Shown here: one piece after another, positions 1 to 64,000 of the stretch | Layout: each line of letters starts with the position of its first letter | Numbering within the stretch: position 1 is the stretch's first letter | Assembly: GCA_021846325.1 (NCBI GenBank) | Contig: JAJZBX010000001.1 | Span: 1 to 64,000, forward strand | Origin: Actinomycetes bacterium | GTDB lineage: Bacteria > Actinomycetota > Acidimicrobiia > Acidimicrobiales > RAAP-2 | Length of the DNA: 64,000 bases | Direction of reading: 5' to 3' | The notes under the pieces: generated by a model | What the model saw: only the letters and a program-made list of their open reading frames with translations | Databases searched by the model: none | What the model was told of the DNA's origin: nothing | Program-made: the position numbers and the translations under genes

Positions 1-87
1 GAGGTGTTCTACAACCGCGAACGCCACCAGGCGATCCTCGGTCACCTGACGCCCGCCGAGTACTACGCCACGTCGAGGGTGGCATAA
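1..87 (+). CDS. IS3-family transposase (OrfB), C-terminal end only
   Basis: Only the last 28 codons are present; the rest lies left of the window. The residues read EVFYNRERHQAILGHLTPAE and then a short tail to a TAA stop. This is the usual end of the DDE integrase domain of IS3-family OrfB, where family members have a run like YNxxRxHxALGYLTPxEY. The DDE catalytic residues would be upstream and cannot be judged, so whether the element is intact is unknown. The following 40 bases look like the terminal repeat of the same element. Confidence 0.8.
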   Translation, partial: EVFYNRERHQAILGHLTPAEYYATSRVA

Positions 88-127
88 TCACTAATCAGTT
101 CGTGTCCAAGGAACCGTGGCAACTCCA
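1..127 (+). mobile_element. Right end of an IS3-family insertion sequence (partial)
   Basis: The transposase stop is followed 15 nt later by TGTCCAAGGAACCGTGGCAA and CTCCA (positions 103-127). In layout this resembles an IS3-type right terminal repeat, which usually lies close behind the OrfB stop. The matching left repeat should lie upstream of the window, so the boundary is inferred and no target duplication can be checked. Confidence 0.45.
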
Positions 128-315
128 CGAAGATTGCGAGGTCGAATTTCCGCATATGGATCAGCCTAAGTTCCGGGCCAGCACAAGCAGGGAATCGGGT
201 TCACCGTTCCCGCGCGCTGACGGTTCCTTTTGGAAGCTAATCGCTGACAGCATTGAGCCTCCAATGCAGGGTTGCAGACCTCTCGCGTCGGGCCAAAGAA
301 CAGGACCCACATGGT
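128..315. other. Non-coding stretch inside the accessory patch
   Basis: No convincing gene is seen. Short open frames here have no recognisable protein character. The sequence is visibly less GC-rich than the window after position 2000, which fits acquired DNA. Confidence 0.4.
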
Positions 316-549
316 CTAACTCAGGCGCCAGTGCAAGGTTGCACTTCTGTCACGTCGAGCCTCGAACACCACTGGTTTGTAACGCAGCGTCAGTCCAAAC
401 TCGTCAACGGCAACGATGAACGGCGGCGCTCCGGCGACCTCAACCGTGATCTGATCTACGTAGGCGCGGACGGATTCGACCAACTCCTCAACCAGCGCTC
501 GACACTCGGCGGGTGTTGCCTCGTCATTCGAGATGTTGTGTTTAGCCAC
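316..549 (-). CDS. Small hypothetical protein, 77 aa
   Basis: A GTG-started frame encodes a protein with a plausible mix of charged and hydrophobic residues. It has an N-terminal amphipathic helix region (ECRALVEELVESVRAYVDQI) followed by a strand-rich part (EVAGAPPFIVAVDEFGLTLRY). I do not recognise a family. It lies in the less GC-rich patch between the IS end and the truncated acyl-CoA dehydrogenase, and is probably cargo of that patch. A GGAG sits about 13 nt upstream, a little far for a ribosome binding site. Composition favours this frame over the plus-strand frames that overlap it. Confidence 0.45.
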   Translation of the reverse strand: MAKHNISNDEATPAECRALVEELVESVRAYVDQITVEVAGAPPFIVAVDEFGLTLRYKPVVFEARRDRSATLHWRLS

Positions 550-581
550 GTGAATGCAACTACTCCACGAACGTCTGGACC

Positions 582-1640
582 TCAGCTACAACTCTTCGAG
601 GGCGTGACGTGAAGAAAATAGTCGGTGAGAGGGTGTTCGAAGAGCACATAGGTTTTGCCCGCGTACGTCGCGACGGATGCCCCGACTCCCAATGGGCCAC
701 CCCGTGCCCGAACGTGACCGGTAGATGTGTCGAAACAGTCTGTCGATCCCTGACCTCCGGAGTCGACCAACCAGATCACTCCGACCCCGGGGTACAGCGA
801 GGCGTCAAACGGGTATCCGCCTCGTACTGCTGAAGGTACGAGGCGATTGCCTTCGTAGTAGCGCGCAGTGGCGGACTTGTTGTTGAGATTAAGGGTAGTT
901 ACCCAAACACCTCGCGCGGTCGTGGCGAGCGGCCCGCCAGTCGCGCCAGGAAGCTGACGCTGCGCGATCCTTTTTCCCGACGTCGCGTCGTAAACAGTCA
1001 CGAACTGCTTTGACCCGTTCGAACCGAGAACATCAAGGTACATGCCATGTCCCGATGGCGACATATCAGTTGGTGTGAATCCCATGATGACCTTTGCCAG
1101 GACACGCCCGGACCCGGGGTCGAGTCTGATGAGCATCGTGGGTGTCGCTACCCACAGTGACGACCCGGCAACAGTCACCAGGAGGGTGCGATTCGGCAGG
1201 ACGTACGTGCTCTCTCGATGCAAATTTGTCGGATCAATCTTGAACAGCGCTCGCCCACTATCCGGCGCTGGAATATCGAAGGCATGTTGGCCCGTTGCCC
1301 ACCAGAGGGAGCCGTCACCGAACGCGACACTGGTCGCGTTCGGAAATCTCGCTGCGGCGGCAATTCGCCAAGTTGTCAAATTGATTCGGATGAGGTCATC
1401 AACCGCGCCGTTCGAGCGGTCAAACGTTCCAATCGCGAACATCGAATCGTTCCCTGTCGCCACAATGCTCGGGCCGGCGCCATCGGTGGATAGTTTGAGG
1501 ATTCGGCTGACGGCGAAGAGTGCGGTCGAATTTGGAGGCGTCGTGGGAGTGCTTGCATTGGACCAAGAAACTGAAGAAAAGATGAATGCCGATATCGTTG
1601 CGACCGTGAGGACAGCGACTCTCCAAGTGGTTCGATGCAC
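582..1640 (-). CDS. Exported or membrane-anchored beta-propeller-like protein, function unknown
   Basis: The product is about 352 aa. From a GTG start it opens with MHRTTWR and a hydrophobic segment (VAVLTVATISAFIFSSV), then a Thr/Pro-rich spacer, so it is probably exported or anchored by one N-terminal helix. The remainder has repeated strands of the kind GxGxLWW, SSLWVATP, GVWVTTL and GVIWLVDSGG, spaced 40-60 residues apart. These resemble blades of a quinoprotein/YVTN-like propeller, and I see no catalytic motif. The GTG start is preferred because GAGG lies 5 nt upstream; a TTG 33 nt earlier is also open. Codon use and GC are unlike the core genes, which suggests cargo of the left patch. 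Confidence 0.6.
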   Translation of the reverse strand: MHRTTWRVAVLTVATISAFIFSSVSWSNASTPTTPPNSTALFAVSRILKLSTDGAGPSIVATGNDSMFAIGTFDRSNGAVDDLIRINLTTWRIAAAARFPNATSVAFGDGSLWWATGQHAFDIPAPDSGRALFKIDPTNLHRESTYVLPNRTLLVTVAGSSLWVATPTMLIRLDPGSGRVLAKVIMGFTPTDMSPSGHGMYLDVLGSNGSKQFVTVYDATSGKRIAQRQLPGATGGPLATTARGVWVTTLNLNNKSATARYYEGNRLVPSAVRGGYPFDASLYPGVGVIWLVDSGGQGSTDCFDTSTGHVRARGGPLGVGASVATYAGKTYVLFEHPLTDYFLHVTPSKSCS

Positions 1641-1912
1641 ACGTACCTCTAACCTCTCGGTCTCGGTGTCCAACGCTACAGCAACCCTTGGAAACCATGC
1701 CTAGCGTTTCGGGCCACAGGGAACAATTCGTTCGGTCGATTTCAGGCGCGAATGCGAGGTTGAAGAATTGTTGCGTCGGGCCTTCGACACGAACCCTCAA
1801 GTTGCCATCCCTACTGTCATCCCTACTACTCACGCAAACTACGATTGATTCAGTGGACCTAGCAGACGACCCGCCAGACAATAACGGCCTCAGTGGACAG
1901 GGTGGACTGTCG
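1641..1912. other. Non-coding boundary between accessory patch and resident DNA
   Basis: No gene is visible. Positions 1850-1910 contain three close copies of a GTGGAC-type word (CAGTGGACC, CAGTGGACA, GGTGGACTG). They end just where the acyl-CoA dehydrogenase homology begins, so the recombination junction or an IS end probably lies here. A plus-strand frame runs through it, but only its last 24 codons look like a known protein. Confidence 0.4.
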
Positions 1913-1987
1913 GGTGAGAACACCCAGATCTACGAGGGCACGAACCAGGTGCAACGCGTCGTGGTCGCCAAGCACTTACTGAAGTAG
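1913..1987 (+). pseudogene. Acyl-CoA dehydrogenase, C-terminal remnant of 24 codons
   Basis: In frame, the end reads GENTQIYEGTNQVQRVVVAK and HLLK before a TAG stop. This is the diagnostic C-terminus of acyl-CoA dehydrogenases, with the catalytic Glu in IYEG and the QxQR that follows. Homology stops abruptly upstream: the preceding residues in the same frame have no dehydrogenase character. The other ~350 residues are missing or displaced to the left of the IS. The remnant ends 4 nt before the next gene, so the two were probably once co-transcribed. Confidence 0.75.
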
Positions 1988-1991
1988 TGCG

Positions 1992-2993
1992 ATGTCAACG
2001 TTAGGCGGCGCTTCCGACGTACTGCGCCGAGGTCTCGCGAACCTCGACCCCGACGCCGTCATGGAGGTTGTGGCGACGCTCGATCTACGTTCGACGACCA
2101 AGATGTCTCCGGCGGTGGGGATGCCGTTGCGTGAGTTGCAGCAGCGACGCGACCCTGGGGCGTTCGCGGCCGGCGCACCGCTGGCGGCGGTGCGAGCGCT
2201 CCTCGAGGTCCTGGTCACCGCGAACCTGGAGCGCATCGTCGACCTGCTCGGCGATCATGCGCAAGATCCCACCTTTGACCAGTTGAGCCGAGCGGTCGAC
2301 ACGTTACGAGCCTCAGATGTACCCGATCGAGACGTCGCGGCATTGCTCGCTTTCGCCATCGGCGAGCAGTTCCCGGCGGCCGCCCACTGTCGACGGATTC
2401 TTGAGGACACACCGGCGTTCGCCCTGCCCGATATCGTCGTGCCTGAACGCGCTGGCACCTTGCTCACCCCTAAATCGGTCGATCCGGTGGTGCGCGAGGC
2501 ACGTCGCCTGCGGCGCGAGGCGGCCAAAATGAAGAAGAAGGCGCCATCGCCGTCAAAACCCGTCAGGAGGGCACGCGTCGATCGCTCGACCCCGCTCGAG
2601 CCGCAACGGGTTGGGACGATCGACCTGACGCCGGGCGGCCGTCGACGTGCGATCGTCACGCCAGCCGAGGCGCGGGTCGTGGACGTTGAACACCCGCGGT
2701 CCGGGACGGTCGTGATCACGGAGATTCCCTTTTCGGCCATCGATCCGGAGATCCCCGAAGTTCGGACCAAGGAGCGCCCCGTCGTCATCGTTGCCGCGTC
2801 GGAGTCGGCGTGGCTAGTGCGAGGGATCTACTCGAATCCGTCATCGAATCGCCAACTGTTCAGCCCCTGGCGTCGACTGGGCCTCGACCACGTTTCCTAC
2901 ATCAGCGACGATCGACAGATCGTCACGACGCCCGCCGCACCCGTCACCGAGGTCGGTCGGCTCACCGATTCGGAGTGGAATTCGCTCTGGTAG
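1992..2993 (+). CDS. Hypothetical protein with C-terminal PemK/MazF-like fold
   Basis: The product is 333 aa. The N-terminal half (about 1-170) is helical and Ala/Leu-rich. A basic linker (RRLRREAAKMKKKAPSPSKP) follows. The last ~75 residues run RPVVIVAASES, GIYSNPSSNRQL, VSYISDDRQIVTTP and VGRLTDSEWNSL, which resembles the order of strands and the final VGRL-[ST]-[DE]-xEW in PemK/MazF-type proteins. No antitoxin gene is adjacent, so it need not be a toxin. The original neighbour upstream was an acyl-CoA dehydrogenase gene. The domain reading is inference from motif order. Confidence 0.6.
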   Translation: MSTLGGASDVLRRGLANLDPDAVMEVVATLDLRSTTKMSPAVGMPLRELQQRRDPGAFAAGAPLAAVRALLEVLVTANLERIVDLLGDHAQDPTFDQLSRAVDTLRASDVPDRDVAALLAFAIGEQFPAAAHCRRILEDTPAFALPDIVVPERAGTLLTPKSVDPVVREARRLRREAAKMKKKAPSPSKPVRRARVDRSTPLEPQRVGTIDLTPGGRRRAIVTPAEARVVDVEHPRSGTVVITEIPFSAIDPEIPEVRTKERPVVIVAASESAWLVRGIYSNPSSNRQLFSPWRRLGLDHVSYISDDRQIVTTPAAPVTEVGRLTDSEWNSLW

Positions 2994-3024
2994 GGAGCAC
3001 TTCGGGGGGTTGCGAGCCGCGGCT

Positions 3025-3030
3025 TACCAT
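3025..3030 (+). promoter_or_regulatory. -10-like TACCAT before tnaA
   Basis: The hexamer lies exactly 6 nt before the ATG at 3037, so a transcript starting 7 nt downstream would be leaderless. No good -35 box is seen. Confidence 0.45.
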
Positions 3031-3036
3031 CGAAGC

Positions 3037-4416
3037 ATGGAGTACGACTTCGCCACCATCATCGAACCATTTCGAATCCACTCAGTTGAGCCCTTGCGCT
3101 TGACGTCGCCGGCACAACGCGCCGAGGCGATTCGGCTGGCCGGCTACAACCTCTTCAATCTACGAGCGCAGGACGTGCTGATCGACTTGCTCACCGATTC
3201 TGGCACTGGGGCGATGTCGCGAGATCAGTGGGCGGCGATTCAGCACGGCGACGAGAGCTACGCGGGATCGCCGTCGTGGTTCCGATTCGAAGCCGCGGTG
3301 AAGGAGCTGTTCCCGTTTCGCCACGTGATCCCGACTCACCAGGGCCGAGCGGCGGAGAAGATTCTGTTCACCGCGATCGGCGGCGTCGGCAAGGTGGTGC
3401 CCAACAACACCCACTTCGACACGACTCGCGCCAACGTCGAGGCGACGGGCGCCGAGGCGCTGGACCTCGTGATCGCCGAAGGTCACGATCCGTCGCTGAT
3501 CCACCCCTTCAAGGGGAACATGGACGTGGACGCGCTCGACGCCGTCTTGGACCGGCACGCCACCAACGTTCCGCTCGTGATGGTGACGGTGACCAACAAC
3601 TCGGGTGGCGGTCAGCCGGTTTCGATGGCCAATCTTCGCGCGGTGAGCGAGACCTGCCAACGCCACGGCGTACCGCTCTTTCTGGACGCCTGTCGGTTCG
3701 CCGAGAACGCGTGGTTTATTCACGAACGCGAACCGGGCTACGGCGAGCGCGAAGTGGCCGACATCGTGCGCGAGATGGCCTCGCTAGCCGACGGCATGAC
3801 CATGTCGGCCAAGAAGGATCCGTTCGGCAACATCGGGGGATGGCTAGCGCTCAACGACGACGCCCTGGCTGAGCAGTGTCGCAACCTCTTGATCCTCACC
3901 GAAGGTTTCCCAACCTACGGTGGGTTGGCGGGACGGGATCTCGAAGCGCTCGCGCAGGGGCTGCGCGAAGCCGTTCAGCACGACTACTTGCGTTATCGAA
4001 TCCGATCGACGGCGTACCTGGGCGACGCGCTCGACCGCGCCGGCGTGCCCGTGGTGAAGCCGATCGGCGGGCACGCGGTATACATCGACGCCCGGGCGTT
4101 GCTCGCCCACGTTGCGCCGTTGCGCTACCCCGGCCAATCGCTGGCGGTCGCGTTGTACGAGGCCGGCGGCGTCAGGTCCGTCGAGATCGGTTCGGTGATG
4201 TTCGGTCGACGTCCCGACGGAGGCGAGCAGCCGGCGGCGATGGAACTGGTTCGACTAGCGATCCCGCGTCGTACCTATACCCAGAGCCACATCGATTACG
4301 TCATCGAAGTCGTCACGTCGGTGGCGCGCGACGCATCGTCGCTGCCCGGTTACCGCATGGTCCACGAACCGGCGGCCCTACGGCACTTCACGGCGCGCTT
4401 CGAGCCGATCGTCTAG
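3037..4416 (+). CDS. tnaA: Tryptophanase (L-tryptophan indole-lyase)
   Basis: This PLP-dependent enzyme of the beta-eliminating lyase family (about 459 aa) would split tryptophan into indole, pyruvate and ammonia. Family motifs run throughout: EPFRIHSVEP at the N-terminus, DLLTDSGTGAMS, IPTHQGR, GGQPVSMANL, SAKKD with the PLP lysine as the second K (about K260), and GFPTYGGLAGRD. Two positions separate tryptophanase from tyrosine phenol-lyase. Here they are SVEIGS (Ile where phenol-lyase has Arg) and LRHFTA (His where phenol-lyase has Phe), so tryptophanase is the better call. An upstream TTG would add 9 residues; the ATG is preferred because of family length and the TACCAT box. The 3' end overlaps the convergent lgt-like gene by 39 nt. 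Confidence 0.88.
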   Translation: MEYDFATIIEPFRIHSVEPLRLTSPAQRAEAIRLAGYNLFNLRAQDVLIDLLTDSGTGAMSRDQWAAIQHGDESYAGSPSWFRFEAAVKELFPFRHVIPTHQGRAAEKILFTAIGGVGKVVPNNTHFDTTRANVEATGAEALDLVIAEGHDPSLIHPFKGNMDVDALDAVLDRHATNVPLVMVTVTNNSGGGQPVSMANLRAVSETCQRHGVPLFLDACRFAENAWFIHEREPGYGEREVADIVREMASLADGMTMSAKKDPFGNIGGWLALNDDALAEQCRNLLILTEGFPTYGGLAGRDLEALAQGLREAVQHDYLRYRIRSTAYLGDALDRAGVPVVKPIGGHAVYIDARALLAHVAPLRYPGQSLAVALYEAGGVRSVEIGSVMFGRRPDGGEQPAAMELVRLAIPRRTYTQSHIDYVIEVVTSVARDASSLPGYRMVHEPAALRHFTARFEPIV

Positions 4417-5184
4417 CGACCGCGCGTCACGGCGATAGCGGCGAACCTGGCGAACGCCGAGGACGATGCCCGCCAGCGCGAGGAGTAGGGCAGCGCCCTG
4501 GACGCCGAGCGACCCGCTGTGGGACTGTTGGCCGAGCAGCAGTCGTTCGTCGAGCGCGCGCACGAGTCCCCAGACCGTCATGGCGACCGCCGACGTGACG
4601 CCAACGATCCGCCCGACTACGCGACGTTCGAGTCGGATGAGCACCACCCATAAGAGGCCGTCCTCGAGCCCCTGAATGATCGGCACGGGCACGCGTTTGC
4701 CGACCTGTCCGACGTAGTGCATGCCGAACCACTGGTGGGTCAAGTGACCACCCCCCTGCACCATGAATTGGGGGCCAAGGAATCGGCCGAGTGACCACCC
4801 AGCCACCAACGCCGGTAGCAGCGCGTCACAGAAACGAGCGAGCGAGGACCCGGGCCACCACCGTCGCTGGAGGTAGAGCCCAACGGGTAACGCGAACCCG
4901 ATGCCGCCGAAGCTCGAGAGCCCGCCCTGCCAGATCGCCAGCCACCGCGCCGGGTGGCCGGCGTAGTAGCCCCAGTTGGTCGCGACGTGGGCCGCGCGCG
5001 CACCGATCAGGGCGCTGACCACGAGGGCGCCGGTGAACTGGCCGTAGCGAGCTAGGTCAAAGCCCGCTCGCGTCAGCCGTCGGCGGCTGTAGAGGTACGC
5101 GACGTAGGCAGCAATCGCCAGGCCGAAGCCGTAGACGTGGAACGTCAGCGGTCCCAGATGGAACGAGGTGGGAAAGGCGGACAC
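4378..5184 (-). CDS. lgt: Prolipoprotein diacylglyceryl transferase family protein (divergent)
   Basis: The 268-aa protein has about seven hydrophobic segments and belongs to the Lgt family, which moves diacylglycerol from phosphatidylglycerol onto the Cys of preprolipoproteins in the inner membrane. Visible family marks are the N-terminal LGPLTFHVYGFGLAIA, GGLSSFGGIGF, and GWSLGRFLGPQF, where the family has GRxGNxxN. The conserved Asn residues and the His of the FHGG motif are not kept, nor is the YE of the HPxxLYE motif (here PIIQGLEDGLL). It is therefore a divergent member, and activity is less certain than family membership. It starts with GTG 3 nt after the NlpC/P60 stop and is probably co-transcribed with it. 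Confidence 0.7.
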   Translation of the reverse strand: MSAFPTSFHLGPLTFHVYGFGLAIAAYVAYLYSRRRLTRAGFDLARYGQFTGALVVSALIGARAAHVATNWGYYAGHPARWLAIWQGGLSSFGGIGFALPVGLYLQRRWWPGSSLARFCDALLPALVAGWSLGRFLGPQFMVQGGGHLTHQWFGMHYVGQVGKRVPVPIIQGLEDGLLWVVLIRLERRVVGRIVGVTSAVAMTVWGLVRALDERLLLGQQSHSGSLGVQGAALLLALAGIVLGVRQVRRYRRDARSLDDRLEARREVP

Positions 5185-5187
5185 GTC

Positions 5188-6276
5188 CTATGCGCGAGGG
5201 CGACCGGCGCCGGCGAACCCGTAGCCCAGTCGCACCGGCGTGATGTGCACGGTGTAGCCGGCCGAAGGCGCTTCGATCATCTCACCGTTGCCGAGGTACA
5301 TCGCGACGTGTTGGTCGCCCTCGTAGCCGTAGAACAGCAGGTCGCCGGGTTGCAGGTCGATGAGTGGCACGCGCATCGTGTCGGCGAACTGGGCGCCCGA
5401 GTAGTGAGGCAGGAAGATCCCGGCCGCGGCGTAGGCCAACATCACCAGGCCCGAGCAGTCGACGCCCGCACGCGAGGCGCCTCCCCACACGTACGGTACC
5501 CCGAGGAACGAGAGTGCCGCGCGTATGGCGATGTTGGCTCGCGAGTCCGGTGGTGGGGCCGGGAAGCCCGCGATCGGCTGCGCGTTCTGCAACGTGCTCG
5601 CCGACTGAGCCGCCGCCGCCGCTTCTTCTTGGCTAATAAAGGTGGCGATCTGCCCCTTCACTTGGCTGAGCGTGTTCTGGAGGGTGGCTTGCAGGAGCTT
5701 GGCCTCGTGCAGCGCGGAGGCCGCCGTGCGCGCCGCGTTGGCCGCCTGGCGGTCTTCGGCCGCCAGTATCGAGCGCTCCTGGGTCAACTTGATTCGGTAG
5801 TCCTTCAGGTTGGCGATCGTCGTCGACACGTTGCCCGAGGCGACCTGGTTGTAGACGTTGGTCTCGCCGATCGTGGTCGCGTTGGAAGAGAACATTGGAT
5901 TGTTGCTGGCGGCCGAACCGTTGGTCACGTAAGCGAAAATCGCGTCGGCTCGCAGTTGGGCGTTGCCCTTGGTCACGTCACGTTGGATCTGGGTCACGAT
6001 GCTCTTGGTGTTGGTGATGACGTGGGTGATGTTGTGCAACTTGATCAGGGTCATGTCGTACTTTTGACCGAGGTAGCCGACGCGGCCGTCAATCGACTGG
6101 ATCTGCTTGTACAACGTTGCCGCCTCACCTCGCGCGCTCGACAGACTCGCCACGGCGGGTGTGGGGAAAATCCCAACGAGCACCGTCGCGACGAGCGAGG
6201 CGATAGCCGACCATCGCCCTAGCCCCTGAGTCGGCCGCGGCGTCGAATGGCGCACGAGGCGCTCGACGTCAGTCAC
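5188..6276 (-). CDS. NlpC/P60-family peptidoglycan endopeptidase, secreted
   Basis: The layout matches RipA/p60-type cell-wall hydrolases: a signal peptide (IASLVATVLVGIFPTPAVA), a long helical coiled-coil-like region (about 50-225), a short Pro linker, and a C-terminal NlpC/P60 domain. The catalytic Cys is in GVDCSGLVM and the His in GDQHVAMYLG; LPHYSGAQF and LQPGDLLFY also fit. It would cut D-Glu-diamino acid bonds in the peptide stem outside the membrane. The GTG start is chosen because TAGCGT lies 7 nt upstream; an ATG 48 nt earlier is open but gives an unusually long N-terminus. It heads the pair with the Lgt-family gene. Confidence 0.85.
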   Translation of the reverse strand: MTDVERLVRHSTPRPTQGLGRWSAIASLVATVLVGIFPTPAVASLSSARGEAATLYKQIQSIDGRVGYLGQKYDMTLIKLHNITHVITNTKSIVTQIQRDVTKGNAQLRADAIFAYVTNGSAASNNPMFSSNATTIGETNVYNQVASGNVSTTIANLKDYRIKLTQERSILAAEDRQAANAARTAASALHEAKLLQATLQNTLSQVKGQIATFISQEEAAAAAQSASTLQNAQPIAGFPAPPPDSRANIAIRAALSFLGVPYVWGGASRAGVDCSGLVMLAYAAAGIFLPHYSGAQFADTMRVPLIDLQPGDLLFYGYEGDQHVAMYLGNGEMIEAPSAGYTVHITPVRLGYGFAGAGRPRA

Positions 6277-6283
6277 GGTCGCC

Positions 6284-6289
6284 ACGCTA
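6284..6289 (-). promoter_or_regulatory. -10-like TAGCGT before the NlpC/P60 gene
   Basis: On the minus strand TAGCGT lies 7 nt before the chosen GTG. It is divergent from the promoter of the lyase gene, with about 115 nt between the two hexamers. Confidence 0.4.
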
Positions 6290-6405
6290 CCCGTTGGGAC
6301 GTGGCTCAGGCTCGCCGAATACATAAGAGTTCTACAAAGTACCTGGTCACAGCCTTAGTATGGCGGGCGCTACCGCCACGGACGGGGATCGAGGTCCACT
6401 CGAAA

Positions 6406-6411
6406 TAGGCT
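6406..6411 (+). promoter_or_regulatory. -10-like TAGGCT before the CitE/Mcl-type lyase gene
   Basis: The hexamer is 7 nt before the ATG at 6419, giving a probable leaderless transcript. No clear -35. Confidence 0.45.
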
Positions 6412-6418
6412 CGTGCGC

Positions 6419-7357
6419 ATGTCAGCGCGCTCACGCCATCTTCCCCGTCGATCCTGTTTGTCAACACCCGGCTCCTCGGATCGATTCCTCGCCAAGGCCC
6501 CGTCGGCGACGGCGGACATGACGTTCCTCGACCTTGAGGACTCGGTCGCGCCAAATGAGAAGGTCGCCGCCCGAGCAAAAGTGGTAGCGGCCATTCGTGA
6601 CCAGGAGTGGGGCGAGCGTGTGCTCTGCGTCCGGGTGAACGCCTGGGATACGCCGTGGACCTACGGTGACGTGATTGAGGTGGTTTCCAACGCGGGACCA
6701 CGACTGGACGAGGTCATGTTGCCCAAGGTTCAGTCCGCGGCCGAGGTCGTCGCGCTCGATCTCCTCTTGAGCCAAGTGGAGCGAAACGCGGGTCTGCCCG
6801 CCGGGCACATCGGCATCGAGGCACAGATCGAAACGGCGCGGGGGTTGATCAACGTGGACGAGATCTGTGCGGCCTCACCGCGCCTCGAGACGATAATCTT
6901 TGGCCCCGCCGACTTCGCCGCGTCGATCGAGATGCCCGTGCTGACCGGCGGTGTGGCGATTCCCGAGTATCCCGGCGATCATTTCAACTACGTGTTCTCG
7001 CGGATCTTGATGGCCGGACGGGCCAACGGACTGCAGGTCATCGACGGGCCCTTCCTCAAGGTCCGCGAACTCGACGCGCTTCGTGAGTTTGCCCAGCGGA
7101 CGCGCGTCTTGGGCTACGACGGCAAATGGGCCCTCACGCCCGACCAGGCGCTCGTACTCAACGAGGTCTATTCGCCGACCCAGGAACAGTTCGATCGGGC
7201 GTGGGACATTCTTGAGGCGTATCGGGTCGCGACCGAGGAGAACCGATCTGGCGCGGTGATGTTCGGCGACGAGATGATTGACGAGGCGAGTCGCAAGATG
7301 GCGACGAAGTTTGTGACTCGAGGCGAACGGGCCGGTCTGCATCGATCCACCACGTGA
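6419..7357 (+). CDS. HpcH/HpaI-family CoA-ester lyase (CitE / malyl-CoA lyase type)
   Basis: The 312-aa protein belongs to the CitE/Mcl branch, TIM-barrel Mg-dependent enzymes that cleave or form malyl-CoA, methylmalyl-CoA or citramalyl-CoA. Seen are RSCLSTPGSSDRFLAKA and DLEDSVAPNEK at the N-terminus, the Mg-binding Glu in IEAQIETARGL, Asp in FGPADFAAS, and GYDGKWALTPDQ near the C-terminus. Substrate cannot be read from sequence. A (beta-methyl)malyl-CoA lyase role is attractive because a MaoC hydratase and a dehydrogenase with a methylsuccinyl-CoA-dehydrogenase-like extension lie within 5 kb, but they are not in one operon. A GTG two codons earlier is an alternative start. Confidence 0.82.
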   Translation: MSARSRHLPRRSCLSTPGSSDRFLAKAPSATADMTFLDLEDSVAPNEKVAARAKVVAAIRDQEWGERVLCVRVNAWDTPWTYGDVIEVVSNAGPRLDEVMLPKVQSAAEVVALDLLLSQVERNAGLPAGHIGIEAQIETARGLINVDEICAASPRLETIIFGPADFAASIEMPVLTGGVAIPEYPGDHFNYVFSRILMAGRANGLQVIDGPFLKVRELDALREFAQRTRVLGYDGKWALTPDQALVLNEVYSPTQEQFDRAWDILEAYRVATEENRSGAVMFGDEMIDEASRKMATKFVTRGERAGLHRSTT

Positions 7358-7604
7358 CGCGTCGCCGTATTCGCGTTGCTGCGCGAGGCCGCGACGTCTC
7401 GCGAGGGTCTCGGCGATGGCGAGGCCCGGCGTTGCCACGGTCGTGTTCGACACCTCGGGTCGAGTTTCGTGCTTGACGCTGGCCACATCAGGTCAGCGAG
7501 ACGGCGAGCGCCGTTGGAGTCCGTGCCCGTTTCACCGTCGCGACGGTGAACGCAGGCGCGGCCAGGACATTGCCTGCGAGAACACAACAAAGTATGGTTT
7601 TGCG
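7358..7604. other. Intergenic, 247 nt
   Basis: GC-rich, without a supportable gene. The last 35 nt carry the promoter of the next gene. No hairpin followed by a T run was found. Confidence 0.4.
7570..7598 (+). promoter_or_regulatory. Promoter TTGCCT-17-TATGGT of the S66 peptidase gene
   Basis: The -35 (7570-7575) and -10 (7593-7598) are spaced by 17 nt, and 6 nt separate the -10 from the ATG at 7605. This is the best full sigma-70-like promoter among the leaderless candidates. Confidence 0.55.
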
Positions 7605-8657
7605 ATGAAGGACCCACGACCGTTGCGTGTGCCGCCCAAGTTGGACCGGGGCGACCGGGTGGCGATCGTCTCGCCCTCGTGGGCCGGCGCCGGTGCGTAC
7701 CCAGAAGTCCATGAGATGGGACTGCGAGTTCTGCGTGAGCGATTCGGTCTCATTCCCGTGGAATACCCCACCACCCGTCAGCTCGGTGCCAGTGCCGTCG
7801 AGCGGGCTCGGGACCTGAACGCCGCTTTCGCCGACTCCGAGATCAAGGCACTGATGGCGGTCATCGGTGGCTCGGACCAGATCACCGTGCTCCCGCATCT
7901 CGACGCGGACCTCATTGCGGCAAACCCCAAAGCGTTCTTCGGCTATTCGGACAACACCAACCTGCTGAACTACCTCTGGAACCTCGGGATTTCCAGTTAT
8001 CACGGTGGCTCGACACTCGTCCACCTGGCGCGTCCCGGCGGCGTGCACGACGTCGCCATGACCTCGCTGGGCCACGCACTCTTTGATCATCAGGTGGTTG
8101 AGATCGCACCGGTGGACTACTTCACGGACCTGGATTGCCGGTGGGAGGAACCTTCGACCCTGGCAGCACCGCTGCCCACGACGCCTGAAACGGGCTGGCA
8201 TTGGCACAATGGCGCACGCGTGGCCAGTGGGACTACGTGGGGCGGGAACCTCGAGATCCTCCACTGGAACCTGGCGAGCAATCGTTGGATTCTCCCCAAC
8301 GAGGCGTACGCCGGTTGCGTGCTCCTACTCGAGACATCCGAGGAAATGCCACCGGCTGACGACGTCTTTCGAATGTTACGAAACTTCGGTGAGCGCGGCT
8401 TGCTGGCCCAGTTTGGGGCCGTCGTCGTGGCCAAGGCCAAGGCGTGGCACGGTCACGCTCCACTCACGTTGCCCCAACGTACCGCCTTTCGTGCGGACCA
8501 AGAGGCCGCCGTCCTGCGCGCACTGGCGATCTACAACCCGCACGCGATCTTCGTGTACGGCCCCGATTTTGGCCACACCGACCCGCAATACGTCTTGCCT
8601 TACGGTGGACTGATGACCGTGGACGGACTCACCCAACGCATCAGCGTACGGTATTAA
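7605..8657 (+). CDS. Peptidase S66 family (LD-carboxypeptidase / MccF-like)
   Basis: The 350-aa protein begins LKxGDxVAIVSPS-like (PPKLDRGDRVAIVSPSWAG). It carries the S66 nucleophile motif FFGYSDNT, the preceding VIGGSDQI, and a late ETSEE and PDFGHT that supply the Glu and His of the Ser-Glu-His triad. S66 enzymes either trim D-Ala from murein tetrapeptides (LdcA) or cut acyl-sulfamoyl adenylates (MccF, microcin C immunity). Length and the YSDNT form are closer to MccF-like proteins, but the substrate is not shown. A longer upstream frame exists; its extra 63 codons have no family character. The gene is monocistronic. Confidence 0.82.
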   Translation: MKDPRPLRVPPKLDRGDRVAIVSPSWAGAGAYPEVHEMGLRVLRERFGLIPVEYPTTRQLGASAVERARDLNAAFADSEIKALMAVIGGSDQITVLPHLDADLIAANPKAFFGYSDNTNLLNYLWNLGISSYHGGSTLVHLARPGGVHDVAMTSLGHALFDHQVVEIAPVDYFTDLDCRWEEPSTLAAPLPTTPETGWHWHNGARVASGTTWGGNLEILHWNLASNRWILPNEAYAGCVLLLETSEEMPPADDVFRMLRNFGERGLLAQFGAVVVAKAKAWHGHAPLTLPQRTAFRADQEAAVLRALAIYNPHAIFVYGPDFGHTDPQYVLPYGGLMTVDGLTQRISVRY

Positions 8658-9375
8658 CACGCGGTGGCCCGGGGTTTTCGAGCGAGACGGCGACGGCCAA
8701 GGAGTCGCGACGAAGAACGTGCGCCGTCGTTCATTCGCTGAGCCCACGAGTTCGCGTTCACGCCGTTCGACCACGCAGCGTGATCCTGAGCCGACCAGTC
8801 CAGTCCAATCCAGTGGTTACATTCTCCGCCGCGGCGTTCGTCATATGGTGACCCCGTGCGCCGTCAGGCTTGATCAACCCGGCGCCCAGGGCTGACCCAA
8901 CGGCATCGTCGAATGCCCGACGGCGGTGTTCAACCAACCGAACTGAACGCGCGATCCTACGGCGCTGTTGGCCGCGCTCACCCACGAACAATCTCGAAGG
9001 TCCTGGAGTGGCCAAGCCTCGCCGCGCTGCACACGAACATTGGTTGGCGCTCTCTGTTCGCCCGACGGTTCGACCGTGGGGTTCACGCTTTGCGATTGCC
9101 GTGGTCGCGGTGTTCGAGTCGTGCTCACGCTGGCGTGATGCGGTAGTGCCTCGCTGGATGGCGAGGGCGGCCTGACCGGCGACGTCGCAAGCGACTCGTC
9201 GGCCCGATCGCCGCTCATGTTCTTGTTGTCGTCGTGGGTGCCAGCGTCGCCCCGCGGTCAGAACTGCGAGCCGTCTTGGGGTCCTCAGGCGACATCGATC
9301 GCTCGTGCGCCGCTCGCGCGTCGATCCGCGGTCGGCAGTTGGTTCGCAGTCGGCCCCACTGGTGACCCAACGGGG
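8658..9375. other. Long intergenic region, 718 nt, no gene supported
   Basis: The genes on both sides point into this gap, so it needs no promoter for them. Short frames exist on both strands but none has protein-like composition, a good start or a known motif. I found no tRNA-like cloverleaf, no terminator hairpin with a T run and no clear repeats. It may be a decayed gene. Confidence 0.4.
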
Positions 9376-10965
9376 TCAGGTACGTTCCAGCAGTCGGCGC
9401 GCCACCACCTTGAGACAGAGCGTTTCGTCGGCACCTTCAAAGATTGACAACACTCGTGCGTCGACGAAGTAGCGACTCACCGGATACTCCTCGGCGTAGC
9501 CCATCCCGCCGTGAATCTGCATCGCCTCGCGCGTGACCCATTCGGCGGCGCGACAGACGTAGGCCTTGGCCATCGAGGCCTCCGTCGAGCCGGCGCCGTC
9601 GCCCATGAGCTTGGCCACCGCCAGCGCAAATTGGCGCGAACACTGAATGACGGCGGCCATCGCGCCGAGCTTCGCGCGCGTCAGCTCGTAGTCGATGATC
9701 GGTGCACCGAAGACGCGTCGAGTGCGCGCGAACTCGAGTGCCGCGTCGTAGGCGGCCTGCATCACGCCAACGGCTCGCGCGGCGGTCTGGATTCGGCCAT
9801 TCTCGAAGCCGGCCATCTGAAAATAGAAACCCCGTCCGAGGCCCGCTTCGCCGCCGACGAGGTGGTCGTCGGGCACGAACCAGTTGTCGAAACTCACCTC
9901 GTAGGAGTGCATGCCCCGGTACCCAATGGTGTCAATGGGGCGACCCTCAAGTTTTCCATCCCGATCGTCGCGCTGGACGAACCCGTGACTGTCACCGCGG
10001 TCCTTCTCAACCAAGAAGAGCGACATGCCCCGGTGGGCCAGGGTTCGATCGGGGTCGGTACGCGCGAGCACCACCAAGACGTCGGCGCGGGCGGCGAACG
10101 TGCACCAGGTCTTGGTCCCGTTGAGCAGCCACCCGCCAGTGGTGCGTGTGGCGGCCGTCGTGAGGTTCGCGACGTCGCTGCCGTAGTCGGGCTCGGTCAC
10201 CGCGATGGCAGCGAGCACCGAGGCGTTCGCGACGCGCGGGAGCCACCGCGCCTTTTGCTCCTCGGTGCCGCCGGCGAGCAGGGCGCGCGTCAAGATCTCG
10301 GGACGCGTGATGAGTGAGCCGCCGATACCGAGGCTCGCTCGCGACAGCTCTTCGGTGGCCACGACCATCGCCAAGTACTCCGAGGCACCACCCACCGCGT
10401 CGCCGCCGTACATCGTGGGAATCGACAGGCCAAAGCCACCCAGGTCCCGAAGTCCGTCGATGACTGACTCGGGGATATCGCCATTGGTCCGGTGGACGGC
10501 TTCGGCGTGGGGGCGAATCTGCTCGTCGGCGAAGCGACGGAAGTGCTCGCGTACCATCGCGAAATCTTCACCGAGGTGGGGGTCGCCGGGGGACTCGGCC
10601 AGCTCGGCAATCACCGTGGGCTGGCGCTGTGCAGCGACGAACGCGGCGAACGGTGAGAACCAGGACTGTTCCACGCCCCACCGATCTTCTCGCCCCAGTA
10701 CTCGTTGGTGCAGGTCGCTGAGGGCGATGGCGAGGAACGCCGCGACGATCGCCCGTTCACTCTCGCCGAATTCGGCGTACGCGAGGCTCGCGCGCGCCGT
10801 CTCGATGGCGCTAGCCCCGTGGGCCAAGTCGTAGGCCAACTGTTGTTCGACGTCGGGGCCACCGCGCTCGCGCAACTGCTCGACCGCTCCGTCGACGACG
10901 GCGCGCGCGAGCTCGACGAGTTCGCGTAGCGTGGCCACGTCCGTTGGACGGCTCGAGCTGGACAT
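9376..10965 (-). CDS. Acyl-CoA dehydrogenase with N-terminal extension (methylsuccinyl-CoA dehydrogenase-like)
   Basis: The 529-aa FAD enzyme has an ordinary acyl-CoA dehydrogenase core from about residue 130: AVTEPDYGSDVANL, GTKTWCTFA, ARTRRVFGAPI, MQIHGGMGYAEEYPVSRYF. The catalytic Glu is in SIFEGADETL (about E510). The first ~130 residues are an extra helical domain, so the protein is about 140 residues longer than standard members. Methylsuccinyl-CoA dehydrogenases of the ethylmalonyl-CoA pathway have such an extension, and lyase and MaoC genes of that pathway's type are close. The specific substrate is inference; a general acyl-CoA dehydrogenase remains possible. The ATG start is supported by TAGTTT 6 nt upstream. 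Confidence 0.8.
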   Translation of the reverse strand: MSSSSRPTDVATLRELVELARAVVDGAVEQLRERGGPDVEQQLAYDLAHGASAIETARASLAYAEFGESERAIVAAFLAIALSDLHQRVLGREDRWGVEQSWFSPFAAFVAAQRQPTVIAELAESPGDPHLGEDFAMVREHFRRFADEQIRPHAEAVHRTNGDIPESVIDGLRDLGGFGLSIPTMYGGDAVGGASEYLAMVVATEELSRASLGIGGSLITRPEILTRALLAGGTEEQKARWLPRVANASVLAAIAVTEPDYGSDVANLTTAATRTTGGWLLNGTKTWCTFAARADVLVVLARTDPDRTLAHRGMSLFLVEKDRGDSHGFVQRDDRDGKLEGRPIDTIGYRGMHSYEVSFDNWFVPDDHLVGGEAGLGRGFYFQMAGFENGRIQTAARAVGVMQAAYDAALEFARTRRVFGAPIIDYELTRAKLGAMAAVIQCSRQFALAVAKLMGDGAGSTEASMAKAYVCRAAEWVTREAMQIHGGMGYAEEYPVSRYFVDARVLSIFEGADETLCLKVVARRLLERT

Positions 10966-10971
10966 ATCAGT

Positions 10972-10977
10972 AAACTA
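10972..10977 (-). promoter_or_regulatory. -10-like TAGTTT before the acyl-CoA dehydrogenase
   Basis: It lies 6 nt before the ATG on the minus strand. The divergent gene's TAGGCT lies 33 nt away on the other strand, so the two promoters must nearly overlap. Confidence 0.45.
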
Positions 10978-11010
10978 CCGGCTCGCAGGGATGCGGTGAG
11001 ATGGCGAGGA

Positions 11011-11016
11011 TAGGCT
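11011..11016 (+). promoter_or_regulatory. -10-like TAGGCT before the 142-aa gene
   Basis: It lies 6 nt before the GTG at 11023. Its -35 region would coincide with that of the divergent dehydrogenase gene. Confidence 0.45.
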
Positions 11017-11022
11017 GACCAG

Positions 11023-11451
11023 GTGAACGTGACGATGCTGCTGGCGGATTCGGCCCAAGTCGCTGATGGCAAGTTGTACATCTTGGGTGGCGGCTGGTCG
11101 GTGACGGGTCCCGATCCCGTTCCGTCGGCGGTGGCGGTCAAGGTGGGGGTCGACGCCCACGAATTTAACCTGGAACACCACTGGGAGTTGTTCTTAGAAG
11201 ACGCCGACGGACGTCTCGTCCAGTTCGAAACGCCCGAAGGGATGCAGAGCATCGAAGTGCGCGGTGATTTCTCGGCGACTGACCCCATTGGCGTACCGCT
11301 CGGTACGCCCGTCGACGTGCCCATCGCGGTGAATTTTGGACCGATCCCGCTCAACCCGGGGTCACGCTTCACCTGGCGTATGGTGATCGACGGCGAGAGC
11401 CTGCCTGGCGCCACCGCCTCGTTCACGACGCGGCCACTCTCGGTCGAGTAG
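11023..11451 (+). CDS. Conserved hypothetical protein, 142 aa, beta-rich
   Basis: The opening MLLADSAQVADGKLYILGGG is typical of a small actinobacterial family of unknown function. The rest is strand-rich (HHWELFLEDADG, IPLNPGSRFTWRMVIDGE), resembling a small beta-sandwich with no catalytic motif. There is no signal peptide or membrane segment, so it is probably cytoplasmic. It starts with GTG and is followed 27 nt later by the MaoC gene, with which it probably forms an operon together with mutY. I cannot give a function. Confidence 0.75.
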   Translation: MNVTMLLADSAQVADGKLYILGGGWSVTGPDPVPSAVAVKVGVDAHEFNLEHHWELFLEDADGRLVQFETPEGMQSIEVRGDFSATDPIGVPLGTPVDVPIAVNFGPIPLNPGSRFTWRMVIDGESLPGATASFTTRPLSVE

Positions 11452-11478
11452 CCGACCAAATTCGGGCAGACTAGGGCA

Positions 11479-11991
11479 ATGACCACGTTCGACAGACCAT
11501 TTGGCCGCTACTTCGAGGACTTTGTGCCGGGCGACGTCTATCGGCACTGGCCGGGCAAGACCATCACCGAATCCGACGACCACCTGTTTTGCATGATCAC
11601 GATGAATCACCACCCGCTGCACACCAACGCGTGGTTCGCCGAACACGAGAGCGTCCAGGGTCGCAACGTCGTAGTCGGCAACCTGGTCTACTCCCTCGTG
11701 CTCGGCATGAGCGTCCCCGACGTCTCGGGCGCCGCGATCGCCAACCTCGAAGTGGAGAGCCTCATCCATCGATATCCGACGTTTCACGGTGACACGATCT
11801 ACGCCGAGACGCGCGTGCTTGAGGTCACGCCGTCGACGTCGAAGCCAGACCGGGGGGTCGTCCTGGTTGAGACCAAGGGCTTCAATCAAGATGGTCGCGA
11901 GGTCTGTTACTTTCGCCGAAAGGTAATGGTGTGGAAGAGCGAGTTCGCGCCGGCGCGGCGCCGTCCGTACGGTGACGACGTCTGGGCCTAG
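11479..11991 (+). CDS. MaoC-family hot-dog hydratase (mesaconyl-CoA hydratase-like)
   Basis: The 170-aa single hot-dog protein reads FGRYFEDFVPGDVYRHWPGK, then ITESDDHLFCMITMNHHPLH, with the hydratase Asp/His pair in the second stretch, then NLEVESLIHRYPTFHGDTIY and FNQDGREVCYF. Members of this type hydrate 2-enoyl-CoA thioesters. The TMNxxPLHxN form resembles the MaoC proteins found beside malyl-CoA lyase and methylsuccinyl-CoA dehydrogenase genes in actinomycetes. That makes mesaconyl-CoA/methylmalyl-CoA interconversion plausible but unproven. The 3' end overlaps mutY by 20 nt. Confidence 0.8.
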   Translation: MTTFDRPFGRYFEDFVPGDVYRHWPGKTITESDDHLFCMITMNHHPLHTNAWFAEHESVQGRNVVVGNLVYSLVLGMSVPDVSGAAIANLEVESLIHRYPTFHGDTIYAETRVLEVTPSTSKPDRGVVLVETKGFNQDGREVCYFRRKVMVWKSEFAPARRRPYGDDVWA

Positions 11992-12868
11992 CGACCTGGC
12001 GGTGTTCCGACGGGCGCTGCGGGAGGCCTCGTCGAAGTTGGCGCGCGACCTGCCGTGGATCGGTTCGCGCGACCCGTGGGGCATTCTCGTCAGCGAAGTC
12101 ATGCTCCAGCAGACCCAGGCCGTTCGGGTCGTCGAGCCGTGGCGCCGCTTCATGACCGCGCTGCCCACCGCGCAGTCGTGTGCGGCGAGTTCACGCTCGA
12201 CGGTCCTGGAGCTCTGGCGCGGTCTGGGGTACAACCGCCGGGCCACGAACCTGCACGATGCGTCGCGGGCCATCGTTCGTGATCACGACGGACAAATTCC
12301 TCCACACCCCGCGACCCTGCGAACATTGCCGGGTGTGGGTTCGTATACCGCCAACGCGGTGGCGTCCTTCGCCTTCGGCGCGCCAGTCGGCGTGCTCGAT
12401 ACCAACGTTGGGCGCGTTCTCGCCCGCGCGATCGAGAACCGACGGCTAACACACGGCGAGGCGCAACGTCTCGCCGACGCGCTGGTGCCGAGGCGGGCGA
12501 GTGCGGCGCACAATCAGGCGATGCTCGACTTGGGCAGTCAGTATTGCGTTGGGGCTCCGCGCTGCGTGTCGTGTCCGCTCGCACACCACTGTCGTTGGCG
12601 GTGCGACGGGGGGATCGATCCCGCTCCGCGCAGCGCCGCCGTTTCGATTCGCCAGTCACCCTTCGAGGGCTCCGATCGCCAACTACGTGGTCGAATGGTC
12701 GACGTGCTGCGCGAGGGTCCAAGGCGTCTCGACGAGATGCGTGAGGTTCTCACCACCGACCGTGAACGCTTCACTCGACTACTGGGCGCACTCGTGCGAG
12801 ACGGCCTCGTCGAGGCGACGTCCGCGACGGTGCGACTGGCCGGCGATACTCGAAGCCCGATCGGGTGA
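11972..12868 (+). CDS. mutY: A/G-specific adenine glycosylase (DNA repair)
   Basis: MutY removes adenine mispaired with 8-oxoguanine. The 298-aa product has WGILVSEVMLQQTQ (catalytic Glu), the helix-hairpin-helix LRTLPGVGSYTANAV and the catalytic Asp in VLDTNVGRV. Its four Cys for a 4Fe-4S cluster are in YCVGAPRCVSCPLAHHC. Their spacing is C-x5-C-x2-C-x5-C, where the usual first spacing is x6. The C-terminal ~60 residues look like a small winged helix (MREVLTTDRERFTRLLGALV) and not a NUDIX-type recognition domain. The GTG start overlaps the MaoC gene, which implies translational coupling. Confidence 0.88.
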   Translation: MTTSGPSDLAVFRRALREASSKLARDLPWIGSRDPWGILVSEVMLQQTQAVRVVEPWRRFMTALPTAQSCAASSRSTVLELWRGLGYNRRATNLHDASRAIVRDHDGQIPPHPATLRTLPGVGSYTANAVASFAFGAPVGVLDTNVGRVLARAIENRRLTHGEAQRLADALVPRRASAAHNQAMLDLGSQYCVGAPRCVSCPLAHHCRWRCDGGIDPAPRSAAVSIRQSPFEGSDRQLRGRMVDVLREGPRRLDEMREVLTTDRERFTRLLGALVRDGLVEATSATVRLAGDTRSPIG

Positions 12869-12882
12869 ACTTTTCGGACCGG

Positions 12883-12888
12883 TAACCT
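12883..12888 (+). promoter_or_regulatory. -10-like TAACCT before the flavin reductase
   Basis: It lies 7 nt before the GTG at 12896, giving a probable leaderless transcript starting just after mutY. Confidence 0.4.
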
Positions 12889-12895
12889 CGCCTGG

Positions 12896-13369
12896 GTGAC
12901 GACACCAACGCTCGAGACCTACAAAGAGGCGGTCGGCCGTTTCGCCACCGGCGTCGTCGTAGTGACGGCCACGACCGAGCACGGTCCCGTCGGTTTCACC
13001 TGTCAGACGTTTGGCTCGCTCTCGCTCGATCCGCTGCTCATCACGTTCGCCGCAGCGGTGGACGGGCAGTCGTGGGCTCGTGTTCGCGCGCGTGGCGTGG
13101 TCGGTGTCAATATCCTGGCCGACGATCAGCTCGAAGAGGCCCGGCGCTTCGCGACCTCGGGTGCGGATCGCTTTGGCGCTGGCGAGTGGACGCGCGGACC
13201 GGCCGGATCGCCTCTGCTCGAGGGCTCGATTGCGCACGTCGAAGGACCCATCGTCGCCTTGACGAGGCACGGCGACCACGACGTGGCAGTGGTGCGCGTC
13301 GACTTTGTGGCGTCGTTCCCCGGCCGACCGCTCGTCTTCTACCAAGGCGGCTTTGGGGGACTCGCGTAG
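12896..13369 (+). CDS. Flavin reductase-like, FMN-binding protein
   Basis: The 157-aa protein matches the flavin reductase-like split-barrel family that reduces FMN/FAD with NAD(P)H for partner monooxygenases. Seen are the opening YKEAVGRFATGVVVVTATTE, GFTCQTFGSLSLDPLLITF, a typical VGVNILADDQ, ADRFGAGEW and a final VFYQGGFGG. No oxygenase gene is adjacent, so the partner is unknown. It may be a stand-alone reductase. It has its own putative leaderless promoter. Confidence 0.82.
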   Translation: MTTPTLETYKEAVGRFATGVVVVTATTEHGPVGFTCQTFGSLSLDPLLITFAAAVDGQSWARVRARGVVGVNILADDQLEEARRFATSGADRFGAGEWTRGPAGSPLLEGSIAHVEGPIVALTRHGDHDVAVVRVDFVASFPGRPLVFYQGGFGGLA

Positions 13370-13438
13370 GTGAGGTGACTTCACTACGCTTTTCCTAGAC
13401 GGCTAGGTTGGCCGTACGAGACGGGCGGGTGGAGTTCA

Positions 13439-14026
13439 ATGACCGTGGCGATTGGCGTGGTGGTCGCGGCCCTGGTGGTGGCGGCCATCGCGATGCGTCG
13501 GTATCTCGTACGTCGAGACAGGCGGTCCTCAGCCAATCGACCACTGCTCGAAGCGCCACCGTCGCCGTATCAGTCGGCGAAGGGGTTTCGTCTCATCGAC
13601 GGCGCAACGCCCTCGCCGCGACAGACGCCGGCGCCCCCGCGCCTTGAGCCGTCCGAGGAGTACGTGTTCAGCGACCCGACCTTGGGACCCGAGGAAGTGG
13701 GCGTGAGTCCGCACCGCCACGATGTGCAGTGGGCACTGGCGCGTTCGGCCCACCGGTCGGCGTTGACCCGCCGCCGTCGGTGGCTGGTGTTGGTAATCCT
13801 GGTCGCGCTCATCATCGCGACCGGTGCGTATCTTCACTATCGGCATGCCTGGTTCGGTGGACGAACCAACACGGGTTCGCCCGTCACCACGCCGGCACGG
13901 ATCGCCCTAGCACCCAACGCCTACGCTGTAGCTCGCCTCGCGACAACGTGGTCGGTGACCAACCCGCCGACGTGGGTGGCCACCCCGTTCGTTTTCGTTA
14001 CGACGACGGCACTATCTCGTCGATGA
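13439..14026 (+). CDS. Two-helix membrane protein of unknown function
   Basis: The 195-aa product has an N-terminal membrane segment (VAIGVVVAALVVAAIAM), a basic patch, a ~90-residue Pro/Ser-rich soluble region, a second membrane segment (RRWLVLVILVALIIATGAYL) and a short Thr/Ala-rich tail. GTGGAG lies 5 nt before the ATG as ribosome binding site. No family is recognised. Its last 29 nt overlap the 3' end of the convergent oligopeptidase gene. Confidence 0.6.
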   Translation: MTVAIGVVVAALVVAAIAMRRYLVRRDRRSSANRPLLEAPPSPYQSAKGFRLIDGATPSPRQTPAPPRLEPSEEYVFSDPTLGPEEVGVSPHRHDVQWALARSAHRSALTRRRRWLVLVILVALIIATGAYLHYRHAWFGGRTNTGSPVTTPARIALAPNAYAVARLATTWSVTNPPTWVATPFVFVTTTALSRR

Positions 14027-16160
14027 CGAACGCCAAGATCTGCGCTTCGTCTCGCCAGGCGTCGTAGCGTCCCGATGGGCCGCCGTGGCCCGCCCCCATC
14101 TCGGTCTTGAGGTAGGCGACGTTGTCGGGATTGAGATCGCGCAGTCGCAGCACCCACTTCGCGGGTTCCCAGAATCCGACGCGCGAGTCGTTGAGCCCGC
14201 CCGCGGCCAGGATGTGGGGGTAGACGCGGGTGCTGCCGTCGTCGTTGGTCGCGCGAAGGTTGTCGTAGGGCGAATACGACTTCATCGTTCGATAGACCGT
14301 GGCACTGGCGTCGGGGTCGCCCCACTCCTCCCACTCGCCGACCGTGAGGGGTAGCGAGGCGTCGAGCATCGTGGTGAGCGCGTCAACAAACGGCACTTCG
14401 GCCACGACGCAGCGGAAGAGGTCCGGTGCGAGGTTGACCACGGCCCCCATGAGCAGTCCACCAGCTGATCCACCGCGTGCGGCGAAGTGTCGTGGGTCGG
14501 TCCACCCCTCGGCCACGAGGCCGCGAGCCACCGCAACGAAATCGCTGAAGGTGGTCGGCTTTTGGGCGAGCTTACCCATCTCGTACCACGAGCGGCCCAT
14601 CTCGCCACCGCCTCGAACGTGCGCGACGGCGAAGATCACGCCCCGGTCGAGCAAGGAGAGGCGGATCGAGGAGAACGATGGATCGATTGATATCTCGTAG
14701 CTCCCGTACCCGTACAAGAGCAGCGGCGCGGGCCCGAGTGGGCGAAGCGTTCCGTCGTCGACGCGCACGACGTCTCGACGGGCGACCACCGAGACGGGAA
14801 TTCGCTCGCCGTCGCTCGCCTCGAACCAGAGTTGACCGGTAACGTACGCGTCGCGATCGTAGCCACCGCGAACGATCTGCTGCTTACGAACGTGACGTTC
14901 GCGCGTCACCAGGTCAACGTCCGCGATGAGGTGGGGAGTGACCATCGACGTGATCGCGACCCGCACCAAGCCGGTGTCGAACATCGGGTTCGCGCCCACG
15001 GCCACCGTGCTCGGTCGGTCCACGCCGTCCACCAGCCACGACTGCTCAAGTAGGTCGGTGCCCAAGGTCGCATCGGCACGAAGTGGCACCACGCGAACGG
15101 CCGCGCAACCTTCGTCGCGTTCGCTGATTACCAGGTGCGAGGCGAACGCGTCGACGCCGTCGAGGCGCGTGCCCGGTCGATGGGCGATCAGCTCGCGCCA
15201 GTGGTCCTCGGCGACGGGCCGACCCACGAGTCGAAAATCGGTAGCCTCCTCGTTGGTCACCTTGAGCCACCATCGAGTCCCGTGGGCGTCGACCAGATGT
15301 TCGACGCCGTACTCGATCCCGTGTCGGCGCTCGTCGATCGTTCGCAGGGGCTCGGTGGGCCGGTCGGCGGGTACGTAGCGGACCTCGGTGGTGGTCGACG
15401 AGGTGAGCGAGACGACGATCATCTCATTGTCCCTCGAACGGCCGACGGACACCGTGAACTGGGCGTCGTCTTCCTGGTAGACGAGAACGTCGTCGGACGA
15501 CGCGGTCTCGAGTCGATGACGCCACAACTGCCACGGGCGCATCGCGTCGTCGACTCGGGTGTAGAAGACGTGGCGACTGTCGGCCGACCACGCAAAGCCG
15601 TAGTAGACGTCATCGAGCGACTCGGGCAGCGGCGCGCCACCGGTCAGTGACCGAATGGTCACGCGGTGGCGTTCGTTGCCGTCGAAGTCGGTGCCGACGG
15701 CCACCCACGCATCGTCGGGGCTGACGTCAAAGACGCCGACCGACAAGAAGTCGTGACCCTCGGCCTCGACATTTTCGTCGAGGATGATCTGCTCGTTGTC
15801 GAGTTCGCACAGCGGATCAATGACCGGCGGGGTCACGTCGCCCGCCGCGGCGCGAACCCGGCAGCTGATGGGGTAGTTGAGACCCTCGCGGCTTCGCTCG
15901 AAGTACCACCACGACCCGCGACGAACCGGTACGGAGATGTCGGTCTCTTCGATGCGCATCTTGATTTCGTCGAACAGCTGGTTCTCGAGCGGCTTGAGGT
16001 GAGCGAGGGCGCTCGCGAGATAGTCGTTCTCGGCTCGAAGGTGCGCCAACACGTCGGGACTGTCACGGTCCATCAGCCAGTAGTAGGGATCGACGCGGGT
16101 GTCGCCGTGTCGAGAAATGGCGTGGGGGCGTTGGGGGGCAGAAGGGGTCAGTGGCACCAC
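13998..16160 (-). CDS. ptrB: Oligopeptidase B (prolyl oligopeptidase family, S9A)
   Basis: The 720-aa serine peptidase cuts short peptides after Lys/Arg in the cytoplasm. The N-terminus has the family's HGDTRVDPYYWLMDRDSPDV. The middle is the beta-propeller (residues ~75-400). The C-terminal alpha/beta-hydrolase domain carries Ser in ARGGSAGGLLMGAV (S565), Asp in GLNDSRVGFWEPAKW (D658) and His in GAGHGGPSGRY (H692). There is no signal peptide. The GTG start gives a short N-terminus usual for the family. The gene stands alone, divergent from sufB. Confidence 0.9.
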   Translation of the reverse strand: MVPLTPSAPQRPHAISRHGDTRVDPYYWLMDRDSPDVLAHLRAENDYLASALAHLKPLENQLFDEIKMRIEETDISVPVRRGSWWYFERSREGLNYPISCRVRAAAGDVTPPVIDPLCELDNEQIILDENVEAEGHDFLSVGVFDVSPDDAWVAVGTDFDGNERHRVTIRSLTGGAPLPESLDDVYYGFAWSADSRHVFYTRVDDAMRPWQLWRHRLETASSDDVLVYQEDDAQFTVSVGRSRDNEMIVVSLTSSTTTEVRYVPADRPTEPLRTIDERRHGIEYGVEHLVDAHGTRWWLKVTNEEATDFRLVGRPVAEDHWRELIAHRPGTRLDGVDAFASHLVISERDEGCAAVRVVPLRADATLGTDLLEQSWLVDGVDRPSTVAVGANPMFDTGLVRVAITSMVTPHLIADVDLVTRERHVRKQQIVRGGYDRDAYVTGQLWFEASDGERIPVSVVARRDVVRVDDGTLRPLGPAPLLLYGYGSYEISIDPSFSSIRLSLLDRGVIFAVAHVRGGGEMGRSWYEMGKLAQKPTTFSDFVAVARGLVAEGWTDPRHFAARGGSAGGLLMGAVVNLAPDLFRCVVAEVPFVDALTTMLDASLPLTVGEWEEWGDPDASATVYRTMKSYSPYDNLRATNDDGSTRVYPHILAAGGLNDSRVGFWEPAKWVLRLRDLNPDNVAYLKTEMGAGHGGPSGRYDAWRDEAQILAFVIDEIVPSS

Positions 16161-16204
16161 TCCACTCTGCCAGTAATTTTGGGCAGGACCCCGCGGCGAG
16201 TTAG

Positions 16205-16210
16205 TACTAT
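16205..16210 (+). promoter_or_regulatory. Possible -10 TACTAT of sufB
   Basis: It lies 33 nt before the sufB ATG, leaving room for the ribosome binding site GAAGGAGCGAG. The nearest -35-like TTGGGC is 20 nt upstream, too far to be convincing. Confidence 0.3.
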
Positions 16211-16243
16211 TGCGTAGGGGTAATTAGTTCCCGAAGGAGCGAG

Positions 16244-17644
16244 ATGACGATCGACAACCTGGACTTCAGTCGGTATCAGTTGGGCTGGTCCGATGAGCAG
16301 ATCCCGGTGTTCAAGCCGAAGAAGGGCTTGAACGAAGGAATCGTTCGTGAGATGTCCGCCATGAAGAACGAGGAGCCCTGGATGCGCGAGTTCCGGCTCC
16401 AGGCGCTGAAGCGGTTCGAAAAGAAACCGATGTTGCCGTGGTTCGCCGAGCGCATGCCCGATCTGGACTTCAACGACATCTACTACTACATCAAGCCCAC
16501 CGAGAACCAGGTTGAGCGCTGGGAGGACTTGCCCGACGCGATCAAGTCGACCTACGAGAAGTTGGGGATACCCGAAGCCGAGCGCAAGTACCTGGCCGGG
16601 GTCACGGCGCAGTACGAGTCGGAAGTCGTCTTCCACCGCAACCGCGAAGACCTCGCGCGTCTCGGCGTGCTCTTTTGCGACATGGATACCGCGGTTCGCG
16701 AGTATCCCGATCTGGTTCGCAAGTACTTCGGGACGGTGATCCCGCCCAACGACAACAAGTTCGCCGCGCTCAATTCGGCGGTGTGGAGCGGCGGTTCGTT
16801 CATCTACGTTCCACCCGGCGTCAACGTCGATCAGCCGCTGCAGGCGTACTTTCGAATCAACACCGAGAACATGGGTCAGTTCGAGCGCACGCTCATCATC
16901 GCTGACGAAGGTTCCCAGGTTCACTACGTCGAGGGCTGTTCGGCACCGGTGTACTCAACGGACTCCTTGCACTCGGCGGTCGTGGAACTCGTGGCGTTGC
17001 CCGGTTCGCGCATCACCTACACCACGATCCAGAATTGGTCGAATAACGTCTACAACTTGGTGACCAAGCGCGCGCGCGCCGAGGCCGAGGCGCACGTCGA
17101 GTGGATCGACGGCAACATCGGCTCGCGGCTCACGATGAAGTACCCCTCGGTCTACCTGATGGGTCCCAAGGCCTCCGGCGAGGTGCTGTCGGTCGCCTAC
17201 GCGGGGCCCGGCCAAGTCCAAGACGCTGGCGCAAAGATGGTGCACTGCGCGCCCGAGACGACGTCGACCATCGTGTCCAAGTCGATTTCCAAGGACGGCG
17301 GCTTGACCGCGTATCGCGGTCTCGTGAAGGTTGAGGAAGGTGCGACTGGCGCGAAGAGCTTCGTGCGCTGCGACGCGCTGATCCTCGATGAGTTCTCGAC
17401 CTCCGAGACCAGGCCCTACATGGAGATCGGTGAACAGGACGCCTCCATTGGTCACGAGGCGACCGTCTCTAAAATCGGTGATGACCAGTTGTTCTACTTG
17501 ATGAGCCGTGGTTTAACCGAGGGCCAGGCCATGGGCATGATCGTCAACGGCTTTATCGAACCGGTTACTCGCACGCTGCCGATGGAGTACGCCGTCGAAT
17601 GGTCGCGACTCATTGAGCTGCAAATGGAGGGCTCGATTGGCTGA
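16244..17644 (+). CDS. sufB: Fe-S cluster scaffold subunit SufB
   Basis: The 466-aa product is SufB, which with SufC and SufD builds Fe-S clusters on the SufBC2D scaffold. It shows the family opening [53 protein letters not shown], and the C-terminal core with Cys376 in FVRCDALIL and Glu405 in [16 protein letters not shown]. These two match the E. coli residues needed for cluster assembly (C405, E434). A good ribosome binding site precedes the ATG. It is followed 36 nt later by a small Cys protein, but sufD is a kilobase away, behind an opposing gene. Confidence 0.95.
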
Positions 17645-17680
17645 CCGACTCGACCACTGCTCGCGTGGAAGGATTGTCCG

Positions 17681-18034
17681 ATGGGAATGCGCGAGGAGTG
17701 CAAGCACTTTCAGAGCCGCACGTACCGCAACGGTGAAGTAGCGCGGTTCTGTGTCTTGGGCAACGCGCCCGATCAGCCCTGGGCCTGCCCGGACGACTGC
17801 GTAACCTACGAGCGGCGCCTGGCCGACGTGGGGTGGTCGCACGGTTCGCTGGTGGATCGTCCCGTGGAATCGGCGCCCAACACCGATGTGCCCCTGGACG
17901 ATCGTCGAGCCCTGCTCGAACAGGCGAGCGAGATTGTCAACGCCGTGGCGCCCGAGCTGGTTAACGAGCGGCGTCGTGAACTCGACGACGCCGACCGACG
18001 CGACCGACGCGGCTGGCGCTTCTGGCGCCGCTAG
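17681..18034 (+). CDS. Small conserved protein with four Cys, next to sufB
   Basis: The 117-aa protein has Cys at 7, 24, 36 and 40 (REECKHF, RFCVLG, WACPDDCVTY), all in the first 40 residues, which could hold a metal or Fe-S cluster. A charged, helical C-terminal half ends in RRGWRFWRR. GGAAGG lies upstream as ribosome binding site. Position directly behind sufB suggests a link to Fe-S work, but I know no assigned function. It overlaps the 3' end of the opposing crotonase gene by 4 nt. Confidence 0.75.
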   Translation: MGMREECKHFQSRTYRNGEVARFCVLGNAPDQPWACPDDCVTYERRLADVGWSHGSLVDRPVESAPNTDVPLDDRRALLEQASEIVNAVAPELVNERRRELDDADRRDRRGWRFWRR

Positions 18035-18855
18035 CGCCCCGTAAAGGTTGGCTTGCGCCGTTCGACGAACGCGCGCATCGCCTCGGCGAGGTCGTCGCTT
18101 CGCAGGTACAGCGAATTCCAGTTGGCGACGAACTCCAGTCCTTCGGCGACTGTCCGACCGTCGTTGGCGGCCAGCACCGCCTTGGTGCCTCGCACGGCCA
18201 ACGGTGAGTTGGCGGCGATCTGTTCGGCGAGGTCGTACGCCGCGGCGAGCAGGGCTTCCTGGTCCTCGAGGACGCGATTGATCAGACCAATCGCGCCGGC
18301 GTGCTCGGCGTCGACGTCCATGCCGGTGAACGCCATTTCGGCGACGTGACCGGCCCCGATGATCCGCGGGAGTCGCTGTAGCGAACCGAGATCGGCGACG
18401 ATCGCGACCTTGGTCTCGCGCACCGAGAAGATGGCCGAGCGAGCCGCCAGGCGGACGTCACACGCGCTGATCAGGTTTAGGCCGCCGCCGAGGCAGTAGC
18501 CGTGGACGGCCGCGATGACCGGCATCGGCAGATCCGCGATCGAGTTCACCGCGCCCTGCATGGCTCGCACGGCGCGGTAGCGGGCGGCGTTGCGCTCGGC
18601 TGGCGAGCCCGCACGATCCTCGGCCAGCAGGTTGGCGCCGAGTTCTTTCAGGTCCAGTCCCACCGTGAAGTCCTGGCCCCGCGCGGCCACGACGACCGCG
18701 CGAACCTCGGGCGTGTCGCGCAGCGCGCCGGCGGCGCGGGGCAGATCCTCCCAGAAGGCTCGACCCATGGCGTTGCGCGCGTCGGGACGGTTCAGCCACA
18801 GCGTGGCCACCTCACCCGCGACGTCGAGATCTAAGACCGCCGATGTGAATTCCAT
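18031..18855 (-). CDS. Enoyl-CoA hydratase/isomerase family protein, dienoyl-CoA isomerase-like
   Basis: The 274-aa crotonase-fold protein has VVVAARGQDFTVGLDLKEL (oxyanion hole), GYCLGGGLNLISACDVRLAA and FSVRETKVAIVADLGSLQRL. The Glu and Asp eight residues apart in the last motif match the catalytic pair of delta3,5-delta2,4-dienoyl-CoA isomerase (E196/D204 in the rat enzyme). The third acidic residue (D176) is Asn here. So it is an isomerase-type member, and activity on dienoyl-CoA is inferred. The start is fixed by AGGAGGTGTC just before the ATG; the open frame continues far upstream only as antisense to sufD. It lies inside the suf region on the opposite strand. Confidence 0.85.
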   Translation of the reverse strand: MEFTSAVLDLDVAGEVATLWLNRPDARNAMGRAFWEDLPRAAGALRDTPEVRAVVVAARGQDFTVGLDLKELGANLLAEDRAGSPAERNAARYRAVRAMQGAVNSIADLPMPVIAAVHGYCLGGGLNLISACDVRLAARSAIFSVRETKVAIVADLGSLQRLPRIIGAGHVAEMAFTGMDVDAEHAGAIGLINRVLEDQEALLAAAYDLAEQIAANSPLAVRGTKAVLAANDGRTVAEGLEFVANWNSLYLRSDDLAEAMRAFVERRKPTFTGR

Positions 18856-18933
18856 GACACCTCCTGCCCGCTGGCACACTAGACCGGCGGACCGGTGCCG
18901 TGTTCCACCAGTACACTGCGTAAGCCCTCGCCT

Positions 18934-20172
18934 ATGAACTCGTTCGCCGACTCCGCCACTTCGTTGATCACCAGTCGGCCCGACGCCGAGACGCGACGAC
19001 GGGCGTGGTCGATGTTCGAAGCGGCCGGGCTGCCCTCGACGCTCGACGAGGTGTGGCGATACGCCCCGCTGTCGGACTTTGACCTTGATCGCTATCGAGT
19101 GCCGACCGCTCCCGTTGACGCCCCGTTGGCCCCCTTCGCCACGTCGCTCGCGGGACTCTCGAGTTGCGTCGTGCGCGTGGCGGACGGGTATCGAGTGGTT
19201 GATGGCACCGACGTCAAAGGCGTGACCATCGACGAAGCACCGAGTTCTCTCGCCTTCGGTGGCGACGACCCTTTCGAACGCTACGCCAGTGACACCTTTG
19301 CGCTGCTGAACACCGCGTTGGCCCCGGGGACCACGGTCGTGAGCGTTGAACCTGGCGTGATCGTCCACGAGCCGATCATCATCATTCACAGTGCGCACGC
19401 CACTGCGTCGTTCCCCCGAACCCAGGTGAGGCTGGGCACCGGATCGAGCGCGACGGTCATCGAGTACTACGACGGCGGCGACGGCGCCGTCGTCGTCCCG
19501 GTGAGCGAACTCGAGGTGGGGCCAAACGCCTCGCTGCGACTCGTCACGTATCAGCGGCTCGCCGCCACGGCCTGGCACGTAGCGCGCACGACGGCGATCC
19601 TGGACCGCGACGCGCGACTGAACCAGTCGGTTTTGGGCATGGGCGCCAACTACAACCGGTCGCGCAACGACGCCGACCTGCGCGCGAGCGGTGCGCAGAA
19701 TGAGTTGCGCACGACGTTTCTCGGTAGTGGCGTTCAGGTTCACGATTTTCGAACGCGCCAGTACCACCGTGGCGCGCGAACGCGCTCGACGCTGTTGGCC
19801 AAGGGTGCCGTGGCCGAATCGTCGCGGTCGGTCTACACCGGACTGATCGAGATTGAAAAGGGCGCCAAGAAGACCGACGCCCGCCAGACGAACCACAACC
19901 TGCTCCTGTCGCCCTTCGCGCACGCCGACAGCGTGCCGAACCTGGACATCCGTGAGAACGATGTCGTCTGCGCCCACGCGTCGAGCGTTGGTCCGCTCGA
20001 TGAACTGCAGCGGTGGTACCTCGAATCGCGCGGTGTCGAGCGTCACGATGCCGAGCGGCTGATGATTCAAGGATTCTTTCTCGAGATGCTCGATGCGCTG
20101 CCGTCATCAGTGGCGCGCCTCGTGGAAGATGACGTCGCGTCGGTGCTGCGGTCCGTGGCGGTGATCGCGTGA
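18934..20172 (+). CDS. sufD: Fe-S cluster scaffold subunit SufD
   Basis: The 412-aa product is SufD, partner of SufB. It shows EVWRYAPLSDFDLDRYRVP near the N-terminus, the beta-helix core, and SFPRTQVRLGTGSSATVIEY. The C-terminus GAKKTDARQTNHNLLLSPFA and ENDVVCAHASSVGPLDELQR carries the conserved His of the SufB/SufD interface. The ATG giving MNSFADS is preferred over a GTG 39 nt upstream. It starts 78 nt from the divergent crotonase gene, so its promoter must be in that gap. It overlaps the Rieske gene by 4 nt. Confidence 0.92.
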   Translation: MNSFADSATSLITSRPDAETRRRAWSMFEAAGLPSTLDEVWRYAPLSDFDLDRYRVPTAPVDAPLAPFATSLAGLSSCVVRVADGYRVVDGTDVKGVTIDEAPSSLAFGGDDPFERYASDTFALLNTALAPGTTVVSVEPGVIVHEPIIIIHSAHATASFPRTQVRLGTGSSATVIEYYDGGDGAVVVPVSELEVGPNASLRLVTYQRLAATAWHVARTTAILDRDARLNQSVLGMGANYNRSRNDADLRASGAQNELRTTFLGSGVQVHDFRTRQYHRGARTRSTLLAKGAVAESSRSVYTGLIEIEKGAKKTDARQTNHNLLLSPFAHADSVPNLDIRENDVVCAHASSVGPLDELQRWYLESRGVERHDAERLMIQGFFLEMLDALPSSVARLVEDDVASVLRSVAVIA

Positions 20173-20483
20173 ACGCCGTCGACGTTGGGTCGCTCGATGA
20201 CTTCGTGAGCGGTGAGGCTCGTCAACTGCACGTCGGATCGAGAACGCTCGTGGTGGTGCGAATCGACGACGACGTCTACGTGCTCGACGATCGCTGCAGC
20301 CACGAGGAATTCAGTCTCGCCGAGGGTGAAGTCGACGCGACGAACGCCACGATTGAGTGCGCTCGTCACGGCGCGATCTTTGACCTCAAGGATGGCGAGC
20401 CCCAGTCGTTTCCGGCTACGCGGCCGGTGGCCCGCTACGACGTGTTGATCAGAGACGGGCGGGTCGAGGTGGTCGTACCGTGA
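20169..20483 (+). CDS. Rieske [2Fe-2S] ferredoxin-like protein in the suf operon
   Basis: The 104-aa protein is a stand-alone Rieske domain. CSH in DDRCSHEEFSLAEGE and CxxH in ECARHGAIFDLKDG give the two Cys and two His ligands. Such proteins carry electrons for oxygenases, and in many actinobacterial suf operons a homologue sits between sufD and sufC, probably as electron donor or accessory factor for cluster assembly. The GTG start overlaps sufD, and the stop overlaps the next GTG, so the three genes are translationally coupled. Confidence 0.9.
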   Translation: MNAVDVGSLDDFVSGEARQLHVGSRTLVVVRIDDDVYVLDDRCSHEEFSLAEGEVDATNATIECARHGAIFDLKDGEPQSFPATRPVARYDVLIRDGRVEVVVP

Positions 20484-21211
20484 GCGCCGTGCTGAGGATT
20501 TCGAACCTGCGCGTCGCCGTGGGTGGTAAGGAGGTGTTGCGGGGCTTCGATCTCACGATGCGCTCGGGCGAAGTTCACGTGATCATGGGTCCGAATGGTT
20601 CGGGCAAGTCGACCCTCGCGCACGCGCTGGCCGGTCACCCCGGCTATCAGGTACTCGGTGGTTCGGTACGGCTCGACGACGTGGAGCTGCTCGAGCTTTC
20701 GCCCACCGAACGCGTTCGTCACGGTCTGTTTCTCGCGATGCAGCAGCCCATGGAAGTACCCGGCGTTCGACTCGTTGACGTGCTCGCGGCCGCGGGTGTC
20801 GCTCGCGACGGTTTGAACGAGCGCATGGCGAGCGAGGCGCGGCGCGTTGACCTGCGCGCAGAACTACTCGAGCGCTTCGTCAACGTAGATCTGTCCGGCG
20901 GTGAGCGAAAACGGGCCGAGATGGTCCAGTTCGGCGTCCTACGACCACGCTTCGCCATCTTGGACGAGATCGATTCGGGTCTCGACGTTGACGCGCTCGG
21001 CTCGGTGGCGCGGCGTCTCGCCGAGTCCACCACCGAGTGGGATTGTGGCGTTCTGGCGATCACGCACTTTCGACGGCTGTTGCACGAGTTGACCCCGACG
21101 ATGATTCACGTGGTCAGCGGCGGTCGCGTCGTCGCGACGGGCGGGCCCGAACTCGCCGAGACGCTCGAGCGCGACGGCTACGAGCCGTTTCGCGACACGA
21201 GTGCGTCGTAA
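20480..21211 (+). CDS. sufC: SufC-type ATPase, divergent copy (SufC1)
   Basis: The 243-aa ABC ATPase powers the SufBD scaffold. Walker A is GPNGSGKST, signature DLSGGERKRAEM, Walker B FAILDEIDSGLDVDALGS, and the H-loop His is in AITHFRRLL, so all catalytic parts are present. Compared with the second copy downstream, the Q-loop is AMQQPMEVPG (not AFQYPEAIGG) and the helical stretch between Q-loop and signature is about 8 residues shorter. Because it is coupled to sufD and the Rieske gene, it is the likely partner of SufD here. Confidence 0.9.
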   Translation: MSAVLRISNLRVAVGGKEVLRGFDLTMRSGEVHVIMGPNGSGKSTLAHALAGHPGYQVLGGSVRLDDVELLELSPTERVRHGLFLAMQQPMEVPGVRLVDVLAAAGVARDGLNERMASEARRVDLRAELLERFVNVDLSGGERKRAEMVQFGVLRPRFAILDEIDSGLDVDALGSVARRLAESTTEWDCGVLAITHFRRLLHELTPTMIHVVSGGRVVATGGPELAETLERDGYEPFRDTSAS

Positions 21212-21222
21212 CGAGTCCGGAG

Positions 21223-21228
21223 TACAGT
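21223..21228 (+). promoter_or_regulatory. -10-like TACAGT before the LCP gene
   Basis: It lies 6 nt before the ATG at 21235, just after the sufC1 stop, so the LCP gene can be transcribed on its own as a leaderless mRNA. Confidence 0.45.
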
Positions 21229-21234
21229 TGACCG

Positions 21235-22581
21235 ATGGCTGAAGGACGTCACAGCGCCCCTCGGGATCGTGCCGACCGACCGTCCAAGGCGTCCAAGCGC
21301 GCACTGGCCAACGAAGCGCGCCTGCGGGCCCTCGGCGAGGCGGTCGAGCAGCGAGCCGATCCGACCCGCCGGCCCCGTGTGGCCAAGGTACGCCGACCCC
21401 ACCGCGTGCGCCGCATCGCGCTCATTGGAACGGCGTCGATCGTCGGCCTCGTGGTCGTACTCGTCGGCGGCGGGTACCTCTACGCCCAGTGGCGATTCAG
21501 CCAGATCCCGAAGGTCAACGTGGCGGGCGAACTACCCCAGCTGTCGGGCCGCCCGTTCAACATCCTCGAGATCGGATCGGATTCGCGCGTGGGGCTCACG
21601 GGTGCGGTGGCTCGTCAGACGGGAGCGTCCGCGGGCGCCGTGTCGGGCCAGCGCAGTGACGTCGTGAAGATCATGCACATCGACCCGGCCGCCGGCACGA
21701 TCACCATCCTCTCCATCCCGCGCGACACGATGGTCACCCTGCTCGCGAACCAGGCGCTCTTCGGTAAATTCAACCGCATCAACGTCAACTACGGCAACGG
21801 GCCTTCACTGCTCGCCCAGACCATCACCGCCAATTTCGGTATTCCGATCAACCACGTCATCCAAGTCAGCTTCGCCGGACTCATCAACGCCGCCGACGCG
21901 ATCGGCGGGGTCTATCTCGACTTTCCCTTTCCCGCCAAGGACGCCTATTCCGGCCTCAACGTTGCGCACGCCGGTTGTCAGCTGGTGACGGGGTTCCAGG
22001 CGCTCGCCGTGGCTCGAAGCCGTCACTACCAGTGGTTCCAGCACGGGGTGTGGAATTACGACCCCACGAGTGATTTCGGTCGGATCGATCGACAGAACGT
22101 CTTCATTCGGGCGTTGATTAGTCGGGCCAAGCACCTCTACAACCCGTTGACCATCAACTCCTTTCTCGCCAAGATTCCCCAGGGCATCACACTGGACAGT
22201 GGCTTCACCCTCAATGAGTTGATCGCGCTCGCCGTGAAGTTCCACGGCTTCAATCCAGCGAACATGCTCACCTACACGCTGCCGACGTTTCCCGCGACCG
22301 TCGCGCCGCTGGGCGACGTGCTCTTCGTCCAACAGCCCGAGGCGCAGCAACTGCTGGTGAATATCTTTGGTTCCTCGCTGCTCACCCCGACGAATCCGTC
22401 GCCCAACCAGCAGGGGCAAACGCCCCTGCCGCCGGTGGTCACCACGACGACGGTGCCGACCGTGACGTCGAGCACGATTCACGCGTCATCGGCGACGTCG
22501 ACCAGGGCCACAGCGCGGCCCGCCACGTCCAATCCGACCAACGTCGTGCCCTACTGGGACCCCGTGCCCTGCACACCGTAG
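21235..22581 (+). CDS. LytR-CpsA-Psr (LCP) family cell-wall glycopolymer ligase
   Basis: The 448-aa protein has a basic cytoplasmic N-terminus (~60 residues), one membrane helix (IALIGTASIVGLVVVLVGGGYLY), an extracellular LCP domain and a Thr/Ser/Pro-rich tail. LCP marks are FNILEIGSDSR, QRSDVVKIMHIDP, SIPRDTMV, FNRINVNYGNGPSLL, and the Arg residues in AVARSRHYQ and DFGRIDRQNVFI. Such enzymes attach wall polymers to peptidoglycan. Its last 31 nt overlap the convergent sufU. Its place between suf genes seems incidental. Confidence 0.88.
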   Translation: MAEGRHSAPRDRADRPSKASKRALANEARLRALGEAVEQRADPTRRPRVAKVRRPHRVRRIALIGTASIVGLVVVLVGGGYLYAQWRFSQIPKVNVAGELPQLSGRPFNILEIGSDSRVGLTGAVARQTGASAGAVSGQRSDVVKIMHIDPAAGTITILSIPRDTMVTLLANQALFGKFNRINVNYGNGPSLLAQTITANFGIPINHVIQVSFAGLINAADAIGGVYLDFPFPAKDAYSGLNVAHAGCQLVTGFQALAVARSRHYQWFQHGVWNYDPTSDFGRIDRQNVFIRALISRAKHLYNPLTINSFLAKIPQGITLDSGFTLNELIALAVKFHGFNPANMLTYTLPTFPATVAPLGDVLFVQQPEAQQLLVNIFGSSLLTPTNPSPNQQGQTPLPPVVTTTTVPTVTSSTIHASSATSTRATARPATSNPTNVVPYWDPVPCTP

Positions 22582-23036
22582 GCGTCGTCTAGCCCCTGGC
22601 TGAGCGTATTCCACGCGAGCGTCGCGCACTTGATGCGCACGGGGAACTTCACGACCCCCTGGAGTGCGGCCAGCTCACCCATCGTTCGAAGGTCAGCGAC
22701 CACCGGCTCGGCGCGATCGTCCAAGGCGGTCTGGTGCACGGTCATCAGTTGCTTGAAGCGCTCGATGGTCTCGCGCGCCTCGTCGACGGTCTTGCCCTTC
22801 ACTGCCGCACTCATCATCGAAGAGGACGCCTGGGAGATTGAGCAGCCGTGCCCGGTGAGCTTGATGTCGACGATGATACCGTCACGCACGTCGAGAAAGA
22901 CGGTGAGCTCGTCGCCGCAGAGTGGGTTGTAGCCCTCGGTGCGCACGACGCCCGGGGCGTCGAGCTCGCCTCGGTTGCGCGGCGAACGATAGTGATCGAG
23001 AATGATCTCGCGGTAGAGGTCGTCGAGGTTCGCCAT
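22551..23036 (-). CDS. sufU: Zn-dependent sulfurtransferase SufU
   Basis: The 161-aa protein takes the persulfide sulfur from SufS and passes it to SufB. It has the Zn ligands Cys40 and Asp42 in NPLCGDELTVF, Cys65 in TGHGCSISQASSSMMS and Cys137 in RIKCATLAW. The ~20-residue insertion before the third Cys that separates SufU from IscU is present. The ATG is 3 nt behind the sufS stop, so the two are co-translated, as in other Gram-positive suf operons. Confidence 0.93.
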   Translation of the reverse strand: MANLDDLYREIILDHYRSPRNRGELDAPGVVRTEGYNPLCGDELTVFLDVRDGIIVDIKLTGHGCSISQASSSMMSAAVKGKTVDEARETIERFKQLMTVHQTALDDRAEPVVADLRTMGELAALQGVVKFPVRIKCATLAWNTLSQGLDDAYGVQGTGSQ

Positions 23037-23039
23037 CGA

Positions 23040-24275
23040 CTACCCGAACATCGAGACGGCGCTATCGAGCGCGTCGAGCAGTACGTCGGTGTCGGCGACG
23101 GTTGAATAGGGACCGAACGACGCTCGCGCCGTCGCGGCGAGTCCGAAGCGACGCATCAGCGGTTTGGCGCAGTGGTGCCCCGGACGCACGCACACGCCGA
23201 ACTGGTCGAGGACTTGGGCGACGTCGTGGGGGTGCACGCCGTCGACGTCGAGGCTGAGCACTCCGCCACGGTCGACCGAATTGGCCGGACCAATCACGCG
23301 TACGCGACCATTGAAGCGTGCGTCGAGGCGTGCGAGGGCGTCACTCGTCAGCGTCTGCTCGTGCGCCATGAGATTCTCGAGTCCCAGACCGTCGAGGTAG
23401 CGTATCGCGGCTTCGAGGCCCGCGGTCTCGGCGATAGGCGGCGTACCAGCCTCGAAGCGGGTCGGTCCGTCGGCCGGTACGTACCCGTCGAGGCGTACGT
23501 CAGCGATCATGCCACCACCGCCGAGAAACGGTGGCATCGACGCCAGAATGGCCGCGCGCGTCCAGAGCACGCCGAGTCCAGTCGGGCCGAGCATTTTGTG
23601 GGCAGAAAAGCACAGGAAGTCGGCGTCCATGTCAACCACGTCAGTGGGCTGGTGCCCGACCGACTGTGCGGCGTCCACCGCGACCAGCGCGCCGTGCTCG
23701 TGCGCCGCGCGCGCCAGGGCGGCGACCGGATTTCGGGTACCCAACACGTTTGACGTGGCGGTGAAGGAGAAGAGTTTGACGCCGTCGAGCAGTTGGTCCA
23801 AGTTCGACAGGTCGAGACGAAAGTCATCGGTGACCGGAACGAATCGCACGTCGATCCCGCGGGCGTCGCGCAGCTGGAACCACGGCACGATGTTGGCGTG
23901 GTGCTCCATCTCGGTCACCAAGACGACGTCGCCCGCCTGCAGGTTGGCGGCCCCCCACGACTTAGCGAGCAAGTTGAACGACTCGGTGGTGTTTTTCGTG
24001 AAGACGATCTCGTCGGCGCCGCCGGGGGCGTGGATAAATCGCGCGGCGGCGGCGCGGGCCCCCTCGTACACGTCGGTGGCCTCCACGGCCGTCTGGTAGA
24101 CGCCACGGTGCACGTTGGCGTGGTGAAGCGTGTAGTACCGATCCATCGCCTCGATCACGGCTCGAGGGGGCAACGTCGAAGAGGCCGAATCAAGATACGT
24201 GATGGGCCGGCCGTTAATGACCCGACCGAGCAGTGGCGTGTCAACACGAACGCGGCGCGGGTCGAACGCGCTCAT
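23040..24275 (-). CDS. sufS: Cysteine desulfurase SufS
   Basis: The 411-aa PLP enzyme (class V aminotransferase fold) draws sulfur from cysteine for Fe-S assembly. It opens with VDTPLLGRVINGRPITYLD. It shows NTTESFNLLAKSWG, TEMEHHANIVPW, the PLP lysine in CFSAHKMLGPTGLGVLW, and the catalytic Cys369 in RPGHHCAKPLM, as in group II desulfurases. The ATG overlaps the second sufC by 4 nt and it is followed by sufU. Confidence 0.95.
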   Translation of the reverse strand: MSAFDPRRVRVDTPLLGRVINGRPITYLDSASSTLPPRAVIEAMDRYYTLHHANVHRGVYQTAVEATDVYEGARAAAARFIHAPGGADEIVFTKNTTESFNLLAKSWGAANLQAGDVVLVTEMEHHANIVPWFQLRDARGIDVRFVPVTDDFRLDLSNLDQLLDGVKLFSFTATSNVLGTRNPVAALARAAHEHGALVAVDAAQSVGHQPTDVVDMDADFLCFSAHKMLGPTGLGVLWTRAAILASMPPFLGGGGMIADVRLDGYVPADGPTRFEAGTPPIAETAGLEAAIRYLDGLGLENLMAHEQTLTSDALARLDARFNGRVRVIGPANSVDRGGVLSLDVDGVHPHDVAQVLDQFGVCVRPGHHCAKPLMRRFGLAATARASFGPYSTVADTDVLLDALDSAVSMFG

Positions 24276-25030
24276 CGGACGAGCGTCCGCCAGGCGTCGT
24301 AGCCGTCCACTTCGATGGACGCCGCGAGCTCGACGCCGCCGCTGTGCACGATTCGTCCGTCGACGAGGACGTGGACTCGATCGGGCTCGATCTCTTCAAG
24401 GAGCTTGACGTAGTGGGTGACCACCAGGGCGCCCATGTCGGGGTGCTGCTCGCGCACCGTACGCACGCCGCGCGCGACGACGCGCAGCGCGTCAATATCG
24501 AGGCCCGAGTCCGTTTCGTCGAGCAGCGCGATCACCGGCTCGAGCAGGGCCATCTGCAACACCTCGTTGCGCTTGCGTTCGCCGCCGGAAAACCCCTCGT
24601 TCAAGTGGCGCTCGGCGAAGGCCGGGTCCATGCCCAGGCGGTCCATCCACTCGGCGAGCTCAAGTCGAACTTCGAGCACGGAGAGCTCGGTGAGGCCCTT
24701 ACGGGCCACGATCGCCTGACGTAGGAACTGAATCACCGAGACACCGCCGATGGCTTCGGGGTACTGGAAGGCGAGAAAGACGCCGCGGCGAGCTCGTTCG
24801 TCCGGTGGCAGTGTCGTGATGTCCTGGCCACTCAGGAGAACCTGGCCGTCGGTGACCCGGTAGCCCGGATGACCCATGACCACGCTCGCCAGGGTTGACT
24901 TGCCCGCGCCGTTGGGTCCCATGAGCGCGTGAACCTCGCCCGGGTAGACCTTCAGGTCGACCCCGCGCAAGATGACGGATTCGTCGGCGGTGGCGTGGAC
25001 GTTGCGAAGTTCTAAGAGGGGCTCAACCAC
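24272..25030 (-). CDS. sufC: SufC-type ATPase, canonical copy (SufC2)
   Basis: The 252-aa ABC ATPase is closer to textbook SufC than the plus-strand copy. Walker A is GPNGAGKST, Q-loop LAFQYPEAIGG, signature GFSGGERKRNEVLQMALLEP, Walker B LLDETDSGLDIDAL, and H-loop VVTHYVKLLEEI. It leads the sufC-sufS-sufU operon. Two complete, different sufC genes within 5 kb is unusual; this one probably serves SufB, or SufB and SufD, while the other is tied to sufD. Which one is essential cannot be told from sequence. Confidence 0.93.
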   Translation of the reverse strand: MVEPLLELRNVHATADESVILRGVDLKVYPGEVHALMGPNGAGKSTLASVVMGHPGYRVTDGQVLLSGQDITTLPPDERARRGVFLAFQYPEAIGGVSVIQFLRQAIVARKGLTELSVLEVRLELAEWMDRLGMDPAFAERHLNEGFSGGERKRNEVLQMALLEPVIALLDETDSGLDIDALRVVARGVRTVREQHPDMGALVVTHYVKLLEEIEPDRVHVLVDGRIVHSGGVELAASIEVDGYDAWRTLVR

Positions 25031-25036
25031 ATGGTG

Positions 25037-25042
25037 AGCCTA
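25037..25042 (-). promoter_or_regulatory. -10-like TAGGCT before sufC2-sufS-sufU
   Basis: On the minus strand it is 6 nt before the GTG of the second sufC, pointing to a leaderless operon transcript independent of sufB and sufD. Confidence 0.45.
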
Positions 25043-25068
25043 CCGTCCTCGTCGAAATTCACTGCCGC

Positions 25069-25686
25069 TCACCAGCCGCGCGCGACCCACTCGTCACGGT
25101 GGGGCCGCTCGGTCCCGATGGTCGTCGGCGCACCGTGTCCGGGCCACACGATGACGTCGTCACCGCACGTCGCCATCAGTCGCTCATCGATGGAACGGAT
25201 GATGAGCGCAAAGTCACCGCCGGCATACGACGTGGCGCCCGGTCCGCCGGGAAACAGCGTGTCGCCGCTGAACAGCACCGGCGCGCCGTCGACGCGAAAG
25301 CAGACCGATCCCGGCGTGTGTCCGGGCGTATGGATCGTTCGGAGTCGCAGGTCACCAACGTCGATGACCTGGCCGTCGTCGAGGGTCTCGTCGAAGTCGG
25401 GGTAGAGCGCCGCGTCGCCGGGGTGAGCCCAGACGGGGTAGCCCTGTCGGCGCAGTTCGTCCATGGCGCCGACGTGATCGGCGTGGCCGTGGGTCTGCAG
25501 AATAAGGCGCACTCCTAGTTCGATGGCGAGCTCGCGCAGTCGTGGTGCGTCGTCGGCGGCGTCGATGAGCACGCCGAAGCCCGTGCGGCGACACCGCACG
25601 ACGTAGACGTTGTTCGCCAATGCACCGACGACGACCCGGTGAATGTCGGCGGCGGCGTCGCTCCATACGAGTTCAGCTTTTGGCAC
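25069..25686 (-). CDS. MBL-fold metallo-hydrolase (glyoxalase II-like)
   Basis: The 205-aa protein has the metal-binding motif LQTHGHADHVGAM (HxHxDH), then TPGHTPGSVCF, LFSGDTLF with a bridging Asp, and a final VIWPGHGAPTTIG His. These are the marks of small hydroxyacylglutathione-hydrolase-like enzymes, thioester or thiol-persulfide hydrolases. The substrate is unknown. The GTG start has a weak CAGTCT box 6 nt upstream. It stands alone between the suf operon and a divergent acyl-CoA dehydrogenase gene. Confidence 0.82.
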   Translation of the reverse strand: MPKAELVWSDAAADIHRVVVGALANNVYVVRCRRTGFGVLIDAADDAPRLRELAIELGVRLILQTHGHADHVGAMDELRRQGYPVWAHPGDAALYPDFDETLDDGQVIDVGDLRLRTIHTPGHTPGSVCFRVDGAPVLFSGDTLFPGGPGATSYAGGDFALIIRSIDERLMATCGDDVIVWPGHGAPTTIGTERPHRDEWVARGW

Positions 25687-25775
25687 ACCGCCAGACTGCC
25701 ACGCGCGAGGTGCTGGCGCATTGGCTAACCTCGCAGGTGCGCCGGCTTACTGGACGGTAGGAATCGAGGGTGAGT

Positions 25776-26891
25776 ATGAACTTCGGCTTTACGCAGGAGC
25801 AAGAAGAGTTGCGCGCGATGGTGAAACGGTTCTTGAGTGAGAAGTCGCCCGAGTCTGAGGTCCGCCGACTGATGGCGACCGCCGAAGGCTACGACCCGGC
25901 CGTGTGGCGCCAGATGGCCGAGGAACTCGCGCTCCAGGGCCTCGGCATTCCCGAGGAGTACGGCGGACAGGGCTTCGGGCCCGTCGAGTTGTACGTCGTC
26001 TTTGAGGAGATGGGCGCGGCGCTGCTGTGCGCGCCGTACTTCTCGACGGTGGCCCTCGCCGCGAACGCCGTGCTGCAGGTCGGCGACCAGACGGACCGCG
26101 CCCGGTACCTGCCGGCCATGGCGTCCGGCGAGTCGATCGCCACCTTGGCGATTACTGACGACGCCGGTCAGTGGGACCTGGCTACGACCTCGACGACCGC
26201 GTCGCAGACCGCTAGCGGCTGGCGACTCAACGGCGTGCGCAGTTACGTGACCGACGGCTCGGTCGCGTCGGTGATCTTCGTCCCGGCCATGACCGGTGCC
26301 GGTCTGTCGCTCTTCGCGGTCGCGGGGGATGACCCCGGTGTTGAGCGCACGCCGCTGGCGACGATGGATCAGACGCGCAAGCAGAGCCGAGTGGTGCTCA
26401 GCGACGCGGCGGGCACGCTCGTCGGCGTTGAGGGTGGGGCGCTCGAGGGACTCCAGACGACGCTGCGAATCGCCGCCGCGGCGCTCGCGGCGGAGCAGGT
26501 CGGTGGTGCCCAGCGCGTACTCGACAGCTCCGTCGAGTACGCCAAGAGCCGGGTGCAGTTCGGTCGTCCCATCGGCTCGTTCCAGGCGATCAAGCACAAG
26601 TGCGCCGACATGCTCTTGGACGTCGAGTCGGCCAAGTCGGCCGCCTACTACGCGGCCTGGGCGGCCCAGGAGTTGAACGAAGAGCTCCCGGTCGCGGCGA
26701 GCCTCGCCAAGTCGTTCTGCTCCGAGGCGTACTTTCACTGTGCGGCTGAGAACATTCAGATTCACGGGGGGATCGGCTTCACCTGGGAGCACTCAGCGCA
26801 CCTCTACTTCAAGCGCGCCAAGAGTTCTGAGCTCTTTCTCGGCGACCCGGCCTACCATCGCGAGTTGCTCGCCCAGCGTCTGGGGATCTAG
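25776..26891 (+). CDS. Acyl-CoA dehydrogenase family protein (FadE type without YEGT motif)
   Basis: The 371-aa protein begins MNFGFTQEQEELRAMVKRFL and contains GIPEEYGGQGFGPVELY, AITDDAGQWDL, GVRSYVTDGSVA, QFGRPIGSFQAIKHKCADML and NIQIHGGIGFTWEHSAHLYF. The C-terminus lacks the usual catalytic YEGT loop. Its FTWEHxxHLYFKRA form is known from actinobacterial FadE proteins, some of which work as heteromeric pairs. A partner would be needed if this subunit lacks the base, but none is adjacent. GAGGG before the ATG favours this start; a GTG two codons earlier is also possible. An alpha/beta hydrolase follows after 4 nt. Confidence 0.85.
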   Translation: MNFGFTQEQEELRAMVKRFLSEKSPESEVRRLMATAEGYDPAVWRQMAEELALQGLGIPEEYGGQGFGPVELYVVFEEMGAALLCAPYFSTVALAANAVLQVGDQTDRARYLPAMASGESIATLAITDDAGQWDLATTSTTASQTASGWRLNGVRSYVTDGSVASVIFVPAMTGAGLSLFAVAGDDPGVERTPLATMDQTRKQSRVVLSDAAGTLVGVEGGALEGLQTTLRIAAAALAAEQVGGAQRVLDSSVEYAKSRVQFGRPIGSFQAIKHKCADMLLDVESAKSAAYYAAWAAQELNEELPVAASLAKSFCSEAYFHCAAENIQIHGGIGFTWEHSAHLYFKRAKSSELFLGDPAYHRELLAQRLGI

Positions 26892-26895
26892 TCGC

Positions 26896-27642
26896 GTGCT
26901 CGCTCACGAGCAGCTCGAGAGCGGTGAGTCGGTGCTCGATCTGCGCGTGGCGACGTCGGGGACCAGACCGTCAACCGGTCACGTCCTGGTCCTCGTACAC
27001 GGCCTTCCGCGCGCCGCGGGCATGGGTCGTCAGGCCGCCGGACTGCTGCCCGAACTGGCGGAGCACCTGGCCTCAGAATCGGGCTGGACCGTGGTGACCG
27101 GCACGCTCTCGGGTGTCGGCGGCAGCACGGGCACCTTTTCCGCGTCCCAGTGGCGCGATGACCTTACGCGACTACTGGCGCGCGTGGGACAGGACGATGG
27201 TCGAATCTCCCTGGCGGGATTTGGGTTCGGGGGATCACTGGCCCTGGCGGTGGCCGCGGGCGACGAACGAGTTCGCGGCGTCGCCACCTTTGCCGCACCG
27301 GCGCACCTGGAGGCGTGGTGCGGGCCGGCACCGGCGTTTCGTCAGTGGATTATTGGTGCGGGCGTCGTCGGGGACGAGCGCAAGCTGCTCGAGGCCGATG
27401 CGTTGAAGACCGACGTGCTCAGCATCGACCCCCTGGCGGCCATTGCGTCCCTGCCGCCTCGTCGGCTGTTGATCGGACACGGCACCGACGACCTCGAGGT
27501 AGCGCCGAGCGACGCACGCGATCTACTCGCCGCCGCGGAGGGGCGAGCCGAACTTCGCCTGATCCAGGGGGCGGGTCATCAGTTGCGCGCTGATCCGCGC
27601 ATGGTCGCCACGCTTCTCGGCTGGCTGGACCGACACCGCTAG
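26896..27642 (+). CDS. Alpha/beta hydrolase
   Basis: The 248-aa protein has an oxyanion segment in LVLVHGLPRAAGMGRQA, a nucleophile-elbow region reading LAGFGFGGSLALA, and late LLIGHGTDDLEVAPSDAR and GAGHQLRADPRM, which supply Asp and His. The elbow reads GFGFGG, with Phe where Ser or another nucleophile is expected, so classical Ser hydrolase activity is doubtful. The GTG start is 4 nt after the dehydrogenase stop, so it is in that operon. It overlaps thiE by 4 nt at its end. Confidence 0.72.
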   Translation: MLAHEQLESGESVLDLRVATSGTRPSTGHVLVLVHGLPRAAGMGRQAAGLLPELAEHLASESGWTVVTGTLSGVGGSTGTFSASQWRDDLTRLLARVGQDDGRISLAGFGFGGSLALAVAAGDERVRGVATFAAPAHLEAWCGPAPAFRQWIIGAGVVGDERKLLEADALKTDVLSIDPLAAIASLPPRRLLIGHGTDDLEVAPSDARDLLAAAEGRAELRLIQGAGHQLRADPRMVATLLGWLDRHR

Positions 27643-28262
27643 CTCATCGACTCGTCGATGGCGTGACGGATGGCGACCGCGGCGGCGTAGGGGTCCGCCG
27701 CGTCGGTGATGGCCCGCACGACGACGAAGTGACCCAGTCCGGCCGCCACGAGGCTCGCGACGTTTGAAGCGTCAACTCCACCGGTCACGAATACCGGCTG
27801 GTCACTTCGCTTCATGCAGGCGACGGCGTAGGCCACACCCGTGCCCAGCCGACCGGGCTTGGTGGGCGTCGCCACGATGGGACCGGCGCTGCGGTACGTC
27901 GCCGGTTCCTCGAGGGCCCGCGTGAATTCGTCGGGGTCGTGCGTTGACAGTCCGACGATAGCGTCGGGTCCCAGCAGGTCGCGGCATCGCTGCACCGTCA
28001 CGTCATCTTGCCCCACGTGCACGCCGTCGGCGCCCGTGTCGGCGGCGAGGTAGGGCGAGTCGTTCATGATGAAGGGTACGGCGAAGTCGCGACAGATCGC
28101 CGCCATCAAGGTTCCCGTGGCGCGCAGCTGGTCGTCGTCGAGCACCTTGTCACGCAATTGCACGACGTCGACCCCGCCACGCAGCACGCGGGGCAAGAAG
28201 GAGGCCATGTCGGGGCGCTGACCCACGCAGAGGTACAGGCGACGGTCGTGGAGATTGAACAC
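27639..28262 (-). CDS. thiE: Thiamine-phosphate synthase
   Basis: The ~207-aa TIM-barrel enzyme joins the thiazole and pyrimidine phosphates of thiamine. It shows RLYLCVGQRPD at the N-terminus, VQLRDK, NDSPYLAADTGADGVHVGQD, GLSTHDPDE, AGPIVATPTKPG (family GPxxxTxTK) and VTGGVDASNV. The GTG is chosen because TACAGT lies 6 nt upstream; an upstream TTG adds 9 residues. No TPP riboswitch is seen, and with a leaderless start none could act on it. No other thiamine gene is in the window. Confidence 0.88.
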   Translation of the reverse strand: MFNLHDRRLYLCVGQRPDMASFLPRVLRGGVDVVQLRDKVLDDDQLRATGTLMAAICRDFAVPFIMNDSPYLAADTGADGVHVGQDDVTVQRCRDLLGPDAIVGLSTHDPDEFTRALEEPATYRSAGPIVATPTKPGRLGTGVAYAVACMKRSDQPVFVTGGVDASNVASLVAAGLGHFVVVRAITDAADPYAAAVAIRHAIDESMS

Positions 28263-28268
28263 GCCACC

Positions 28269-28274
28269 ACTGTA
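28269..28274 (-). promoter_or_regulatory. -10-like TACAGT before thiE
   Basis: It is 6 nt before the GTG on the minus strand and decides the thiE start. The promoter of the divergent Rrf2 gene would lie in the next 55 nt. Confidence 0.45.
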
Positions 28275-28327
28275 AAAGTTCGCGAGCAACGAACGGCGAG
28301 GGTCGCCGGCTAGGGCAGAATGGACCC

Positions 28328-28786
28328 GTGCAGATTCCCGCGAAGGCCGAGTACGCCATTCGGGCCCTCCTAACCCTGGCCGCGAGTTCGACCTCGGTGA
28401 GTGCCGAACACCTAGCGGCCGAGCAGGGGCTGCCGGCGAAGTTTCTCGGGGCGATTCTCTCGGATCTGCGCCGGGGCGGACTGGTGACCAGCCAGCGCGG
28501 TCCCGAAGGCGGGTTCCGTCTGGCGCGCGACGCCGAGACGATCATGATTGCCGACATCTTGCGCGTGGTCAGTGGCCCGATGGCCGGCGTACGCGGTATG
28601 CGACCAGAGACACTCAACTACGGCGGCGAAGCCACACACCTGCGCGACGTGTGGGTGGCGGTGCGCGCCGCCCTGCGCGAAGTGCTCGAACACGTCACGT
28701 TGGCTCAAGTGTTGCGTGGCGACCTGCCACCGGCGGTCACTCGATTCACGAGTGACACCGACGCGTGGATCACCAGAAAACTGTGA
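28328..28786 (+). CDS. Rrf2-family transcriptional regulator without cysteines
   Basis: The 152-aa protein has the family start MQIPAKAEYAIRALLTLA, a winged helix (EHLAAEQGLPAKFLGAILSD), LRRGGLVTSQRGPEGGFRLA as wing, and the IADILRVVSGPMAGVRG dimer helix. IscR, NsrR and RsrR hold Fe-S clusters by conserved Cys. This protein has no Cys at all, so it cannot sense through Cys ligands. It might sense another signal. It is coupled to rnhA by a GTGA overlap and lies 3 kb from the suf genes, so regulation of suf by it is only a guess. Confidence 0.85.
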   Translation: MQIPAKAEYAIRALLTLAASSTSVSAEHLAAEQGLPAKFLGAILSDLRRGGLVTSQRGPEGGFRLARDAETIMIADILRVVSGPMAGVRGMRPETLNYGGEATHLRDVWVAVRAALREVLEHVTLAQVLRGDLPPAVTRFTSDTDAWITRKL

Positions 28787-29220
28787 CGCCCATCTACACC
28801 GACGGGGCGTGCCGTGGAAACCCCGGCCCCGGTGGCTGGGCGTGGGCCGCGTCTCGAGAGCGCTACGCGAGCGGTGCCGAGCGTCACACCACCAATCAGC
28901 GGATGGAGTTGCGCGCGGTGCTCGAGGCGTTGCGCGCGAATCCCGACGGTGACCTCGAGATCGTCAGTGACTCGTCGTACGTGGTGAAGTGTTTTAACGA
29001 CCAGTGGTACGTGGGCTGGCGGCGTCGCGGGTGGAAGAACTCACAGGGACAACCCGTAGCCAATCGCGACATCTGGGAGCCGTTGTTCGATCTGACCCTG
29101 CGCGGTGACCGTTCCGTGGTTTTCACCTGGGTCAAGGGTCATTCGGGGGACCCAATGAACGAACTCGTCGACGCACTGGCGACCGCCGCCGCCGATCGTC
29201 AACGCGGTGAGGACGCCTAA
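28783..29220 (+). CDS. rnhA: Ribonuclease HI
   Basis: The ~145-aa enzyme degrades RNA in RNA-DNA hybrids. The Mg-binding residues are seen in IYTDGACRGNPGPGGW (Asp), QRMELRAVLEAL (Glu), VSDSSYVVKC (Asp) and NELVDALA (Asp). VGWRRRGWKNSQGQPVANRD is the substrate-handle region and WVKGHSGDPMNE carries the catalytic His. The GTG that overlaps the Rrf2 stop (GTGA) gives the usual N-terminus; an upstream GTG at 28765 would add 6 residues. Confidence 0.92.
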   Translation: MTPIYTDGACRGNPGPGGWAWAASRERYASGAERHTTNQRMELRAVLEALRANPDGDLEIVSDSSYVVKCFNDQWYVGWRRRGWKNSQGQPVANRDIWEPLFDLTLRGDRSVVFTWVKGHSGDPMNELVDALATAAADRQRGEDA

Positions 29221-29300
29221 CGCGATCGCGCGTCGATTACCGGTCGATAAACATTAGGATTCCCTAGGTCTACGAGACCAGGAAACGAAGGGACGGGACC

Positions 29301-30716
29301 GTGGCGAACGAGGCCCACCAGTTTGATGTCGTGATCATTGGGGGTGGCCCGGGCGGCTACGCCGCCGCGCTCTACGGCGCCTCGGCGGGGTTGTCCGTCG
29401 CGCTCATCGAGCGAGACAAGGTCGGCGGTACGTGCCTGCATCGGGGATGCGTGCCGGCCAAGGAGTTTCTCGAGACTGCGCACGTACGTCGAACGATCGA
29501 GCACGCGAGCGCCTTCGGGATCGACATCGGCGCGGTAGCCGTTGATTTCTCGATAAGCCAGCGTCGCAAGAGCGAAGTGGTCGACAAGCTGCACAAGGGC
29601 CTGGCTGGTCTCCTGAAGGGGCGTAAGGTCACCGTATTCGAGGGCACCGCACGGCTCGACGCCGACCTGACGGTTCGGGTGGTCGACGGCGCGGACGCCG
29701 GCACCGAGGTGCGCGGGACCAACGTGATCCTGGCCGCGGGTTCGGTGCCGCGCACGCTGCCGGGCTTTGACCTGGACGGCACTATCGTGCTCACCTCCGA
29801 TGAATTCCTTGACCTTTCGACGCTGCCGACCAGTGCCGTCGTGATCGGTGGTGGCGCGATCGGCTGTGAATTCGCCTCGATGCTCGCTGACATGGGGACG
29901 AAGGTGACGGTGCTCGAGAGCCTGCCGACCATTCTCATGGGTTGCGACAGCGAAGTCGTGAGCGTCGTGCAGCGCAGTTTCAAGAAGCGCGGCATCGACG
30001 TGCGCGCCGGGGTCACGGTTACTGGGCACTCGCCGAAGAAACGTACGACCACCGTGCACGTTGATGGTGGTGAGGACGTGGCCGTGGACGTGATCGTTCT
30101 CGCCGTCGGGCGCCGGCCCCGAAGTGAGGGGCTGCTCGGCGAGGGCACCGGCGTTGAGGTCAACGAACGTGGCTTCGTGGTGGCCGACGCGGCGATGCGC
30201 ACCGCCAATCCGCACGTTTTCGCCGTGGGTGACATCGTCGCCAATACCCCGCAACTGGCCCACGTTGGTTTCGCCGAGGCGATCGTAGCCATCAAGACCA
30301 TTCTCGGCGAACCGGCGATTCCGGTGGATTACGACCGCGTGCCGTGGGCTATTTACTCAAACCCCGAGGTGGCCTTCGTCGGCCTGACCGAGGCCGCGGC
30401 GAAGGAACGTGGCTACGAGGTGATCGTCAAGAAGGACCCCTTCGGCGGCAACAGTCGGGCCCAAATCATTGGTGACACTGACGGCGTGGTCAAAGTCATC
30501 GCGGAGAAGCGTCCCGACGGGACCGCGGGCCAGATACTCGGTGTGCACATGGCGGGTCCTTGGGTCACCGAACAGTTGGGCGCGGCCTACTACGCCGTGA
30601 ATTGGGAGGCGACCGCCGAGGAAGCCGCGGCCCTGATCCAACCGCACCCCTCGCTGTCGGAAACCTTCGGTGAAACGCTACTCGCGCTGGCCGGCCGGGG
30701 GCTGCACGTTGGCTGA
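29301..30716 (+). CDS. lpdA: Dihydrolipoyl dehydrogenase (E3)
   Basis: The 471-aa flavoenzyme reoxidises dihydrolipoamide of 2-oxoacid dehydrogenase or glycine cleavage complexes with NAD+. It has the FAD motif VVIIGGGPGGYAAALYGASA, the redox disulfide Cys45/Cys50 in GGTCLHRGCVPAKEF, the NAD motif VVIGGGAIGCEFASMLADMG, TANPHVFAVGDIV, and the C-terminal His-Glu pair in IQPHPSLSETFGE. AAGGGA precedes the GTG start. It leads an operon with an E2 subunit and the LipB-LipA protein; the stop overlaps the E2 start. Confidence 0.93.
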   Translation: MANEAHQFDVVIIGGGPGGYAAALYGASAGLSVALIERDKVGGTCLHRGCVPAKEFLETAHVRRTIEHASAFGIDIGAVAVDFSISQRRKSEVVDKLHKGLAGLLKGRKVTVFEGTARLDADLTVRVVDGADAGTEVRGTNVILAAGSVPRTLPGFDLDGTIVLTSDEFLDLSTLPTSAVVIGGGAIGCEFASMLADMGTKVTVLESLPTILMGCDSEVVSVVQRSFKKRGIDVRAGVTVTGHSPKKRTTTVHVDGGEDVAVDVIVLAVGRRPRSEGLLGEGTGVEVNERGFVVADAAMRTANPHVFAVGDIVANTPQLAHVGFAEAIVAIKTILGEPAIPVDYDRVPWAIYSNPEVAFVGLTEAAAKERGYEVIVKKDPFGGNSRAQIIGDTDGVVKVIAEKRPDGTAGQILGVHMAGPWVTEQLGAAYYAVNWEATAEEAAALIQPHPSLSETFGETLLALAGRGLHVG

Positions 30717-31920
30717 CGTGACCCTCCCGTCGCTCGGCGAGTCGGTGACCGAAGGGATCATCACCCGCTGGTTCAAGCAGGTGGGGGACGTCGTGGCTCG
30801 CGACGAACCGCTCTTTGAGGTGTCAACCGACAAAGTTGACTCCGAGATGCCCTCGCCCGCCGCCGGCGTGTTGATCGCCATTCTGGCGGGGGAGGGTGAC
30901 ACCGTCGAGACGGGCTCACGCGTCGCGGTCATTGACGAGGCAGCCGGTACCGGTTCAGGGTCGACGCCGGCCGCTCGCCCAACGCCCGAAGCGTTCGTAG
31001 CACCCGCGCCAGCACCCGCGCCAGCGCCACCCGCGGCGTCCCCGTTGCCGCCGGTGGCGCCACCGGCCCCGCCGTCGCCGGCGGGCGTCGTGATGTCGCC
31101 CGTGGTTCGTCGAATTCTCGCCGACGGGGGCGTTGAGCCGGGAACCGTGCGCGGGTCGGGACCGGGCGGCGCCATCACCCGACGTGACGCGGAACGCGCG
31201 GTGATGAATGGCCCGACTGACGACATTGTCGTCCCGCTGTCCAATGGGCTACGCCGCATGGGTCAGCACATGACGCTCTCCACGCAAAGCACGCCGCACG
31301 GTTACGTCGCGGTCGAGGTCGACGCCTCGATCATTGATCGGTTGGACACGCTCGGTCGAGTGACTCGTGACGGCGTGCCAATCTCCGACGAGGTCGTGGT
31401 GGGACTGGCGGCGGTTCGAGCGTTGGGCGAGTTCGAGTTTCTCAACGCCACGTTCGCCGGTGATGAGCTCGTGGTGCACCGGACGGTCAACCTTGGCTTC
31501 ATGCGCGAAGTGCATCGCGACGGGATGCTCGTGCCGGTTGTGCACGCCGCGGCTGGACTGACCCTTCGGGCGCTCGCTCGACGGGCGCACGAGTTGCAAG
31601 ATCGTGTGGCGACCCGCCAGTTGACGGCCGACGACCTGATGGGTGGGACGTTCACACTGGTGGGCCCGACGGGACCGAATGCGCTCTGGTCCCAGCCGAT
31701 CATCATCCAGCCCCAAGTCGCGGTGTTGTCGATGGGCAGCGTTCGTCGGGCCGCGGTGGTGGTCGACGACCCCGAGCGTGGTCCCACGGTGTCGGTTGGC
31801 CGACGCGTCATCCTCGGACTGTCGTTCGATCACCGAGTCTGTGAGCCGTTTAGCGCCACCAACTACCTCGAACGAGTCGCGGAGCTGCTCGCCGGTCTTG
31901 ACCTCGAGAGCGAGCACTGA
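30709..31920 (+). CDS. 2-oxoacid dehydrogenase E2 acyltransferase with altered active-site motif
   Basis: The ~403-aa protein has a lipoyl domain (MADVTLPSLGESVTEG; lipoylated Lys42 in STDKVDSEM), an Ala/Pro linker (APAPAPAPAPP), an E1/E3-binding domain (SPVVRRILADGGVEPGTVRG) and an acyltransferase domain. The catalytic His-x3-Asp-Gly motif near the end, normally DHRxxDG, reads DHRVCEP (H375, E379, P380): Asp is Glu and Gly is Pro. His is kept, but activity may be changed. The TTG start gives the usual N-terminus; a GTG 9 nt later is possible. No E1 gene lies nearby, so whether the complex uses pyruvate, 2-oxoglutarate or branched-chain acids is open. Confidence 0.85.
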   Translation: MADVTLPSLGESVTEGIITRWFKQVGDVVARDEPLFEVSTDKVDSEMPSPAAGVLIAILAGEGDTVETGSRVAVIDEAAGTGSGSTPAARPTPEAFVAPAPAPAPAPPAASPLPPVAPPAPPSPAGVVMSPVVRRILADGGVEPGTVRGSGPGGAITRRDAERAVMNGPTDDIVVPLSNGLRRMGQHMTLSTQSTPHGYVAVEVDASIIDRLDTLGRVTRDGVPISDEVVVGLAAVRALGEFEFLNATFAGDELVVHRTVNLGFMREVHRDGMLVPVVHAAAGLTLRALARRAHELQDRVATRQLTADDLMGGTFTLVGPTGPNALWSQPIIIQPQVAVLSMGSVRRAAVVVDDPERGPTVSVGRRVILGLSFDHRVCEPFSATNYLERVAELLAGLDLESEH

Positions 31921-33546
31921 GTGCTGCGTCGTCGCCACCTGGGTCGCGTCACCTTCCGCGAGGCCAATGACTTCCAGCGAGCAATTCTCGACGCACGCGA
32001 TGACTACGTCTTGGTCTTCGAGCATCCCCCCACCTACACGATGGGCATCCGGACCCAGCCCGAGCACTTCTTGGTGCCCCCGCAGACCCTTGATGCGGAC
32101 GTTGTTGTCGCCGATCGAGGCGGTGACGTTACGTATCACGGCCCCGGACAGGTGGTCGCGTGGGCGGTGGTAAGCGTCGCGGACGATCCATCGGCTGGGC
32201 GAGCACACGTGCGACGACTCGAGGAAGCGGTGATCGCTACGGCCACGCACTTCGATCCGACGGGCGCACTCGGTCGAGTAGGTCGCCTGGAGGGCTATCC
32301 GGGCGTCTGGGCCAACCTCGATGACGAGCCGGCGAAGATCGCCGCGGTCGGCGTGCGCACCGAACGCAATCGAGCCGGGCAACGTCGCACGCTGCACGGC
32401 GTGGCGCTCAACGTCGATGTCGACCTGGCCGGATTCCGCGCCATCGTTCCGTGCGGCATCGCCGACAAGCCGGTCGCGTCGCTACGATCCCTGGGGGTGC
32501 GCGTCTCGTCGTCCGAGGCGGGGGACTTCCTGGGCGAGCAGCTCGATCGGATGTTGGGGGGACCGGGCTCGGTCGCCGCGGTCGATCGCGGTGGCGTTGG
32601 CTCGACGGGCGATCGCCCGCTGCTGCGTCGGCTGCGCCACGCCGGGGTTGATCCCGACGCCGGTGTCGACCTGCGCGCGCGCAAGCCATCGTGGCTGCGC
32701 GTCGAGGCGCACATGGGATCGCGCTACCAATCACTGCGACGGCTCACCGAGGACCTTCGGTTGGTGACCGTGTGTGAGGAGGCGGGCTGCCCCAACATCT
32801 ACGAGTGCTGGGCGTCGGGAACCGCGACCTTCATGGTCAACGGCGAGCGATGCACGCGCGCTTGCGGCTTCTGCCTCATCGATACGCGTAAACCCTTGGC
32901 GCTGGACCCGACCGAGCCCGATCGAGTCGCCGAAGCGGTGGTGCGGCTCGGGCTTCGCCACGCGGTGGTGACTTGCGTGGCGCGTGATGATCTTCGCGAC
33001 GGTGGCGCCGCCGCGATCGCCGCGACCGTGGTAGCTATTCGAGATCGCTCACCGGAAACCGCGGTGGAAGTGCTCATCAGCGATCTCAAGGGCGACGCCG
33101 CCTCGCTCCAACTGGTGCTCGACGTTCGACCCGACGTGGTGAACCACAATCTCGAGACGGTGGCCCGGCTCCAGCGAGCCGCTCGCCCCAGCGCCGGGTA
33201 CTTGCGATCGTTGACGGTGCTCGCGCGCGCGAGCGCGCAGGGTCTCACCACGAAGTCGGGACTGATGGTCGGACTCGGTGAGACGCCGGACGAAGTCGAA
33301 GAAGCCCTCGCCGACCTCGCGAGCGTCGGTGTAGCCATCGTGACGATCGGGCAGTACGTGCGCCCCAGCGCCGATCACCTGCCGGTGGCGCGGTGGTGGG
33401 ATCCCGCCGAGTTCGACGAACTCGCTCGGCGGGGCCGTCGGTTGGGGCTGGGACACGTCCAGTCCTCACCGCTGACGCGCTCGAGTTACCACGCCGGTGA
33501 GGCGCTCAGCGCGGCGACGCCGGTGGGCCTGCCGATTCGCCGTTAA
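31921..33546 (+). CDS. LipB-LipA fusion: octanoyltransferase plus lipoyl synthase in one ORF
   Basis: One uninterrupted 541-codon frame holds both steps of lipoate synthesis. Residues 1-~213 are LipB, moving octanoyl from ACP to target proteins: VFEHPPTYTMG, DRGGDVTYHGPGQ, Lys139 in AKIAAVGVR and Cys178 in VPCGIADKPV. Residues ~250-541 are LipA, the radical-SAM enzyme that inserts two sulfurs: auxiliary cluster C285-x4-C290-x5-C296, radical-SAM C311-x3-C315-x2-C318, and the final RSSYHA that supplies the Ser ligand. Between them is a ~36-residue linker without ATG, GTG or TTG. Only Met211/Leu212 could serve as an internal start, and no ribosome binding site precedes them. The GTG start follows the E2 stop directly. 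Confidence 0.93.
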   Translation: MLRRRHLGRVTFREANDFQRAILDARDDYVLVFEHPPTYTMGIRTQPEHFLVPPQTLDADVVVADRGGDVTYHGPGQVVAWAVVSVADDPSAGRAHVRRLEEAVIATATHFDPTGALGRVGRLEGYPGVWANLDDEPAKIAAVGVRTERNRAGQRRTLHGVALNVDVDLAGFRAIVPCGIADKPVASLRSLGVRVSSSEAGDFLGEQLDRMLGGPGSVAAVDRGGVGSTGDRPLLRRLRHAGVDPDAGVDLRARKPSWLRVEAHMGSRYQSLRRLTEDLRLVTVCEEAGCPNIYECWASGTATFMVNGERCTRACGFCLIDTRKPLALDPTEPDRVAEAVVRLGLRHAVVTCVARDDLRDGGAAAIAATVVAIRDRSPETAVEVLISDLKGDAASLQLVLDVRPDVVNHNLETVARLQRAARPSAGYLRSLTVLARASAQGLTTKSGLMVGLGETPDEVEEALADLASVGVAIVTIGQYVRPSADHLPVARWWDPAEFDELARRGRRLGLGHVQSSPLTRSSYHAGEALSAATPVGLPIRR

Positions 33547-33594
33547 CCCTGATCATTACGGGTGGTGATGAATAGCGTCCGCGTTTCGCGCCCG

Positions 33595-33622
33595 TTGACG
33601 TCGCGTGTGCTAAGGCTATTCT
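33595..33622 (+). promoter_or_regulatory. Promoter TTGACG-16-TATTCT
   Basis: The -35 is at 33595-33600 and the -10 at 33617-33622. It would give a ~45-nt leader to the secreted-protein gene at 33675. It is the closest match to the sigma-70 consensus in the window. Confidence 0.6.
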
Positions 33623-33631
33623 CAGCAAGCG

Positions 33632-33652
33632 GCCCGCGCTAGCCCTGCGGGC
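33632..33652 (+). other. Hairpin GCCCGC/GCGGGC in the leader of the secreted-protein gene
   Basis: A 6-bp perfect stem with a 9-nt loop lies just downstream of the promoter, ending 23 nt before the ATG. No T run follows, so a terminator is unlikely. It may affect translation or mRNA stability. Confidence 0.35.
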
Positions 33653-33674
33653 GCTCTGATTGATTGGGGGGAGA

Positions 33675-34097
33675 ATGAAGCGAACGTGGATTCGCATTGC
33701 TGGACGCGTCAGCGCGCTCACCGTAGCGCTGGCGCTGGGGTTGGCTACGACAACCGTGACGCCGGCGGGGGCGGGTCAGCTCGTCTCGGCCAGTCCGAGC
33801 CCATTTTGCTCGACCCTCTTCTCCTTCCACCCCAAGGCGCCGGTGAACTCGAAGAACTGGTCGGCGTACCGCGCCTTCGCGAAGTCCGTACTGCCAACCT
33901 TTGAGAAGCTCGCCGCGACCGCGCCCAACGTCGGCACGAAGGAAGTGATGACCCAGCTGGTCGACTACTTGAAGTTCGACGTCTTCGCCAAGTCGCTGCC
34001 GAGTTACACCAAGTATTGGCAGACGCACCTGACGCACTGGGAGTACGACTGGCAGCAGTTTGTGGTGGCCGAAATGACGTGCGTCAAGCACCTCTGA
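33675..34097 (+). CDS. Small secreted protein of unknown function
   Basis: The ~140-aa product starts MKRTWIRIAGR, then has a signal peptide hydrophobic core (VSALTVALALGLATTTV) with a likely cleavage after AGA. The mature part of ~110 residues has two Cys (PFCSTLF near the start and EMTCVKHL at the end) that could form a disulfide. The helices between are rich in Trp/Tyr (SYTKYWQTHLTHWEYDWQQF). GGGGGGAG precedes the ATG. No family is recognised. A good promoter suggests strong expression. Confidence 0.72.
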   Translation: MKRTWIRIAGRVSALTVALALGLATTTVTPAGAGQLVSASPSPFCSTLFSFHPKAPVNSKNWSAYRAFAKSVLPTFEKLAATAPNVGTKEVMTQLVDYLKFDVFAKSLPSYTKYWQTHLTHWEYDWQQFVVAEMTCVKHL

Positions 34098-34116
34098 CCA
34101 AGCTGCGTCGCACTAC

Positions 34117-35667
34117 TCAATAGTACGTGGCGGTGTTGGCGACCGACGGTGTCGTGAGTCCGGCGGGTCCGATCGCGAAACGTGAGAAGATGTTGATCGT
34201 GGCGCGTCGCACGACCGGGGTCACGATCGCCAGCGGCGCCGGCACCCAGAAGTTGCCCAGTCGTGGGGCGTCCGAGAGGTCGAAGATCCAGTGGCCGGTG
34301 CCACTCGCGAAAACGCCGCCCTGGCCCCGCTCGGCGACGTAGGTGACGTCGCTCACGCCACCGCCGACGGCGGAATGGCCGAGGATCTGTACGTTGGGCG
34401 GGTTGGTCGTCGCCGGATCGTAGTGATTGAACTCGCCACCTAGGGCGCCCGCGAGAACGGTGCCGTTGCGAACGCCGGTGCCGCGCCACAGCCACGACGA
34501 CGCTTCGACCACCGTGAGCGACCCGGTACCGTCAACCCCCCCGTAGATCGAGCCCGTGAAGGTGCTTTCGGGCAGGTCCGACGGATACTGGCTCCAGTTA
34601 ACGGTCGCGAGCGCGGGGTCGGTCGCGGTGATCGGGTCGGCCGTTGAGCGGTAGTTGATCATCAGGCGGTCGGGGCCGTTGACGCCCGGCTGGAATCGAA
34701 TCTTGCGATAGCAGAAGTTGGCGCCGAAGAACGCCACGTTGACGCCGCGGGCAACCGCTCGGGTGACCGCGCTGCGCATGGCCGGTGAGTAGTACTCGTC
34801 GTGGCCCAACGACAACAGCGCCCGATGACGGGTGAGGAGTTGACCACGCTGGTGCAGGTCGATGTCCGTCCAGTACGTCAGGTCCAAACTCAGCTGCTCG
34901 GCCAGAAAGAGCAGCGGGAATTCATTGCCGACGAAGTCGGCCGCCCCGTTGGCGAACACGCGGTCGTAGGGCCGGTTGAACGAAACGCGTACCGCCCGAT
35001 TAACGTCGCTGATCGGCACCGCGCCGACGGGTGTCGTCTGTCGATACAGGCTGAAGCCCCCCCAGGTGTTATAGGCCTGCCAGGTTGTCACGGCACTCAG
35101 GTAGACGAACGTTGCGCGCGACGTATCATCGCGCACGAGAAACGGAATGAAGCGGAACTGGTGCGAGGCGTTCTCGAGGCGTACCAGGTACTGTCCCGGC
35201 AGGTAGCGCTTATCGAGGCGCAGGCGAAAGGCCGTTGGCCAGTGGCAGTCGACGGTGCCGTACTGATCCGGCGCGGGTATGGGGTGGCTCACGCCTCGAA
35301 GGTGGGCACCGGTTTGGACCAGACGAGCACCGAGGCCCTGGTAGTAACCCATGCGGAACACCGAGAACGAGTACGTCGGCGACGGCGTGCTGACGAAGAA
35401 GGCAATGGTACCGCCGAGGTTGACGCTCGTGGCGTCGGCGTAGCCCTCGAGTTCACCGGCCGGCGCCGCGACGCCCCGCAGCCACGAGCCGTCGCCCGGT
35501 CTGGTGTTTTCGCGCCGTACCCACTCGGCGCGGGCGCCGTGGGGAATCACGCCGTCGGGCACCGTCGTCGTTGGCGTCGACGCGTCGGCGGATTCGCTGA
35601 GGATAACGCCGCCAACCGCGAGGCCAATGCCCCGCAGCAGCGCGCGACGAGAAGGGGAGTGCGTCAC
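34117..35667 (-). CDS. Tat-exported protein with N,N-dimethylformamidase-like domain
   Basis: The 516-aa protein has a twin-arginine signal (SRRALLRGIGLAVGGVILS), so it folds in the cytoplasm and is exported with any cofactor. The body resembles the large subunit of N,N-dimethylformamidase and related proteins: FRMGYYQGLGARLV, YLVRLENASHQFRFIPFLVR, WQAYNTWGGFSLY, VSFNRPYD, LGHDEYYSPAMRSAV, GVNVAFFGANFCYRKIRF, and VLAGALGGEFNHYDP. The family has an Fe centre in the true enzyme; whether its ligands are kept cannot be decided here. Substrate is unknown, and surface polysaccharide or an amide are both possible. It is monocistronic. Confidence 0.75.
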   Translation of the reverse strand: MTHSPSRRALLRGIGLAVGGVILSESADASTPTTTVPDGVIPHGARAEWVRRENTRPGDGSWLRGVAAPAGELEGYADATSVNLGGTIAFFVSTPSPTYSFSVFRMGYYQGLGARLVQTGAHLRGVSHPIPAPDQYGTVDCHWPTAFRLRLDKRYLPGQYLVRLENASHQFRFIPFLVRDDTSRATFVYLSAVTTWQAYNTWGGFSLYRQTTPVGAVPISDVNRAVRVSFNRPYDRVFANGAADFVGNEFPLLFLAEQLSLDLTYWTDIDLHQRGQLLTRHRALLSLGHDEYYSPAMRSAVTRAVARGVNVAFFGANFCYRKIRFQPGVNGPDRLMINYRSTADPITATDPALATVNWSQYPSDLPESTFTGSIYGGVDGTGSLTVVEASSWLWRGTGVRNGTVLAGALGGEFNHYDPATTNPPNVQILGHSAVGGGVSDVTYVAERGQGGVFASGTGHWIFDLSDAPRLGNFWVPAPLAIVTPVVRRATINIFSRFAIGPAGLTTPSVANTATYY

Positions 35668-35673
35668 GACTCA

Positions 35674-35702
35674 ACCTTAGGTTTTCGCGTTGCGCCTGTC
35701 TG
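35674..35702 (-). promoter_or_regulatory. Promoter CAGACA-17-TAAGGT of the Tat-exported protein
   Basis: The -10 (35674-35679) is 6 nt before the GTG start. The -35-like CAGACA (35697-35702) is spaced by 17 nt and matches TTGACA in 4 of 6 places. Confidence 0.5.
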
Positions 35703-35742
35703 GTCGCGACACTCAGCGGTCATCGCTCGACGCGACCCCGCG

Positions 35743-38700
35743 TTAGGCGATGAAGTACTTCGCCGACGGGTGGTGGCAGATGATCGCGTCGGTCGTCTGT
35801 TCGGGGTGCAACTGGAAGCCATCCGAGACGCTCACGCCGATCCGATCGGCACCGAGCAACATGGCGACCTTGGCGTTGTCGGCGAGGTCGGGACAGGCGG
35901 GGTAACCCCACGAGTAGCGCCCACCGCGGTACTTCTGGCGAAAGAGTCCGGCCAGGGTCGGTCCATCCTCGTGGGCGAAGCCCAACTCCTCGCGGATGCG
36001 GTGGTGCCAGAACTCGGCCAGCGCCTCGGCCATTTCGACGCCGAGCCCGTGCAAGAGCAGGTAGTCGGTGTAGCGATTTTCGTCGAAGAGAGCGCGCGCG
36101 CGCTCCGAGATCCGCGGCCCCATCGTCACGAGCATGAAACTCGCGTAGTCGCGATCTAGCGATCCGAGCGGTCGGAAGAAATCGGCGATGCACAGGTAGG
36201 GATCGGCGCCTTGGCGCGGAAAGGTGAAGCGAGTGCGCTCGTGGTTGCGCGCGTCGTCGGTGAAGATCACCAGGTCGTTCCCGTCGGCCGCGGCGGGGAA
36301 GTGACCCCACACGACTTGGGGGACGAGCAGGTCATCGCGCTTGGCAATGGCCAGTTGCTCGCGCAGTGTCGCCGAGATCCGCTCCTTGAACGACGGATCG
36401 CCCTCGCCCGCCTCGGGACGAAACCCCCACTGGTTGCGAAAGAGGGCCGTGAGGTTCAGGTAGTCACTGATCTCGCTGATGGCGATGCCCTTGGCCACTC
36501 GACTGCCGAGAAACGGTGGGGTGAACAGCGGGTTGTCCAGGGGCACCGACGGGCTGCGCCGAGGCTGGCCGGTCGAGTCCGCCGCCTCGTTCGACGGTAG
36601 GCGGCGATGGACTCGCCGCGTCGACGGTTCGCGCCCAAACCGGGGGTCATCCTCGTCGAGGCGGCGCAGCTCGCCCAGCCGGTCGAGGACGCGCAACCCC
36701 TCGAAGGCGTCCTTGCCGTAGAACACGCGACCCTGGTAGACCTCGCGCAGGTCGCGCTCGACGTACGTGCGCGTGAGCGCGGCGCCACCGAGCAACACCG
36801 GGACGCGCTGCATGCCGCGCTCATTCATGAGTTCCAGGTTCTCGCGCATGATGAGCGTTGACTTGACGAGCAGGCCACTCATGCCGAGGGCGTCCGCGTG
36901 ATGTTCGTCAACCGCCTGCAGCATCTCGTTGATGCCAACCTTGATGCCGAGATTGATCACTTCGTAGCCGTTATTGGTCAAGATGATGTCGACCAGGTTC
37001 TTGCCGATGTCGTGGACGTCACCCTTGACCGTCGCCAGTACGACGCGACCACGGCCTCCCTGGTCGCTCTTCTCCATGTGGGGCTCGAGGTGGGATACCG
37101 CGGCCTTCATGGTCTCGGCGCTCTGTAGGACGAAGGGCAACTGCATCTCGCCGGACGCAAAGAGTTCACCCACCTCGCGCATGCCGTCCAGGAGCAGGTC
37201 ATTGACGATGCTGAGCGGCCCGATGCCCTGGGCGAGCGCGGCGTCGAGGTCTAACTCGAGACCCACGCGCGCGCCATCGATGATGCGTCGGCGTAGGCGA
37301 TCTTCCAGCGCTAGGTCGTCCAGTGGGGTCGTCGCTGCGGCGGCCACGCTCAATCCCTCAAAGAGCCCGAGGAGCGTGCTCAAGGGATCGTAATCTTCTC
37401 GTCGCCGGTCGTAGATCAGATCGAGACACACCGCGCGAGCCTGGTCGTCGATTCGCGCCAGCGGCAAAATCTTGGAGGCGTGCACGATGGCGGCATCCAA
37501 ACCGGCCGCGGCGCACTCGTGCAAGAAGACGCTGTTGAGGACCTGGCGCGCGGCGGGATTGAGCCCGAAGGAAACGTTGGAGAGGCCGAGGATGGTCCGC
37601 ACGCCCGGTAACTCGGACTTGATCCGGCCGATGGCTTCGATCGTCTCGATCCCGTCACGTCGCGACTCAGCCATGCCGGTGGACAGCGGCAGCGCGAGCG
37701 GATCGATGAAGATGTCTCGAGGGTCGAGACCGTAACGCGAAACAGCGAGGTCGGTGATCGCGCTCGCGGCCCGGACCTTCCAGTCGGCCGTTCGCGCCTG
37801 ACCCTCCTCATCGATGCACGTCGCCACGACGGCGCATCCGAATTCGGCGGCGAGACTTAAGAAGCCGTCTAGTCGAGTGCCCGGTCCATCACCCTCCTCG
37901 AGGTTCACGGAGTTCAGCATTGCCTTGCCGCCCAGCCACGTCAGTGCCTGACGGGCCACCGCTGTCTCGGTGGTGTCCACCATGATGGGGACCGAAGACT
38001 GGGTGGCGAGACGACTCATGACCTCGTCCATGTCGCGTACGCCGTCGGCCCCGGTGTAGTCAACGCAGACGTCGAGGACGTGCGCCCCCTCACGGATCTG
38101 ATCGCGGCCGATGCTGACGCAGGTTTCCCAGTCACCGGCGAGCATGGCGTCGCGAAACTTCTTGGAGCCGTTCGCGTTGGTTCGCTCGCCAACCAGCAGC
38201 ACCGAGCGCTCCTGCTCGTAGGGGGTCGCGGCGTAGATCGAGGCCACCCCCGGCTCAAGCACTGGCGCGCGACGGGCCCGCGACAGGGGCCGGATGGCCG
38301 AGACGACGTGCGCCAGGTGTTCGGGTGTGGTGCCGCAGCAACCGCCCACAACGTTGATGCCGTACTCGGTGACGAATCGCGTGTGGTGCTCAGCGAGTTC
38401 CTCGGGGGAGAGGTCGTAATGCATCGCGCCGTCGACGACGCTCGGCAACCCGGCGTTGGGTAGACACGAGACGGGCAGGGGTGCGGCCCCGGCCAGTTGA
38501 CGCAGCGGTTCGTACATCTCAACCGGCCCCGTCGCGCAGTTGATGCCCAGCACGTCGATGCCCAACGGGCTCAGGGCGGTGATCGCCGCGCCAATCTCGG
38601 TGCCGGGCAGCATGCGACCGGACAGCTCAATCGTTACTTGGGCCTGGATGGGCACGATCCGGCCGTGGCGGGCCATGGCCCGATGACAGGCGGCGATCGC

Positions 38701-39246
38701 CGCCTTGCCGGCGAGTAGGTCGAACATGGTCTCTACCAGGAGTACGTCGACGCCCCCCTCGAGCAGACCGTAGGCCAGCTCTTCGTAGCTGGCAACCAGG
38801 TGGTCATAGCGGATCTGCCCGAGGGTCGGGAACTTGGTGCCCGGGCCGATGGAACCCGCGACGAAACGGGGCGAGCCGGGACTCGAGTACTCATCCGCGA
38901 CGCGCCGCGCGATCGTCGCCGACGCGATGGCGAGCTCGAGTGCGCGGTCAGCGATACCGTATTCGGCCAGTACCGTGGCGAACGCTCCGAACGAGTCGGT
39001 CTCGATGACGTCGACGCCGACGTCGAGAAACGAGCGGTGTAGTCGTTCGATGGCGTCGGGCTTGGTGATGGTGAGGATCTCGTTGCAGCCCTCGAAGGCC
39101 TCACCGCCGAAGTCGGCGGCCGAGAGATTCTGGAGCTGCAGATTGGTCCCGGTCGCGCCGTCGTAGATGAGAACACGGTCAGCCAGTGCGGCCAGGTAGG
39201 GGTCGTTGGCCGCTGGCCTCGCGTAGGGCAGATGAACCGTTTCCAT
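35743..39246 (-). CDS. metH: Cobalamin-dependent methionine synthase
   Basis: The 1167-aa enzyme methylates homocysteine from methyltetrahydrofolate through B12. Modules in order: homocysteine domain (1-~320; Zn ligands Cys237, Cys303, Cys304 in GINCATGP and GGCCGTTPEH), pterin domain (~345-610; GERTNANGSKKF, GLSNVSFGLN), cap (~640-730), B12 domain with DVHDIGKN (His745 binds cobalt), a Pro/Ser/Arg-rich spacer (~870-905), and the reactivation domain (~910-1167). All are present, so it is full length. An adenosyltransferase gene is divergent. TAGCCT lies 9 nt before the ATG, and no cobalamin riboswitch fits in the short gap. Confidence 0.95.
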   Translation of the reverse strand: METVHLPYARPAANDPYLAALADRVLIYDGATGTNLQLQNLSAADFGGEAFEGCNEILTITKPDAIERLHRSFLDVGVDVIETDSFGAFATVLAEYGIADRALELAIASATIARRVADEYSSPGSPRFVAGSIGPGTKFPTLGQIRYDHLVASYEELAYGLLEGGVDVLLVETMFDLLAGKAAIAACHRAMARHGRIVPIQAQVTIELSGRMLPGTEIGAAITALSPLGIDVLGINCATGPVEMYEPLRQLAGAAPLPVSCLPNAGLPSVVDGAMHYDLSPEELAEHHTRFVTEYGINVVGGCCGTTPEHLAHVVSAIRPLSRARRAPVLEPGVASIYAATPYEQERSVLLVGERTNANGSKKFRDAMLAGDWETCVSIGRDQIREGAHVLDVCVDYTGADGVRDMDEVMSRLATQSSVPIMVDTTETAVARQALTWLGGKAMLNSVNLEEGDGPGTRLDGFLSLAAEFGCAVVATCIDEEGQARTADWKVRAASAITDLAVSRYGLDPRDIFIDPLALPLSTGMAESRRDGIETIEAIGRIKSELPGVRTILGLSNVSFGLNPAARQVLNSVFLHECAAAGLDAAIVHASKILPLARIDDQARAVCLDLIYDRRREDYDPLSTLLGLFEGLSVAAAATTPLDDLALEDRLRRRIIDGARVGLELDLDAALAQGIGPLSIVNDLLLDGMREVGELFASGEMQLPFVLQSAETMKAAVSHLEPHMEKSDQGGRGRVVLATVKGDVHDIGKNLVDIILTNNGYEVINLGIKVGINEMLQAVDEHHADALGMSGLLVKSTLIMRENLELMNERGMQRVPVLLGGAALTRTYVERDLREVYQGRVFYGKDAFEGLRVLDRLGELRRLDEDDPRFGREPSTRRVHRRLPSNEAADSTGQPRRSPSVPLDNPLFTPPFLGSRVAKGIAISEISDYLNLTALFRNQWGFRPEAGEGDPSFKERISATLREQLAIAKRDDLLVPQVVWGHFPAAADGNDLVIFTDDARNHERTRFTFPRQGADPYLCIADFFRPLGSLDRDYASFMLVTMGPRISERARALFDENRYTDYLLLHGLGVEMAEALAEFWHHRIREELGFAHEDGPTLAGLFRQKYRGGRYSWGYPACPDLADNAKVAMLLGADRIGVSVSDGFQLHPEQTTDAIICHHPSAKYFIA

Positions 39247-39279
39247 GCAGTGGCCAGGCTATCGGCGAGTGACGATCAC

Positions 39280-39285
39280 TACGCT
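39280..39285 (+). promoter_or_regulatory. -10-like TACGCT before the adenosyltransferase
   Basis: It lies 6 nt before the GTG at 39292 and argues for that start over the ATG at 39232, which would overlap the divergent metH. Confidence 0.45.
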
Positions 39286-39291
39286 GATGAC

Positions 39292-39831
39292 GTGAAGATC
39301 TATACCCGCCACGGCGACGACGGGACGACGGGCCTCTATTTCGGCGGTCGCGTCCCTAAGAGCGCCGCCGCGATTGAGGTGAACGGCGCCGTCGACGAGG
39401 CCCAGGCGGCGCTGGGGTGGGCGCGCTCGATGACCGAGGCGACGAGCTCGCTGGGCGAGCTGCTGATCACGCTAGAGCGCGATCTCTGGGTCTTGATGGC
39501 CGAGGTGGCGACTGCGCCGGTGAATCGAAAGAAGCTCGTGGCGGCGAAATCACTAGTCACGAGTGAGATGGTCGAGCGGCTCGAGCGCGAGATCGATCGA
39601 CTGTCCGAGGAGATCACCATGCCACGCGAGTTCGTCGTTCCCGGCGAGAACCCACTGTCGGCCGCGTTGGACGTCGCGCGCACGGTCGTACGCCGGGCGG
39701 AGCGTATCGCGGTCGGCCTCCCACTCGACGAGAGCTTCGTCGTTGCTTATCTCAACCGCCTGAGTGACTTAGTCTGGACGATGGCGCGCTGGGCCGAGGG
39801 GCCGAGCCACCGGACCGCGCGAGCGCACTGA
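39292..39831 (+). CDS. ATP:cob(I)alamin adenosyltransferase, PduO type
   Basis: The ~179-aa protein makes adenosylcobalamin, the cofactor of methylmalonyl-CoA mutase. Family marks are KIYTRHGDDGTTGLYFGGRV, EVNGAVDEAQAALGWAR, EFVVPGENPLSAALDVARTV with the Arg-rich end VRRAERI, and YLNRLSDLVWTMAR. It sits back to back with metH and 4.5 kb before a mutase gene. Together these show that the cell uses both methyl- and adenosyl-B12. pepA follows after 9 nt, probably in the same transcript. Confidence 0.9.
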   Translation: MKIYTRHGDDGTTGLYFGGRVPKSAAAIEVNGAVDEAQAALGWARSMTEATSSLGELLITLERDLWVLMAEVATAPVNRKKLVAAKSLVTSEMVERLEREIDRLSEEITMPREFVVPGENPLSAALDVARTVVRRAERIAVGLPLDESFVVAYLNRLSDLVWTMARWAEGPSHRTARAH

Positions 39832-39840
39832 GGAGAGTAC

Positions 39841-41331
39841 ATGTCGAACACCGTACGTATCGCCACGCTCAATGACGCCTCGCAACGCTCGACCATCATT
39901 GTGCCGGTGCGAATTCGTGATGGCGTGGCGACGCTGGACGACGCGCTGCTCGTCGCCCTGGATACGTTCTCCTTCGCGCGCAGCGACGATGGGAACTGGG
40001 TCGCTCGCCTCGGGCTGAGCGAGAAACCGGGCGCCCACGCAATGCTGCGCGCCGCGGGCGAGCCCACCGTCGTGCTGGTGTCGGTCGGGGCCGGTGACCC
40101 CGACGGGTTTCGACAGGGTGCCGCGGCCGGCGTTCGACTCGCGGGCGGCGACGCGGCGAGCTTTCTGCTGGCCGTGGACGAGGTCGACGACGCCTTCGTG
40201 ATTGCCCAGGCCGTGGCCGAGGGAGCGGTGCTGGCCGCCTACGACTACAAGCGGTCGGCCACCCCGGCGTTCGACCTGGTGCCGGTCGGTCGTCCGTTGC
40301 CCGCCGTCGCGTCGCACGACGCCGCCGCGGCCGGCGCGCGACGCGGTGCCGTCGTCGCTAGCGCAGTCAACTGGGCCCGCCAGCTGATCAATACGCCGGC
40401 GAACCTGATGACGCCGCGCGAGATGGCCCGCGTCGCGATCGAACTCTTCGAAGCTGCGCCGCACGTGCGCATCGAGGCGTGGACCGAGTCCCGGGCGCGG
40501 GCCGAGGGGCTGGGCGGCCTGCTCGGAGTCGGGCAGGGGTCGGCGCAGCCCACGCGGCTCCTCTACGGCGTCTACGATCCCGAGCCCACGGCACCACTGG
40601 TGCACGTGGCGCTCGTCGGCAAGGGGATCACCTTCGACTCGGGCGGCCTGTCACTGAAGCCAGCCGACTCGATGATGAACCAGAAGACTGACATGTCGGG
40701 GGCGGCGATCGTCCTCGGTGCGTTGCGAGCGATCAGCGAGTTGGGCGTGGCGGTTCGCCTGAGCGTGATCGCGCCAATGGCGGAGAACCTGCCGGGTTCG
40801 AGGTCGGTCAAGCCCGGTGACGTTCTCACGATACGCAATGGCCTCACCGTCGAAGTCCTCAACACCGACGCCGAGGGTCGGTTGGTGTTGGCCGACGGAC
40901 TTAGTCTCGCCACCGAGTCGGCACCGGACCTGATCATCGATATTGCGACCCTCACCGGCGCGCAGCGAGTGGCGTTGGGTGATGAGGTGGGCGCCCTGTA
41001 CGCGTCGCACGACGACGTCGCGGCCGCGGTGCTCGCGGCCGGTTCTCGGTCCGGCGAGCAACTGTGGCGAATGCCCCTTACCGATTCGTACGAGGGACAA
41101 CTCGACTCCGACGTGGCGGACCTGAAGAACATTGGCAAGATTGGTCTAGCGGGATCGGTCGTCGCGGCGCTCTTTTTGCGCCGCTTCACCGGCGGACGAC
41201 CGTGGGCGCACTTCGATATCGCGGGACCGGGTCGCAGCGACGCGACGCGTGGCTACACCTCCAAGGGGGGGACGGCCTTTGGTCTGCGCACCATCGTCGA
41301 AGTGATCGACGCCGTAGCTCGGCGTCCCTAG
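39841..41331 (+). CDS. pepA: Leucyl aminopeptidase (M17)
   Basis: The 496-aa metallopeptidase removes N-terminal residues from peptides in the cytoplasm. The N-terminal ~160 residues are the less conserved macro-like domain. The catalytic domain shows LINTPANLMTPREMA, VGKGITFDSGGLSLKPADSM, KTDMSGAAIVLGA, the M17 signature NTDAEGRLVLADGL, and ATLTGAQRVALGDEVGALYA. Asp, Lys and Glu metal ligands are in place. GAGGAGAG precedes the ATG. The last 4 nt overlap the convergent nitroreductase gene. Confidence 0.92.
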   Translation: MSNTVRIATLNDASQRSTIIVPVRIRDGVATLDDALLVALDTFSFARSDDGNWVARLGLSEKPGAHAMLRAAGEPTVVLVSVGAGDPDGFRQGAAAGVRLAGGDAASFLLAVDEVDDAFVIAQAVAEGAVLAAYDYKRSATPAFDLVPVGRPLPAVASHDAAAAGARRGAVVASAVNWARQLINTPANLMTPREMARVAIELFEAAPHVRIEAWTESRARAEGLGGLLGVGQGSAQPTRLLYGVYDPEPTAPLVHVALVGKGITFDSGGLSLKPADSMMNQKTDMSGAAIVLGALRAISELGVAVRLSVIAPMAENLPGSRSVKPGDVLTIRNGLTVEVLNTDAEGRLVLADGLSLATESAPDLIIDIATLTGAQRVALGDEVGALYASHDDVAAAVLAAGSRSGEQLWRMPLTDSYEGQLDSDVADLKNIGKIGLAGSVVAALFLRRFTGGRPWAHFDIAGPGRSDATRGYTSKGGTAFGLRTIVEVIDAVARRP

Positions 41332-41915
41332 TCGACCCGACGCACCCGCGCGGCACGCGACGGGACATCTCGGTCGAGCGAACGCGGTCGGACGCCGCCG
41401 CCGTCGGCTCGGCCGATAAGGATCGAACCGAAGAGTGCCTCATCGGGGGCGCCAATCCAGGCCAGGACGTCGCCGTCGTGACGAAAGTTGCCCCACAGGG
41501 TCGCGGACCACCCACGCTCCTCGAGTAGCAAGAGCAGTGACATGGCCGCCATTGCGGCGTCGGTGTGCCAGTACGGTACGCGCCACGCATCGCGCGACGC
41601 GAGACCCGACGCCCGCTTGTCGCTTTCGTCGTAGCGATCCAGGTAGTCCTGGGGGCGCGAGGTGACCACCACCACGGCCCCGGCGCGGCGCAGCCCCTCG
41701 AAACGCGCGGCTCGTTCGCGCCACTCGGCGTCGGTCGCCCGCTCGAAATAGGCCCCAACCCGCTCAGCGCCGACGGTGTACATGCGCACCCCCGCGCAAT
41801 TGCCCGCGGTCGGGGACCACAGTGCCGTCGCGCAGAGGTCGTCCAACCAGTCCGAGTCCACCGGCGTACCGTCGAAGGAACGCGTCATACGTCGCCGGGC
41901 CAGGAGTTGGGCCAT
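41328..41915 (-). CDS. Nitroreductase-family FMN oxidoreductase
   Basis: The ~195-aa protein begins MAQLLARRRMTRSFDGTPVD, with the family RRSxRxF-type FMN contact. It has LWSPTAGNCAGVRMYTV (family PSxxNxQP region), a central DAAMAAMSLLLLLEERGWSATLWGNF and the end FGSILIGRADG. Such enzymes reduce nitro, quinone or flavin substrates with NAD(P)H. The true substrate is unknown. The ATG is chosen for family length; a further 15 codons upstream are open. Confidence 0.78.
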   Translation of the reverse strand: MAQLLARRRMTRSFDGTPVDSDWLDDLCATALWSPTAGNCAGVRMYTVGAERVGAYFERATDAEWRERAARFEGLRRAGAVVVVTSRPQDYLDRYDESDKRASGLASRDAWRVPYWHTDAAMAAMSLLLLLEERGWSATLWGNFRHDGDVLAWIGAPDEALFGSILIGRADGGGVRPRSLDRDVPSRAARVRRVD

Positions 41916-41996
41916 GTCCACGCACCGTGGTTTAGCACGCGCGGTCGGGAATCTCGACACGGACAGTAGGATTTCGCCAAGCCAAAGGAGTAGACC

Positions 41997-43163
41997 GTGC
42001 CGAGCCCACGCGATTTATTGAACGAGGCGAAACGCACGATTCGTGAGGTTGAACCTCACGACGTGGCGGCGCGACTCGATCGCTACCAGCTCCTCGACGT
42101 TCGCGAGCCCGACGAGCACGAGCAGGGTGCGATCCCCGGCGCCGTGCACATTCCGAGGGGAAACCTCGAGTTTGCCGTCGAGTCTCGCCTGACCAACAAG
42201 GACGCACCGATCGCGGTCTACTGCGCCGGCGGGGTGCGTTCGGCCTTCGCCGCCAAGACGCTCCAAGACCTTGGCTACACCGACGTCGTGTCGGTCATCG
42301 GCGGCTTCAACCGGTGGAAGGACGAGGGGCTCACCTGGTCGACGCCGCGTACGCTCAGTGCCGATCAGCGCAACCGCTACCAGCGTCACCTGCTGCTGCC
42401 CGAGGTCGGCGACGAGGGCCAGATGAAACTGCTCGACGCCAAGGTCCTCTTGTTGGGTGCGGGCGGGCTCGGCTCGCCGGCCGCGCTCTACCTGGCGGCG
42501 GCCGGCGTCGGCACCATCGGGATCATCGACATGGACGTCGTTGACGCGTCGAACCTACAACGCCAGGTCTTGCACAATCTCGATCGCGTCGGCATGCGCA
42601 AGGTGGAAAGTGCCAAGTTGACCTTGACCGCTATCAATCCAGATCTCGTAGTAAAGACCTACGACACCCGACTGGGAGCGGACAATGTCTTGGACATTAT
42701 CGATGGCTACGACGTCATTGTGGATGGCACGGACAACTTTCCGACGCGGTACCTGGTGAACGACGCGGCACTGGTGAAACGGATCCCGGTCGTGCACGGC
42801 TCCATATTCCGTTTCGAGGGACAGGTAACGATCTTCGATCCCTACGTTGGACCGTGCTACCGCTGCATGATTCCCGAACCACCACCGCCCGAACTCGCGC
42901 CGAGTTGCGCGGAGGCGGGTGTACTGGGCGTGTTGCCGGGCATCATTGGGTCGATTCAGGCGATCGAGACGATCAAGCTCGTCTTGGACCTGGGCGAGCC
43001 GCTGGTGGGTCGGCTGTTGACCTACGACTCCATGGATGAGAGCTTTCGAACGTTCAAGGTCCGTCGTGACCCGTCGTGTCCCGCGTGCGGCGACGACGCG
43101 GATCCGATCGTGATCGCCGAATACGATGACCTCTGCATGCCGCACGCGACGGTGCGGGCCTAG
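41997..43163 (+). CDS. Rhodanese-ThiF/MoeB fusion with N-terminal rhodanese (sulfur carrier adenylyltransferase)
   Basis: The 388-aa protein is an E1-like enzyme that adenylates the C-terminus of a sulfur carrier (MoaD, ThiS or CysO type) and supplies sulfur. Residues ~20-115 are a rhodanese domain (LLDVREPDEHEQGAIPGAVH; active Cys in VYCAGGVRSAFAA). Residues ~120-388 are MoeB-like: RYQRHLLLPEVGDEGQMKLL, LLGAGGLGSPAALYLAAAGV, DMDVVDASNLQRQVLHN, a Zn pair in PCYRCMIPEP and another in PSCPACGDD. MoeZ and MOCS3 carry rhodanese at the C-terminus, so the order is reversed here. AAAGGAG precedes the GTG. moaC is 16 kb away; no moaD or thiS is near. Confidence 0.88.
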   Translation: MPSPRDLLNEAKRTIREVEPHDVAARLDRYQLLDVREPDEHEQGAIPGAVHIPRGNLEFAVESRLTNKDAPIAVYCAGGVRSAFAAKTLQDLGYTDVVSVIGGFNRWKDEGLTWSTPRTLSADQRNRYQRHLLLPEVGDEGQMKLLDAKVLLLGAGGLGSPAALYLAAAGVGTIGIIDMDVVDASNLQRQVLHNLDRVGMRKVESAKLTLTAINPDLVVKTYDTRLGADNVLDIIDGYDVIVDGTDNFPTRYLVNDAALVKRIPVVHGSIFRFEGQVTIFDPYVGPCYRCMIPEPPPPELAPSCAEAGVLGVLPGIIGSIQAIETIKLVLDLGEPLVGRLLTYDSMDESFRTFKVRRDPSCPACGDDADPIVIAEYDDLCMPHATVRA

Positions 43164-43196
43164 GTCGACGCAAGCCCTCTTCGTTGACTCGCACCG

Positions 43197-43748
43197 CTAA
43201 CTGGCGGTGACGACAATCGTGCCAGCCAGCCGATCGTGGATCGTCTGCTTCATTGGATTCGCCAAGGGGAAGAGCACGTCGACCAGTGCGACCATCGTGG
43301 CGATGGCGGTCGAAATTGGACTGTTGACGAGGGCGACAACGCTGTAGGCCGCGATGAAGCCCCAACGCCACATCGCTTGGCGCGTGGAGATGGGCCCCCC
43401 GGTGTTGCGGTCGCGTACGCGCGTGGCGACGATTCGATTGCCGAGCGTTTGGCCACGCGGTGAGCTGAGCAGCAGCACCTGGTACGCGCCCTGGGTGGCG
43501 ATGCCCGCGAGCGCCCCGACCAGAGATCCGGCGATCGCACCGATCAAAATGAGTACGACGGTGGTCGGTAGCAGCAGGATGATGTTGTCGGTGAAGGTCG
43601 CGCCTACGCGACGCCACCAGCCGCCGAGTTGCTGGGAGGAGCCGAAGGTTAACGCGGCGTTGGCGATCGGCGCCCCGCACACGCTGCAGTAGGGCGCAGC
43701 CGTCTCACTTCCGCAGGCGGGACAGTACACCAGTCCATTGTGGTCCAC
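43197..43748 (-). CDS. RDD-family membrane protein with N-terminal zinc ribbon
   Basis: The ~183-aa product starts with a double Cys pair ([21 protein letters not shown]), a zinc ribbon. It is followed by the RDD-family membrane part: [19 protein letters not shown], two to three hydrophobic helices, [19 protein letters not shown], and the closing Arg/Asp of [16 protein letters not shown] proteins are poorly understood, and some take part in ion exchange. The GTG start is inferred from where the ribbon begins. It is divergent from the mutase gene. Confidence 0.75.
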
Positions 43749-43798
43749 GCGCACCCGCCACGGTTGGCATTTCGCCAAAGAGTTGTTGAACCACGATC

Positions 43799-43804
43799 TA
43801 ATCT
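43799..43804 (+). promoter_or_regulatory. -10-like TAATCT before the mutase gene
   Basis: It lies 7 nt before the GTG at 43812. No good -35 is visible. Confidence 0.4.
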
Positions 43805-43811
43805 ACGAGCG

Positions 43812-45392
43812 GTGGGTGACGAGACACGCGAGACAGACTCAGGCATTGAGATACGACCGGTCTATCGGGCCGCGGACCTCGAGGGCTTTGATCCCCAGAC
43901 CCAGTTGGGCGAGCCGGGTGCGTACCCCTACGTGCGCGGCGTGCACCCGACGATGTACCGCGGTCGGCTGTGGACCATGCGCCAGTACGCCGGCTTCGGT
44001 ACGGCCGAGTCCACCAACGAACGCTTCAAGTTCCTCCTCGAAGCCGGCCAGACCGGGCTCTCGTGCGCTTTCGACCTGCCGACGCAGATGGGCTACGACG
44101 CCGACCATCCCCGCGCCGAGGGCGAGGTCGGCAAGGTTGGCGTCGCGGTGTCGTCGCTCGAGGACATGCGCCTGCTGCTCGCGGATCTACCCCTGGACCG
44201 CGTGACCACCTCGATGACGATTAACGCAACGGCCTCGACGTTGCTGTTGCTCTATCAGCTGGTCGGCGAGGAGCGTGGCGTCCCCGGGACCCAGTTGCGC
44301 GGCACGATTCAAAACGACATCCTGAAGGAGTACGTCGCTCGCGGGACCTACATCTATCCGCCGCGCCAGTCAATGCGCCTGATCGTCGACACCTTCGCGT
44401 ACTGCGCACGCGAAATTCCGAATTGGAACACGATATCGATCTCGGGCTATCACATCCGCGAAGCGGGTTCGACGGCGGTGCAGGAAGTCGCCTTCACCCT
44501 GGCCAACGGTATCGCGTACGTGGAGGCCGCTTTGGCGGCCGGGCTATCGCTCGACGACTTCGCGCCGCGGCTCAGTTTCTTCTTCAACGCCCACAACAAT
44601 CTCTTCGAGGAGATTGCGAAGTATCGAGCCGCACGGCGTATCTGGTCGTCGGTCATGCGCGACCGATTCGGCGCCACGGACCCGCGCTCGTTGATGTTGC
44701 GCTTCCACACCCAGACGGGTGGATCAACGCTGACCGCCCAGCAGCCCGAAAATAACATCGTCCGCGTCACGCTCCAAGCCCTGGCGGCGGCGCTCGGTGG
44801 CACCCAGAGTCTGCATACCAACGGCTTTGACGAGGCGCTGGGGTTACCCACCGAGCGAGCCGCCAAGCTCGCACTGCGAACACAGCAGATCGTGGGGTAC
44901 GAGTCCGGCGTTGCTGACACCGTGGATCCGCTGGCTGGTTCGTACTTCGTCGAATCGTTGACGGCGGACGTTGAGCGTCTGGCTCGTCAGTACATCGCGA
45001 CGATCGACGAGATGGGTGGCGCGGTGGCCGCCATCGAGGCGCGCTACATGCAAGACGAGATCGAAGCCGCGGCGTACGATTTCGCGCGGCGCGTTGATCG
45101 AGGAGAGAAGGTCGTCATCGGCGTCAACCAGTTCGCCGACCGCGAGAGCGCGCCGACCGAGGTGTTCCCGATCGACGAGACCCAGCAGCAGCAACAAGTT
45201 GCGCGCGTGCGCCGCGTCAAGGGAGAACGCGACGCGGAGGCCGTGCGCGCCGCGCTCGCCGATGTGGCCGACGCCGCACGAGGCTCGGCGAACCTGTTGT
45301 ACCCAATGAAACTCGCGCTCGCGCGGATGGCGACGTTGGGCGAGGTCGCCGATACGTTGCGTGAGACCTTCGGGACCTATCAACCGAGCTAA
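43812..45392 (+). CDS. Methylmalonyl-CoA mutase large subunit, no B12-binding domain
   Basis: The 526-aa protein is the TIM-barrel half of a B12 mutase. Substrate residues point to methylmalonyl-CoA: Tyr59 in TMRQYAGFG (isobutyryl-CoA mutase has Phe) and Arg177 in [13 protein letters not shown] (Gln in isobutyryl-CoA mutase), with His214 in [10 protein letters not shown]. The spacing between them equals that of the Propionibacterium enzyme (Y89, R207, H244). Ethylmalonyl-CoA mutase has TYAGHS here, so it is less likely. There is no DxHxxG domain, so a separate small subunit of ~140 residues is needed and is not in the window. The GTG start follows TAATCT. It ends 4 nt into the convergent monooxygenase gene. 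Confidence 0.88.
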
Positions 45393-45682
45393 CGGTCGAT
45401 GGGCTCCAGGAAGTGGGTCACTTCGGGGGCGACGACGTAGAAGGGGTGCGTGGCCGTTCGCCACTGCTCGAACAATGGCGTTTGGCGGAAACGCAGGTGC
45501 GCGTCAACGGAGGTCCAGCGCACTGTGAGCAGATAGATGGCGTGATCCTCGTGCTGAGGGCGCAGTTCGGCGCCGTGACAGCCCGGCGCCGCCTCGATAA
45601 TCGCGAAGGCGCCCCGCACGGCCGCTTCGAAGGCGTCGTGATCGCGCGGATCGATTCGAACGATGGCGTGTTCGTTGATCAT
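45389..45682 (-). CDS. Small ABM-domain (antibiotic biosynthesis monooxygenase-like) protein
   Basis: The 97-aa protein has the ferredoxin-like fold typical of ABM domains: a first strand [46 protein letters not shown] and a C-terminal strand with [11 protein letters not shown]. These small dimers include quinol monooxygenases and heme-degrading or stress proteins, and the function cannot be fixed. The ATG overlaps the stop of the M20 gene, so it is the last gene of a carboxylase-peptidase-ABM operon. Confidence 0.75.
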
Positions 45683-46836
45683 GTCTTCTCCATGAGTCGG
45701 GTGCGTAAGGTGTCGTCCTGGGCCACGTTAACGGCCGTGATGGCCAGCGCGATAGCGCCCTGCACCACGGCGTGGTCGGCCGCCTCGCCCACGCACGCGG
45801 CCGCGAATTCGGGTTGGTGGTTCACGGCGCCGCCAGTCGGTATGGCGAACAGCGGGTGGATCGACGGTACGGCCAGCGAGACGTTGGCCATGTCGGTCGA
45901 GAGCGTCGGTGGCGGTTCGCCGGCGTCGTCGAGCTCGAATGAGCGCCCGAGGCGCTCGGCCGCGACGCGGTAGTGGCGCAGGATATCGGGATCGGACTCC
46001 ATGTGGGAAAACGAGCTACCCAACTCAGTGATCGTCAGCGACGCGCCGGTGGCGACGGCGCCGGCGCGGAAGCATCGATGCAGGCGTTCACGTAGTTCGG
46101 CCAGTCGAGCGCTGGTGACCGAACGCGCCATGTAGCGTCCGACGACGCGCGACGGAATGATGTTGGCGGCCGAGCCTCCGTCGACGACGATGCCGTGAAG
46201 TTGGTCACCGGGGCGAAACTGCTGGCGAGCGAGACTAAGCGCGACCTGAGCGATCGTGAGCGCGTCGAGCGCGTTGACGCCCTCCCAGGGCGCGGCCGAC
46301 GCATGCGCCTCGCGACCCTCGTAGCGCACGTCGAAGTGGTCCACCGCGAGACACGCGGCATCAAGCCGATCGTTCGGCCACGGGTGAAGCATCAGTGCGG
46401 CGTGCACGTCATCGAAATAGCCCGCGTTGAGAAGGTCGATCTTGCCGCCACCGCCTTCCTCGGATGGCGTGCCGAGTAGGACGACGGTGAGATCGAGTTG
46501 GTCGGCCACCGCGGCGAGGCCGATCGCCGCTCCTAGGGACGTGGCGGCAATGATGTTGTGACCACACGCGTGTCCGACATCGGGGAGGGCGTCGTATTCC
46601 GCGCAAAACGCGACGTGGAGTGAACCGTCACCCCGGGTCGCGCGAAACGCGGTCGCGAGCCCGGCCGCGCCCCGTTCGACAACAAAACCGTGCGCTTCGG
46701 CGAGGCGCGCGACGGCGCCAGCGCTCTCGAACTCGGCGTACCCGAGCTCCGGATGGGCGTGAATGAAGTGGCTCAGTTCGAGCAGGTCGGCCCGAGCGTC
46801 CTCGACCGCGAGCGTCGCTGAATCGCGCGCGGTCAT
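45679..46836 (-). CDS. M20-family amidohydrolase (AbgB/peptidase M20D type)
   Basis: The 385-aa zinc hydrolase has [31 protein letters not shown] with the Cys-His metal ligands of the M20D branch, [18 protein letters not shown] with the Glu pair, an [17 protein letters not shown] dimerisation-domain start, and a late His in AVNHQPEF. Relatives cut aminobenzoyl-glutamate, indole-acetyl amino acids or N-acyl amino acids. Substrate is unknown. It overlaps the carboxylase gene upstream and the ABM gene downstream by 4 nt each, so the three are co-translated. Confidence 0.85.
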
Positions 46837-48584
46837 TCGACGACGGCGACCACGTCGCCGGCGCTCACGGCATCGCCGGGCTTGACTTTGATGGAGGTCA
46901 CCACGCCGGACTTTTCGGCGCCGACGGCGTTCTCCATCTTCATCGCCTCCAAGATCACCAAGGTCTCGCCGGCCTCGACCGACTGACCGACCGCCACCGC
47001 AACCTTGACGATCGTGCCCTGCATCGGCACCACGACGGTGCCCGAACCGCTACCAACGACGCCCGCGTGATGTTGTCGTCGTGGTTTGGCCGCGGTGCTG
47101 GTGGCGCGCGGCAGCCCCGGGTCCGGCGCGTCGGTGAGCCAGAGCGACACGGCGACGCGCCTGCCATCGACTTCGGCGACCACGTCGCGCCGCACGCGGA
47201 CGTCGTCGGCGCTCGCGGCGACCGTGGGGCTCGCCACGCCAGCGAAGTCGAGTGTCTCCTCTACCCACCTGGTCGAATGTGTTGCGTTGACGAAGTCGTC
47301 GCTCGCGAGAATGATCGTGTCGGCCGGCAACGTCGTCGCCACGCCCTCGATGACCGTCTCTTCGATAGCGCGCAGCATCCGACGTCGGGCGCGATCGCGA
47401 TCGGGGGCCCACACAATGAGCTTGCCGATCAAATTGTCGTAGTACTGCGAGATCGTGTCGCCTGCCTCGTAGCCGGCGTCCAGGCGCACGCCCGGGCCGG
47501 CCGGTGGTCGAAGTTCCGAGATTCGTCCCGGCGACGGGCTGAAGCGGCCGCCGGCCGGGTCTTCGGCGTTGATGCGGACTTCGATCGCGTGGCCATCGCA
47601 CCGCACGTCGTCTTGGGCGAAGGTGAGCGCTTCGCCGGCGGCGATGCGCAACTGCCACTCCACGAGGTCGAGGCCGGTCACCAACTCGGTAACTGGGTGC
47701 TCGACTTGCAATCGGGTGTTCATCTCGAGGAAGTAGAACTCGCCGTCTTGGTAGAGGAACTCGACGGTGCCCGCGTTGAAGTATCCACACGCTCGCGATA
47801 CCTTGACCGCGGCTTCGCCCATGGCGATGCGCACGGTATCGGGAAAGTTTGCCGCGGGCGACTCCTCAACCAGTTTCTGGTGTCGTCGCTGGGCCGAGCA
47901 GTCGCGCTCACCCAACCAGAGCGTGTTGCCATGTTGATCGGCCAGCACTTGCATCTCGATGTGACGTGGCCACGACAGGTAGCGCTCGACGTAGCACTCC
48001 GGGCGGCCGAAGTAGCTCTGGGCTTCGCGCTGGGCACTTTCGAGCGCGGCGGCGGCGTCGTCGGGGCCTTCGACCACCTTCATCCCGCGCCCGCCACCGC
48101 CGAAGGCGGCTTTGATGGCGACCGGCCAGCCGAACTCGCGACCAAAGGCCACCACTTCGTCGGGGCCCGACAACGTCTCGCTGCGCCCCGGCACGCCGGC
48201 CACGCCGGCACGCTCGGCGGCGAGACGCGAGGAGATCTTGTCGCCCATGACCTCGATCGCTTCGGGTGGGGGGCCAATGAACGTGACCCCGAGCGACGTG
48301 ATCGCCCGAGCGAAGTCGGTGTTTTCCGAGAAGAAGCCGTAACCGGGGTGGACGGCGTCAGCGCCCGAACGCGTGATCGCGTCAATAATGGCCCCGGTGT
48401 TGAGGTAGCTCTCGGCGGCGCTCGCACCACCCAGCGCGAAAGCCTCGTCGGCCATGCGCACGTGCAGGGCGTCGCGATCGAGGTCGGAATACACCGCGAC
48501 CGTTGCGACGCCGAGTTCGCGGCAGGTACGCATGACGCGCACCGCGATCTCGCCGCGGTTGGCGATTAGAACCTTGTGTAACAC
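46833..48584 (-). CDS. Acetyl/propionyl-CoA carboxylase alpha subunit (biotin carboxylase + biotin carrier)
   Basis: The 583-aa protein has a biotin carboxylase part ([45 protein letters not shown] as ATP-grasp loop, [20 protein letters not shown]). The C-terminal biotin domain carries biotin on Lys in [15 protein letters not shown]. It carboxylates acetyl-, propionyl- or other CoA with a separate beta subunit, which is not nearby. The GTG start follows GGAGG by 5 nt and removes 24 spurious codons. birA is divergent and a mutase gene is 1.5 kb away, so propionyl-CoA to methylmalonyl-CoA is the favoured route by context. Confidence 0.9.
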
Positions 48585-48635
48585 GCGATCCTCCGTCCCG
48601 GCATTGTTCTTTTCTACCACCCGAAGCCCAAACCC

Positions 48636-48641
48636 TAAAGT
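48636..48641 (+). promoter_or_regulatory. -10-like TAAAGT before birA
   Basis: It lies 6 nt before the GTG at 48648. The divergent carboxylase transcript must start in the same 64-nt gap, where TAGAAA on the minus strand is a candidate -10. Confidence 0.5.
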
Positions 48642-48647
48642 CTGAGC

Positions 48648-49391
48648 GTGGACCACATCATCTGGCGCATTGACAACGTGGACTCGATTGACTCGACGAA
48701 TGGGTGGTTGGTGGCCGAGACACGCCGTGGTGCGCCCGAAGGCCGTGGCGTCCTGGCGCGCTTCCAGTCCGCCGGGCGAGGTCGCCTCGATCGAACGTGG
48801 GAAGCGCCACCCGATAGCGCGCTCCTGCTCTCGGTGTTGTTGCGCCCCTCGACAGTGCGTGGGGCGTTGTGGGCGGTGTCAGCGATGGCCTTGGCGACGC
48901 GCGCGGCGTTGGTGCGTTTGTGCGGCTTACGTCCAACGCTCAAGTGGCCGAACGATCTGTTGGTCGCCGAACAGAAGGTGGGCGGCGTACTCGGTGAGCT
49001 CGTGGTGAGCGAGCCGCCGGCGGTGGTGGTCGGCATTGGCCTGAACCTCACGGCCCACCCGTCGGACGTGCCCGCGACCAGCGTACGGCGAGCGACGGGG
49101 GTCACCATCAGCAGTGCGGCGCTGGCCGACATCGTCTTAGAGGAGCTCGAAGCTCGTCGGGCGCACCTGGACAGCGACGCCGGGCTGGCGGTGCTGCGTC
49201 AGGAGTACCTCGCTGGCTTGGCAACGATTGGTCAGCGCGTACGCGTCGAACTCGTGGACAACCCGGTCGTGGGCTTGGCCGTGGACGTCGACCTTGATGG
49301 CGCGCTCGTCCTCGAGGTCGACGGCGCTCGGCGCGTCGTTACCGCGGCCGATGTCGTGCACCTTCGTCACGACGATCGCGGTGTTCGATGA
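48648..49391 (+). CDS. birA: Biotin-[acetyl-CoA-carboxylase] ligase
   Basis: The 247-aa protein attaches biotin to the carrier domain of the divergent carboxylase. It has [35 protein letters not shown] (the biotinyl-AMP loop), [30 protein letters not shown] and a C-terminal SH3-like domain ([10 protein letters not shown]). There is no N-terminal DNA-binding domain, so it is a monofunctional ligase and not a repressor. Pairing with the carboxylase makes functional sense. Its stop overlaps the next ATG by 4 nt. Confidence 0.92.
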
Positions 49392-50302
49392 CCCGGCCGA
49401 CGCGCGTGCTGATCACGGGCGCCGGTGGCCAGGTCGGTGTTGATCTCGTCTCGTGGCTCGGCGCCAACCCGCCGCCGGGCGCAGATCCACGGTGGCAACC
49501 CGATGGGCGTGGCGTGACGACCGACGAGTTCGAGGTCCTCGCACTGACCCGCCACGAACTCGACGTGACCGACGCGGCGTCGATTCGCCGGTCCTTCGAG
49601 ATGGCCCGTCCCGACGTGGTCGTCCACCTCGCGGCGTATACCGCTGTTGATCAGGCTGAAAATGATGTCGACCAGTGTTTTCGCGTCAACGCGGACGCCA
49701 CGGGGTTCTTGTCGGCCGCATCGAACGACGTCGGCGCCCACTTCGTCGCCGTCTCGACGGACTACGTCTTTGACGGCGAGAAGGGTGCGGCCTACGTCGA
49801 AACCGACGAGCCGCATCCCCTGAACGTGTATGGAGCATCCAAGTGGGGCGGCGAACAGCGCTGCTCGGGACACGACACGATCGTGCGTACGTCGTGGGTA
49901 ATGGGTGTGCGCGGACGCAGCGTCGTGCACGTGATCGCCGACCGGGCACGGTCGGGTGCCACCGTGCGCTTCGTCGTCGACCAGACCGGGACGATCACGC
50001 TCGCCGCGGATCTGGCGCGCGCCCTGGTCACGGTGGTGCGCGAACGACCCGGTGGGGTGTGGCACGTGGCCAACGAGGGTGCCACCACCTGGTTTGACCT
50101 CGCCCGATTCGTTGGTCTCAACCTCGGACGCGGCGAGGCGTTCGCCGAGGCGATCACCACCGAACAGCTCGTACCGCCGCCCCTCGCCACGCGACCTCGT
50201 CGAAGTGACTTGGACACGACCAAGTGGCACGCTCGGTGGGGTGGATTGCCCGACTGGCGAGCGGGCGTCGAGCGGCTCTTGAGCGATCGCCACGCGTCGT
50301 GA
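49388..50302 (+). CDS. rfbD: dTDP-4-dehydrorhamnose reductase
   Basis: The 304-aa short-chain-type reductase makes dTDP-L-rhamnose. It shows the nucleotide motif VLITGAGGQVGVDLV, RHELDVTDAASIRRSF, VVHLAAYTAVDQAEN, STDYVFDGEKGAAYVETDEP, NVYGASKWGGEQ with the catalytic Tyr and Lys, and IVRTSWVMG. Other rml genes are not in the window. It is coupled to birA before it and to a glycosyltransferase behind it by 4-nt overlaps. Confidence 0.9.
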   Translation: MTRPTRVLITGAGGQVGVDLVSWLGANPPPGADPRWQPDGRGVTTDEFEVLALTRHELDVTDAASIRRSFEMARPDVVVHLAAYTAVDQAENDVDQCFRVNADATGFLSAASNDVGAHFVAVSTDYVFDGEKGAAYVETDEPHPLNVYGASKWGGEQRCSGHDTIVRTSWVMGVRGRSVVHVIADRARSGATVRFVVDQTGTITLAADLARALVTVVRERPGGVWHVANEGATTWFDLARFVGLNLGRGEAFAEAITTEQLVPPPLATRPRRSDLDTTKWHARWGGLPDWRAGVERLLSDRHAS

Positions 50303-51234
50303 GCCGATCAATCGCCGCCGTCGTGGTGGATTACCACGCGGACCAGGCTCTCGAGGCGTGCGTCGCGTCGTTGCGGTCCAATGGCGTAGATCACATCGTC
50401 ATCGTGGAGAACGGCTCGCCGGGCTCGACGTCCACCGCTGCGCTGGGTGCGGTGACGCTGGTCGAACCCGGCATCAACCTCGGCTACGGACGCGGGGTGA
50501 ACCGCGGTGCCGCGGCGCTGCCCGCCAGGGCGTACCTGCTCGTGTCGAATCCGGACGTCGTGGTGCACGATGGCGCGGTCGGGGCCATGGTCAGCTTTCT
50601 TGACGAGCATCCGCGTGTTGGGATCGTCGGGCCAACGATCCTTCGTCCCGACGGGTCGCCCTACCCGTCGTTGCGCGTGTTCCCCAACGTGTGGTTGGCC
50701 GTCGCGCACGCCCTGCTGGCGCCCTGGTGGCCCCAAAATCCAGCCACCGCTCGCTACCGAGCGCCGCGGCCCGACGGCACCGTGGACTGGGTCTCGGGTG
50801 CGTGCTTCGTCGTGCGACGGTCAGTCTTCGAGCGCGTTGGCGGCTTCGACGAGCGTTACTTCATGTTCGCCGAGGACATGGCACTGTGTTGGCGGATCCG
50901 TGCGCTTGGTTTTGAGGTGGCGGCCGTGCCCGAAGCGATCGTCACGCACGTCGAAGGACTGTCACGCCAGCGCGCGACGCGCGACATGATCATTGCGCAC
51001 CACCGCAGCGCCCTGCGCTTCGAGTGGCAGACCGCGCGGGGATGGCGTCGGTTGCTCGCCCCCCTGGCCACCGCCGTCTTGGGGCTGCGCTTGATGGCGA
51101 TGCTCGTGGCCCAAGACTGGGCCAACCGGCGCGACCGAGTGAGTACTGGGGGGCGTGACGTAGACTCCGGTGGGGCTGCGAGTGGTTCTGTGGTTGAAAG
51201 TCGAAGCCAGCCGCGGGCGAAACGACCCACGTAA
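50299..51234 (+). CDS. Family 2 glycosyltransferase (WbbL/rhamnosyltransferase-like)
   Basis: The ~311-aa GT-A enzyme reads IAAVVVDYHADQALEACVAS, VENGSPGSTS, NLGYGRGVNRGAAAL, LVSNPDVVV (DxD-type site), RPDGSPYPSLRVFPN, VSGACFVVRRSVFERVGGFD and FMFAEDMALCWRIRALG with the ED catalytic motif. Relatives transfer rhamnose to lipid-linked wall or arabinogalactan precursors. Coupling to a dTDP-rhamnose reductase gene supports rhamnose as donor sugar. A hydrophobic stretch near the C-terminus may touch the membrane. The GTG that overlaps the rfbD stop is the start. Confidence 0.85.
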   Translation: MSRSIAAVVVDYHADQALEACVASLRSNGVDHIVIVENGSPGSTSTAALGAVTLVEPGINLGYGRGVNRGAAALPARAYLLVSNPDVVVHDGAVGAMVSFLDEHPRVGIVGPTILRPDGSPYPSLRVFPNVWLAVAHALLAPWWPQNPATARYRAPRPDGTVDWVSGACFVVRRSVFERVGGFDERYFMFAEDMALCWRIRALGFEVAAVPEAIVTHVEGLSRQRATRDMIIAHHRSALRFEWQTARGWRRLLAPLATAVLGLRLMAMLVAQDWANRRDRVSTGGRDVDSGGAASGSVVESRSQPRAKRPT

Positions 51235-51235
51235 G

Positions 51236-51250
51236 GCGTCCTGTGGACGC
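51236..51250 (+). terminator. Possible terminator hairpin after the glycosyltransferase gene
   Basis: A perfect 6-bp stem with a 3-nt loop starts 2 nt after the stop codon. There is no T run behind it, so intrinsic termination is uncertain. Confidence 0.3.
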
Positions 51251-51447
51251 TGAGCATGGCGCGGTTTAGAAGTAAGTCCTGCCTCGTCGGGGTCATCCTG
51301 GCGCCGGGGAGAGCCGGTGAAGTGCACGGTTACGGCGTTGGAGAGCCACGGGCTGCCGACGCCGCGTGCGGACACCGCCGCAGGCCAGTGTGGGGTCAAA
51401 GACCAGGTCAGACACCCGCAGCCCCCCAGGAATGGTTCGTCGACCGG

Positions 51448-51453
51448 TAGGGT
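51448..51453 (+). promoter_or_regulatory. -10-like TAGGGT before secA
   Basis: It lies 10 nt before the ATG, which would give a leader of about 3-4 nt. Confidence 0.35.
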
Positions 51454-51463
51454 GATTCACGAC

Positions 51464-54139
51464 ATGAGTGTGTTCAGCAAGATGTTGAGAGCGGGTGAAG
51501 GCAAGCGAGTGCGTTCGCTCGCCGAGTTGGTGGGACCCATCAACGCCCTATCGGACGAAACCGCCGCGTTGCGCGACGACGAGCTGCGGGCCAAGACCGA
51601 CGAATTTCGTCGCCGTCTCGCCGACGGCGAGACGCTCGACGACCTGCTGATCGAGGCCTTCGCCGTCGTACGCGAAGCCGCCACTCGGGTGCTGGGGCAG
51701 CGTCACTACGACGTGCAGCTGATGGGCGGCATGGCGCTGCACTTCGGTTGGATCGCCGAGATGAAGACCGGTGAAGGTAAGACGCTCGTTTCGACCCTGC
51801 CGGTCTACCTCAACGCCCTCGCTGGCCAGGGTGTGCACGTGGTGACGGTGAACGACTACCTGGCCACTCGTGACGCCAACTGGATGGGTCAGCTGCACCA
51901 GTTTCTCGGGCTCCGCGTGGGCCGCGTCGGCCCCGACTTGCCCGATTTCGAACAGAAGCGCGAGGCCTACGAGTGCGATATCACGTACGGCACCAACACC
52001 GAGTTTGGGTTTGACTACCTGCGAGACAATATGGCCCGTCGACGCGAGCACATGGTCCAGCGGGGCCATCACTACGCGATCGTCGACGAAGTCGACTCGA
52101 TCCTCATCGACGAGGCCCGTACGCCACTGATCATCTCGGGACCGGCCTCCGACGTGACCAAGTTGTACTACCAGTTCGCCTCGATCGTGCGCAGCCTGGT
52201 GCGCGACGTCGATTACGAAGTCGATGAGGAGAAGAAGACGGTTGTACCAACCGAGTCGGGCATCGAGAAGGTCGAGCGTCAACTCGGCGTCACCAACCTG
52301 TACGACGCGGTCGCGACCAATTACGTCCACCAGTTGGGACAGGCGCTCCGGGCCAAGGAGCTCTTTCATCGCGACAAGGACTACCTAGTCGACGCGGGCG
52401 AAGTCAAGATTGTCGATGAGTTCACGGGTCGCACCCTCGAGGGTCGCCGGTGGTCCGATGGCCTGCACCAGGCCGTCGAGGCCAAGGAGCGAGTTCGCAT
52501 TCAAGAGGAGAATCACACCTGGGCCACCGTAACGCTGCAGAACTACTTCCGGCTGTACGAGAAGTTGGCGGGCATGACCGGCACCGCCGAGACCGAAGCG
52601 AGCGAGTTCGGCAGCACCTACAACCTCGCGGTCGTGCCGATTCCTACGAATCGCCCGTCTCGTCGCGAGGATCAACCCGATCTCATCTTCAAAACTGAGC
52701 AGGACAAATTCGACGCGATTGTCGACGACGTGCGGGCGCGAAACGACGCCGGACAGCCGATTCTCCTCGGGACGGCGTCGGTGGAAAAGTCCGAACTGCT
52801 GTCTCGGGCGCTGGCCAAGGCGGGCATCGACCACGAGGTGCTGAACGCCAAGCAGCACTTCCGCGAAGCCGAGATCGTCGCCCAAGCGGGGCGCAAGCAC
52901 GCGGTCACGGTCGCGACCAATATGGCCGGTCGAGGCGTGGACGTGATCTTGGGCGGCAACGCCGAGGGCCTGGCTCGACGCGAGGTGATCGCGCGGGGTC
53001 TGGTCGAGGGCAGCGAGGAGTACGACGCCGCCTACCACGTGGCCTTCGAACAGGTCCGCCAGACCTGTGACGTTGAGGGTGATGACGTGCGCGCGCTCGG
53101 TGGTCTGTACGTGCTGGGCACCGAGCGACACGACTCACGTCGAATCGACAACCAGTTGCGCGGTCGCTCCGGTCGCCAGGGTGATCCCGGCGAGAGTCGC
53201 TTCTACCTATCGCTGGAGGACGACCTGTTGCGCCTCTTCGCGACGGGTGCGGTCTCGTGGGTCATGGAGCGCGCGATGCCCGAAGGCGAGGCGATCGAGG
53301 CGAAGATGGTCTCGAAGGCCATCGAGCGCGCTCAGAATACGGTCGAGGCGCGCAACGCCGAAATTCGCAAGGACGTCCTCAAGTACGACGAGGTCATGAA
53401 TGAACAGCGCAAGGTGATCTACGCGCGGCGCCAGCAGGTGATCGACGGTGAGGACATCCACGAGTCCACACTGGCGATGATCGAAGCGGAGGTGGCCGCG
53501 GCGGTTGAGGACCACCTCGAGAGCGAGTTCCCCGAGGCGTGGGACCTGGACGCGCTGCTGACCGATCTACCCACGTATTACCCGACGTCGATCACGATGG
53601 CCACCCTCGAGACATTCGGCGACCGTGACGAGGTCATCGAGGCGGTCGTCGATGACGCGCTCAGCCAATACGTGGCCAAGTGTGAGAGTTATCCCGGTGG
53701 GCTTGACACCGCGAAGGAAATCGAGCGTGACGTGATGCTCCAGATCCTCGATCAGCGCTGGCGCGACCATCTCTCGGATATGGACTACCTGCGCGATGGC
53801 ATCCACCTGCGCCAAGTTGCCCAGCAGGACCCGCTCACGGCGTGGCAGAAGGAGGGCTACGTCATGTTCGAGCACCTACTCGAGGCGGTGGAGACTGATT
53901 TCGTTCGCTACGTGACCCACGTCGAAGCGACCGCGACTGACGTGGACGACAACGAGGAAGACGCACTGGAACGTGCGGTGACCAACGTCGCAGAAGTGGC
54001 GCCCGGTGCGGTTGAACTTCCCGTCCACGCGGCGTTGCCGACGCCCGCCGCGGGTCGCCCCGCGGAGAAACTGGGACGCAACCAGCCGTGTTGGTGTGGC
54101 TCGGGCCGCAAGTTCAAGCAGTGCCATGGCCGACCCTAA
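51464..54139 (+). CDS. secA: Preprotein translocase ATPase SecA
   Basis: The 891-aa motor pushes unfolded proteins through SecYEG. It begins MSVFSKMLRAGEGKRVRSL. Nucleotide-binding domain 1 has MKTGEGKT and VDEVDSILIDEARTPLIISG. The preprotein cross-linking domain, TATNMAGRGVDVILGG-like NBD2 (ATNMAGRGVDVILGGNAEG), QLRGRSGRQGDPGESRFYLS and scaffold helix follow. A C-terminal zinc motif, [19 protein letters not shown], is complete. An open frame extends 49 codons upstream, but the ATG fits the family. The stop overlaps prfB by 14 nt. Confidence 0.96.
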   Translation: MSVFSKMLRAGEGKRVRSLAELVGPINALSDETAALRDDELRAKTDEFRRRLADGETLDDLLIEAFAVVREAATRVLGQRHYDVQLMGGMALHFGWIAEMKTGEGKTLVSTLPVYLNALAGQGVHVVTVNDYLATRDANWMGQLHQFLGLRVGRVGPDLPDFEQKREAYECDITYGTNTEFGFDYLRDNMARRREHMVQRGHHYAIVDEVDSILIDEARTPLIISGPASDVTKLYYQFASIVRSLVRDVDYEVDEEKKTVVPTESGIEKVERQLGVTNLYDAVATNYVHQLGQALRAKELFHRDKDYLVDAGEVKIVDEFTGRTLEGRRWSDGLHQAVEAKERVRIQEENHTWATVTLQNYFRLYEKLAGMTGTAETEASEFGSTYNLAVVPIPTNRPSRREDQPDLIFKTEQDKFDAIVDDVRARNDAGQPILLGTASVEKSELLSRALAKAGIDHEVLNAKQHFREAEIVAQAGRKHAVTVATNMAGRGVDVILGGNAEGLARREVIARGLVEGSEEYDAAYHVAFEQVRQTCDVEGDDVRALGGLYVLGTERHDSRRIDNQLRGRSGRQGDPGESRFYLSLEDDLLRLFATGAVSWVMERAMPEGEAIEAKMVSKAIERAQNTVEARNAEIRKDVLKYDEVMNEQRKVIYARRQQVIDGEDIHESTLAMIEAEVAAAVEDHLESEFPEAWDLDALLTDLPTYYPTSITMATLETFGDRDEVIEAVVDDALSQYVAKCESYPGGLDTAKEIERDVMLQILDQRWRDHLSDMDYLRDGIHLRQVAQQDPLTAWQKEGYVMFEHLLEAVETDFVRYVTHVEATATDVDDNEEDALERAVTNVAEVAPGAVELPVHAALPTPAAGRPAEKLGRNQPCWCGSGRKFKQCHGRP

Positions 54140-55271
54140 GGCGGAGGGCGCGCTGCGCGACGCGCAGGCGTCGCTCGTGCGCCTCGAAGATCGGTGGACC
54201 TCGGCGCGCGACTACTTGAAGATTGACGATCACCGGGCTCGCCACGCCGCCCTCGGCCGTGAGGTGGCGTCGCCCGACCTGTGGAATGACCAGGATCACG
54301 CTCGCGCGGTGACGACCGAACTGGGTCGGCTTTCCAATGAATTGGGCTCGTTCGACCAGCTACGCCGCGACCTTGACGATTGCGCGGTCCTCGCCGACTT
54401 CTCGAAAGAGTCCATCGGTTCGGGCGAGGTCGACTGGTCACTGCTGAATGAGTTGGCCGCCAGTCTGGCCGCGCTCGACCGCGCATTGACGGCGCTGGAG
54501 ACCCAGAGCCTGCTGAACGGTCCCTACGACCAGAACGACGCCATCGCCGAACTGCACGCCGGGGCCGGTGGCACCGATGCCCAGGACTGGACCGAGATGC
54601 TCCTGCGCATGTACGCGCGATGGGCCGAGCGACGAGGTTTCGACGTGGAGGTTGACGAAGCAACGGAGGGGCAGGAGGCGGGTCTACTCTCGGCCACCTT
54701 CATCGTCAAGGGTCCCTACGCGTACGGGTGGCTCGCCTCCGAGCGTGGTGTGCATCGCCTGGTCCGCATTAGCCCATTTGACTCCCAGGCCCGTCGCCAG
54801 ACCAGTTTCGCGAGCATTGAAGTGACGCCGATGCTCGCCGACGACTCCCACGAAGTGGACATCGACGAGCGCGAGCTGCGCATCGATACGTACCGATCAT
54901 CGGGCGCCGGCGGTCAACACGTCAACAAGACCGACTCGGCCATCAGAATTACCCACCTACCCACGGGCATCGTCGTCAGTTGTCAAAATGAGCGCAGTCA
55001 ACATCAGAACCGCGCCCGAGCGATGCAGATCCTGACGGCGAAGTTGGCCGAGCGGGCCCGGGCCGAGCGTCGGGCTGAGATGGACGCGCTGACCGGTGAG
55101 CGGTCCGACAACGCGTGGGGATCACAAATTCGTAGTTACGTCCAAGCCCCCTACCAGCTGGTCAAGGACCATCGAACCGACGTCGAGACTGGCAACGTCG
55201 ACGCCGTGCTCGACGGCGATCTCGACGCCTTCATGGAAGCCGAACTGCGTCGCCAGCGGGGCCAGTCCTGA
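54126..55271 (+). CDS. prfB: Peptide chain release factor 2
   Basis: The 381-aa protein ends translation at UGA and UAA. The SPF tripeptide that reads the stop codon is in [17 protein letters not shown]. The catalytic GGQ is in [20 protein letters not shown]. Unlike E. coli and many bacteria, the gene is one continuous frame: no in-frame TGA with a CTT slip site occurs near codon 25, so autoregulation by frameshifting is absent. The ATG lies inside the end of secA, so the two are coupled. Confidence 0.95.
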
Positions 55272-55328
55272 TTACCACCGAAAACGATCGCGCCCAATCG
55301 GTGGCGAAGGGTTCGAGTGGGCACAAAC

Positions 55329-55334
55329 TAGAAT
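55329..55334 (+). promoter_or_regulatory. -10-like TAGAAT before ftsE
   Basis: A close match to TATAAT lies 58 nt before the ftsE GTG, leaving a leader that carries GGGAG as ribosome binding site. The -35 region is poor. Confidence 0.4.
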
Positions 55335-55392
55335 GCTCGCAGAGGATCTGGGTGTTCGTTCACCAACTACCACTACGCAAGGGAGTGTCGTC

Positions 55393-56094
55393 GTGATTCG
55401 TTTCGAAAACGTCGCCAAGACGTACAAGAACGGAACGCCGGCGCTCAAGGACGTGTCGCTCAACATTGAAAAGGGCGAGTTCGTCTTTCTGGTCGGCGCC
55501 TCGGGTTCGGGCAAGACCACGTTCCTGCGCCTGCTGTTGCGCGAGGAGCTACCCGATCGAGGCCGGATCCTCGAAGCGGGACGTGACTTGAGCGAGTTGT
55601 CTAAGTGGCGAGTGCCGTACCTGCGGCGAAATATCGGCTGCGTTTTCCAGGATTTTCGACTCCTACCGAACAAGACGGTGTTCGAGAACGTTGCCTTCGC
55701 GCTCGAGGTGATTGGCCGACCCCGCTCGACCGTGGAGTCCCAGGTGCCCCAGATCTTGGAATTGGTTGGTCTCGCGGAAAAGGCGAAGAACTTTCCCGGT
55801 GAACTCTCCGGTGGCGAGCAGCAGCGCGTGGCGGTGGCTCGCGCCTTCGTCAACCGACCGCTCATCCTGCTCGCCGACGAGCCAACGGGGAATCTCGACC
55901 CGACGAACTCCGAGTCGATCATGGCGTTGCTCGAGCGAATTAACCGGACGGGCACGACGGTGGTGATGGCGACCCACGACAAGGCCTTGGTCGACCGGAT
56001 GCGGCGACGCGTCATCGAGTTGGACCACGGCGAGGTCGTTCGCGACCAGGTACGAGGCGTCTACGGCATTGATGAGCCGGCGGGGAGTCGGTAA
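55393..56094 (+). CDS. ftsE: Cell division ATP-binding protein FtsE
   Basis: The 233-aa ABC ATPase pairs with FtsX to control peptidoglycan hydrolases at the division site. It shows [20 protein letters not shown], Walker [27 protein letters not shown], signature [15 protein letters not shown], Walker [13 protein letters not shown] and H-loop MATHDKALV. The GTG with GGGAG 9 nt upstream is preferred; upstream frames lack family character. The TAATG overlap with ftsX is typical. Confidence 0.95.
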
Positions 56095-56948
56095 TGCGCG
56101 TCTATCTGCGTTACGCAGTGAAGGAGACGTTAGGAAATCTCTGGCGTAATCGCATGATGACGATCGCCGCGGTGCTCACCGTTGCCGTGTCACTGTCGCT
56201 GGTGGGCGCGGCGCTGCTCTTGAAGCAGAGCGCGGCCCAGGCGTCGGCCCAGTGGCAGCAGGGGACCCGCGTAACCGTCTGGATGCAGCCGACGGCGTCG
56301 GCGAGCGAGATGGCGAGCGTGCGATCCCAGTTGGCGAGCCTGCCAATCGTGAAGAACTGCGCGTTCTACTCGCAGGCCCAGGATTACCAAGAGGCCAAGA
56401 GAATCTTGCCCCAGTCGGAGTGGTCGGTGCTGAAGGTGTCCGACGTCCCCTCGTCGTTTCGCTGCGTGCCGACGGTGCCCTCCAACGCCTTCGTCGTTGA
56501 GACGACGTTCAAGACGCAGTCCGGGGTGCTCACCGTCACGGCACCCGAACAGCAGATCCGTGAGATGAATCGCGCGATCCGTATTCTCCAGATCGTCTTT
56601 CTAGCGTTGGCCGGTGTCCTGCTGCTGTCGGCTACGGTGCTCATCCTCAACACGATCCGCATGGCCATCTTCGCGCGCCGACGTGAGGTCTCGGTCATGA
56701 AGTTGGTCGGCGCGACCAACTGGTTCATTCGCATCCCCTATATCACCGAAGGCTTCATTCAAGGTCTGCTCGGTTCGGCGGTCGCCATCGCCGCGGTAAC
56801 CGCGCTGCACACGTGGTACCCGTTGCACAATGAGTTTCAACTCGACACCGCGGCCCTGCTGGGTACGAATGCGGTGGTCCTGGTGGTTGGGGTCGTGGTC
56901 GGATCCGTGGGATCGGCGCTCGCCATTCGGCGCTTCCTGGACGTTTAG
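56094..56948 (+). CDS. ftsX: Cell division protein FtsX
   Basis: The 284-aa membrane protein has an N-terminal helix (MMTIAAVLTVAVSLSLVGAA), a ~130-residue extracellular domain with two Cys (VKNCAFYSQ, SFRCVPTVP) that could be bonded, and three C-terminal helices (IVFLALAGVLLLSATVLILN, then GLLGSAVAIAAVTAL and VVLVVGVVVGSVGSALA). RRREVSVMKLVGATNWFIRIP is the FtsX coupling region. With FtsE it transmits ATP hydrolysis to wall hydrolases such as NlpC/P60 proteins. It overlaps the end of msrB by 4 nt. Confidence 0.94.
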   Translation: MRVYLRYAVKETLGNLWRNRMMTIAAVLTVAVSLSLVGAALLLKQSAAQASAQWQQGTRVTVWMQPTASASEMASVRSQLASLPIVKNCAFYSQAQDYQEAKRILPQSEWSVLKVSDVPSSFRCVPTVPSNAFVVETTFKTQSGVLTVTAPEQQIREMNRAIRILQIVFLALAGVLLLSATVLILNTIRMAIFARRREVSVMKLVGATNWFIRIPYITEGFIQGLLGSAVAIAAVTALHTWYPLHNEFQLDTAALLGTNAVVLVVGVVVGSVGSALAIRRFLDV

Positions 56949-57343
56949 CTGTTCGCCTCGGTGAAGTCGATCGCGAGCGAGTTGATGCAGTAGCGCAGGC
57001 CGGTGGCGGTCGGACCATCGTCAAAGACGTGGCCGAGGTGGCCGCCGCAGTTGGCGCACAGCACCTCGGTGCGTACCCGTCCCAATGAGTGGTCGGGCCG
57101 CTCAACGATCGTGCCGGGTTCGCACGCGTCGAAACTGGGCCACCCACAACCCGAGTCGAACTTTTGCTGCGCCCGGAAGAGGCGCTGACCGCAACCTCCG
57201 CAGGTGAACTCGCCGTCGCCGTCGACGTGCAGCAGGGAGCCGGTGAACGGCGGCTCGGTGGCGGCTTGGCGTAGTACGGCGTATCGCTCGGGATCCAGCA
57301 GGGTCCGCCACTCTTCGCTGGTGCGTTCTAGTGGAAAGGTCAC
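56945..57343 (-). CDS. msrB: Peptide-methionine (R)-S-oxide reductase
   Basis: The 132-aa enzyme repairs oxidised methionine. Two Zn CxxC pairs are in FTCGGCGQRLF and VLCANCGGHLGHVFDDG. FDSGCGWPSFDACEPG is the family block. The catalytic Cys is in GLRYCINSLAIDF. The GTG start has TAGCCT 6 nt upstream. The gene stands alone, convergent with ftsX. Confidence 0.94.
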   Translation of the reverse strand: MTFPLERTSEEWRTLLDPERYAVLRQAATEPPFTGSLLHVDGDGEFTCGGCGQRLFRAQQKFDSGCGWPSFDACEPGTIVERPDHSLGRVRTEVLCANCGGHLGHVFDDGPTATGLRYCINSLAIDFTEANS

Positions 57344-57349
57344 TGCTCC

Positions 57350-57355
57350 AGGCTA
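57350..57355 (-). promoter_or_regulatory. -10-like TAGCCT before msrB
   Basis: It lies 6 nt before the GTG on the minus strand, right behind the dxs stop, so msrB has its own leaderless start. Confidence 0.45.
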
Positions 57356-57375
57356 CCGACCGCCACCCGTGGCCG

Positions 57376-59301
57376 CTACAGGTAGCGCGACCGGGGTGCC
57401 TCCGGCAGAGTACGCGGGAACTCCGGCTGGTCGCTGAGCATACGCGTGAAGGCGGCCGCGAGGCCGGTTCCGTCGAGTCCCAACTCTTCGAGGAGCTGGT
57501 CGGGACGGTGGTGCTCGAGGTAGGCGCGCGGCACGCCGAGGATCCTCGTCGTGGGGAACGACCGTCCGAGCACCTGGGCGCGGTCGCGCGCGGCGGCGAC
57601 CATGAGCGTGCCGGCACCGCCGTGACGGGTGCCGTCTTCGACCGTGATGATTCGACGGTGCTCGAGGGCGTCATCGATCATCGCCGGATCCGGGGGCAGC
57701 ACGCGGACATCGTAGAGAGTCACCTGGGCGGCGTCGGCCCCCATCACCGCCAGCGCCTCCAGTGCGCTGGGCGCCATCTTGCCGACCGCCAACACGCAGA
57801 GCGATCCGTCCCCGCGAACGACCTCGCGGGCCCGCAGTCCGTCACCGATCTTGCCGTCAAAGGGTCGCGGCAGTGTCTTGGGGAATCGCAATGCGGTGGG
57901 GGTTGACATCGAGAGCGCGGTGGCCAGCATGCCGGGAATCTCGGGGGCACTGGAGGGAGCAAAGATGGTCACGTTGGGAATGGCCAGACAGAGCGCCATG
58001 TCGAGCAGACCGTGGTGGCTCGGCCCATCATCACCGGTGATGCCGGCCCGATCGAAGACGAAGACGACGGGCAGATTGAGCAGACCGACGTCAAGGTGGG
58101 CCTGGTCAAAGGCGCGGCTGAAGAAGGTGGAGTACACCGCCAGCACGGGCTTGAGTCCACCCATGGCCATCCCGGCCGCCGCCGTGACGGCGTGCTGTTC
58201 GGCAATGCCGACGTCAAAGAATCGCGACGGAAAGCGCTCTTGAAACTGGAGAAGGCCCGTTGGACCAGCCATCGCGGCGGTGATGGCCACGATCCGCTCG
58301 TCGACACCGCCCAGGGTCACCAGGGCGTTGCTGAACGCTTCGGTGAACGACTGAGGGGGTACCTCTTCATCATTCAGTCGCGGCGGCAATTTAAAGTCGT
58401 GCATGCGCAGGTCGTCCGAGACGGCCGGCTCGTACCCCCGACCCTTCTGCGTCAGCACGTGAACCAGGATGGGGCCATCCCACCGCGCTGCGCTGCGCAG
58501 TACGGCCTCGAGGGCCTCGATGTTGTGTCCGTCGACGGGACCGACGTAGCGCACGCCGAGTGTCTCGAAGAAGGTGTGCGGCGTCACTAACTCGCGCACG
58601 ACCGAGGTGAACCCATCGATGCCCCGGTAGGCGGCCTTGCCCACCCACGGGAGGTGCGGAACGAGGCGGCGCAGGCGATCGCGCAGGGTGAGGTACGTCC
58701 GGTTGAGTCGCAGCGCGGTCAGCGACTCGGAGAGCTTAGAGATGGTTGGGGCGTAACTGCGGCCGTTGTCGTTGAGCACGATCACGACGCGCTGGTTGGA
58801 GTGGCCCAGGTTGTTGAGGGCTTCGTAGGCCATACCACCGGTCAGTGAACCATCGCCGACGACCGCGACCACGTGTCGGTGGCCCCCTCGACCGATGAGT
58901 TCCTTGCGCTGCTCGAGGGCGACCGAGAGTCCGTGCGCGTAGGAAAGGGCCGTCGAGGCGTGTGACGACTCGATCCAGTCGTGCGGGCTTTCGGCGCGGT
59001 TGGGGTAGCCCGACAAGCCTCCGCGTTGGCGCAGACGTCGAAAACCGTATCGGCGACCGGTCAGCAACTTATGCACGTAGGCCTGGTGGCCCGTGTCCCA
59101 GAGCAAGATGTCGCTCGGCGAGTCGAATACTCGATGCAGCGCGATCGTGAGCTCTACGACGCCGAGGTTTGAGCCCAGGTGACCGCCGGTCGTCGTGACG
59201 GTGTCGATGATGAAGGCGCGGATCTCGCTACTCAGTTGGCCGAGTTCCTCGTACGACAGTCCGCGCAGGTCAGCGGGGCTCTCGATCGACGGCAGAATCA
59301 C
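57376..59301 (-). CDS. dxs: 1-deoxy-D-xylulose-5-phosphate synthase
   Basis: The 641-aa thiamine-diphosphate enzyme opens the MEP isoprenoid pathway. It shows GGHLGSNLGVVELTIALH, LWDTGHQAYVHKLLTGR, VVGDGSLTGGMAYEALNN with the GDG-N ThDP motif, FETLGVRYVGPVDGHN, FDVGIAEQHAVTAAAGMAMG and DRAGITGDDGPSHHGLLDM. Full length. The GTG start has TAGGCT 6 nt upstream. ThiE elsewhere in the window makes the precursor of its cofactor. Confidence 0.95.
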   Translation of the reverse strand: MILPSIESPADLRGLSYEELGQLSSEIRAFIIDTVTTTGGHLGSNLGVVELTIALHRVFDSPSDILLWDTGHQAYVHKLLTGRRYGFRRLRQRGGLSGYPNRAESPHDWIESSHASTALSYAHGLSVALEQRKELIGRGGHRHVVAVVGDGSLTGGMAYEALNNLGHSNQRVVIVLNDNGRSYAPTISKLSESLTALRLNRTYLTLRDRLRRLVPHLPWVGKAAYRGIDGFTSVVRELVTPHTFFETLGVRYVGPVDGHNIEALEAVLRSAARWDGPILVHVLTQKGRGYEPAVSDDLRMHDFKLPPRLNDEEVPPQSFTEAFSNALVTLGGVDERIVAITAAMAGPTGLLQFQERFPSRFFDVGIAEQHAVTAAAGMAMGGLKPVLAVYSTFFSRAFDQAHLDVGLLNLPVVFVFDRAGITGDDGPSHHGLLDMALCLAIPNVTIFAPSSAPEIPGMLATALSMSTPTALRFPKTLPRPFDGKIGDGLRAREVVRGDGSLCVLAVGKMAPSALEALAVMGADAAQVTLYDVRVLPPDPAMIDDALEHRRIITVEDGTRHGGAGTLMVAAARDRAQVLGRSFPTTRILGVPRAYLEHHRPDQLLEELGLDGTGLAAAFTRMLSDQPEFPRTLPEAPRSRYL

Positions 59302-59307
59302 CCCACC

Positions 59308-59313
59308 AGCCTA
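59308..59313 (-). promoter_or_regulatory. -10-like TAGGCT before dxs
   Basis: It lies 6 nt before the GTG at 59301 on the minus strand. Confidence 0.45.
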
Positions 59314-59345
59314 CCGGCGGGCTCGGCGCACGGACCCTGCGGCCC

Positions 59346-59609
59346 TCACTCGGAGGTCGTGGTTACCGACGGTGATGCGGCTGACGCGGCCGGCGCGGCG
59401 GGCGCGGCCGGGGTCGAGGATGACGGTGCGGGCGAGCGACTGTCGTTCTTGTAGAAGCCACTGCCCTTGAACACGATGCCGACTGCGGAAAAGACCTTGC
59501 GCAGTTCACCGCCGCACGAGGAACACGTAGTGAGCGCTGGCTCGGAGAAGCGTTGGACGGCCTCGACCCGCTCGTGACACACTTGACATTCGTATTCGTA
59601 GGTCGGCAT
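59346..59609 (-). CDS. FmdB-family zinc ribbon protein
   Basis: The 87-aa protein starts MPTYEYECQVCHERVEAVQR, the standard opening of the FmdB regulatory family. It has a second Cys pair in TTCSSCGGELRKVFSAVGIV and GSGFYKNDSR, then an Ala/Pro/Ser-rich tail. The four Cys bind zinc. The role in bacteria is not settled. The ATG is used; the long frame upstream of it is antisense to moaC. GGAG lies 11 nt upstream. Confidence 0.88.
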   Translation of the reverse strand: MPTYEYECQVCHERVEAVQRFSEPALTTCSSCGGELRKVFSAVGIVFKGSGFYKNDSRSPAPSSSTPAAPAAPAASAASPSVTTTSE

Positions 59610-59682
59610 CGGTGAGAACTCCTGGTAACCAGACAACCGAGTCAGTCTACCGGTCGCGTCGCCGGACTCGCCCGGGACTCGG

Positions 59683-59688
59683 TAGCAT
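59683..59688 (+). promoter_or_regulatory. -10-like TAGCAT before moaC
   Basis: It lies 6 nt before the GTG at 59695. Confidence 0.45.
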
Positions 59689-59694
59689 TGCGGC

Positions 59695-60189
59695 GTGGCT
59701 GACTTCCACCAACTCCGGCGTTCGTCGGGTGACGGGGCGTTTCCCCGGGAGATCGGCGTCAACGAAGTCTCGGCTCGACGGGCGATAGCGCGTTGTCGCA
59801 TAAACATGTTGGCCGCGACGACCGCCGCGGTGGCGTCCAATGCCGTCAGCAAGGGTGACGTGCTGGCGACCGCTCGCGTGGCGGGGATCCAGGCCGCCAA
59901 GCAGGCGGCGTCGCTGCTGCCGATGTCGCACCCGGTGCTCGTGGGCAACGTGTACGTCAATTTCTCAATCGCTGACACCCACGTCGAGGTTGAAGCGAGC
60001 GTCGACACGGTCGATCGGACGGGCGTGGAGATGGAGGCGCTCACCGCCGTGACGGTGGCCGCGCTCGCCGTTTATGACATGTGCAAGTCGATTGACCGGA
60101 CGATGACCATCGAGGCGATCGCGCTGTGGGAGAAGTCGGGTGGGCGCTCGGGCCAATGGCGTCGGGACGACTCAACTACCCCGACGTGA
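59695..60189 (+). CDS. moaC: Cyclic pyranopterin monophosphate synthase
   Basis: The 164-aa protein closes the pterin ring in molybdenum cofactor synthesis together with MoaA. It shows KGDVLATARVAGIQAAKQAA, LLPMSHPV, VEVEASVDTVDRTGVEMEAL with the catalytic Asp/Glu block, and ALAVYDMCKSIDR. MoaA is not in the window; the rhodanese-MoeB fusion may serve the next step. pafBC follows after 43 nt. Confidence 0.92.
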   Translation: MADFHQLRRSSGDGAFPREIGVNEVSARRAIARCRINMLAATTAAVASNAVSKGDVLATARVAGIQAAKQAASLLPMSHPVLVGNVYVNFSIADTHVEVEASVDTVDRTGVEMEALTAVTVAALAVYDMCKSIDRTMTIEAIALWEKSGGRSGQWRRDDSTTPT

Positions 60190-60232
60190 TAGGTCGCCAA
60201 CGGCGACGCGCTCGGCGCGGTCGGCGGTCCAG

Positions 60233-62167
60233 GTGAGCATTCGCGTCGGTGTCGAGGAGAGTCGCGAACGACTCGTTGCGCTGACCTTGCTCCTTCAGCG
60301 CGCGACGCATCAACGTCCACTGACCCAAGAGGCCATCGTGGCGGAGTTGCTCATTGACGAGTACCCCGTCGACAAGAAGGCACCGCGACGCGTGCGCGCG
60401 TATCGCGGCAGTGAAACGGCCGTGCGCCAGAAGTTCGAACGTGACAAGGCGAAGGTTCGAGAGTTGGGGATCCAGATCGAGACCACCGCGCTCGGTGATG
60501 GCACGGTTGGCTACTGGATCGATCCCGATGGCGCGAACGGTCCAGCGATTGATTTTGACGCCGCCGAACGCCGGGTGGTCGGGCTCGCCCTTCACCTCTA
60601 CGGCTTCGGTCCTTCGGGCGCCTTCAGCCTCTTCAATGAGGGCCCCGCGCCCGAAGGTGGACTCGAGTTTTCGAATTACTACAATCCAATACTTCGGTCA
60701 CTGCGGCTGGGACGCGTGCTGGTGTTCGACTACCAGTCATCGGCGAACAAGACCCGCACCGTCGAGCCGCTCGCCGTTGGCGTCTTTGATGGCGCCGCCT
60801 ACCTCGTCGCGCGCGTCCGCGGTAGCGATGAGGTCAAGGGCTACCGCATCACGAGGATGACGTCGATGCCGCTGGTGCTCGGCGAAGCATTCAACGTCGA
60901 CGACGCGACGCGCGAGTTGGCGGCGTCGTGGCGTCCGCAGTACGCACGAACTCCAAGGCCCGTGGATACGGTCGTGGTCACGACGGCCAACTACGCCCGG
61001 CTGCTGACCCAACAGTACCCCGGGTCACTCGCCGCCGAGCGCAAGGGCGGCCTAGTGGAAGTCGGACTTTCCTTCGACAACCTGCGCGAAGCGATGCGTT
61101 TCGCCCTCAACGCTGGACCCCGGGTGCGCGTGACCAGCCCCAAACTCTTGAAGAACGAGCTCGCCTCGTGGCTTCGCGGCGTGAACCGTGGCGTCGTGGC
61201 GCCACTCGATGAACTCCGTTTTGAGCCGCACGCGACGAACGACGCGCTCGGGCAAGCGCTGCAACTGCTACACGCCGTGCACCTCGCCGAGGGAGGGCTG
61301 CGCATTAGCGAACTATCGCGCCGTTTCACCCTGTCGGCGGACGTGGTGCGTCACGTGATGGACCGGATGGTATCGTTCGAACCCTTCCACGGCCGATACG
61401 GCTTCCCGGCGCACGTCATCAAAGAGTGCGACGACTGGGAGGACGAGGCCAACGACGACTCCTTGTACCGAGCGGAGTTCGGCCCGTCCTACGAGCGCAC
61501 GACGCCGTCACTCACGTGGCGCGATCTTTTTGAACTAAACATTGCGCTGCGCGAGGCGTCGCGTGTCTTTGACGTTCCCGCGATGCATTCGGCCATCGAG
61601 AAGATCGAAGCGGTGGTCGGCACACGGGTGCGAGTGGAGAGCGCGGCGCCCGAGGCCTCACTCGCCGACGTGCGCGCCGCCATCGAGGGTCACGAGCGAA
61701 TCAAGATCCACTACGTGCCGGGTTACTCCGACGAGTTGCAAGAGCGCACCATTGAACCCCGTGAGTTGCGCGTGCTGAACGGTCGCGCCTACGTACGGGC
61801 GTACTGCCTGACGCGCGAGGCGTGGCGCACCTTTCGGGTCGACCGGATCAGCGGCGTCGTGGCCAAGTCGCCGGCCGACGCAATGCGTCCCGAGGACCCC
61901 ACGGTCAACTGGTTGACTGAGGTCGGCGAAGGTGGGGTCGACGTGGTCGTGGTACTCGAGCCGGGACTTCGTTGGATCTTCGAACCACTACCGAGTGCCC
62001 AGTGGCAGCCACTTCGCGACGGACGCCACGCCGTGCGGTTCCGCGTGGCGGAACGTGCCTTCCTCGATCACTTGATGGTGCAGGCGGGCCCGGGTGCGGT
62101 GGTCGCGTCACCGGACTTCGCCGACGCCGGTCGCGAGTTGGCTCGTCAGATGCTCCAGGCGCTCTAG
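60233..62167 (+). CDS. PafB-PafC fusion, WYL-domain transcriptional regulator
   Basis: The 644-aa ORF holds two similar halves. Half 1 (about 1-300): a winged helix (RLVALTLLLQRATHQRPLTQ), a WYL domain (VFDYQSSANKTRTVEPLAVG) and a WCX-like end. Half 2 (about 335-644): a winged helix (GGLRISELSRRFTLSADVVR), a WYL domain (IKIHYVPGYSDELQERTIEP, RTFRVDRISG) and a C-terminal WCX domain. In most actinobacteria these are two genes, pafB and pafC, next to the proteasome genes, and the complex switches on the LexA-independent DNA-damage response. Here they are one protein and no proteasome gene is near. The GTG start is inferred; upstream codons have no family character. Confidence 0.85.
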   Translation: MSIRVGVEESRERLVALTLLLQRATHQRPLTQEAIVAELLIDEYPVDKKAPRRVRAYRGSETAVRQKFERDKAKVRELGIQIETTALGDGTVGYWIDPDGANGPAIDFDAAERRVVGLALHLYGFGPSGAFSLFNEGPAPEGGLEFSNYYNPILRSLRLGRVLVFDYQSSANKTRTVEPLAVGVFDGAAYLVARVRGSDEVKGYRITRMTSMPLVLGEAFNVDDATRELAASWRPQYARTPRPVDTVVVTTANYARLLTQQYPGSLAAERKGGLVEVGLSFDNLREAMRFALNAGPRVRVTSPKLLKNELASWLRGVNRGVVAPLDELRFEPHATNDALGQALQLLHAVHLAEGGLRISELSRRFTLSADVVRHVMDRMVSFEPFHGRYGFPAHVIKECDDWEDEANDDSLYRAEFGPSYERTTPSLTWRDLFELNIALREASRVFDVPAMHSAIEKIEAVVGTRVRVESAAPEASLADVRAAIEGHERIKIHYVPGYSDELQERTIEPRELRVLNGRAYVRAYCLTREAWRTFRVDRISGVVAKSPADAMRPEDPTVNWLTEVGEGGVDVVVVLEPGLRWIFEPLPSAQWQPLRDGRHAVRFRVAERAFLDHLMVQAGPGAVVASPDFADAGRELARQMLQAL

Positions 62168-62194
62168 GCGACCGTTGGGCCGTGGAGGTCCAAC

Positions 62195-63253
62195 GTGATT
62201 CACGCTTTTGTGCGACGCTCAAATGACGTCGAGTATCTCACCGCTGACCGCGCCGACGAACTCGACGGCCTGCGCTCGGGTGGTCCCGGCTGGTGGGTGC
62301 GCGGCGGTGGCGACGAGCGCAGCGCAAGAGACGTCGGCACAATATTGGCAACGACCGCTCGTTCCACGGTGACCGGCTACGACTTGGTGGTTGCGGCGCC
62401 ACGACCGCTGTCGATCCTGATCGCGATCGATACCGACGTGGCACCCGAGGTGGTCTCGGCGCATCGCGACGGTGTCAGCGCCGCGGTCGACTATCTAGAG
62501 GAACGTGCCCTCGTCGTTCGGCGGCGAGTCGCGGGCGACGAATTTGTCGAGGGCGCTCAGTGGTCTCGGGTGGTGAGCTTCACCCACGGCGTCAATCGGG
62601 ACGGTGAGCCGCATTTACACGATCACGTCTTGGTCGGGGCATTGCCCGCGGGGGCGTCGACCGTAGCCGACTCGCGTTCGCTGTTCGCGCACCTGGGCGC
62701 CGCGGACTCGATCTATCGCGCGACGGTGCGCGACGTGATCAACCTTCGCACCGAAAGGTCCGCCTGGCGCACGTTCGCGGGCAATGAGCTGATCAGTGGC
62801 GTCGACGAGGGGTTTCGCGCCATCTGGAGCGGGCACATCGATGAACGGGGCCCTAAGAGCACGTGGACCCGTCGCGCGATTGTCGAACAATGGCGTGACG
62901 ATGCCGCGCGATTCGAAGCCGTGGGCACGCCACGCGCGCCTCGCTACCGAGCATTCGACGAACACCGGTTTCGTGGCGCGTTCGAGGGTGCCACGCACAT
63001 TACGCGACGCGATCTCGTGCGGGCCTGGGCCGACGCGTCGCCGTTCGGTGCGTCGGGCGCCGAGATCAGCGCGGCGATCGACCGACTGCACCCGCACCTG
63101 CGCCTCGCTCGCGGAATGGCCGAGCGGCCGCTGCGACTCGTTGAAGCCCGTCGAGTCGATCGGGAACTCGAACGTACCCGAGAGTCGTCCCTGGTGGTGG
63201 GGCCGGGCGAGGGGCGCTACCGTGAGCGGGATTCACGCGTCCGATCGAGGTAG
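62195..63253 (+). CDS. MobF/TrwC-type relaxase, relaxase domain only
   Basis: The 352-aa protein resembles the N-terminal relaxase of TrwC/TraI, which nicks DNA at the transfer origin. GYDLVVAAPRPLSILIAI corresponds to the family's GxDLTFSAPKSVSLL. The metal-binding three-His motif is in FTHGVNRDGEPHLHDHVLV. A Tyr at position 14 (DVEYLTAD) is the likeliest nucleophile. Full members run to ~1000 residues with a helicase, but this one stops after ~350 and has no helicase motif. GGAGGT lies 5 nt before the GTG. It overlaps the end of the convergent coupling-protein gene by 37 nt. Confidence 0.75.
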   Translation: MIHAFVRRSNDVEYLTADRADELDGLRSGGPGWWVRGGGDERSARDVGTILATTARSTVTGYDLVVAAPRPLSILIAIDTDVAPEVVSAHRDGVSAAVDYLEERALVVRRRVAGDEFVEGAQWSRVVSFTHGVNRDGEPHLHDHVLVGALPAGASTVADSRSLFAHLGAADSIYRATVRDVINLRTERSAWRTFAGNELISGVDEGFRAIWSGHIDERGPKSTWTRRAIVEQWRDDAARFEAVGTPRAPRYRAFDEHRFRGAFEGATHITRRDLVRAWADASPFGASGAEISAAIDRLHPHLRLARGMAERPLRLVEARRVDRELERTRESSLVVGPGEGRYRERDSRVRSR

Positions 63254-64000
63254 TCCCGAAAACGCACGTGCTCGTGCGCTGGCGTCAGCGCGATCCAGCG
63301 CATCGTCTTATCGGCGGCGATACCCAGTCCCCAACCCGGGCGACCGGTGGCGAGATCGCCGACGGTCGCCCGGTCGCGTTCAATCCAGTTGGTCGCGTGA
63401 CTGGTCGCGCGACCGCGATGTCGTTGCACCGTGTGCGATGGAACCATCGTGCGACCGGCGATTCGCTGCAGTAACTCGAGCGTGGCGCGATCGGCTACGC
63501 CCGGCAGCACGACCGTGGTCGCAAAGAGCGAGAGAAAGCCGTCAGCCGTCGGCCCCCAACGAGACCGGGCTTGACTGAGATCTTGCAGGCAGGCGAGTGT
63601 CAGCACGCCCTGTCCGCCACCCTCCGAGACGATCCCCGGCAACCGCGGGAGTGGCGCGACGTTCGCGAGCTCGTCGAGCGCGAGCAGGAGTCGTGCCCCG
63701 TCGCGGTGTCGATCGTAGGTGGCGTGGACTAGTTCGTCGATCAGTCCAACGACCAGTGGTGTCGACACTGCTTGATGTCGACTCGGTGCCACGATGTGAA
63801 GTTGATGGGGCCCACTCAAGAATGCCTCGACGTCCAATGGTGCGCCGCGCGCCGCGGCTCGAGCGGCGTCGGTCCGAAGTCCCGCGAATAGTCCCGAGGC
63901 GGTCGACCAGATGCCGGAACGCTCACGTTCGTCGGTCTGGGCGATGGCGAGCAACAGTGTTACCGATGGGTGTTCATCACCGTGTCGCGTTCGCAGCGTT
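63217..64000 (-). CDS. Conjugative coupling protein (VirD4/TraG/TraD type), C-terminal part
   Basis: The frame continues past the right edge, so only the last ~261 codons are visible and the start is outside. It shows HPSVTLLLAIAQTDERERSG, then the Walker B region LLLALDELANVAPLPRLPGI, then VSEGGGQGVLTLACLQDLSQ (the TraG/TraM-recognition block with its Gln), and FATTVVLPGVADRATLELLQ. Such hexameric ATPases bring relaxase-bound DNA to the transfer channel. Walker A should lie beyond the window. Next to a relaxase it marks a conjugative or mobilizable element. Confidence 0.82.
   Translation of the reverse strand, partial: TLRTRHGDEHPSVTLLLAIAQTDERERSGIWSTASGLFAGLRTDAARAAARGAPLDVEAFLSGPHQLHIVAPSRHQAVSTPLVVGLIDELVHATYDRHRDGARLLLALDELANVAPLPRLPGIVSEGGGQGVLTLACLQDLSQARSRWGPTADGFLSLFATTVVLPGVADRATLELLQRIAGRTMVPSHTVQRHRGRATSHATNWIERDRATVGDLATGRPGWGLGIAADKTMRWIALTPAHEHVRFRDYLDRTRESRSR

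Follow-up and report, generated by a model that had tools for sequence, protein, structure and literature searches.

A class-wide fusion of LipB and LipA in the Acidimicrobiia, presumably a bifunctional octanoyltransferase–lipoyl synthase

In their textbook form, the octanoyltransferase LipB and the lipoyl synthase LipA are separate proteins. In the window, by which we mean the whole stretch of 64,000 nucleotides analyzed here (positions 1 to 64,000 of contig JAJZBX010000001.1, assembly GCA_021846325.1), one reading frame, lipBA, appears to carry both. This raises the questions of whether the two enzymes are made as one polypeptide, how widely the joined form occurs, how it arose, and what it would do. 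The features concerned are the following.

29301..30716, plus strand: E3, dihydrolipoyl dehydrogenase (TIGR01350, 463.6 bits, cut-off 408.8).
30670..31920, plus strand: 2-oxoacid dehydrogenase E2 that carries one lipoyl domain; its start codon is uncertain (Pfam Biotin_lipoyl at residues 16-88, E3_binding and 2-oxoacid_dh).
31921..33546, plus strand: lipBA fusion gene, 541 aa, from a GTG start directly next to the stop codon of E2 to a TAA stop.
31921..32565, plus strand: LipB (octanoyltransferase) domain, residues 1-215 (Pfam LplA-B_cat, TIGR00214, structural alignment).
32335..32337, plus strand: AAG codon of the LipB catalytic Lys139 (invariant in the 175 distinct fused proteins).
32452..32454, plus strand: TGC codon of the LipB catalytic Cys178 (likewise invariant in all 175).
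32566..32610, plus strand: joint, residues 216-230, about 15 residues (limits from the structural alignment and model confidence).
32611..33528, plus strand: LipA (lipoyl synthase) domain, including the N-terminal extension, residues 231-536 (TIGR00510, structural alignment).
32773..32808, plus strand: CX4CX5C motif of LipA (C285, C290 and C296, each C in 175 of 175).
32851..32874, plus strand: CX3CX2C motif of LipA (C311, C315 and C318, each C in 175 of 175).
33478..33489, plus strand: C-terminal RSSY of LipA, residues 520-523 (RSS in 175 of 175; the last position is Y in 161, H in 13 and F in 1).

In the ORF reading, 31921-33546 on the plus strand forms one frame, 541 codons long and uninterrupted by stops, and family models for both enzymes matched it. 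For the LipB part, Pfam LplA-B_cat spans residues 19-200 (94.4 bits, cut-off 27) and NCBIfam TIGR00214 (lipB) exceeds its cut-off (115.5 versus 83.55), and the LipB equivalog model NF010925 falls just under its own (145.9 versus 155). For the LipA part, Pfam LIAS_N spans residues 252-290 (27.2, cut-off 27), Radical_SAM spans residues 309-465 (55.2, cut-off 29.5), and TIGR00510 (lipA) is over its cut-off (327.8 versus 310.25). Both TIGR00510 and TIGR00214 match all 46 members of alignment A1 (E up to 0.001).

The hallmarks of LipA are two [4Fe-4S] cysteine motifs and an RSSY end; we take CX4CX5C to be the motif of the auxiliary cluster and CX3CX2C that of the radical-SAM cluster. The first-pass annotation had reported the motif sets of LipB and LipA within one frame, and K139, C178, the six cysteines and RSSY were all located there. 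The conservation counts given above derive from 190 fused rows, of which 178 were complete and aligned and 175 were distinct over residues 30-525; L187, whose 546-aa LipA frame opens with LipB and is therefore fused, is absent from the 190. K139 and C178 were equated by motif with K135 and C169 of Escherichia coli LipB, whose double mutant is inactive according to the relevant passages of PMC9307952.

The AlphaFold model of the fusion has a pTM of 0.90 and a mean pLDDT of 88.9. Its residues 1-215 align with M. tuberculosis LipB (1w66; Z 29.3, rmsd 1.9, 199 residues aligned), and its residues 231-536 align with M. tuberculosis LipA (5exk_C; Z 42.3, rmsd 2.2, 300 residues aligned), indicating that the N-terminal extension of LipA is kept in the fusion. 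The fusion is thus like the separate enzymes of M. tuberculosis in domains, folds and catalytic motifs, whereas in other Actinomycetota the two enzymes are separate and occupy two frames, against one here.

The fusion was found in 139 of the 143 genomes of the window's class, the Acidimicrobiia, in which the DNA was read at the locus. Both motif sets lie in one frame in 138 of these 143, and in G015 a tblastn match places both enzymes in one frame. In G297, parts of both domains occur in frames at two contig ends, and a frame change interrupts the LipA part; in G307 the frame passes from LipB into the start of LipA, where the contig ends; and in G319 the contig with LipA has a frame that by eye opens like purD, and a LipB fragment lies at the end of another contig. 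G187, which is 85% complete, has a lone LipB in a 267-aa frame (locus L223) and no LipA over the cut-off, which may reflect a contaminant contig, a missing piece or a true loss. The fused loci span 37 families and 82 genera, and no split lipB/lipA was found among the intact loci of the class, G187 being the one unclear case. In-frame stops reported within some class matches had hinted at separate enzymes, but nine of these genes, read at the DNA level, proved to be open across both domains.

In the wider search, a match was obtained in 94 of 100 genomes of the family, 231 of 247 of the class and 321 of 396 of the phylum, the class matches beyond the 143 genomes being search rows only. A set of 80 contigs, the best 80 of 589 relatives, comprised 49 fused loci, 30 separate loci and one that was cut (L092); this set and the 143-genome set share some genomes. 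The fused records include Acidiferrimicrobium (L062), a member of the Acidimicrobiia that is not titled as a MAG, and the chromosome-titled L053; L068, also fused, carries the title Bifidobacterium breve and was taken as a mislabelled MAG.

Outside the class, 39 genomes from elsewhere in the phylum were read, 20 chosen for a long LipA frame and 19 taken by hand from the ranking of the phylum search, and none of them has the fusion. In 22 of them the LipB match lies in another frame or past a stop, and in 17 the stretch contains no LipB match. All 30 separate loci of the 80-contig set have lipA after lipB on the same strand, in different open frames. Beyond the phylum, 210 plasmid records matched, and among the matches listed (30 of 210), seven were at least 80% covered, all seven in two pieces.

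These distributions bear on whether the fusion is real and how it originated. An artefact of assembly or binning, that is, a missed stop or a frameshift error, might be entertained for the window, which is one contig of a 97-contig genome, but it is of negligible probability given the 138 other class genomes and the 49 contigs of relatives (overlapping sets) that carry the fusion, some in single-contig assemblies (e.g., G101, G126 and G245). Because the same fused protein occurs across the whole class, we regard it as an old, stable design and not a sequencing error. The proposal that LipB and LipA form one polypeptide is thus upheld by the open frame, the fused genes of relatives and the retention of both catalytic sets. 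A quick tree of LipA, restricted to the first 55 of 79 fused rows that were less than 72% identical to each other, places these 55 on one side of a branch with SH-aLRT 79 and the 49 separate rows on the other. The LipB tree, computed without the separate rows L085, L109, L112, L266, L269 and L270 and the long-branched fused row L173, needs two changes because the long-branched separate L278 falls among the fused rows, and a single clade of fused rows is not rejected (p-AU 0.376). From these sequence comparisons, one fusion event in an ancestor of the Acidimicrobiia is most likely. In such an event, a lipB-lipA gene pair would have lost its intervening stop, leaving the LipA N-terminal extension and a short, variable joint. 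Whether the joined state is of any use is a different matter, since co-expressed neighbours may have lost their stop once by accident, with no present selection for the fusion. That the joint differs in both length (12-74 aa) and sequence fits such a neutral origin, as does the finding that in 24 of the 30 separate pairs elsewhere in the phylum, drawn from a tblastn ranking that favours in-frame pairs, one stop is all that divides lipA from lipB in the frame they share; the lack of any split among the intact loci of so many families and genera speaks against it, as does the pTM of 0.90, which suggests that the domains are packed and not loosely strung. We consider the neutral account possible but somewhat doubtful.

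A further alternative is that the one gene yields two proteins, either through a start at codon 211 or nearby that produces extra LipA or through cleavage of the joint after translation. The linker had been described as containing no ATG, GTG or TTG; this is correct for codons 213-264, but codon 211 is ATG and codon 212 is TTG, both at the extreme end of the LipB domain, and the next in-frame start codon after TTG 212 is ATG 265. An in-frame start codon occurs somewhere between residue positions 205 and 262 in every one of the 175 distinct fused genes, and SD-like motifs precede 155 of 695 linker starts (22%), versus 162 of 1438 (11%) in LipB and 378 of 2963 (13%) in LipA (178 rows). However, such motifs also precede 2183 of 11931 other linker codons (18%), and a stricter 5-base motif shows no excess (22 of 695 linker starts versus 400 of 11931 other linker codons). 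Nor are the start positions kept: the commonest is residue 259, the Met of a KPEWM motif (123 of 175), and besides it the commonest are 197, inside LipB (62 of 178), and 238 (52 of 175), so that across the 175 fused genes no internal start is conserved apart from the Met at residue 259. A stop or frameshift within codons 213-250 and a conserved internal start had been named beforehand as signs against a single polypeptide; both were sought in the fused relatives, and neither was found. That the one gene yields two proteins is accordingly quite improbable. The joint of the single polypeptide is variable in sequence among the relatives, the stretch aligned to residues 214-232 having a median length of 21 aa (175 distinct relatives), and in the model of the window's protein, residues 223-228 form the sole inner stretch with a confidence below 50.

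The gene directly upstream encodes an E2 with a lipoyl domain (Pfam Biotin_lipoyl), which agrees with the first-pass annotation that lipBA sits right behind an E2 gene. Its Lys55 (30832-30834, in a DKV motif) is presumably the lipoylation target, and the E2 is likely a substrate of the fusion. An E2 lies directly upstream of lipBA in 39 of the 49 fused loci in the 80-contig set, 36 of them identified by script and three (L052, L054 and L058) by inspection of the locus. Of the remaining ten loci, L044 and L072 begin at a contig edge and L051 has its E2 on the opposite strand. No E2 match precedes lipBA in the last seven (L059-L061 and L064-L067), two of which are Microthrix contigs, but all seven have an E3. 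This E3 immediately precedes lipBA in L059-L061, L066 and L067, whereas in L064 and L065 it lies about 2.4 kb upstream.

At 31918-31923 of the window, the E2 stop and the lipBA start abut in frame (TGA GTG) with zero bases between them, so that a single frame, interrupted by one stop, runs through E2, LipB and LipA. The same abutment is seen in 23 of 31 close relatives including the window (L009-L034, L039-L042 and L070), and the variation of the E2 stop among TGA, TAG and TAA argues for coupled translation and against read-through. An Rrf2-type (iron-dependent) regulator at 28328-28786 heads a same-strand run of Rrf2, RNase H, E3, E2 and lipBA, and it could tie lipoylation to iron-sulfur status. 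Downstream, a 145-aa frame at 33660-34097 has, by eye, a signal-peptide-like start and no Pfam or NCBIfam match.

By family models, the window's genome contains one LipA and one LipB, and GcvH is also single. Beyond the window, a 279-aa frame (G000:C51:176353-177192; L137:1276-2115) matches LplA-B_cat at about 23 bits against a cut-off of 27 and has no NCBIfam match; judged from its sequence, it is possibly a divergent lipoate or biotin ligase. Since the fusion is the sole LipA and the sole LipB of the genome, E2 and GcvH must both depend on it, unless this weak LplA-like match is a ligase. With no other LipB or LipA detected by the family models, the fusion would be the route of de novo lipoylation.

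These results show that the fusion is real and class-wide; it is presumably a bifunctional enzyme. We consider it highly probable, from the sequences compared here, that the lipBA product is a bifunctional octanoyltransferase–lipoyl synthase descended from a single fusion event in the class ancestor. The LipB domain would load octanoate from the acyl carrier protein via Cys178, aided by Lys139, and would transfer it to the lysine of a lipoyl domain, that of the adjacent-gene E2 or of GcvH, after which the C-terminal radical-SAM LipA domain would add two sulfurs at C6 and C8. Tethering would keep the octanoylated domain close to LipA and set a 1:1 ratio of the two activities, both of which we infer. 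Octanoyl transfer followed by sulfur insertion is the general order of the reactions in the passages of PMC9307952 that describe them.

The model also bears on whether the lipoyl domain might pass from one active site to the other. For domains of about 215 and 305 residues, a pTM of 0.90 points to a defined arrangement; it implies that the predicted LipB-LipA interface is confidently placed and that the two domains are fixed relative to each other. For a freely moving two-domain chain, a pTM nearer 0.6 would be expected by our own estimate. A control fold based on 23 in-frame pairs of separate lipB and lipA genes, in which Gly was put in place of the intervening stop, gave a pTM of 0.51 and a mean pLDDT of 74.6, a comparison confounded by domains that are themselves worse than in the fusion model and by fewer, less varied sequences. 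In the mutual-information analysis, 33 of the top 100 pairs were inter-domain, versus 47% by chance, and several of the top inter-domain pairs join LipB residues 121-138 with residues 246-254; these pairs may reflect shared ancestry.

The predicted fixed arrangement is compatible with substrate hand-over, and the passage of a protein-bound octanoyl group from LipB to LipA is an attractive idea. The fuller proposal, of a two-site machine in which a lipoyl domain octanoylated by LipB would be handed to LipA before leaving, and which would be the sole de novo lipoylation route throughout the class, seems rather unlikely. LipA consumes its own auxiliary cluster at each turnover, and a 1:1 tether alone would therefore not make LipA fast.

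Among known systems, the E. coli LipB and LipA reportedly form a noncovalent complex bound to the 2-oxoacid dehydrogenases (Hassan and Cronan are said to have described it in 2011); the same two enzymes are joined at the substrate in both cases, noncovalently there and covalently in the fusion. NF053790, LplA_LipA_fuse (bifunctional lipoate--protein ligase/lipoyl synthase), resembles the fusion in that, by its name, a lipoyl-attaching enzyme precedes LipA, but that enzyme is, again by name, the ligase LplA, where the present fusion has LipB. The fusion scores 339.2 bits with this model against a cut-off of 800, through the LipA part only (profile positions 330-605 of 606). UniProt and InterPro contain entries of the LipB-LipA architecture. 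No paper on a LipB-LipA fusion was found among the matches listed in open-licence PMC, as judged from titles and the starts of abstracts. The passages of PMC10332631 on fusion or fused proteins are general or concern LplA and LplB, and the terms lipo, LipA and LipB are absent from the main text of a fusion survey (PMC4921024).

Overall, what is new is the joined, class-wide architecture; the enzymes themselves are known. When the two enzymes are separate, it is difficult to follow a lipoyl domain from its octanoylation to the insertion of sulfur; a natural fusion found throughout a class offers one protein of 541 residues for structural and kinetic work. In addition, lipBA provides a gene-architecture marker that is common to the Acidimicrobiia and absent from the other actinobacterial genomes read.
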